From: Clostridiales bacterium
Lineage (GTDB): Bacteria; Bacillota; Clostridia; Lachnospirales; Lachnospiraceae
Assembly: GCA_012519695.1 (NCBI GenBank)
Contig: JAAYPT010000070.1
Coordinates: forward strand, 1 to 32,236
Reading direction: 5' to 3'
DNA length: 32,236 bases
The translations under genes and the position numbers were made by a program. Positions 1-32,236 of this stretch are shown piece after piece. The notes under the pieces are model-generated. The model saw only the letters and a program-made list of their open reading frames with translations. It had not been told where the DNA came from and searched no databases. Each line of letters starts with the position of its first letter. The first letter of the stretch is position 1.

Positions 1-71
1 CTTTTTCTCAATCCCCTCTGCTACTAATTAAGGTTATCATAAGAATTTCCTTGTGTTTTGTTAATGTTTTC

Positions 72-100
72 TTGTAAATTTTTCCCTTTCTGTGTACAAT
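72..100 (+). promoter_or_regulatory. sigma-A type promoter of cheW
   Basis: A -35 box TTGTAA (72-77) and a -10 box TACAAT (95-100) are separated by 17 bases. This puts transcription start near 107 and leaves about 40 bases of leader before the cheW start at 149. No sigma-D (flagellar) type promoter was evident. Bases 1-71 hold no gene. Confidence 0.5.
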
Positions 101-148
101 TATAGTAACGGTACTATAAAGATTTCATATTACCAAAAGGAGATTATT

Positions 149-646
149 ATGGACGATAACAGATTAAAAAGCAACAATGTATACAAATATCTTACTTTCT
201 GGGCTAATGGCAACATCTATGCGGTGTCAAGCACAGATGTATTACAACTCATTGAAATGCCTTTTATTACTCCTATTCCAGAAATGCCTGATTACATTAG
301 AGGTATTTTACACTTACGAGGCGAAAATATTCCTGTAATCGACTTAGGACTTCGTCTTCAGGAAAAGTCGGTAGAAAAAAGTGATTCTGCCAGAATTGTA
401 GTTCTTTCTACCAAGGATGGGGATCTGGGATTGATTGTAGAATCTATTGGAGAAATCTTTGACTTAGCTTCGGCAGATATTTCTACCATTCCTAAAATTG
501 CCGATTCTACCGGAAAACATATTATTTCCAGTGTTGCATTGCATAACGGACGTTTGATTCCTATTTTAGATATCGCAACCATTTTATCCGACGAATCCTT
601 GAAAAATATTGATTTGCAACAAACAAATACCTCAAATGATAACTAG
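149..646 (+). CDS. cheW: CheW-like chemotaxis coupling protein
   Basis: A 166-residue protein with one CheW-like (SH3-like beta-barrel) domain, roughly residues 12-150. Visible CheW features are the start YLTFWANGNIYAV, the stretch PDYIRGILHLRGENIPVIDL near residues 65-85, and the C-terminal GRLIPILDI. In the family, CheW links chemoreceptor tips to the CheA kinase in the cytoplasm. The frame is open upstream to 92, but that ATG lies inside the apparent promoter. The ATG at 149 has AAGGAG (137-142) six bases ahead, so 149 is chosen. No cheA or other chemotaxis gene follows; the next gene converges from the other strand. A split chemoreceptor lies further right (7734-9823). The domain call is firm; pairing with a particular receptor or kinase is not visible. 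Confidence 0.9.
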   Translation: MDDNRLKSNNVYKYLTFWANGNIYAVSSTDVLQLIEMPFITPIPEMPDYIRGILHLRGENIPVIDLGLRLQEKSVEKSDSARIVVLSTKDGDLGLIVESIGEIFDLASADISTIPKIADSTGKHIISSVALHNGRLIPILDIATILSDESLKNIDLQQTNTSNDN

Positions 647-692
647 TCTTTTCCTTACTTAAAAAACGCTCTTTTTTACCTATTACTATTTA

Positions 693-2282
693 TTATTTTT
701 GATTTGCAGGCTCAATACTGATGCTCTTACCCTTAATCTTAGCTCCTGCCAATGCTAAAAGAACCTCTCGACCATATTCTCTCGGAACCTCTACAAAGGT
801 ATACTTATCAAACATATCGATAGCACCTACCAGTTTTCCCGGCATTCCGGATTCTCCGGCAATTGCTCCTAAAATATCTCCAGGCTTTACTTTCTGTTTC
901 TTTCCTATATTAATAAACAGACGAACCATTCCTTCTTCTGCTCCGGTATCACCAAAGTCAAAATTGTCTTTTTCGGAATTTTGTTCTTCGTTTCCACCCA
1001 TTGCCATTTTCAAGAAAGCTGCTGCAATGTCCATGGCTGTGTAATCGGATTCGTTTACCTGATTTTCAATCATATCAAGCATTGGTGTCAAATCTTCTTC
1101 CTCAATCACTGTGGACACCTTATCCATAATTTTTTCTAATTTTACCTGGGCTACATCCTGCATGGTTGGAATCTTCTGTGCAAGAATCTTTGTCTTACAG
1201 TAACGCTGAATATCCTTTAACTTATAGACTTCTTTTCCTTTTACAAAGGTAAAGGAACGTCCGGTTCTTCCGGCACGTCCGGTTCTTCCGATACGATGTA
1301 CATAATACTCGTCATCCTGTGGAACATCAAAGTTAAAAACGGCTTCTACATCATCCACATCAATTCCTCGTGCTGCCACATCGGTAGCTACCAGTATCTC
1401 TGTTTTTCCATTTCTGAAGTTATTCATTACACGGTCACGCTGTTGCTGCTTCATATCTCCGTGAAGCCCTTCCGCAAAATAACCTCTGCCTTGCAATGCT
1501 GTTACCAGCTCGTCTACCATACGCTTGGTATTACAGAATACCAAAGAAAGCTTTGGATTGTATACATCTAAAAGACGACTTAATACTTCTACTTTATCCT
1601 TACGCTTTACATCATAATAATACTGCTCGATATTTGGTACTGTCAGTTCCTTTTTTACCACCTTAATTGTTGTGGCATTCTTCTGATACTTTCTGGTAAT
1701 ATCTAAAATTGCCTTTGGCATAGTTGCGGAAAAGAGCACCACCTGTCGGTCTTCCTTCAGATATCCCAATACCGTCTCAATATCCTCACGGAATCCCATA
1801 TTCAGCATTTCGTCTGCTTCATCCAATACAATGGTATTAATGAAATCACACTTAATGGTCTTTCTTCTCAAGTGATCCATAACACGTCCCGGAGTTCCTA
1901 CGATAATCTGCGCTCCGCCCTTTAAGGAACGAATCTGCTTACTAATCTCCTGTCCCCCGTATACCGGAAGCACTTTTACTCCATGCATGTATTTCGCCAG
2001 ATTACGAATCTCATCGGCTACCTGAATGGCTAATTCTCTGGTAGGGCACAATACAATCGCCTGTGTCTTTTTATTCTGCGGATCTGCCTTCATTAATAAA
2101 GGGATTCCGAAGGCAGCAGTCTTTCCGGTTCCCGTCTGTGCCTGACCAATTACATCGCCACCGGCTAACACTACCGGGATTGCCTTTCCCTGAATCGGAC
2201 TCGCTTCTTCAAATCCCATTTCCTTAATTCCTCTTAATATTTGAGGAGATAAATCTAATTCATCAAATCTTACTGTTTCCAT
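693..2282 (-). CDS. DEAD-box ATP-dependent RNA helicase with DbpA-type RNA-binding C-terminus
   Basis: A 529-residue cytoplasmic RNA helicase. All family motifs can be read: Q motif (GF...ASPIQ, residues 22-31), Walker A AQTGTGKT (48-55), PTRELAIQV, DEAD (154-157), SAT (185-187), ARGIDV and HRIGRTGRAG. After a linker of about 80 residues rich in acidic residues, residues about 453-525 (VRLFINIGKKQ to ISIEP) match the DbpA/CsdA RNA-binding domain, which in DbpA recognises 23S rRNA hairpin 92. A role in ribosome assembly or RNA unwinding is therefore likely; DbpA, DeaD and CshA names are all used for such proteins. The ATG at 2282 is preceded by AAAGGA. It has its own strong promoter and stands alone, convergent with cheW and divergent from the hemolysin III gene. 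Confidence 0.93.
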   Translation of the reverse strand: METVRFDELDLSPQILRGIKEMGFEEASPIQGKAIPVVLAGGDVIGQAQTGTGKTAAFGIPLLMKADPQNKKTQAIVLCPTRELAIQVADEIRNLAKYMHGVKVLPVYGGQEISKQIRSLKGGAQIIVGTPGRVMDHLRRKTIKCDFINTIVLDEADEMLNMGFREDIETVLGYLKEDRQVVLFSATMPKAILDITRKYQKNATTIKVVKKELTVPNIEQYYYDVKRKDKVEVLSRLLDVYNPKLSLVFCNTKRMVDELVTALQGRGYFAEGLHGDMKQQQRDRVMNNFRNGKTEILVATDVAARGIDVDDVEAVFNFDVPQDDEYYVHRIGRTGRAGRTGRSFTFVKGKEVYKLKDIQRYCKTKILAQKIPTMQDVAQVKLEKIMDKVSTVIEEEDLTPMLDMIENQVNESDYTAMDIAAAFLKMAMGGNEEQNSEKDNFDFGDTGAEEGMVRLFINIGKKQKVKPGDILGAIAGESGMPGKLVGAIDMFDKYTFVEVPREYGREVLLALAGAKIKGKSISIEPANQK

Positions 2283-2321
2283 ATATTTCCTTTCGTTGGC
2301 TAGTTTTAAAGCCTGTTGCTT

Positions 2322-2350
2322 ATCATAACAGAGATTACCTTGATTGTCAA
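2322..2350 (-). promoter_or_regulatory. promoter of the DEAD-box helicase gene
   Basis: On the minus strand, TTGACA (2350-2345) and TATGAT (2327-2322) are spaced by 17 bases. Transcription should start near 2315, giving a leader of about 33 bases, too short for a cold-shock type leader. Confidence 0.65.
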
Positions 2351-2378
2351 ACTTCTAAAAATTTTTCAAGCGTTCCTA

Positions 2379-2407
2379 TTGACTTTGTTTTCTATAAGTA
2401 GTAGTAT
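2379..2407 (+). promoter_or_regulatory. promoter of the hemolysin III family gene
   Basis: TTGACT (2379-2384) and TAGTAT (2402-2407) with a 17-base spacer. Together with the helicase promoter on the other strand it forms a divergent promoter region; the two -35 boxes lie about 30 bases apart. The leader to the ATG at 2492 is about 80 bases and contains no obvious hairpin. Confidence 0.5.
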
Positions 2408-2491
2408 TTGTTTGTCGTTAATATAGTTTTTAATACTACATGTTATATTTTTCAATTCTATACATATAATAATTCTAGAGGAGATGATTAT

Positions 2492-3157
2492 ATGAAATTT
2501 AAATTAAAAGAACCAGGTAGTTCTATTACTCATTTTATTGGTATGCTGATGGCACTTTTTGCTGCTACGCCTCTTCTGATACGAGCTTCTACCAATCCAG
2601 ACAAAGTGCATGTCATATCCCTTGCTATTTTTATCATTAGCATGATTTTACTTTATGCAGCCAGTGCTACTTATCATGGATTGGATTTGTCTGAGCATAC
2701 TAACCGCATTTTACGAAAACTAGACCATATGATGGTTTTTGTATTAATTGCCGGCAGCTATACGCCGGTATGTGTAATTGTGCTTGGGGGAAAATTAGGC
2801 TATACACTTTTAGCTCTTGTATGGGGAATTGCCCTTGCCGGAATTCTAATTAAGGGTTTTTGGATTACTTGTCCAAAATGGTTTTCTTCTGTACTTTATA
2901 TTGCTATGGGTTGGATTTGCGTACTGGCATTTACTCAGATTATCAATTCCTTATCCCCACAGGCATTCGGATGGCTCCTGGCAGGCGGCATCATCTACAC
3001 CATTGGCGGTATTATTTATGCATTGAAGCTACCAATCTTCAATGCAAAACACAAGAACTTCGGTTCCCACGAAATCTTCCATTTGTTCGTTATGGGTGGA
3101 AGCATCTGTCACTTTATCATGATGTACTGTTTCGTGGCAAAAATGCCGATTTTATAA
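2492..3157 (+). CDS. Hemolysin III / PAQR-family membrane protein (YqfA-like)
   Basis: A 221-residue polytopic membrane protein, the usual length for the HlyIII (PAQR) family, with about seven hydrophobic segments. Diagnostic residues are SATYHG (His62), KLDH (Asp78, His79) and the C-terminal HEIFH (His193, His197) with His207; in PAQR proteins this set of His/Asp binds a metal inside the membrane. The bacterial members are of uncertain function: hemolysis was reported for one, and lipid-hydrolase or membrane-homeostasis roles are suggested. The frame is open from 2408, but the ATG at 2492 has AGAGGAG just upstream and starts where the family starts. Its last six bases overlap the end of the converging GIY-YIG gene. 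Confidence 0.88.
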   Translation: MKFKLKEPGSSITHFIGMLMALFAATPLLIRASTNPDKVHVISLAIFIISMILLYAASATYHGLDLSEHTNRILRKLDHMMVFVLIAGSYTPVCVIVLGGKLGYTLLALVWGIALAGILIKGFWITCPKWFSSVLYIAMGWICVLAFTQIINSLSPQAFGWLLAGGIIYTIGGIIYALKLPIFNAKHKNFGSHEIFHLFVMGGSICHFIMMYCFVAKMPIL

Positions 3158-3424
3158 TCCATGTTTCTGTTGGCTTTGATACTGTTGTATCAGAGCCTCT
3201 TTTTCTTTACGGGAAAGTTTTTTTATTCCTGCTTCCCGTTGCATTGCCTCCTGCTTGGTCTCATGCACTTCAAGGTAAACTAACTTCACCGGAGTCCTTC
3301 CTCTGGTATACTTGGCACCTTGTCCACAATTATGTGCTTCTAATCGCTTTTCCATATCGTTTGTCCATCCGGTATATAAAGTTTTATCACTACATTCTAA
3401 TATATAGGTCACATTCTGTTTCAT
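3152..3424 (-). CDS. GIY-YIG domain protein, UPF0213/YhbQ type
   Basis: A 90-residue protein made of a single GIY-YIG nuclease domain. YILEC and LYTGWTND at residues 7-23 are the two halves of the GIY-YIG motif. They are followed by the family Arg in KRLEAH, the GAKYTRGR segment and the EAMQREAGIKKLS helix carrying the catalytic-type Glu. Family members of this size (E. coli YhbQ and relatives) are presumed structure- or damage-directed DNA nucleases, but the role of this branch is not settled. AAGGAA precedes the ATG. It overlaps the 3' end of the hemolysin III gene by six bases, so the two transcripts must overlap. A perfect hairpin lies 20 bases upstream of its start. Confidence 0.88.
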   Translation of the reverse strand: MKQNVTYILECSDKTLYTGWTNDMEKRLEAHNCGQGAKYTRGRTPVKLVYLEVHETKQEAMQREAGIKKLSRKEKEALIQQYQSQQKHGL

Positions 3425-3444
3425 ATCTGTTCCTTCTATGTAAA

Positions 3445-3463
3445 GAGACTGCCTTGCAGTCTC
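3445..3463. repeat. 8-bp perfect inverted repeat between spoIIQ and the GIY-YIG gene
   Basis: GAGACTGC (3445-3452), a 3-base loop, then GCAGTCTC (3456-3463). On the minus strand the second arm is followed by TTTA only, a weak U-run. It could be an imperfect terminator for spoIIQ, an operator, or a hairpin in the leader of the GIY-YIG gene. Apart from this, the 245 bases between 3425 and 3669 show no gene. Confidence 0.5.
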
Positions 3464-3669
3464 CTATATGCAAAGCAGTCGTTCCCATTGTACTTCACTC
3501 AAATTCACACTACCTGTTAAAATTATACGACTGCGTTTTTTCTATCTATACTTCATTTTATGCTTTTTTCAGGCTCTTGTGCCTGTATTTTCCAGCCATC
3601 TAAATGCAGTCATATTTATCTTTTATTATACTTTCTTTTCCAAAACTTGTAAAGAATGCTTTCCTTGGG

Positions 3670-4437
3670 CTACTCCAAATATTCCATAGGATTTATGGGT
3701 GCTCCGTCCTTTTGTAACGCAAAATACAAATTTGCTCCTTCTACAGAAAAATATTTGGTAGGTTCACTGACATAACCAATCACATCGCCCTCTGTCACTT
3801 TCTCTCCTGTTTGAAAGGCTATTTCTTTCAACTGTCCGTATACTGCGCTGTAACCGTCTCCCATATCTATTGTAACGGTTGCGCCTGTTTCTGCATTATT
3901 TTCCACTGCCGTTACTTTTCCTGCGGCAACCGCCTCTACCGGTGTGTTCACTTCCGCCTGTATGATAACTGCGGGATTATACTTATATTGGTCTAATGTA
4001 GCAAAATACACCGTCTGATCCATACTGTAATTCATTATTACATTTCCTTGCAGTGGCCATCCGATATTTTCTGCGTCAAAGTGCGGCTCTACTTCCTGCA
4101 TCACAGGCTCTTTTTCCACAACTGTTTCCGGCGCATCTAAGAAATCACTATTCTGCGCATTATTCTGCGGTTGGATTATTCCGGATACGGCTTCTGTCTG
4201 TTGTTTTGCCTCTTCTTCCAGTTTAGCCTGCTGTTCTTTTTTCTGGGTTTCCTGCTTTTCCTTTGCTACCTCTTGCTTTTCTAATAATTCCTGCTCTTTT
4301 GCCAGCTTGGCTTCTTGCTTCTTCGTCTGTTGGGAATAATAAACACCAGTCATTCCAAACGCTGCCGCTAACATAATTACCGCTGCAATGATATAAGACT
4401 TTTGTTTCCATCCTGTTGTTGTTTTTCTTCCTCTCAT
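3670..4437 (-). CDS. spoIIQ: SpoIIQ-like M23/LytM-domain protein with lost metal ligands
   Basis: 255 residues: a short basic N-terminus, one membrane segment (about 15-34), a long charged Lys/Glu/Gln coiled-coil-like linker (36-82), then a LytM (M23) domain at about 127-250. In sporulation, SpoIIQ in the forespore membrane joins SpoIIIAH from the mother cell to form the channel used after engulfment. The fold is recognisable from NTPVEAVAAGKV, GATVTIDMGDGY, GEKVTEGDVIGYV and NPMEYLE. By eye alignment, all five usual zinc ligands are replaced: Asn154 and Ile158 in the HxxxD pair, Gln202 for the mid-domain His, and Asn236/Tyr238 in HxH. The domain is thus probably structural, not a peptidase. 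It lies 68 bases after spoIID, the same order as in Clostridioides difficile. AAGGTG precedes the ATG. Confidence 0.82.
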   Translation of the reverse strand: MRGRKTTTGWKQKSYIIAAVIMLAAAFGMTGVYYSQQTKKQEAKLAKEQELLEKQEVAKEKQETQKKEQQAKLEEEAKQQTEAVSGIIQPQNNAQNSDFLDAPETVVEKEPVMQEVEPHFDAENIGWPLQGNVIMNYSMDQTVYFATLDQYKYNPAVIIQAEVNTPVEAVAAGKVTAVENNAETGATVTIDMGDGYSAVYGQLKEIAFQTGEKVTEGDVIGYVSEPTKYFSVEGANLYFALQKDGAPINPMEYLE

Positions 4438-4505
4438 CCTATCACCTTCCTGTTTTTATTTTCCTTGTTAGTCTTGCCGAAAAAAAACAGGTTTATGCAG
4501 TGGTT

Positions 4506-5429
4506 TTAATATATTTTTAATGCTAACTCCTTATAGTAATATGTCAAAATTTCTTTATAGGTTTTTCCTTGTTTTGCCATGTCGTTTGCTCCATACTGGC
4601 TCATTCCCAGTCCATGTCCTAACCCTTTCGTAAGAATTCGTACCTGTCCTTCTACTTCTTTTATGTAAAAACAGGCTGAGTTTAATCCCACATATTGCCG
4701 AAACTGCTCGCCGGACAACGTAATGTTTCCTATTTGTATTTGTGTAACGTACCCACTATCATCTCTTCCAGTTATCTGAATCATTGCCGGGATTTCCTCC
4801 GGACTAAGCGCAAGTGCGTTGTCTGCCGCCTGCAATTTTTGTGCTAACTCCTCTTTTTCCATAAAAATAACCTTTAAATAATCCGGGGATGAAATATCCG
4901 TCATACTGTCTACCGCTTTTAAATAAGGAACATCTTCTCTTCCCAATGCCGTCTGACTGTCTCTTGTCCTTCCGGCACTTACCGCATGATATGCCACTTC
5001 TGCGGGTTTTTCCTGCCAGGTCAAAATCTCCCCTTGGGTTGCAGCCACTGCCTGTTCTAATAAATGGTATTTTTCTTCAAATCCCTTTTTTTCAAAAAGT
5101 TTCAACAGTTCCTGTGCATCCATGGAATCCGGTAATTTCTTTTGTTCCCTCTGTGCTTTTACAATCATTGTTCTCGCAATCACTGCCTGCGCTTTTAAGG
5201 TTTCTTCTTCACTTTCCAGTGAAATCTGTTTAACCACCACGCCTTTTACATATTCCTCCACATCTATTTCCTTTGCTTTTGCATCCGCAGATGTGTTACT
5301 TAATTTTATTTTTTCTACATCTTTTTGATTTAAGCTTGTCTCTTCTCCTTGAAATAGCAACGTCGCAATATATGGAATTGCCACTACTAATACACATATA
5401 AATAAAAATGTTTTTATTTTTTCTTTCAT
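4506..5429 (-). CDS. spoIID: SpoIID-like engulfment protein, catalytic Glu replaced
   Basis: 307 residues from the ATG at 5429, which has AAGGGGG six bases upstream. The frame is open to 5465 and an ATG exists at 5435, but that one sits directly on the ribosome site. There is one N-terminal membrane segment (8-26), then the SpoIID/LytB domain: VEEYVKGVV (57-65), LKAQAVIARTMIV, AYHAVSAGRT (146-154), VPYLKAV, and the C-terminal GHGLGMSQYGA (271-281) with EILTYYYK. SpoIID is a peptidoglycan lytic transglycosylase that drives engulfment with SpoIIM and SpoIIP. The catalytic Glu of the family (Glu88 in Bacillus subtilis, in GVVxxEMP) aligns with Gln68 here (GVVVKQIS). Activity is therefore doubtful unless the alignment shifts. 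It is followed by spoIIQ and diverges from the radical SAM operon. Confidence 0.85.
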   Translation of the reverse strand: MKEKIKTFLFICVLVVAIPYIATLLFQGEETSLNQKDVEKIKLSNTSADAKAKEIDVEEYVKGVVVKQISLESEEETLKAQAVIARTMIVKAQREQKKLPDSMDAQELLKLFEKKGFEEKYHLLEQAVAATQGEILTWQEKPAEVAYHAVSAGRTRDSQTALGREDVPYLKAVDSMTDISSPDYLKVIFMEKEELAQKLQAADNALALSPEEIPAMIQITGRDDSGYVTQIQIGNITLSGEQFRQYVGLNSACFYIKEVEGQVRILTKGLGHGLGMSQYGANDMAKQGKTYKEILTYYYKELALKIY

Positions 5430-5489
5430 AGGCATCCCCCTTCTGATGTAGCTTATGTAAGACACTCAAAAAAAATACCAGTTTTTTGC

Positions 5490-5503
5490 CAAACAAATGT
5501 TCT
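5490..5503. promoter_or_regulatory. LexA/DinR-like box 1
   Basis: CAAACAAATGTTCT matches the Bacillus LexA consensus CGAACRNRYGTTYG at 12 of 14 positions, with AAAC-N4-GTTC as the core. It lies just upstream of, or overlapping, the probable -35 region of the radical SAM operon, and also within the divergent spoIID upstream region. Confidence 0.5.
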
Positions 5504-5531
5504 TGCATTTTCTTAAAAAATATGCTATTGT
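5503..5531 (+). promoter_or_regulatory. possible promoter of the radical SAM operon between two LexA-like boxes
   Basis: TTGCAT (5503-5508) and TATTGT (5526-5531) have a 17-base spacer. The match to sigma-A boxes is only fair. The placement between two LexA-like boxes makes it the best candidate in this intergenic region. Confidence 0.35.
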
Positions 5532-5537
5532 TGTTTC

Positions 5538-5551
5538 AGAACATTTGTTCG
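5538..5551. promoter_or_regulatory. LexA/DinR-like box 2
   Basis: AGAACATTTGTTCG contains the exact dyad core GAAC-N4-GTTC and matches CGAACRNRYGTTYG at 12 of 14 positions. It sits 16 bases before the ATG at 5568 and just downstream of the candidate -10 box, where repressor binding would block transcription. Its centre is 48 bases from that of box 1. Confidence 0.6.
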
Positions 5552-5567
5552 TATCGGAGGGATTTAG

Positions 5568-6920
5568 ATGAACTTACAAATGAACATGGATTTAATGGAG
5601 AAATTAACGATTCTTTCAGATGCAGCTAAGTATGATGTTGCCTGTACTTCCAGCGGAGTAAACCGCAAAGGTACCGGCAAGGGCATGGGGAATTCCATTG
5701 CGCCCGGCATTTGTCATACCTTTTCCGCAGACGGTCGTTGTGTTTCTCTTTTGAAAATATTATTTACAAATGAATGTATTTTTAACTGTGCCTACTGCCT
5801 GAACAATTGCAATAGCGATGTGAAACGTGCTGCATTTACTCCGGAAGAAGTCTGTACTCTTACCATGGAGTTTTATCGCCGTAATTATATCGAGGGACTT
5901 TTTCTAAGCTCCGGTATCATGGTAAGTCCCAACTATACCATGGACTTAATATACCAAACAGTTTATCAGTTAAGAACCGTTCACCACTTTAACGGTTATA
6001 TTCATGTAAAGGCTATTCCCGGTGCTGACCCTGTTTTAGTGGAAAAGACCGGATTTCTTGCAGACCGTATGAGTATTAATCTGGAACTTCCTACTTCGGA
6101 TGGTTTAAAACAGCTTGCCCCATATAAGTCACGAAAGACAATTTTAAAACCTATGCGACAGATTCAGAATGGAATTGCAGAAAATAAGCATGAGCTTATG
6201 GTTTATCGTAAGGCCCCTACTTTCGTTCCGGCAGGACAGTCCACACAAATGATTATCGGTGCTACCCCTGAAAATGATTTTCAGATTATGAGCGTTGCAG
6301 AAGGACTTTATAAAAAATTTTCTTTAAAGCGTGTATTTTACTCTGCCTTTGTGAATGTAAACAACAATTCCAATCTTCCTGCTACCACCGGTGGACCTCC
6401 GCTTCTACGGGAACATCGACTGTATCAGGCAGACTGGTTGCTACGTTATTATAAGTTTGAAGTATCGGAATTGTTATCTGAAGAACACCCGGACTTTAAC
6501 ATCTTTTTAGACCCGAAATGTGACTGGGCTTTACGTCATCTGGAATATTTTCCGGTAGAAGTCAATCGTGCCAGCTATCAGACACTTTTGCGTGTTCCCG
6601 GCATTGGCTACAAGTCTGCGGAACGTATTGTAAAGGCACGTCGTATGAATAAACTCACTTTTGATGACTTAAAAAAAATCGGGGTTGTCTTAAAGAGAGC
6701 CCTTTACTTTATCACCTGTTCCGGAAAAATGATGTATAATACCAAGTTAGAAGAGAACTATATCTGCCAGAATCTTATGCGTGATAAAACACAGATTCCA
6801 AAGGATATTCGGGAATCCGGCTATCAACAGTTAAGTTTTTTTGACCAGGATATGCGGGCAGATTTTCATCTTACCGATACACAGATTATTCCGCCGGGAC
6901 AACAGATTACCGTCATTTAG
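5568..6920 (+). CDS. Putative DNA modification/repair radical SAM protein with helix-hairpin-helix (TIGR03916 type)
   Basis: 450 residues. CxxxCxxC at Cys70, Cys74 and Cys77 (CIFNCAYC) is the [4Fe-4S]/SAM site; the radical SAM barrel covers about 55-300. LRVPGIGYKSAERIVKAR (341-358) and the following LTFDDLKKIGVVLKRA form a helix-hairpin-helix DNA-binding motif. Near the C-terminus QLSFF (421-425) resembles the bacterial sliding-clamp binding motif QL[SD]LF. The family is known as a radical SAM protein that co-occurs with a DUF4130/UDG-linked partner; its chemistry is not established. That partner follows 24 bases downstream. GGAGGG (5556-5561) fixes the ATG at 5568. LexA-like boxes in front suggest SOS induction. 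The domain assignment is firm; repair of a specific lesion is inference. Confidence 0.9.
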   Translation: MNLQMNMDLMEKLTILSDAAKYDVACTSSGVNRKGTGKGMGNSIAPGICHTFSADGRCVSLLKILFTNECIFNCAYCLNNCNSDVKRAAFTPEEVCTLTMEFYRRNYIEGLFLSSGIMVSPNYTMDLIYQTVYQLRTVHHFNGYIHVKAIPGADPVLVEKTGFLADRMSINLELPTSDGLKQLAPYKSRKTILKPMRQIQNGIAENKHELMVYRKAPTFVPAGQSTQMIIGATPENDFQIMSVAEGLYKKFSLKRVFYSAFVNVNNNSNLPATTGGPPLLREHRLYQADWLLRYYKFEVSELLSEEHPDFNIFLDPKCDWALRHLEYFPVEVNRASYQTLLRVPGIGYKSAERIVKARRMNKLTFDDLKKIGVVLKRALYFITCSGKMMYNTKLEENYICQNLMRDKTQIPKDIRESGYQQLSFFDQDMRADFHLTDTQIIPPGQQITVI

Positions 6921-6944
6921 CAAGGAAGAAAAGGAGGACAACTT

Positions 6945-7739
6945 ATGTATATTTTCCTTTGTGAAGATAGTATTGATGGAATTTTTACGGGAGTATATGA
7001 TGCCTGGGCAAGCCGTTACGGACATCAAAATGTCTCTCTTACCACGCATACTCCGGACAATTACACACTGTTTGATGAATATATTACGGTTACTCCCGAT
7101 ACAGAAAAGAGTCAAAAAGTCGCAAACACCTTACGAACGCAACTGGGAGAGGAAGTATTTTCTCAGATTTGCGAAGCTGCTTCTGCTTTAGAGGAACCTT
7201 CTCATAGGCACAACTATATCCCTAAGGCAGATGCCGTTTATCGCACAATTGTTTTGGGATTATCTCTAAAAAATGGCAATCGTGTGTTAGATTATCTTGG
7301 AGAACCTTATGTAAATCGTGTGTTTCAGTTGTCTCGTGCCACAGGAAACGAAGCCCATCATCTCCTTGGCTTTCTGCGATTTCAAGAATTAGAAAATGGT
7401 GTTCTTTTCGCCCGTATTCATCCGAAAAATGACGTATTATCCTTTCTGGCGAATCATTTCTCGGATCGTTTACCGGAAGAAAACTTTATGATTTATGATG
7501 AGACACGAAAAAAGGCCGCCCTGCACCGGAAAGGTTCTTACTTTTTCCTTACCGGCACAGAGGACCTGGATGAACAACTATTGCAACGTCTCTCTCCACA
7601 AGAACTGGAATATCAGAAATTGTGGTGTGGATTTTTTGAAAGTATTGCTATTGAAGCCAGATGCAATCCCAAATTGCAAAATCAAAATATTCCGAAACGC
7701 TTTCAAAAAAATGCGGTAGAATTTTCTTCTCACCTATAA
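6945..7739 (+). CDS. DUF4130 family DNA metabolism protein (TIGR03915 type)
   Basis: 264 residues, soluble. Recognised by the start YIFLCEDSIDGIFTGVYDAW, the GNEAHHLLGFLRF segment (134-146), the DETRKKAALH stretch (185-194), and the C-terminal WCGFFESIAIEARCNPKLQ. These fit the DUF4130 family. In other bacteria this domain is fused to a UdgX-type uracil-DNA-binding domain; here it stands alone, without that domain. It is the expected partner of the radical SAM protein just upstream (24-base gap) and is surely cotranscribed, so it should share the LexA-type control. The biochemical role is unknown; conserved His138/His139 and Asp185/His194 could form an active or metal site, which is only a guess. 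AGGAGG with good spacing supports the ATG. Its last six bases overlap the converging chemoreceptor gene. Confidence 0.88.
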   Translation: MYIFLCEDSIDGIFTGVYDAWASRYGHQNVSLTTHTPDNYTLFDEYITVTPDTEKSQKVANTLRTQLGEEVFSQICEAASALEEPSHRHNYIPKADAVYRTIVLGLSLKNGNRVLDYLGEPYVNRVFQLSRATGNEAHHLLGFLRFQELENGVLFARIHPKNDVLSFLANHFSDRLPEENFMIYDETRKKAALHRKGSYFFLTGTEDLDEQLLQRLSPQELEYQKLWCGFFESIAIEARCNPKLQNQNIPKRFQKNAVEFSSHL

Positions 7740-9269
7740 CTGAAACATTTTTACAATCTCTTGCAACTTTGCAATATTTTCTTCACTGCTATCCACTAAT
7801 GTATTATTCACTTGCACAATCTGGAACATTTCCTGTGTTCGCTGTGCAATATCAGTAATACCACCCGCAGCCTCACTTACTGTTTTACTTACATTTTCCA
7901 CTGCATCTGCAATATCGGTAATTGCTTTTTGCAGCACCTCGATTTGACCGCCGATTTCACTCATGTCACCTTCAAATTCTGCTGCATCTTCTGTATATTG
8001 CTCTGCAACTGTATTAAAGCTACCATAGTCACTTAATACATTCTTTTCTAAGAATTCTGAGCTTTCCTCTAAACAAGCTGCCATATTTTCTACTGCTGTA
8101 TTTACTTCTCCGATAATCTCATTTATATCTGTTACTGTATTGGAAGTTTGATCAGCTAAAGAACCGATTTCACCTGCTACCACTGCGAATCCTTTTCCTG
8201 CCTCTCCGGCTCTTGCCGCCTCAATGGATGCATTTAAAGCCAATAAGTTGGTTTGACTTGAAATATCCAAAATCGCTTTGGTTAATTCGTTAATTCGCTC
8301 TACCGCCTTTGCCTGCTCTATTGCCTCGTCTGACTTGCGTCGTACGTTTTCGTACATTTGGGTTGTTTTATCACTTGCACTCTGTGTCTTACCCTTTAGC
8401 AGACCAGCCCGCTCTTTTACTTCAACAGATACTTTTTGTCCTACTTCTGAACGGTTTCGGATTACTTCTGCGCGTTGACGAATATCTGCAATTGTATTAT
8501 TTACGGTTTCCATAGTTGCTGCTGTCTCTTCCATTGCCGCTGCAAGCTGTTGGGTAACTGCTACATTACTCTCTCCCATTTCACTGACCTGATCTGTTGT
8601 CTGTGTCATTTGAGCAACTGTCTTACTGATATCTTCATCTGCGGTACGAATATCTTCTACCATCTTTCGAAGATTTCTTCGCATATTATGCATCGATACT
8701 GCCATTGCTGCCGTTTCGTCTTTTTTCTTATAAAGAACATCATTATTGGGATCGTGGGTAAAGTTAAACTTCGCCGTGGATTCCACAATTCCATTAATCT
8801 GCTGAATCGGTTTTGTCAATCCGCGACTAATCAAAAGACCTATGACCGCAGAAATAAGCAATGCTAAAACCGCTCCTCCGGCAATCATTTTTCCTAAGTA
8901 TATTGCTTCCCCACGAAGCTCTGACAATGCAACCGTCATTACCAATAACATACCATTGTCAAGTTTTGTATAATACAAGTCTTTTTGAGCACCTTTATAT
9001 GTATACTCCACAATTTTTTCTTCCTTACTCTCATCTGACAATGCTGCTTCTACCGTAGACAACCTGCTGTCTGCATCCGAAAGTTGCGTTCCCGTCTCTA
9101 AATCCTTATGATACATGACCTTTCCATCTGCATTTGCCAGAAAACTATAACCCATATCAATTGTGGAATCGTCTTTTAGTGTTTCTTCAAATTTTGAAAA
9201 ATCAATGTCCATACCAACAATTCCGATGGACTCACCATTTACATAAATTGGTACAACATAAGAAATCAT
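7734..9269 (-). CDS. Methyl-accepting chemotaxis protein, C-terminal part of a split gene
   Basis: 511 residues that continue the receptor begun at 9823. In order: the membrane-proximal half of a dCache-type sensor domain (1-120, with [18 protein letters not shown]), membrane segment 2 (127-149), HAMP (about 150-205), and the MCP signalling domain (about 210-511). The hairpin tip (about 335-370) includes [16 protein letters not shown] and [11 protein letters not shown]. The cytoplasmic tip would bind CheW and CheA. Alone it lacks membrane segment 1 and half of the sensor. Its ATG lies in an (AT)6 tract and overlaps the stop of the upstream part as ATGA, without a ribosome site of its own. Expression would need reinitiation, frameshifting, or a repeat-length change. 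Restored, the full receptor is about 695 residues, normal for this class. Confidence 0.85.
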
Positions 9270-9823
9270 ATATATATATCAATATTTGAGTTTAAATATG
9301 GTTCCATCCATGTTGCCTTTTTATTTTCTACCGGAATATAATACCATCCGACATGTTCTACATCACTTTTATCGTACATAGAAAAATCTGTCGGTGTTAC
9401 ACTTTCAAATTCTTCATCATCTGAATTTCTTGTAAGAAATAAACCGCTTGTTGGTTCTGTAAAATCAGGATTATAACGAATGTATGCGGTCAGTGCTCCT
9501 TCTGTATTGGATGCCGCCTCCATTAGTACATTTTTCATTTTCTCTGTGTAGGTATCTACATACTCTTTGTTGCTTTTAAATTCCTCCGGATCTTCTAGGT
9601 CTGCGATTGCAATATTATATACTGTATCTACCGACTGGGATACTCTTTGAAGCATACCGTTAATTTTCTGACTTTGCTCCTGAGTATTTAATTCCATAAT
9701 TCTTTTGGAATCTTTATAAGATGTCCTGTATACATTCTGTATGCTGATAACTCCACATACGCAAACAGAAATCAATGTACAAATTAGCACTGATATGGTA
9801 ATTTTGGTCTTGATTGACTTCAT
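9266..9823 (-). CDS. Methyl-accepting chemotaxis protein, N-terminal part of a split gene
   Basis: 185 residues: membrane segment 1 (9-28), then the first half of an extracellular dCache-type sensor (about 35-184, with GALTAYIRYNPDFTEPTSGLF and VGWYYIPVENKKATWMEPY). It stops with TGA exactly where the (AT)n tract shifts frame; the sensor sequence resumes in the other frame as MISYVVPIY. With five AT units instead of six, the reading would be DIYMISY and the receptor whole. A strong AGAAGGGGG site seven bases before the ATG shows the gene start is intact. It may be a recent pseudogene, a phase-variable gene, or a sequencing artefact; the remaining codons show no other decay. It lies 72 bases after rsmA on the same strand. 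Confidence 0.8.
   Translation of the reverse strand: MKSIKTKITISVLICTLISVCVCGVISIQNVYRTSYKDSKRIMELNTQEQSQKINGMLQRVSQSVDTVYNIAIADLEDPEEFKSNKEYVDTYTEKMKNVLMEAASNTEGALTAYIRYNPDFTEPTSGLFLTRNSDDEEFESVTPTDFSMYDKSDVEHVGWYYIPVENKKATWMEPYLNSNIDIYI
9268..9279. repeat. (AT)6 dinucleotide tract at the chemoreceptor frameshift
   Basis: Twelve bases of alternating A and T inside the receptor gene. The stop TGA of the upstream part (9268-9266) and the ATG of the downstream part (9269-9267) overlap at its edge. Removing one AT unit, or adding two, restores a single frame. Confidence 0.9.
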
Positions 9824-9895
9824 ATAATAGTCCCCCTTCTCCTTCGCATTTGTGCATTTTGTTGACTACAATTATAATTTTACCATATTTTTCAT

Positions 9896-10765
9896 CTATT
9901 TCAACATATTCTTTATAATATTACTTAATTTTGCAAACTGCTCTAAGCTTAATGCTTCTCCTCGAATGCTTGCACTCACTCCCAGCTCTTGGATTGCCTG
10001 AGCAATCTTTTCCTTAGATAACGGAATATCCGATGCATTATTCAAACCATTTGCCAATGTTTTTCTGCGTTGATTAAAGGACGCACGAATGATACGAAAC
10101 ATCATTTTTTCATCCTCTACCTGTACCGGTACTTCCTTATGTCTTGTGAGACGTATTACCGCACTTCCGACTTTCGGTCTTGGCATAAAACAATTTGGTG
10201 GCACATTCGCTACAATCTCCGGTTTTGCATAATATTGTACAGCCAAAGAAAGCGCCCCGTATTCCTTTGTCCCCGGTCCTACTTGCATACGGTCTGCCAC
10301 TTCCTTTTGTACCATGATGGTAATGCTATCAATGGGAACATGACTTTCAAACAGTCCCATAATAATGGGTGTGGTTATATAATAAGGCAAATTCGCTACT
10401 ACTTTAATTGGTTTTCCGCCATTTCGTTCTTCTGCTAATTTGTTAATATCCACTTTTAAAATATCATTGTTGATTACTTCTACATTATCGTAATCACTTA
10501 AGGTATCTGCCAAAATAGGAATCAGATTTTTATCAATTTCTACTGCTGCTACTTCCCTGGCATTTTCACATAGATACTGTGTCATGGTTCCGATTCCCGG
10601 TCCGATTTCTAACACAAAATCTTCTTTTGTCACGCCTGCCGCTGCAATGATGCGCTCTAAAACCCTTGTATCAATTAAAAAATTTTGTCCGAATTTTTTT
10701 TGAAAATTAAAATTATACTTTTGCAATACCGCAATGGTATTTTGTGGATTTCCTAATGTTGCCAT
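9896..10765 (-). CDS. rsmA: 16S rRNA (adenine1518/1519-N6)-dimethyltransferase RsmA (KsgA)
   Basis: 289 residues, the usual length. It dimethylates the two adjacent adenines in the helix 45 loop of 16S rRNA late in 30S assembly, using SAM. The family start KKFGQNFLID, the SAM motif EIGPGIGTMT (GPGIG at 55-59), the acidic VEIDK, and the catalytic NLPYYITTPI (NLPY at 125-128) are all present. The C-terminal helical domain includes FNQRRKTLANGL. Loss in other bacteria gives kasugamycin resistance. It follows tatD by 21 bases, a neighbourhood common in Firmicutes, with GGAGTAG as ribosome site. The same transcript may run on into the chemoreceptor gene. Confidence 0.97.
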   Translation of the reverse strand: MATLGNPQNTIAVLQKYNFNFQKKFGQNFLIDTRVLERIIAAAGVTKEDFVLEIGPGIGTMTQYLCENAREVAAVEIDKNLIPILADTLSDYDNVEVINNDILKVDINKLAEERNGGKPIKVVANLPYYITTPIIMGLFESHVPIDSITIMVQKEVADRMQVGPGTKEYGALSLAVQYYAKPEIVANVPPNCFMPRPKVGSAVIRLTRHKEVPVQVEDEKMMFRIIRASFNQRRKTLANGLNNASDIPLSKEKIAQAIQELGVSASIRGEALSLEQFAKLSNIIKNMLK

Positions 10766-10786
10766 AACTAAACTACTCCTATTCTA

Positions 10787-11572
10787 TTACTCCTTCTCTG
10801 CCTTTACCCCAAAGAGACGCTGTGCATTTCTTCGAGTGGCTTCTATTACTTCCTCCGGCGTAATTCCTCGAATATGTGCAATTTCTGCTGCTACATATGG
10901 TAAGTTCAAAGAGGAATTGCGTGTACCGCGGTTCGGTTCCGGTGCTAAATACGGGCAATCTGTCTCCAGCAAAATCCGTTCCATTGGTACGGTTGCTGCT
11001 ACTTCTTTTACTTTTTTCGCATTCTTAAAGGTCACTACTCCGCCGATTCCAATATAGTATCCCATTTTTACATATTCCGCTGCCATTTCCTTAGAATAAG
11101 AAAAGCAATGAATTACCCCTGGAATTTCTTCGGCATGAATCCCCTTCATAAGTTTTAGTGTATCTTCTGCTGCATCTCTTGAATGAATAATAACAGGCAA
11201 TCCTTCCATTTTTGCCAGTTTCATCTGCCATTCAAACCATTCTCTCTGGGCTTTTTGTACTTCTTCTTCCTTATCCCAATAATAATCCAGTCCAATTTCA
11301 CCTATGGCTACTATCTTTTCCAGTGTGGATTTTTCTTCCAGCCACCTACAAGTATCATCATTCAAGTCTCCAATATCACTTGGGTGTATTCCAATTGCAC
11401 CATAAATAAAATCATACTTATTCATAAGCTCTACGGTTTTCTCACAACCACGAAAATCAGAACCTACATTTATAATTGTCTCTATTCCATTTTCCTTCAT
11501 AGATGTTAGCAATTCTTCTCTGTCATTATCGAACTGCGCATCATCATAATGTGCATGACTTTCAAATATCAT
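10787..11572 (-). CDS. tatD: TatD family metal-dependent hydrolase (DNase)
   Basis: 261 residues forming a TIM-barrel metallohydrolase. The metal ligands can be read in order: HAH (His6, His8), GEIGLD (Glu92), IIHSRDA (His130), IHCF (His155) and ETDCPYLAP (Asp205), followed by PNRGTRNS. TatD/YcfH proteins are 3'-5' exonucleases or DNases; a housekeeping or DNA-repair role is usual. The ATG at 11572 lies inside the end of the GGDEF gene (11-base overlap) with GGAG just ahead, so translation is probably coupled. rsmA follows by 21 bases. The order metG-tatD-rsmA is familiar from Firmicutes; the extra GGDEF gene between metG and tatD is the unusual part. Confidence 0.95.
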   Translation of the reverse strand: MIFESHAHYDDAQFDNDREELLTSMKENGIETIINVGSDFRGCEKTVELMNKYDFIYGAIGIHPSDIGDLNDDTCRWLEEKSTLEKIVAIGEIGLDYYWDKEEEVQKAQREWFEWQMKLAKMEGLPVIIHSRDAAEDTLKLMKGIHAEEIPGVIHCFSYSKEMAAEYVKMGYYIGIGGVVTFKNAKKVKEVAATVPMERILLETDCPYLAPEPNRGTRNSSLNLPYVAAEIAHIRGITPEEVIEATRRNAQRLFGVKAEKE

Positions 11573-13223
11573 CTTTTCTCCTACTTACCAGAACAATTGT
11601 GTCCACCAGTTCATCTTCTTTTTCATACTTCATACACACACTGTTCTTTTCACATTGCTTTGCCTGATATAGTGCACCATCTGCGGAATGCAAATAATCC
11701 CATACGCTTTTTCTTTCTTTTGGGATTGTATTATGGATTCCCTGAGAAATGGTAATAACATGTGTCTCCGGGGAATATTGGTGCAGTATTTTCTGCTTTA
11801 ATATTTCCTGTCTTAAAATTACTGCCTCGTGCAAAATTTCTTCACTTGTTTTCCCATAATAGAGAATCACAAATTCATCCCCACCATAGCGGGCACAAAA
11901 AACATTTTTTTCTTTTTCCGTGAACTGATGCAATACTTTTGCTATGGTTTTTAAACATTCATCACCCTTTTGGTGGCCATATCCGTCATTATATTGTTTA
12001 AAATAATCTACATCTAAAATTTCTATTCCGAAATTCTTCCGTTCTCGATACGCTTTTTCATATAATTCTTCCGCAAACGCTTTTAAACGATACCGATTCG
12101 GTAACTCTGTAAGGGCATCTCTCTCCGCTTTTTCCCGCAACAAGGTTGTCTCTTTTCGTAATGTCTCTTCTTTCCCCTCGGCCTCCTCAAGACTAAAACG
12201 TAATTCTGCCGCCCTTCTTAGCATTACAAGATTCTCTTTATGCTGTATTTCCCTACATTCATAGAGTTCCGCACAAGCTTCTAAGTATTCCTTTCTTCTT
12301 GTAAGTCCTTTATAGTATCGGATTTTTAACCGCAAAAACTCAGCCTTCATATTCATGACCTGCATATCTTCAAGCCATTTTTCCAATTTTTCAAAAAGCT
12401 GCCGGACTTCCTCGTACTTCTTTAAGTTTAACAGAAAATCCCCAAAGCTAAACACATCTTCCCAGATTTCAAGAAAAATCGGAAAAGAATCCATACACTC
12501 CATTGCTTTTAATATATTCTCTTCACAGGCTTCTTCCATCCCCTTCGCATGACAAAGACGGGCACGAAAACCATAAATCAGTACCCAATCCGTATGATCC
12601 AGTTCTTCTTCCTGCATCCACTTTGTCATTTGTCTTTCTGATGCCTCTGCCTCTGCTGTTTTTTCAAGTTGAATATAACATTCTCCCATAATAATATAAA
12701 TCATAATGAGATTTTGTCTTGCTCTCTGATTTTCTGTGAATTTTAGAAGTAACTGTTCTGATTTTGAAAAATAGTATATTGCCTGATCAAATTCCTCTAA
12801 ACGCATATAAAGCTGTCCCATATTATTATATATCATGGCAACCTCATATTCACATTCATACGTTTTTCCTATTTTTACTCCTTGCAGATACTGATCCAAT
12901 GCAACCGTTATATTTCCCTGATCTGCCGCACTGATTCCCATCAAATTATAGGAACGTGCCAAAATAGACCATTGGGCAGATTCTTTCTGATATTCCACTC
13001 CAATCTGCAAATATTTAGAAAACTTCTTATAATCATTTAAAACAAAATATATATTGGCAAGATGATAGTACCCAAATCCTAATAACTTAGCATCCTGCAT
13101 TTTCTCGCCTTTTTCAATTAACTCATCACAAAGCACTTTTCCCTTCTCCGGGTCTGTCATTGCCTTTACTGGAATATCATCTGTAAGTTTTCTAATCTCA
13201 GTTGAGTATCCGAAAAAATCCAT
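11562..13223 (-). CDS. TPR-repeat diguanylate cyclase-type GGDEF protein
   Basis: 553 residues with no membrane segment. The N-terminal two thirds (about 45-330) are helical TPR-like repeats, for example GYYHLANIYFVLNDYKKFSKYL and IYNNMGQLYMRLEEFDQAIYYF. A coiled coil follows (about 330-368), then a GGDEF domain (about 369-545). The domain has DALTELPNRY, the metal-site LDVDYFKQYND (Asp404, Asp406) and an intact GGDEF (447-451), so c-di-GMP synthesis is plausible. The RxxD inhibitory site expected a few residues before GGDEF is not seen (EKNVFCARYGGDEF). The TPR part probably senses a protein or peptide partner. It starts 28 bases after a terminator hairpin that closes metG, and overlaps tatD by 11 bases. 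AAGGA precedes the ATG. Confidence 0.9.
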   Translation of the reverse strand: MDFFGYSTEIRKLTDDIPVKAMTDPEKGKVLCDELIEKGEKMQDAKLLGFGYYHLANIYFVLNDYKKFSKYLQIGVEYQKESAQWSILARSYNLMGISAADQGNITVALDQYLQGVKIGKTYECEYEVAMIYNNMGQLYMRLEEFDQAIYYFSKSEQLLLKFTENQRARQNLIMIYIIMGECYIQLEKTAEAEASERQMTKWMQEEELDHTDWVLIYGFRARLCHAKGMEEACEENILKAMECMDSFPIFLEIWEDVFSFGDFLLNLKKYEEVRQLFEKLEKWLEDMQVMNMKAEFLRLKIRYYKGLTRRKEYLEACAELYECREIQHKENLVMLRRAAELRFSLEEAEGKEETLRKETTLLREKAERDALTELPNRYRLKAFAEELYEKAYRERKNFGIEILDVDYFKQYNDGYGHQKGDECLKTIAKVLHQFTEKEKNVFCARYGGDEFVILYYGKTSEEILHEAVILRQEILKQKILHQYSPETHVITISQGIHNTIPKERKSVWDYLHSADGALYQAKQCEKNSVCMKYEKEDELVDTIVLVSRRKDDI

Positions 13224-13250
13224 GGACTACAATCCTTTCTTTACAGAAAA

Positions 13251-13298
13251 ACGTATTTAAGAAGAACTGTGCATCCTCGCGCAACCTCTTAAATACGT
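13251..13298 (-). terminator. Rho-independent terminator after metG
   Basis: A perfect 12-bp inverted repeat, ACGTATTTAAGA (13251-13262) and TCTTAAATACGT (13287-13298), with a 24-base loop. On the minus strand it ends in five T's. It closes metG but stands only 28 bases upstream of the GGDEF start, so that operon needs either read-through or a promoter within this short interval; none was clear. Confidence 0.75.
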
Positions 13299-13321
13299 CT
13301 TATGTTTTCAATTATCCCTTA

Positions 13322-15289
13322 TTAACAAATCTCTGCTCCAGATGGCATGCTCTTCTCCGGTACTACTAAAGCAAGCTGCCCGTTTTCATCTTCTGCGCAA
13401 AGCAACATTCCTTCGGATAATACTCCTGCAAGTTTTGCCGGCTTCAAGTTAACCAAAACCATTACTTTCTTTCCTACCATTTCTTCCGGTGTATAGTACT
13501 TACGGATTCCAGATACAATTTGTTTTACCTGACTTCCGATACGCACCTGGGAACAAAGTAATTTCTTAGATTTCGCAACGGCTTCACATGCAATAATTTC
13601 TCCCACCTGGAATTGCATCTTCATAAAATCATCATACTCTATTTCCGGCTTAGATTCAATATCTATTCCATTTTCTTCTGTCTTTTCTTCCGGCTCTTCT
13701 TTTTTCGGATGCAACTGTGCTACCTTTTCCATTACTTCTTCTAATTTCATACGCTCAAATAAAATTTCCGGCTCTGCTGTCACTTTTGTTCCACTAACAT
13801 AATGTCCGAATGTATTTAAGCCTTCGTATGGGATCTCTTTTGCATTTAACTGGCTTAAAATCTTTTCTGCGGTCTGTGGCATAAAGCTCTTTAACAAAGT
13901 AGCTCCGATAGAGATACTTTCTACCAGATTATATAAAACCGTGGCAAGACGTGGCTTATCTGCCTCTTCCTTCGCTAAAATCCATGGAGTTGTTTCATCA
14001 ATGTATTTGTTGCAACGTTTAAATAAGTTAAAGATTTCTGTGATTGCATCTGCAACACGAAGTTCTCCCATCTTAGCTTCTACTTTTGCAACAGTTCCTG
14101 TTACAACTGCTTTCAAATCATCATCTACAGAATCTGTAACTCCTGCATCTTTTACTACTCCGTCAAAATATTTATTGCTCATGGAAATTGTTCTGTTTAC
14201 CAAATTTCCAAGAGTGTTTGCCAAATCGGAATTTCTTCTTTCGGTTATTAACTCCCAGGAAATAACACCGTCATTGTCGAATGGCATCTCATGAAGCAGG
14301 AAGTAACGAATGGCATCTACGCCGAACATATCTACTAATTCATCTGCATAAAGCACATTTCCCTTGGACTTACTCATCTTACCATCACCCTGCAACAGCC
14401 ATGGATGTCCAAATACCTGCTTTGGTAATGGTAAATCCAATGCCATTAAGAAGATTGGCCAATAAATGGTATGGAAACGAATAATATCTTTTCCGATCAA
14501 ATGAAGGTCTGCCGGCCAGTTCTTTTTGAATAAATCAGATGAATTACCATCCGCATCATATCCAATCTTGGTAATATAGTTTGTCAACGCATCCAGCCAT
14601 ACATAAACCACATGCTTTGGATCAAAGTCTACCGGAATTCCCCAGCTAAAAGAAGTTCTGGATACACACAAATCCTGAAGTCCCGGTAACAGGAAGTTAT
14701 TCATCATTTCATTTTTACGAGATACCGGCTGTATAAAATCCGGATGTGTATTGATATGCTCGATTAAACGGTCTGCATATTTGCTCATTTTAAAGAAGTA
14801 TGCTTCTTCCTTTGCAGGCTGTACTTCACGTCCACAATCCGGACATTTTCCGTCTACTAACTGTGACTCTGTCCAGAAAGATTCACAAGGGGTACAGTAC
14901 AATCCTTCATAAGAACCTTTATAAATGTCACCCTGGTCATAAAGCTTTTTAAAAATCTTTGCAACCTGTGTTTCATGGTCTTTATCAGTGGTACGAATAA
15001 AGTTGTCATAGGAGGCTCCCATCAAGTCCCATACTTCCTTTACCTGACCTGCTACATGGTCTACATATTCCTTTGGTGTAATTCCCTGTTCTTCTGCCTT
15101 TAACTGAATCTTCTGACCATGTTCATCGGTTCCTGTCTGGAAATATACATCATAGCCTTCCTGACGTTTGTATCTGGCAATCGCATCTGCCAATACAATC
15201 TCATAAGTATTTCCAATATGAGGTTTTCCTGAAGTATAGGCAATGGCTGTTGTCATATAGTACTTTCCTTTGTTACATTTTGTACACAT
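13322..15289 (-). CDS. metG: Methionyl-tRNA synthetase
   Basis: 655 residues. It charges tRNA(Met) with methionine in the cytoplasm. The class I signatures are HIGN (24-27) and KMSKS (304-308). The zinc-knuckle cysteines lie in YCTPCESF...GKCPDCG, and TGTDEHGQKI is typical. The C-terminal Trbp111-like domain (about 548-655, from DDFMKMQFQVGEI to GMLLCAED) is the tRNA-binding/dimer module found in longer MetRS proteins. The N-terminus MCTKCNKGKYYMTTA has an extra CxxC. GGAGGA seven bases ahead supports the ATG at 15289 over the internal Met12. Expression should be set by the T-box leader upstream; a terminator follows. Confidence 0.97.
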   Translation of the reverse strand: MCTKCNKGKYYMTTAIAYTSGKPHIGNTYEIVLADAIARYKRQEGYDVYFQTGTDEHGQKIQLKAEEQGITPKEYVDHVAGQVKEVWDLMGASYDNFIRTTDKDHETQVAKIFKKLYDQGDIYKGSYEGLYCTPCESFWTESQLVDGKCPDCGREVQPAKEEAYFFKMSKYADRLIEHINTHPDFIQPVSRKNEMMNNFLLPGLQDLCVSRTSFSWGIPVDFDPKHVVYVWLDALTNYITKIGYDADGNSSDLFKKNWPADLHLIGKDIIRFHTIYWPIFLMALDLPLPKQVFGHPWLLQGDGKMSKSKGNVLYADELVDMFGVDAIRYFLLHEMPFDNDGVISWELITERRNSDLANTLGNLVNRTISMSNKYFDGVVKDAGVTDSVDDDLKAVVTGTVAKVEAKMGELRVADAITEIFNLFKRCNKYIDETTPWILAKEEADKPRLATVLYNLVESISIGATLLKSFMPQTAEKILSQLNAKEIPYEGLNTFGHYVSGTKVTAEPEILFERMKLEEVMEKVAQLHPKKEEPEEKTEENGIDIESKPEIEYDDFMKMQFQVGEIIACEAVAKSKKLLCSQVRIGSQVKQIVSGIRKYYTPEEMVGKKVMVLVNLKPAKLAGVLSEGMLLCAEDENGQLALVVPEKSMPSGAEIC

Positions 15290-15378
15290 AAATTTTTCCT
15301 CCTAAAATAACTATATTTTATATCACAGGGAAATCATAACTTTCACACTTTCATGCAACATGGTATTTCCTATGATAT

Positions 15379-15646
15379 AAAAAACCCGTCTTCCATATCT
15401 CTATAGAAGACGGGCGATAATTGTCCGTGATACCACTTCTTTTCATCTGCATCTCACAACACAGACCTCAGTAAGTACTTTCATACTCTTCGCTATAACA
15501 GGCGACCCTGTCACTATCTAGCCTACCGGTTCGATAATGCCACTCCAAAGCCATCTTCCACACACTCTCTTGCATCCCTTCTCAGCTACCGGGATTCTCT
15601 TTGCCATTCCTTTGCATGTACTCTCTTTTTCTCAGTGTTTATCTAC
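15379..15646 (-). promoter_or_regulatory. T-box riboswitch leader of metG
   Basis: On the minus strand the leader ends with the T-box AAGTGGTATCACGG (15438-15425), whose UGGU would pair with the ACCA end of uncharged tRNA(Met). A 9-bp terminator stem follows (15406-15414 with 15385-15393) and then six T's. A stem I region with AGAGA-like and GGTAGCTGAGAAGGGATG-like elements lies upstream. The likely specifier is ATG at 15554-15552 in GAAGATGGC; this assignment is tentative. The T-box departs from the common GGTGGTACCGCG. The leader fills most of the 402 gene-free bases between 15290 and 15691. Confidence 0.85.
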
Positions 15647-15652
15647 CTAAAA

Positions 15653-15681
15653 AATTTAGCACAGAACTTCCGCTAAGTCAA
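15653..15681 (-). promoter_or_regulatory. promoter of the metG T-box transcript
   Basis: TTGACT (15681-15676) and TAAATT (15658-15653) with a 17-base spacer put the start near 15646. The -35 box lies 10 bases beyond the stop codon of the exchanger gene. Confidence 0.5.
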
Positions 15682-15691
15682 GTTTTACTTA

Positions 15692-16618
15692 CTAACGCAT
15701 ACAAATATATACAACATATGCCGCATAAATTGCAATCATAATTATTCCGTGTACACGATTTAATTTTTTCTTCGTCCACGCAAAAATCCATACCAAAACA
15801 CTAACTGCAATTAAGATAACATCATCAATTAAGTTTTCATTTAGCATTGTCATTGGACTGACGGCTGCTGCAACACCTAACACTAACAATATATTAAAAA
15901 TGTTCGAACCGATAACATTTCCAAGTGCCATGTCGGTTTCACCTTTTTTCGCAGCTACAAGAGAAGTTACCAATTCCGGCAAAGAGGTTCCGAATGCCAC
16001 AATGGTAAGACCTATTAACGTCTGGCTCAAACCAAAGTCTGATGCAATGGCTGATGCAGAATCTACAACTAAGTCTCCACCAATTATAATCGCAATGATC
16101 CCGCCGATAATATATATCAGACATTTCCAACCCGAAAGAGTTTCTATCTCCTCTACTTCTGTATTATTTCTCGCCTTTTTTGCTTCCCAGACCATCCACA
16201 GTAAAAATCCGGCAAAAATCACAAGTAAAATAACACCTTCTATACGATTGAGACTCATTCCCAAATATCCCATTCCCAATAAAAGTATTGCCGCAAGAAT
16301 AGATAATGGGAATTCCTGCTTTAAGGTGGATGCTTTTACTGCCAATGGTGTAAATAATGCACATGCTCCACAGACAATCATTAGGTTAAAAATGTTAGAA
16401 CCAATCACGTTACTAATTGCCATTGTATTGCTTCCTTTTACTGATGCTGCAATACTAACTGCACATTCCGGTGCGCTTGTTCCCATGGCTACAATTGTCA
16501 TACCGATAATCATGGTTGGTACACGAAGTTTTTTTGCTACGCTGGCACTACCATCTACAAAAAAATCTGCGCCCTTTATCAACAGTACAAATCCAACTAC
16601 CAGTAAAATATAATCCAT
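15692..16618 (-). CDS. Ca2+/Na+ antiporter family (CaCA, YrbG-like) cation exchanger
   Basis: 308 residues with about ten membrane segments and the internal duplication of the CaCA superfamily. The two alpha repeats are clear: IVAMGTSAPECAVS with NVIGSNIFN (GTSAPE 46-51), and IVAFGTSLPELVTS with NVIGSNIFN (GTSLPE 210-215). The conserved Glu of each repeat coordinates the cation. A charged cytoplasmic loop (about 146-160) separates the halves. The family exchanges Ca2+ for Na+ or H+; some members carry other divalent metals. It follows mntP by 41 bases with no terminator between, so it probably lies under the same manganese riboswitch. Mn2+ export is thus possible, but this is context only. 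GAGGAAAAGAG precedes the ATG. Confidence 0.9.
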   Translation of the reverse strand: MDYILLVVGFVLLIKGADFFVDGSASVAKKLRVPTMIIGMTIVAMGTSAPECAVSIAASVKGSNTMAISNVIGSNIFNLMIVCGACALFTPLAVKASTLKQEFPLSILAAILLLGMGYLGMSLNRIEGVILLVIFAGFLLWMVWEAKKARNNTEVEEIETLSGWKCLIYIIGGIIAIIIGGDLVVDSASAIASDFGLSQTLIGLTIVAFGTSLPELVTSLVAAKKGETDMALGNVIGSNIFNILLVLGVAAAVSPMTMLNENLIDDVILIAVSVLVWIFAWTKKKLNRVHGIIMIAIYAAYVVYICMR

Positions 16619-16659
16619 CTCTTTTCCTCTTTTCTTTTGTTATTTATAGTATTTCCAAA

Positions 16660-17238
16660 TTAGAAATTCAATATGCCTAAGTGTTCCAGTAAAATTTTTA
16701 ATCCAATGAGAATCAAAATGATTCCCCCTGCAAGTTCTGCCTTGTTCTTATATTTACTTCCAAATATGTTTCCAACAAATACCCCTATGATGGAAATCAC
16801 AAATGTAGTTATTCCTATGATTGTAATTGCCGGAACAATCTGAACCTGTAAAAATGCAAAGGTAATTCCAACTGCTAATGCGTCAATGCTTGTTGCAACA
16901 GCCAGTAAAAAGAGTTCTTTGACGTTTAACTTTTGTGGACATTCCTCTCCTTTTTCTTCCTCATCCTTTTCCATTGATTCTTTTACCATGTTTCCACCGA
17001 TTAAAGCCAACAAGACAAAAGCAATCCAATGGTCTACCGAAGTAATATAGACCTCAAACTGTTTTCCCAGTAGCCAGCCGATAAATGGCATTAATGCCTG
17101 AAATCCGCCGAAGAACAATGCAATTACAAAGCAATGAACCTTATTTATCTTTTTCATATTCAGTCCTTTGCAAATTGCAACTGCAAATGCATCCATGGAT
17201 AAACCAATTCCGATTAACAGTAATTCAACTATTCCCAT
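16660..17238 (-). CDS. mntP: Manganese efflux pump MntP
   Basis: 192 residues, six membrane segments, the standard MntP (YebN/DUF204) size. The family signature occurs twice through internal duplication: GLSMDAFAVAICKG (Asp16) and ATSIDALAVGITFAF (Asp119). These aspartates are needed for Mn2+ transport in E. coli MntP. Between the halves is a cytoplasmic Lys/Glu-rich loop (86-107). It exports excess Mn2+ across the cell membrane. A yybP-ykoY type riboswitch lies directly upstream, which agrees with induction by Mn2+. GGAG precedes the ATG. The exchanger gene follows on the same strand. Confidence 0.95.
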   Translation of the reverse strand: MGIVELLLIGIGLSMDAFAVAICKGLNMKKINKVHCFVIALFFGGFQALMPFIGWLLGKQFEVYITSVDHWIAFVLLALIGGNMVKESMEKDEEEKGEECPQKLNVKELFLLAVATSIDALAVGITFAFLQVQIVPAITIIGITTFVISIIGVFVGNIFGSKYKNKAELAGGIILILIGLKILLEHLGILNF

Positions 17239-17294
17239 TTCTTTTCTCCTTTGCTAAACGATTAGAAATACGCGCTACTCGCGTACATACTAAA

Positions 17295-17424
17295 AGACCC
17301 ATGTATGCCTGTTACAAGCATACATGAGTCTCATTCTTTAAGATTTGCCAGGTCTTTACGGCTTGCGCCTAACCAGGATGTTGACAAATCACGTTTCCAC
17401 GCGAATTACTCCCTCACGAAGTCT
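17295..17424 (-). promoter_or_regulatory. yybP-ykoY manganese riboswitch of mntP
   Basis: On the minus strand the leader contains GAGGGAGTAA, then GTCAACATCC, CTGGTTAGGCGCAAGCC and GACCTGG, which fits the yybP-ykoY core (GGGGAGUA loop plus a CAACAU/GACC partner loop). Long arms (GATTTG with CAAATC) surround the second loop. It is followed by a 14-bp hairpin with one G-T wobble (17331-17318 with 17308-17295) and TTTT, the expression-platform terminator. Mn2+ binding would favour read-through into mntP. A short ACGCG/CGCGT hairpin (17270-17284) lies between the terminator and the ribosome site. Confidence 0.8.
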
Positions 17425-17430
17425 TTTCAT

Positions 17431-17460
17431 ACTATAACAGCTTTTGATAATATTTGTCAA
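17431..17460 (-). promoter_or_regulatory. promoter of the mntP riboswitch transcript
   Basis: TTGACA (17460-17455) and TATAGT (17436-17431) with an 18-base spacer; start near 17424, just ahead of the riboswitch. The -35 box begins four bases beyond the stop codon of the phoR-like gene. Confidence 0.65.
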
Positions 17461-17463
17461 CTA

Positions 17464-18780
17464 CTAAAATAAAATTTTTATCTCCGTTCCCTTTCCCGGT
17501 TCGCTTTCCAATGTCATTTCTGCATTATGCTGAGCTACAATGTGTTTTACAATCGCTAATCCAAGTCCGGTTCCGCCACTTTGTTTTGAACGGCTCTTAT
17601 CCACCCGATAAAAACGTTCAAACACTCTTTCCTGATGTTCTTTTGGAATACCTATTCCGGTATCTTTTACGGATAACAGTATTCTTCCATTGACAGGTTT
17701 TACCGTTACTGTAACACTTCCACCACGGTTATTATAGCGCACCGCATTGCTGCATAAATTATATAACAATTCGTCCATCAGGTTATGGTTTGCCACTACG
17801 ATACAATGCTCGCCTTCCAGTTTTAGGGTCACATCCTGTTTTGTTGCTTGTACATCAAGCATATCCAGACACCCTTGGGCAACACTGTATAAGTCTACCT
17901 GTTCAAAATCAAATTCCAAATCTTCACAATCCAACTCTGACAGTTTTATAATGTCATTTATCAATATCAACAGTCGATCGGAACTATGATGGATTTCTTC
18001 TGCAAAACGCTTGGCATCTTTCTCATCTGCCATACCGCTTCCTATCAACTCTGCATATCCGGAAATGGCTGTCAGTGGTGTTTTCAGTTCATGTGACACA
18101 TTTGCGGTAAATTCCTGCCGCATTTTAGCACTATTTAAAATATTAATGTGCTGTTCTTTAATTGTTTGAATAAACGGTTTTATTTCATCATAAATATTAT
18201 CTTGATTTACTCCATCCAGGTTTGTCGCTAGCTTTTCAATTGGCGCCAGCAGACGTTTTGTTAAAATATGAGACAAAAATACGCACAGGAGTACCACCAA
18301 TACAGACAATATCAACACGATAGATATGGTATTTAGCATAATCCGGAAAATATTTTCCGAATCTTTTCCGATACGCAATATCTGTCCGTTATCTAATTCT
18401 TCTGCATAATACAGTGTATGTAGGGAACTGGTTGCCGACCAACGTACTGCCGTTCCCTCGCCCTTTTCCATAGCCTCTTTTATTTCGGGACGGGTTTTAT
18501 GATTTTCCATGCTACTTGCATCTGCTGTACTATCATAAATAACTTTTCCGCTCTTTCCCACCAGGGTAATCCGAAGTCCATCCTGATCTAAACGTTTTTG
18601 ATTTTCCGGTTTTTCCCAAAAACCCTGGTCAAGAGGCTGAATCACATGTGCATATGCCTTAATATCATCAAACACCTGATTTTTAAATATGTTATAAAAC
18701 AGTAACATGGAAGTGATGGCGGTAATAATTACCGCAAATGCCGATACTGCCATAAACTGTATATTTATTTTTCTTTTCAT
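17464..18780 (-). CDS. phoR: PhoR-type membrane sensor histidine kinase
   Basis: 438 residues. Two membrane segments (about 8-30 and 147-171) enclose an extracytoplasmic sensor of about 115 residues. HAMP-like sequence and a short linker follow. The kinase core shows the H box FTANVSHELKTPLTAISGY (phospho-acceptor His230), the N box LLYNLCSNAVRYNN, the G1 box DTGIGIP and the G2 box GGTGLGLAIVKHI. The overall form is that of PhoR kinases of Firmicutes, which phosphorylate PhoP/PhoB when phosphate is scarce. That ligand is inferred from the operon: the response regulator is 11 bases upstream and a Na/Pi transporter with a PhoU domain heads the operon. No terminator was found before the mntP promoter that begins just after it. 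Confidence 0.87.
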   Translation of the reverse strand: MKRKINIQFMAVSAFAVIITAITSMLLFYNIFKNQVFDDIKAYAHVIQPLDQGFWEKPENQKRLDQDGLRITLVGKSGKVIYDSTADASSMENHKTRPEIKEAMEKGEGTAVRWSATSSLHTLYYAEELDNGQILRIGKDSENIFRIMLNTISIVLILSVLVVLLCVFLSHILTKRLLAPIEKLATNLDGVNQDNIYDEIKPFIQTIKEQHINILNSAKMRQEFTANVSHELKTPLTAISGYAELIGSGMADEKDAKRFAEEIHHSSDRLLILINDIIKLSELDCEDLEFDFEQVDLYSVAQGCLDMLDVQATKQDVTLKLEGEHCIVVANHNLMDELLYNLCSNAVRYNNRGGSVTVTVKPVNGRILLSVKDTGIGIPKEHQERVFERFYRVDKSRSKQSGGTGLGLAIVKHIVAQHNAEMTLESEPGKGTEIKILF

Positions 18781-18791
18781 CTGCTCGCTTC

Positions 18792-19469
18792 CTATAATGA
18801 ATCTATCATATATCCAACATTTCGCACGGTTTTAATTGCACTTCCTGCTGTTCCCAGCTTCTGTCGCAACGTTTTAATATGCATATCTACAGTACGGCTT
18901 TCTCCTTCATATTCGAATCCCCATACCTGATCCATAATTTTATCTCTGGTAAGCACAATTCCCCGATTCAGCAAAAGCATCTTTAACAGTTCAAATTCCT
19001 TATATGTCAATTCACAACTGTTTCCGTTTACTTTTACGCTTCGTTTATCCATATCAATTACAATTTCACCATTGGTAAGGATTGGTGTTTCTGCAATATC
19101 TTCTGTTCTTCTTAACAGTGCCTTCACTCTGGATATTAGTTCCATAACGCCAAATGGCTTTGTCATGTAATCGTCAGCTCCTAAGTCCAGTCCCTTAACC
19201 TTGTCAAGTTCCGTGGTCTTGGCTGTTACCATGATAATCGGCACTTTCTTGGTCGCCTTTTGATTACGCAACTCGGTTAAAATATCCAGTCCATCCTCGT
19301 TAGGCAGCATGATATCCAATAAAATAAGATTTGGTACATGCTTCTCAATTGCCTTATGCAATTCTTTTCCACATTCAAACTCTTGTACCTCAAAACCACT
19401 GTTTTTTAATGCATAACGTTCTATTTCTCGGATGTTTACATCATCCTCTACGATATATATCAACGACAC
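18792..19469 (-). CDS. phoP: PhoB/PhoP-type winged-helix response regulator
   Basis: 225 residues, OmpR/PhoB architecture. The receiver domain (1-120) has the acidic pocket VEDD (Glu8, Asp9), phospho-acceptor Asp52 in LLDIMLP, and Lys104 in TKPFG. The winged-helix domain (about 130-225) includes LTYKEFELLKMLLLN and ESRTVDMHIKTLRQKLG. It starts with GTG at 19469, since the upstream GGAGGAGG is correctly spaced for it and the protein begins as in the family (MSLIYIVEDD). It lies between the Na/Pi transporter gene (26-base gap) and the kinase gene (11-base gap), so it almost surely serves that kinase. It probably binds the 11-bp repeats in front of the operon, which would make the system autoregulatory. 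Confidence 0.9.
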   Translation of the reverse strand: MSLIYIVEDDVNIREIERYALKNSGFEVQEFECGKELHKAIEKHVPNLILLDIMLPNEDGLDILTELRNQKATKKVPIIMVTAKTTELDKVKGLDLGADDYMTKPFGVMELISRVKALLRRTEDIAETPILTNGEIVIDMDKRSVKVNGNSCELTYKEFELLKMLLLNRGIVLTRDKIMDQVWGFEYEGESRTVDMHIKTLRQKLGTAGSAIKTVRNVGYMIDSL

Positions 19470-19495
19470 GGAATCTCCTCCTCCTGCTTTTCCCT

Positions 19496-21265
19496 CTAGG
19501 AAAGTTGATATTTTTCCTGGTAGGCTTCCTGCATTTTTTCAAATTGTTCTCTACTTTCTTCTGTAAGTGTATTCATGTACTCGTGTGCTTCTATGGAATT
19601 ATCCTCCATTTGAATCATATATACTGCCAGATTAGAACAATGGTCTGCTACTCTTTCGTAGTTTGCCGCTACATCTGCCAGTACCAGTCCTAAATCAATG
19701 GTACATTTTCCTTTTCTAAGTCGCTTGATGTGACGTTTCTTCACTTCTTTATTAAGACTGTCAATCACTTCCTCCAAAGGTTCTACTGACTGTGCCAATT
19801 CCATATCATTTTCCACAAAAGCCTGTACAGAACGATTTAAAATATCCTCTACTGCTTTCCCGAACACTTCCATCTCATCTTGTGCCTTTTTCGAAAATTC
19901 AATTTCCTTTTTCTTCATTTTTCCGGCAATCTCCGTGAGATTTACGGCATGATCTGCAATTCGTTCAAAATCATTGATGCTATGCATTAACGTAGACACC
20001 ATCTGACTTTCACGATATGCAAGATTTTGGCTATTTATCTGAGTAAGATATGCACCTAACTTATCATCAAACTTATCAATCAGTGTTTCCTGCTTTTCCA
20101 CTTTTTCTGCTACTTCCTGTGAATATTCTGAAAAGAGACTTTTGGCAGAAATAAATGTATCTCTTGTAAGTTCTGCCATCTGCTTTGTTACTGTTACACA
20201 TTGTTCAATAGCAAAGTTCGGAGTTGCTAAAAATCTGCTGTCCAAGATTTTAAGTTCTTCGTCCTCTCCGCTTTTTTCCATTTCAGATTCATCTACCGGA
20301 ATGGTGAGATATGCCAGTTTCTCCAGCCCTTTTGTAAATGGCAATAACACTATGGTTGCAAATATATTAAAAATACTATGAATTGCAGCAATTCCGGCAA
20401 CACCTACGGTTTCATTGGTAAAGCTAAACTGAAATACTGCATTCAATACACTATACAATATTAAAAATACCACAGATCCGATAATATTGAAATACAAATG
20501 TACAAATGCGGTACGTTTTGCACCTCTATTTCCACCTACTGCGGAAATCATAGCAGTCACACATGTTCCAATATTCTGTCCCATAATAATTGGTATGACA
20601 GACCCATAAGTAAACGCTCCTGTTACAGACAATGCCTGTAAAATACCCACAGAAGCAGATGAACTTTGTATTATCGCTGTTAAAACAGCTCCTACTAAAA
20701 CACCCAGCAATGGGTTACTAAATTTTGTAAGGATTCCTGTAAACTCTGGCACATCTGCGAGAGGCTTTACTGCACTGCTCATGGCATCCATACCAAACAT
20801 TAATATAGCAAATCCAATCAGAATCTCACCAACATCTTTTTTACGGTCACTTTTATTACTCATAATTAAAATAATTCCAATCACCGCAAGAATTGGTGAA
20901 AAGGATGTAGGCTTTAGCATACTGATAAAAAAGTTATTACTTTCAATTCCGGTAAGACTCAACAACCATGAAGTTGCTGTTGTACCGATATTGGCACCCA
21001 TTATAATTCCAATCGCCTGTGACAGCTTCATAATTCCTGAGTTTACAAATCCAACCAGCATAACCGTAGTTGCCGATGATGACTGTATGACTGCCGTCAC
21101 TCCTGCACCTAATAATACTGCTTTTAGCGGATTCGAAGTAAGCTTCTCAAGAATACGCTCCAGTTTTCCACCGGAAACTTTTTCCAAGCCGCCGCCCATT
21201 ACGTTCATTCCGTACAAAAACAAAGCCAACCCGCCAAGTAATGACAGAAATCCAAAAATATTCAT
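19496..21265 (-). CDS. Na+/phosphate cotransporter (NptA type) with C-terminal PhoU domain
   Basis: 589 residues. The membrane part (about 1-320) contains two Na/Pi-cotransporter repeats, each with the QSSS signature: TAVIQSSSATTVML (61-64) and TAIIQSSSASVGIL (200-203). The cytoplasmic part (about 345-575) is a PhoU-like helical bundle with two repeats (NDFERIADHAVNLTEIA and AANYERVADHCSNLAVYM). Family members import phosphate with Na+, or in some cases export it; the PhoU part is thought to regulate transport or signal phosphate status to PhoR. Here one protein replaces the usual PstSCAB-PhoU set at the head of a phoP-phoR operon. AGGAGG is well spaced before the ATG at 21265. Confidence 0.92.
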   Translation of the reverse strand: MNIFGFLSLLGGLALFLYGMNVMGGGLEKVSGGKLERILEKLTSNPLKAVLLGAGVTAVIQSSSATTVMLVGFVNSGIMKLSQAIGIIMGANIGTTATSWLLSLTGIESNNFFISMLKPTSFSPILAVIGIILIMSNKSDRKKDVGEILIGFAILMFGMDAMSSAVKPLADVPEFTGILTKFSNPLLGVLVGAVLTAIIQSSSASVGILQALSVTGAFTYGSVIPIIMGQNIGTCVTAMISAVGGNRGAKRTAFVHLYFNIIGSVVFLILYSVLNAVFQFSFTNETVGVAGIAAIHSIFNIFATIVLLPFTKGLEKLAYLTIPVDESEMEKSGEDEELKILDSRFLATPNFAIEQCVTVTKQMAELTRDTFISAKSLFSEYSQEVAEKVEKQETLIDKFDDKLGAYLTQINSQNLAYRESQMVSTLMHSINDFERIADHAVNLTEIAGKMKKKEIEFSKKAQDEMEVFGKAVEDILNRSVQAFVENDMELAQSVEPLEEVIDSLNKEVKKRHIKRLRKGKCTIDLGLVLADVAANYERVADHCSNLAVYMIQMEDNSIEAHEYMNTLTEESREQFEKMQEAYQEKYQLS

Positions 21266-21340
21266 TTTTCATCCTCCTAAGTGATTCCTTTATCTTTTAT
21301 CCCAACTGCCAATGAGTAGAGTTTCCCCATTAGCATCCTT

Positions 21341-21394
21341 ATTGTATACTGTTTCTGTAAATCAAATACATAATCTATGTAAAGTCTGTGTAAA
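21341..21394 (-). promoter_or_regulatory. promoter with Pho-box-like 11-bp direct repeats, Na/Pi-phoP-phoR operon
   Basis: On the minus strand TTTACA occurs at 21394-21389, 21383-21378 and 21361-21356, so starts are 11 and 22 bases apart, a one- and two-turn phase as in PhoP/PhoB boxes. A -10 like TACAAT follows at 21346-21341. The -35 position (21369-21364) is poor (GTATTT), as in activator-dependent Pho promoters, and the last repeat overlaps the spacer. The transcript start would be near 21334, with a leader of about 70 bases. Confidence 0.55.
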
Positions 21395-21428
21395 ATCTTT
21401 ACACTTTCTTTACTCAAAATTTTCTCTC

Positions 21429-21458
21429 TTGACAAGTTTTCCTTCTTGTGTTTATAAT
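21429..21458 (+). promoter_or_regulatory. promoter of the tyrS T-box transcript
   Basis: Consensus TTGACA (21429-21434) and TATAAT (21453-21458) with an 18-base spacer. Transcription starts near 21465, leaving a 430-base leader. Confidence 0.8.
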
Positions 21459-21478
21459 GAGCATAGTTTTATATACAA

Positions 21479-21753
21479 AAAGCATTGAGTGGAAAAAGTA
21501 ACAATCAGGAAAGCCAACAGAAAGTCGCCGGTTGATGAGAGGCACAGGAAGAACTTTTTGCGAATACGTCCAGGAGCTTCACACCGAACAGTATGATGTT
21601 TCTTACCAAGTAGGCTGTGACGGAATTGCAACCGTTATGATGCAAAAGTGCTGATTGGCACTTAATGAGGCAGATTATGTGAGTAATCTGTAAACAAAGG
21701 TGGTACCGCGTAAGTTTTAGCTTTCGTCCTTTTTTAGGACGGAAGCTTTTTTT
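21479..21753 (+). promoter_or_regulatory. T-box riboswitch leader of tyrS (specifier UAC)
   Basis: The canonical T-box AAGGTGGTACCGCG is at 21697-21710. It is followed by a terminator with an 11-bp stem (21719-21729 and 21737-21747, one G-T wobble) and seven T's (21747-21753). The specifier TAC (Tyr) is at 21565-21567 in GAATACGTCC, within the stem I internal loop. Uncharged tRNA(Tyr) should favour the antiterminator. The leader occupies much of the 633 gene-free bases 21266-21898. The 145 bases from 21754 to the tyrS start hold no clear signal except the ribosome site. Confidence 0.95.
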
Positions 21754-21898
21754 GCGTATTAAAGCAGAAAAAAACACCATAAAAGGTATTGACTGCTTGC
21801 TTTCATATACTTTTCATGCTATATGACGAATTACGCGACCCCCAACCTTTTACAACCCACAATAAAAACAAAAATGACCATTCAGGAGGAAAACAAAT

Positions 21899-23116
21899 AT
21901 GACATTATATGATGAATTAGTTGCCAGAGGACTTATCGCTCAGGTAACAGATGAAGATGAAATCAAAGACCTTATAAACAACGGAAAGGCTGTATTTTAC
22001 ATTGGTTTTGACCCAACCGCAGACAGCCTTCATGTAGGACACTTCATGACTTTATGCTTAATGAAACGTTTGCAGATGGCCGGTAACAAACCAATCGCCT
22101 TAATCGGTGGCGGTACTGCTATGATTGGTGACCCATCCGGAAGAACTGATATGCGTCAGATGATGACACCGGAAACCATTCAGCATAACGTAGACTGCTT
22201 TAAGAAACAGATGAGCCGTTTCATTGATTTTTCTGATGGAAAAGCCTTACTGGTAAACAATGCAGACTGGCTCATGAACTTAAACTATGTAGAAGTATTG
22301 CGTGAAGTTGGTCCACATTTCTCCGTAAACCGTATGCTGACTCACGAATGCTACAAGCAAAGAATGGAACGTGGTCTTACCTTCCTTGAATTCAACTACA
22401 TGATTATGCAAAGCTATGACTTCTACGAATTATTCCGGAAATACGGCTGTAATATGCAGTTCGGTGGCGATGATCAGTGGGCAAATATGTTAGGTGGTAC
22501 AGAATTAATCCGTCGTAAACTGGGAAAAGATGCATATGCCATGACTATCACTCTGTTATTAAATTCCGAAGGAAAGAAAATGGGAAAAACCCAGTCCGGT
22601 GCTGTATGGCTTGACCCTGAAAAAACTTCTCCTTTTGATTTCTACCAGTACTGGAGAAATGTTGCGGATGCAGATGTATTAAAATTTATTCGTATGCTTA
22701 CTTTCCTTCCATTGGAAGAAGTTGATAAAATGGATACTTGGGAAGGTGCTCAGTTAAATACTGCCAAAGAAATCCTTGCCTTTGAATTAACCAAATTAGT
22801 TCATGGGGAAGAAGAAGCAAAGAAAGCACAGGAAGGTGCTCGCGCTCTGTTTTCCAGTGGAAACGCTGCAAATATGCCAACTGCCACTTTAACAGATGCC
22901 GACTTTATGGATGGCTCTATCGACATTTTAGGTGTCTTGGTTGCTTCCGGTCTTGCTGCTTCTCGTTCCGAAGCACGTCGTGCCGTAGAACAGGGTGGTG
23001 TTTCCGTCGATGGAGAAAAAGTTACTGACATTCGTGCTGCCTTTACTCCAGATGATTTTAAAGAGGCAAAAGTTGTGAAAAAAGGAAAGAAGAACTTCAG
23101 AAAGGTAGAAATGTAA
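21899..23116 (+). CDS. tyrS: Tyrosyl-tRNA synthetase
   Basis: 405 residues, normal for the bacterial TyrRS1 form. It attaches tyrosine to tRNA(Tyr). The class I motifs are HVGH (45-48, in DSLHVGHF) and KMGKT (227-231). [12 protein letters not shown] and [17 protein letters not shown] form the tyrosine and ATP pockets, and a C-terminal S4 RNA-binding domain covers about 340-405 ([18 protein letters not shown]). AGGAGGAAA precedes the ATG. The only gene on its transcript: a Tyr-specific T-box precedes it and a strong terminator follows. Confidence 0.98.
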
Positions 23117-23166
23117 GACTTTCTATCTATTTCGGTTATTACATTAAAATACAATTATTACAAACG

Positions 23167-23201
23167 GAGAGCTGCCGCACAAATACGACAGCTCTCTTTT
23201 T
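23167..23201 (+). terminator. Rho-independent terminator of tyrS
   Basis: GAGAGCTG (23167-23174) pairs with CAGCTCTC (23189-23196), extended by two further pairs after a one-base mismatch, then TTTTT (23197-23201). There is no T-run on the minus strand, so it serves tyrS only. No terminator for glgB was found in this gap. Confidence 0.85.
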
Positions 23202-23248
23202 GTCTCATAGAAGATACCATGTTACCTTAATACGAAAGCACATGATTT

Positions 23249-25141
23249 TTAATATTCAAATATGGCAACTCCATATCCAGATAATGGATAAGCAAAAGAA
23301 TATGGTCGATTATCACAGTCCTGTGCGACTGCCCGATAAGTAAGCGGACGTGTTTCTCCACTTCCTCCATACTTCTTTTCATCACTGTTAAAAATCAGTT
23401 TATACTGTTTTTTCATCGGAACACCTACCCGATAATCTTCTCTTGCCACAGGTGTAAAGTTGCATACAAACAGCAAGTTCTTCTTGCCATTTTTACTCTT
23501 TCTTACAAAACTGAAGATACTACGATATGCATCGTCTGCATTAATCCACTCAAAATTATTCCAATCTGTATCTGCTTCATACATTGCAGGATATTTTTTA
23601 TAGATATGTAATAAATCTTTCACAAACGTTTGAAGCTGTTTATGACTGTCTTCCTCTAACAGGAACCAATCCAGTTCTCGTTCCTCACTCCATTCACGAA
23701 GCTGACCGAACTCCTGCCCCATAAATAACAGCTTTTTGCCCGGATGTCCCATCATAAAAGCATAGCCTGCCTTTAAGTTGGAAAACTTCTCCTCACCAAG
23801 TCCCGGCATCTTATTTAACATAGAACACTTCAAATGAACAACTTCGTCATGGGACAGTACCAAAATATAATGCTCACTGCCGTTATAGCTCATACCAAAA
23901 GTCATTTTGTTATGATTATCTTTTCTGAAATATGGGTCTAACTTCATATAATCTAAGAAATCATGCATCCAGCCCATGTTCCACTTATAACTAAAGTTTA
24001 GTCCGTCTTCCTCTACTTTTCCTGTTACTTTCGGCCATGCGGTAGATTCTTCCGCTATCATGACAGTTCCCGGATTACGTCCAAGAATCAGGGTATTAAT
24101 ATGCTTAAAGAATTCTATTGCTTCTAAGTTCTTATTTCCACCATACTTATTTGCAACCCATTGCCCATCTTTTTTACCATAATCAAGGTACAACATAGAT
24201 GCCACCGCATCTACACGCAAACCGTCTACATGATAATGCTCTATCCACATCAAGGCACTTCCTATCAGGAAGTTTTTTACCTCATTCTTACCATAGTCAA
24301 AAATCTTTGTTCCCCAATCCGGATGCTCACCCTTCTTAGGATCTGCATACTCGTATAAACAAGTGCCATCAAACTCTGCAAGTCCGTGGGCATCTTTTGG
24401 AAAATGCGCCGGTACCCAATCCAAAATGACACCGATATTATTTTTATGCAGATAATCTACGAAATAAGCAAAATCCTCCGGCGTTCCGTAACGAGAGGTG
24501 GGTGCATAATATCCTGTTACCTGATATCCCCAGGAACCGTCATACGGATATTCGGAAATTCCCATCAACTCCACATGTGTATATCCCATCTCTTTTACAT
24601 ATGCAGTCAGTCGTTTTGCTAATTCCCGATAGCTGTAAAATCCCTCGTCTTCTCTACCCGGATGACGCATCCAGGACCCCGGATGCACTTCATAGATTGA
24701 CATTGGCTGACTATGTACATCCTTTGTGGCTTTCCGCTTTTCCATCCACTTGGCATCTGTCCACTTAAAATGTGTAATATCCGTTACAACAGATGCTGTT
24801 CCCGGTCGAAGTTCTGCATAATTCGCATAAGGGTCTGCCTTATATAACCGCCTGCCATCCCGGGTTTCGATATAAAATTTATACATATCACCTTCTGCCG
24901 CTTCCGGTATAAATGTCTCGTAAACACCCATCGGTTCTAAACGTTCCATCTCATTGGCATCTTCCTGCCAGTTATTGAAACTTCCAATCACACTCACCTT
25001 TGCTGCATTCGGTGCCCATACTGCAAAATATACACCCTTTTTTCCTTTTTCTTCCGTAGGATGTGCTCCTAGCTTTCGGTAAATTTCATAATGTGTTGCC
25101 TGCCCCAAATAATACATATCTAGTTCTGAAAATCTGCCCAT
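23249..25141 (-). CDS. glgB: 1,4-alpha-glucan branching enzyme
   Basis: 630 residues from the ATG at 25141. A GTG nine bases further upstream is in frame, but it overlaps the AAGGAG ribosome site (25155-25150) and is rejected. GlgB makes alpha-1,6 branches in glycogen. Domains: N-terminal CBM48 (about 20-115, FAVWAPNAAKVSVIGSFNNW), GH13 catalytic barrel (about 150-530), C-terminal beta domain. Catalytic signatures: DGLRVDAVAS (nucleophile Asp about 311), MIAEEST (Glu about 364) and LSHDEVVH (Asp about 432). Only the single short N-terminal module is present, as in many Firmicutes. It lies 21 bases after the TPR/ATPase gene, so both are probably cotranscribed; no other glycogen genes are nearby. 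Confidence 0.95.
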   Translation of the reverse strand: MGRFSELDMYYLGQATHYEIYRKLGAHPTEEKGKKGVYFAVWAPNAAKVSVIGSFNNWQEDANEMERLEPMGVYETFIPEAAEGDMYKFYIETRDGRRLYKADPYANYAELRPGTASVVTDITHFKWTDAKWMEKRKATKDVHSQPMSIYEVHPGSWMRHPGREDEGFYSYRELAKRLTAYVKEMGYTHVELMGISEYPYDGSWGYQVTGYYAPTSRYGTPEDFAYFVDYLHKNNIGVILDWVPAHFPKDAHGLAEFDGTCLYEYADPKKGEHPDWGTKIFDYGKNEVKNFLIGSALMWIEHYHVDGLRVDAVASMLYLDYGKKDGQWVANKYGGNKNLEAIEFFKHINTLILGRNPGTVMIAEESTAWPKVTGKVEEDGLNFSYKWNMGWMHDFLDYMKLDPYFRKDNHNKMTFGMSYNGSEHYILVLSHDEVVHLKCSMLNKMPGLGEEKFSNLKAGYAFMMGHPGKKLLFMGQEFGQLREWSEERELDWFLLEEDSHKQLQTFVKDLLHIYKKYPAMYEADTDWNNFEWINADDAYRSIFSFVRKSKNGKKNLLFVCNFTPVAREDYRVGVPMKKQYKLIFNSDEKKYGGSGETRPLTYRAVAQDCDNRPYSFAYPLSGYGVAIFEY

Positions 25142-25162
25142 AGTACCCACTCCTTGTTTCTT

Positions 25163-27562
25163 TTAATTTTGAAAATCCTTCTCCCGTAGATATAAATAAC
25201 CTTCCGGACTGTACCGCTTACCACCAAACAGCTTTTTCAATCCACCGCGTTCTGCATGGTCAATTGCATCATCTACAATTTCTTTTACTTCTGTCAGTGT
25301 TGTTGCCTCATCCAGCTTTTGTATATTACTGATGCAGTTGTATAATGCGAGAATCCCCATATCATCAATCTCACATTCCTGCTCTATTGCATATGCTTTT
25401 GCAAACTCTACAAGTTCATCACTGGTAAATACCGGTATTTTTATTCTTTCTGTAAACTTTCGTGTAAAGTTTACATCTCTTGCTAATACTTTTTCTATTC
25501 CTACTCTGGTATCTTCCATAATGATGGTTAAGCCCTTGGTATTCTGTTCCATTAACAGGGATAACTTTGTCACTGTTTCCTGTGATAAATCTCCTGCTTT
25601 TTCAATAATCAGATAGCCACCTGCTATCTTTTTCAACAACTGAGATAAATCTTTTTGATTCAGGGATGACGCTGCTATCTTTCCTATTTTAGCTCCTGCA
25701 TGACCACCACTCTTTTGTACCGCTTTGATAATGTCCGTAGCCAACACTGTTTTTCCACTTCCACGACCACCCATAATAACAATATTTCCGGTGGCTGATG
25801 TATTAGCATTTCCGCGTCTATGAAGGGTTCCCTCTAAGACCTGACACAACTGCTGTTCCATTCCGGTAACCGGAACAAAATAAGAGAATATTTCTTTTTG
25901 TTCTTCGTTTAACTTCGTAATAGGTTCTTCTTCTATCTTAGCAAGCTCAATTTCTTCCTTCGGGAATTCAACTTCGTTCTTTAAAAGACTTTCTAAATAT
26001 TCTTCGGAAGAAGACTCTTTTGGTTCTTCCTCTTCTTGTTCTACTTCCTGCTGTGTCTCCTGCTCCAATGCCTGCTGTACCTCTGCCAAATCAATGGTTG
26101 GTTGGGGTACTTTTTCCTGTGGCTCTTCTATATCTTCCGTTGCATCTGCTCCCGGTAATTCGCCTTCTGATAACGCTGCATCTGCTATTTCTTCTACTTC
26201 TTCTGCTGCGTTTTCTTCTGACATTGCTTCTTTTGATGTTTCATCCGCTTGTGGCAATGGGGCTTCTTCCGGCATCTTCGCTTCTTCCGGTAACTCTATC
26301 TCAGGCAGCTGACCTGTTCCCTGTAAATACTTTTCTGCCATTAATTCTTGTGGGGAAACTCCTGCATCTAATTTTGGCATTACATCTGTCAGACGTTCCA
26401 TGATTCCTTCTGCCTTTTGCAATGCTTTTGCCTTTACAGACTCCAGTTTGCACTGTCTTGCAGTTTCCATTGCTACTTCTGCTGCCCGCTTGGTTCTTTC
26501 CCACTCTGACAATATATCCTGAATGCTCATCTGTCCATTTACCTGTGGTTCCTGATTTGCACCACCCGGTACAAACAGACTAATCTGTCCATCCTGATCT
26601 TCTGCCAACATTTCTTTAAAATCCAACTTCAAAGAACCGTCAATTTCTTCATCACTTTCGATATGACCGAATTTCTCTTCTGTCTCCTTTGTTTGTTCCT
26701 CTTCATCCGGCATTTGTAAATATGGAATTTCTTCTACCATCTTGTTGATGTTATCCATCGTATCTGTTACCGTTTTCTGGGAATTTGCATCCATAATCTG
26801 CTGCATACTCTTTGCAAGCTCTGCCTGTAAATTTACGGTATTAAACTTTCCAGTATTAGCTGTTACCTTTGGAATCTTAACCGGTTCTCGTACAATCTCT
26901 CCGGATTCTAATTCATCTGTTGGGCGAACTTCTACAACTCCTTCTTTGCGTTGTTTAAACTGACGATATTTATCTTCCTGAAGCTTATTAAGTGGTTGAT
27001 AAAGCATTTTAAGTTCCAATGCTTTTTCTACATATTTTCCATCACCAAACCAAAGAATCAACTCATCACAAACTGCAACACAACGTTCGCTGTTTCCTGC
27101 TTTATGATATAAATATGCTAATTCAAATGCCCATTCTTCTGTATATTCTCGTTCCTTAAATTCTTCTAGAATATCAATTAATTCACCTAAGGATGCTCCA
27201 CTTACCTTGGCAATCTCATAGCGCAACACATAACGTAAATTGTCATAAGGAGCAATCTCTAAAAATTCGTCATAATATTCTTTTGCCTCATCCACATTCC
27301 CCATTTTTAATGCTACCAATGCAAGACGATAGATAATATTTCTTCCTACAGAAGATCGGTCATATGCCATCAAAAGAATTTCTTTGCTATCTTCATAACG
27401 TTTATTTTTATCGTAAATTTCGCCTACCATACAAAGGGTAGATGCACTCTTTACTTTACGCCAGTTAATGGTGTCTGCTATTTCTACAGCAGTTTTATAA
27501 TCCTTCTCTGCCACAAGATTTTTTAATTGTTCCAGTTTTAATTTGTATTCGTATTTGTCCAC
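25163..27562 (-). CDS. Unrecognised TPR protein with C-terminal AAA-like ATPase domain
   Basis: 799 residues, soluble, no recognised name. Residues 1-200 are TPR-like helices (AVEIADTINW, ALVALKMGNVDEAKEYYDEFLEIAP). Residues about 205-560 are a low-complexity, Glu/Pro-rich acidic linker, broken by a predicted helix at about 345-400. Residues about 560-780 look like an AAA domain of CbxX/SpoVK kind: Walker A GGRGSGKT (598-605), then YLIIEKAGDL (650-659) in the Walker B place, and an arginine-bearing RKFTERIKIPVF region. The Walker B acidic pair DE is replaced by EK, so nucleotide binding is likely but hydrolysis doubtful. The start is GTG at 27562, with GAGGTG eight bases ahead. It has its own promoter and precedes glgB by 21 bases. 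Function unknown; a scaffold or regulator is one possibility. Confidence 0.8.
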   Translation of the reverse strand: MDKYEYKLKLEQLKNLVAEKDYKTAVEIADTINWRKVKSASTLCMVGEIYDKNKRYEDSKEILLMAYDRSSVGRNIIYRLALVALKMGNVDEAKEYYDEFLEIAPYDNLRYVLRYEIAKVSGASLGELIDILEEFKEREYTEEWAFELAYLYHKAGNSERCVAVCDELILWFGDGKYVEKALELKMLYQPLNKLQEDKYRQFKQRKEGVVEVRPTDELESGEIVREPVKIPKVTANTGKFNTVNLQAELAKSMQQIMDANSQKTVTDTMDNINKMVEEIPYLQMPDEEEQTKETEEKFGHIESDEEIDGSLKLDFKEMLAEDQDGQISLFVPGGANQEPQVNGQMSIQDILSEWERTKRAAEVAMETARQCKLESVKAKALQKAEGIMERLTDVMPKLDAGVSPQELMAEKYLQGTGQLPEIELPEEAKMPEEAPLPQADETSKEAMSEENAAEEVEEIADAALSEGELPGADATEDIEEPQEKVPQPTIDLAEVQQALEQETQQEVEQEEEEPKESSSEEYLESLLKNEVEFPKEEIELAKIEEEPITKLNEEQKEIFSYFVPVTGMEQQLCQVLEGTLHRRGNANTSATGNIVIMGGRGSGKTVLATDIIKAVQKSGGHAGAKIGKIAASSLNQKDLSQLLKKIAGGYLIIEKAGDLSQETVTKLSLLMEQNTKGLTIIMEDTRVGIEKVLARDVNFTRKFTERIKIPVFTSDELVEFAKAYAIEQECEIDDMGILALYNCISNIQKLDEATTLTEVKEIVDDAIDHAERGGLKKLFGGKRYSPEGYLYLREKDFQN

Positions 27563-27624
27563 CTTAATGTCACCTCAAACTCTATGAAAGGTATAGTTCT
27601 CCTAATTATCATTTTATTGAATTT

Positions 27625-27654
27625 AGTGTAACATATGAACCATACTTATGTCAA
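27625..27654 (-). promoter_or_regulatory. promoter of the TPR/ATPase-glgB operon
   Basis: TTGACA (27654-27649) and TACACT (27630-27625) with an 18-base spacer; start near 27618 and a leader of about 55 bases. Confidence 0.6.
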
Positions 27655-27663
27655 AAAATATGC

Positions 27664-27718
27664 CTAAAAAAATATCTTGCAAACTACCATATCTTTGAAT
27701 GGTTTTGTCTGCAAGATA
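27664..27718 (-). terminator. Rho-independent terminator of the AI-2E family gene
   Basis: On the minus strand TATCTTGCA (27718-27710 read in reverse complement) pairs with TGCAAGATA (27681-27673), with an inner ACCAT/ATGGT stem, followed by seven T's (27672-27666). Confidence 0.8.
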
Positions 27719-27735
27719 CTATATTTGGTTAAATA

Positions 27736-29082
27736 TTACTCTTCTGTTTTGTCCTGTTCCTTGTCTTTTTCCGTTTTTCTGACTTTTTTGAACTTTTCCG
27801 TTTTTTCCTGATTTTCCCAATGTTCAAATTCATGCTTTTCAATGTTCAGTCGACGGACTTGTATATATGATTCCGTTTCCTTCGGAAGTTTCTTTTTTTC
27901 TAACACATAATTTACGATATTTCGAACAATATAATAAATTACTGCAAATACAGGAACTCCAATAATCATTCCCGGAACGCCAAAGAGTCCTCCGCCTACT
28001 AAAATTGCAAACACTACCCAAAAAGAGGTAAGACCTGTGGAATCTCCCAAAATCTTAGGTCCGATAATATTTCCATCTAACTGCTGTAACACTAAAATAA
28101 AAATAATGAAATACACTCCAGACAGCGGATTTGCCAATGTAATCAATATAGCACTTGGTACTGCACCTAAATATGGTCCGAAGAACGGAATTACATTGGT
28201 AACACCTACAATTACGCTAACCAACAAGGTATATGGCATTTTCAAAATAGATAATCCCACAAAACAAAGTATTCCGATAATAATGGAATCTAAAATTTTT
28301 CCGGAAATAAATCCACCGAAAATCTCATTGCTTTTGTGTACTGTGTGAACAATTACATTTGCTTTCTTTGGTGGAAATATTGCATATACCAGCTTCTTTG
28401 ATTGTCCGATAAAGCTCTCTTTACTCATCAGTACATAGATGGATATAATAATACCGATTATTACATTAAACAGTACTTTTACCACATTTATAACCCCCGT
28501 GGTAAGGGATGTAAGGATATTCTTTGTCTGCGGCAGAAATTCTGTTTTTGCCCAGTTTTCAAAAAACTTGGTTCCTTCTTTTAACATCTGTTCTAATTTA
28601 TCTGCCACTTTACTGTTCTCATCTACATGAGTACCTGCCCAATCAATGAAGCTGTTTACCTGCCTTGGCAAATCCACAATCATTCGCTCAATGCTTTTAT
28701 ACAATTCCGGAATTACCATTTTCAGCAAAATACTTAAAATCAATCCTACAAAAATCAGCGCACCGAAGATACTGATTCCTCTGCTGAGTTTTCCCGCTTT
28801 CTTCTGATTCTTAATATTCTTTTCCAATACCGGAAGCAAATACTTTTCTTCAAATTTTACAATTGGATTTAACAGATACGCCAATATAAGTCCAATGGTA
28901 ATCGGCTGCAAAATATTGGATAGTTTATTCCACAATTCTGTCAATCCCGTATATCGATATATCAGGAAAAATACCGAGATACTTGCTATAATTACAATAA
29001 AGGCAGTAAGCCCTATCGCTAAATAGGGCCTAATATTCCAATTTGCTTTTTGTTTTTCTGTTTTTTTATTATTCTCTTCCAA
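27736..29082 (-). CDS. AI-2E family transporter (PerM/YtvI-like membrane protein)
   Basis: 448 residues with a hydrophobic core of seven to eight membrane segments (about 15-390) and a highly charged C-terminal tail (about 405-448, Lys/Glu-rich). Family features are the early segment LAYLLNPIVKFEEKYLLP, the amphipathic region 110-190, and the conserved VIPFFGPYLGAVPSAILITL and LDGNIIGPKILGDSTGLTSFWVVFAILVGGGLFGVPGMIIGVPVFA blocks, here quoted only in part by position (about 290-380). Members are reported as autoinducer-2 exporters or Na+/H+ antiporters; the substrate cannot be told here. The start is TTG at 29082, with GAGGA six bases ahead. It follows the aconitase-family gene by 41 bases and ends in a terminator. 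Confidence 0.87.
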   Translation of the reverse strand: MEENNKKTEKQKANWNIRPYLAIGLTAFIVIIASISVFFLIYRYTGLTELWNKLSNILQPITIGLILAYLLNPIVKFEEKYLLPVLEKNIKNQKKAGKLSRGISIFGALIFVGLILSILLKMVIPELYKSIERMIVDLPRQVNSFIDWAGTHVDENSKVADKLEQMLKEGTKFFENWAKTEFLPQTKNILTSLTTGVINVVKVLFNVIIGIIISIYVLMSKESFIGQSKKLVYAIFPPKKANVIVHTVHKSNEIFGGFISGKILDSIIIGILCFVGLSILKMPYTLLVSVIVGVTNVIPFFGPYLGAVPSAILITLANPLSGVYFIIFILVLQQLDGNIIGPKILGDSTGLTSFWVVFAILVGGGLFGVPGMIIGVPVFAVIYYIVRNIVNYVLEKKKLPKETESYIQVRRLNIEKHEFEHWENQEKTEKFKKVRKTEKDKEQDKTEE

Positions 29083-29123
29083 AATGATTCCTCTTTTCTT
29101 TTCATTTTGAAATGCACCGGAGT

Positions 29124-31412
29124 CTATCCTCTGTAGTAATTAATCAGGCATCCCTTTAAAATAATGGTGCGCTCATCCTCTGTTAATTCACCCATATTTA
29201 ATGTGAATTCTTTCAGAGTATTATCTTTTACCACATATGCTGTAAACTCTGTCTTACGTTCTTCTACTGCCTTACGAACTTCCGGTATAAAGATATAATC
29301 TCCGTTTGTAAACGGTAATTCTCCCTCCTGAATTAAGAATGGGAGCATACCCCAGTTAATAAGGTTTGAACGATAACGTTTGGTTGCATACTCATTGGCA
29401 ATGTTTGCCCATCCGCCTAATACCTTCTGACAGGATGCAGCCTGTTCTCTTGCAGAACCATCACCTGGTTTTACTGCAAAAATAGTACTTCCGAATCCGA
29501 TATTTCCCTTTCCTGCTTCTGGGAATTTCTCGTTTACAGTTGCCATAACTGCCTTTAATTCCGGCACTTCTTCTAACGGACATTTTCCTGCTTCTACTGC
29601 TTTTTGTGCTTTCTGAATCTCTTTTGCTCTTCCGACGTAAGCAGGGTCCTTTCTAGAAAGGGTAAACTCTGCCAATCCCAGTGGATTAGAACGATAAGAG
29701 GAAGTCTCTCCGGAAGGAATCAATTCGTCGGTTGTAGTTACCGGGTCATGAATTTCTGAAACTACCTTTAATACCATATTTTCCGGTAAAGCACTCATTG
29801 CAGGCCAATCCTTGATATTTGGTCCAAACTTAATTTCCTGATTTGGATCTGCAACACCCTTGCTATCAAATACACGATTTGCATAAATATTGCTGTCAAA
29901 GTGATATTTTGGCTTGCTATAGTTTACATCTATATCTGTTGCAGGAGTTAAATATCCCTTATTTGCTGCGGTTGCTGCAATAGAACGTGCATCCATCAAT
30001 GCTACAGATGCAATCTGTCCACTCTGAAGCTTAGAACCTTCACGGTTCGGGAAGTTTCTAGTAGAGTGACGAATAGAGAATCCGTTGTTGCTTGGTGTAT
30101 CTCCGGCACCAAAACATGGTCCACAGAATGCCGTCTTTAAAATTGCTCCTGTTTCCATTAAGGTTGCTGCTGCACCATTTTTTACTAATTCCATGTAAAT
30201 TGGCATACTTGCCGGATATACACTTAAGGTAAACTCATCTGCTCCAATGCTTGCACCTTTCAAAATATCTGCTGCATCACAAATATTTTCAAATCCACCA
30301 CCGGCACATCCTGCGATAATCCCCTGATCTACATATAATTTTCCATTTCTTACTTTATCTTTTAAAGTAAAGTCTACTGCTCCGTCTAAGCTTACTAATG
30401 CTTTCTTTTCGCAATCGTCTAAAATATCCATTAAGTTCGCATTTAATTCTTCAATGGTATAGGTATTGCTTGGATGGAATGGCATAGCAATCATTGGTTT
30501 TACTTTGCTTAAGTCAATTTCAATCATTCCGTCATAGTATGCTACCTGTCCAGGATTCAGCTCTTTATAATCTGCTGTTCTTCCATGAATGTCATAGAAA
30601 TCACGAATAGTATCGTCTGTTCTCCAGATAGATGATAAACAGGTTGTCTCTGTTGTCATAACATCTACACCAATACGGAAGTCTGCACTCAAGTTCGATA
30701 CGCCAGGTCCTACGAATTCCATAACTTTATTATTTACATAACCATTTGCAAATACTTCTCCGATAATTGCAAGAGCAACGTCCTGAGGGCCTACTCCTTT
30801 TTCCGGTTTTCCTGTCATGTATACACCAACGACTTTTGGCATATTAATATCATAAGTCTTATTTAATAACTGTTTTACTAATTCAGGGCCACCTTCTCCC
30901 ATTGCCATGGTTCCTAATGCACCATAACGTGTATGAGAGTCTGAACCTAAAATCATTTTTCCGCCGCCTGCAAGCATTTCTCTTGCAAACTGATGAATAA
31001 CAGCCTGATGAGGTGGTACATAGACTCCACCGTATTTCTTTGCACAAGTCAGGCCAAACATGTGATCATCTTCGTTGATGGTTCCACCAACAGCACAAAG
31101 AGAGTTGTGACAGTTTGTTAATACATATGGTACCGGGAATTTTTCCAATCCGGATGCTCTGGCTGTCTGAATAATTCCAACAAATGTAATATCATGAGAT
31201 GTTAATTTGTCAAACTTGATTTTCAGCTTATCCATATTTCCAGATGTATTGTGGTCTGCAAGGATACCATATGCAATGGTGTTTTTCGCTGCTTCTTCCT
31301 TTGAGATACTCTTTCCAACGGCTGCATTCAGTGCCGCTGCTGCCTGTGCATTATCTTCCACCAAAGTGGTGCCATTTACCAGATATACACCGCCATCATG
31401 CAATTTAATCAT
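29124..31412 (-). CDS. Aconitase-family hydratase (YbhJ-like)
   Basis: 762 residues of the aconitase superfamily. The three [4Fe-4S] cysteines are present: Cys369 (IIAGCAGGG), Cys430 and Cys433 ([13 protein letters not shown]). GSDSHTRYG (156-164) and [11 protein letters not shown] (450-460) match substrate-binding loops; the C-terminal swivel domain follows (about 570-762, with GSAREQAA). The AGCAGGG loop replaces the GSCTNG of ordinary aconitase. The start and overall form recall E. coli YbhJ, a putative hydratase of unknown substrate. Plain aconitate hydratase remains possible. AGGAGG precedes the ATG, and a good promoter lies upstream. The AI-2E family gene follows. No citrate synthase or isocitrate dehydrogenase gene is adjacent. 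Confidence 0.85.
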
Positions 31413-31527
31413 AATATGTCCTCCTGTTTGGTATTAGTGACTTCTATATTCATGGCTACCATATCCGTCTGATATTTTATCATATGCGTTTTTATTCATG
31501 ATATCTGCCACTTTTTCCTATTAACGT

Positions 31528-31556
31528 ATTATACTGTTCTATTAGCGGAATTGCAA
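31528..31556 (-). promoter_or_regulatory. promoter of the aconitase-family gene
   Basis: TTGCAA (31556-31551) and TATAAT (31533-31528) with a 17-base spacer. The start is near 31521, so the leader is about 108 bases; no riboswitch-like structure was recognised in it. Confidence 0.6.
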
Positions 31557-31634
31557 GGCAAAATACGTTTTTTCTAATATGTAAATAACGGTAATGTTTA
31601 TTTTCAGTAATTATACTATGTGTGTTGAATTATC

Positions 31635-32236
31635 TTATTCGGTAACTACTCTAGCTTCCGGAAATGCCTTTTGTAACTTGCTGATTTCTTCTTCATTTTG
31701 AGCAAGTGGAGTGTCCGTTAATAGTAATTCATTTATATTCTTCAGACTTAACAACTCTTCTGCACTATCTATATCGCTATGCCACAAAGCAATACTTTGC
31801 AATTTACTGCACTTCTCTAATACAGAGTAATCCTTAACATTTGCATAAGCAATGGTTATACTCTTTATATTTTTTCCATACTTTAAAAAATTAATATTCG
31901 GTATATTGAATGTATCATTCACATTCGAAAAACTAAACTCCTCTATTTTTCTCGCACTTTTCAGGATTGTTTCCAAATCCTTCTGTATTCTCTCCATTTT
32001 TTTCTCACTCAACGGAGGATAATACCGCTCATCTGTTCCTGTTACTTCATACAATTCAAAGCCTACCTTTCCTCGTGGAACTGATGAATTTACCCACAGT
32101 TTTTTTAAATTTTTACACTTTGCAACATCTATAATAGTTTCAAATTCTCCAACCGGTCCTATCTCCAATTCCTCTATTGTCTCTAAATCCCGATATGTCA
32201 CATCATGAGAATTCTTATCTTTTCCCAATTCCAAAC
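31635..32236 (-). CDS. Leucine-rich-repeat-like protein, N-terminus outside the window
   Basis: About 200 residues are visible and the frame stays open to the window edge; the first possible start is a TTG at 32234 without a visible ribosome site, so the gene most likely begins outside. The sequence has irregular repeats of about 22-24 residues with LRR-like spacing: LETIEELEIG, CKNLKKLWVN, GKNIKSITIAY, CSKLQSIALWHS, LKNINELLLTDT. A charged helix-rich insert lies between the second and third repeats (about 75-95). Such bacterial LRR proteins usually mediate protein binding; the cell location depends on the missing N-terminus. It ends 79 bases upstream of the promoter of the aconitase-family gene. 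Confidence 0.7.
   Translation of the reverse strand, partial: LELGKDKNSHDVTYRDLETIEELEIGPVGEFETIIDVAKCKNLKKLWVNSSVPRGKVGFELYEVTGTDERYYPPLSEKKMERIQKDLETILKSARKIEEFSFSNVNDTFNIPNINFLKYGKNIKSITIAYANVKDYSVLEKCSKLQSIALWHSDIDSAEELLSLKNINELLLTDTPLAQNEEEISKLQKAFPEARVVTE

Follow-up and report, generated by a model that had tools for sequence, protein, structure and literature searches.

Paired LexA-type operators predicted around the promoter of a TIGR03916-TIGR03915 gene pair and their conservation in Lachnospiraceae

Background

The gene pair described here consists of a radical SAM gene of family TIGR03916, which we take to be the same family as COG4277, followed by a TIGR03915/DUF4130 gene. It lies in the window (the whole stretch of 32,236 nucleotides that was analysed) from a Clostridiales bacterium of the Lachnospiraceae, and is compared below with systems described in the papers cited. 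LexA control has been predicted, from footprinting and expression clustering, for CAC3343-CAC3344 of Clostridium acetobutylicum (PMC3828012). By name this is the same operon in another lineage of the Clostridia, and the SOS link is hence not new in kind; the dual-operator geometry of the window is not described for CAC3343-CAC3344 in the extract of that paper (PMC3828012). SOS control has also been predicted for a COG1573-COG4277 operon in Bacteroidetes, with Verrucomicrobia and Alphaproteobacteria cited (PMC8565304). That operon is like the pair in the window in its predicted SOS control, but its partner is a UDG/UdgX-type protein (PMC8565304) whereas the partner in the window is TIGR03915 alone. 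Gram-positive LexA operators of the form GAACN4GTTC share both sequence and position over the promoter with the boxes reported here, from which they differ in that the window has two, 48 bp apart (PMC4234289).

Radical SAM genes have also been placed under LexA elsewhere. LexA sites precede splB, a spore photoproduct lyase-like gene of another radical SAM family (PMC3323433, PMC8565304), and a radical SAM gene, vnz_31145, is listed in the Streptomyces LexA regulon (PMC9380542). SOS-regulated splB resembles the predicted arrangement in the window as a radical SAM DNA-repair gene under LexA; however, at E up to 0.001 the TIGR03916 protein of the window matched only TIGR03916 among the NCBIfam models and gave no match to the SplB family model. 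In the extract of an in-silico C. difficile list the words radical, photoproduct and splB are absent (PMC4234289). No functional study of the TIGR03916-TIGR03915 pair was found among the literature matches listed. What is added here is the breadth of the arrangement in Lachnospiraceae, the dual-operator architecture and a pair without UdgX.

Results and discussion

Boxes and promoter in the intergenic region

The 138 bp between the spoIID-type gene and the radical SAM gene (5430-5567) contain two LexA-type boxes (Table 1). Against the 10 fixed bases of the Bacillus-type consensus CGAACN4GTTCG, the proximal box AGAACATTTGTTCG has 1 mismatch and the distal box CAAACAAATGTTCT has 2. The initial annotation had reported GAAC-N4-GTTC at 5539-5550 and AAAC-N4-GTTC at 5491-5502, and both cores, GAACATTTGTTC and AAACAAATGTTC respectively, are found at exactly these positions. 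It had also given each box 12/14; with the Ns counted as matches this is right for the distal 14-mer, but the proximal one scores 13/14.

Table 1. Features of the gene pair and its upstream region in the window
Feature	Position	Strand	Basis
spoIID-type gene, divergent, outside the conserved arrangement	4506..5429	-	225.3 bits, under the TIGR02870 cut-off of 234.75
Distal LexA operator (predicted), CAAACAAATGTTCT	5490..5503	.	Consensus match, matrix rank 2; overlaps the -35 by one base (5503)
-35 hexamer TTGCAT (predicted)	5503..5508	+	Sequence; TTG-type -35 between the boxes in relatives, by eye
-10 hexamer TATTGT (predicted)	5526..5531	+	17 bp from the -35; TG extension at 5523-5524
Proximal LexA operator (predicted), AGAACATTTGTTCG	5538..5551	.	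Consensus match, matrix rank 1; at the expected transcription start
Ribosome-binding site GGAGGG	5556..5561	+	Position; role from its place before the ATG
TIGR03916 radical SAM gene	5568..6920	+	692.5 bits, cut-off 343.5
TIGR03915/DUF4130 putative DNA repair protein, 264 aa, operon gene 2	6945..7739	+	226.2 bits, cut-off 112.25

Scored with a matrix built from 258 boxes of relatives, the window being left out, the proximal box is the best in the window (20.6 bits) and the distal box the second (18.2 bits); the third-best score, 12.1, falls within the TIGR03915 gene. Dinucleotide shuffling of the intergenic region, repeated 20,000 times, produced a box of at most 1 mismatch in 12 cases and never produced one together with a second of at most 2 mismatches. 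Taken alone, the distal box with its 2 mismatches would be unremarkable. Loose matching to GAACN4GTTC carries no information: with up to one mismatch the window holds 9 matches against 9.17 expected, which is no enrichment.

A predicted promoter, TTGCAT-N17-TATTGT, sits between the boxes at 5490-5503 and 5538-5551 and points to the radical SAM gene, which bears out the earlier proposal that the boxes flank a candidate promoter. On this sequence-based prediction the distal box touches the -35 hexamer, and the expected start falls within the proximal box. The -10 hexamer corresponds by eye to the TGTGNTATRAT of many relatives. For the divergent spoIID-type gene the start was set by eye at the ATG at 5429; the mechanical reading frame begins at 5465.

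The TIGR03916 protein passes the curated cut-off and has the radical SAM CxxxCxxC motif and a helix-hairpin-helix, the cysteines C70, C74 and C77 being invariant in an alignment of 45 proteins. Searches against solved structures gave two weak partial matches for TIGR03916 at E up to 0.1; the alignment of DUF4130 matched none, with E allowed up to 1.

LexA motif of this genome

The genome encodes a cleavable LexA and a RecA, both family matches being over cut-off, and the LexA translation shows by eye an Ala-Gly cleavage site as well as the GESM and Lys catalytic residues. A box, CGAACATAAGTTCG, is located upstream of recA, and four boxes (CGAACACCTGTTGC, CGAACATTTGTTTA, CGAACAAATGTTTG and CGAACAAATTTTCG) separate lexA from a divergent gene, LysM-like by eye. 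The place of this gene beside lexA resembles that of yneA beside lexA in Bacillus. The recA and lexA promoters had been named earlier as a check on the motif, and the same kind of operator is present at both; because the boxes are of one type, the LexA of this genome very likely reads a Bacillus-type operator. A different LexA consensus in this genome is rejected in view of these Bacillus-type boxes.

With only 1 mismatch, the pattern CGAACRWWYGTTCG is found at five sites in the 3.16 Mb genome, namely this operon, recA, two before lexA and one within a coding sequence resembling spoIIIAF (name given by eye). Looser searches show no enrichment genome-wide: exact GAACN4GTTC occurs 22 times (16 of them within mechanical reading frames of >130 aa) and its reversed pattern 35 times; when up to 2 mismatches are allowed, CGAACRWWYGTTCG is found at 43 sites and its reversed pattern at 72. 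The core alone would not give evidence of LexA control.

Conservation within Lachnospiraceae

Family TIGR03916 scores over its cut-off in 67 of the 120 family genomes, one per genus, and 65 of these genus representatives were used, own genome included and G031 and G063 left out for incomplete genes. The initial annotation had pointed to box conservation in orthologous promoters as a check, and the boxes are conserved: at least one with ≤2 mismatches stands within 250 bp upstream of TIGR03916 in 64/65 representatives and at least two stand there in 52/65, counts that are not independent given that the upstream sequences are related, that include three loci with the last 100 bp upstream identical to a named locus, and for which gene starts were assigned approximately by script. 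The 65th representative (L150) carries both boxes and the same promoter farther upstream, before a longer leader. Over the same 65 upstream regions, shuffled sequences had boxes in 3.4 on average and in 9 at most, and the wrong-pattern controls gave 6/65 (reversed), 5/65 (gap of five) and 2/65 (gap of three).

An automatic scan of the named set found boxes in 75 of 80 loci. L082 and L097, which the scan missed, have two boxes each before an inserted gene, and two further missed loci have their boxes farther upstream before a stretch of N (L117) or at -329 and -303 (L126). L090 has no box within 1400 bp upstream of TIGR03916 and has lost its boxes. Boxes occur at a density of 7.0 per kb upstream, compared with 0.17 per kb in the rest of these loci.

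By eye, 57 relatives picked for a box spacing of 55-59 bp share this layout: the distal box is followed by a TTG-type -35, a spacer of about 17 bp, a TGTGNTATRAT-like -10 and the proximal box. Of the 111 relatives that have at least two boxes, 51 have the last two 56-58 bp apart; the 48 bp spacing of the window is common to 6 of the 111, itself included. TIGR03915 is downstream of TIGR03916 in 80/80 named loci, with one gap of 1056 bp. Boxes are found before lexA itself in 26 of 29 usable relatives and are lacking in the other 3 (30 best-scoring loci, one of them too short to count). A lexA match is present in 109/120 family genomes, and co-occurrence with lexA is for that reason uninformative.

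Copies beyond the family

Outside Lachnospiraceae, 64 other genomes exceed the TIGR03916 cut-off, of which 49 Bacillota copies were read. A box (≤2 mismatches, 300 bp) is present in 34/49, a few of which may be chance, and 15/49 have no such box in 300 bp; the LexA link is therefore not universal. By tblastn the partner is downstream in 41/49. Eight copies are left. Three of them (L228, L231 and L233) match TIGR03915 with scores under the cut-off; in L196 and L206 the downstream genes tested proved to be of another kind, and in L229 a single neighbour was tested and is not TIGR03915. L227 and L232 are the remaining two.

Plasmid copies were sampled as 14 of 158 records, fetched from 40 listed and picked for taxonomic spread: 11 alphaproteobacterial, 1 betaproteobacterial, 1 from Lachnospira and 1 from Gemmatimonadota. 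In five unannotated plasmid loci the start of the match was taken as the gene start. Each of the 11 alphaproteobacterial copies carries GAACN7GAAC or GTTCN7GTTC as an exact match in the 160 bp upstream, while the same direct repeat at nine other gaps (3 to 12) is found in 0/11, and the N7 repeat is absent from the remaining 43,840 bases of those loci. The single betaproteobacterial copy has an exact CTGTN8ACAG of the E. coli type, CTGTATAAATATACAG, starting 29 bp upstream; the Lachnospira eligens copy has CGAACAAATGTTTT, and the single Gemmatimonadota copy has no convincing site. The direct repeat GAACN7GAAC and CTGTN8ACAG are LexA operators of Alpha- and Betaproteobacteria, respectively. In E. 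coli, CTGTN8ACAG is described as the LexA operator (PMC4234289). The predicted operator type follows the lineage while the predicted link to the TIGR03916 gene stays, and we regard this as the strongest evidence that the putative control is selected.

Predicted SOS control and alternative readings

The TIGR03916-TIGR03915 pair is in all probability a LexA-repressed SOS operon with two operators that would be relieved by DNA damage, and because its relatives keep LexA sites it is very likely switched on by such damage. As to membership of the LexA/SOS regulon, the operators abut or overlap the predicted promoter of the target operon, match the motif of the genome's own LexA and are kept before orthologues above controls. 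The SOS placement made in the initial annotation is supported by the conserved boxes together with the operators at recA and lexA. In undamaged cells, LexA dimers would sit on the two GAACN4GTTC-type operators, one just upstream of and touching the -35 hexamer and the other over the transcription start, and would block RNA polymerase. On DNA damage, RecA filaments would trigger LexA self-cleavage, which would vacate both operators and allow synthesis of the radical SAM enzyme together with its DUF4130 partner. LexA binding, repression and induction at the operon are predictions from the DNA sequence; with less confidence, we infer a role for the pair in repairing or processing a DNA base lesion.

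Repressor sites are often short palindromes with AT-rich cores, and LexA binding here is predicted only, so the boxes could in principle bind another palindrome-reading repressor. We consider this very improbable: the same kind of operator stands at recA and lexA of this genome, and the proteobacterial sites switch to the direct repeat and to CTGTN8ACAG, the forms that LexA is known to read in those classes. Even less probable is a service to the divergent spoIID-type gene, with the radical SAM pair on the other side by coincidence. The two genes do diverge across the 138-bp region in the window, and an effect on spoIID had been suggested earlier, but the promoter between the boxes points toward the radical SAM gene, and only 13/80 named loci have a spoIID match at a distance of ~350 bp or less from TIGR03916. 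Moreover, no box was found within 250 bp of 29 spoIID-type genes elsewhere in the family (30 loci, own left out; approximate starts; all 29 below the TIGR02870 cut-off, above which 0/60 genomes had a match), as against 65/65 radical SAM upstream regions. With 0/29 spoIID-type genes boxed, the boxes follow the radical SAM pair; the suggestion of an effect on spoIID is weak, spoIID as the target is rejected on the absence of boxes elsewhere and the rarity of the adjacency, and the predicted operators belong to the radical SAM pair. Least probable of all is that a degenerate motif is matched here by chance. Loose forms are indeed at or below control level in window and genome, but conservation before orthologues is far above that of shuffled, reversed and wrong-gap patterns; the conservation tests refute chance so far as sequence can, and the box pair was seen in 0 of 20,000 shuffles.

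Partner protein and UdgX

The automatic name of the pair suggests repair, and predicted SOS control that persists across three types of LexA operator is independent evidence that the pair acts on DNA damage. The four proteobacterial copies that were tested have as second gene a fusion of TIGR03915, at the N-terminus, with TIGR03914, a UdgX-type uracil-DNA binding domain. By profile match the partner in the window is TIGR03915 alone with no TIGR03914 domain, and TIGR03914 has no match in this genome. Gut Lachnospiraceae, with a partner free of UdgX in this genome, provide a simple setting in which to study the roles of the radical SAM enzyme and DUF4130.

In two Roseburia loci (L082:1327-2412 and L097:1345-2466) an NT5C-type deoxynucleotidase gene is located between the LexA boxes and TIGR03916, and it appears to have joined the SOS operon there. 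By eye, the C-terminal half of the protein has a P-loop-like stretch (L097). The insertion was not found in the window or in the other loci searched (L025-L233). It is possible, though to our minds rather doubtful, that TIGR03916 and DUF4130 form the core of a widespread SOS-induced repair pathway without uracil-DNA glycosylase, to which a UdgX domain would have been added in Proteobacteria, the pair being kept under LexA across at least three operator forms with the occasional recruitment of a further enzyme, such as the deoxynucleotidase of these two loci.

Other sites in this genome

Among the own-genome sites examined, no clear further SOS gene was found beyond recA, lexA and this operon; of the 38 sites with 2 mismatches to CGAACRWWYGTTCG, two beyond those already named were examined (L176 and L178). 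An inverted repeat surrounds the GAACN4GTTC core of CTTCTTGAACGAAAGTTCAAGAAG at L015:474-485 (G000:C64), near which no reading frame of 60 aa or more starts. The site GAACATACGTTC at L018:507-518 (G000:C97) is followed after ~190 bp by a gene for a protein with a REP_ORF2-G2P replication domain; this may be a mobile element under SOS control. At L004:1501-1512 (G000:C10:19364-19375), GAACATATGTTC is 14 bp before a histidine kinase gene and also 149 bp before a divergent alpha/beta-hydrolase gene. Finally, GAACATGTGTTC at L003:1501-1512 (G000:C9:22353-22364) is found 86 bp upstream of a HelD-like reading frame of 402 aa. This frame falls short of the HelD models in length and of their cut-offs in score, and is a possible further SOS gene.
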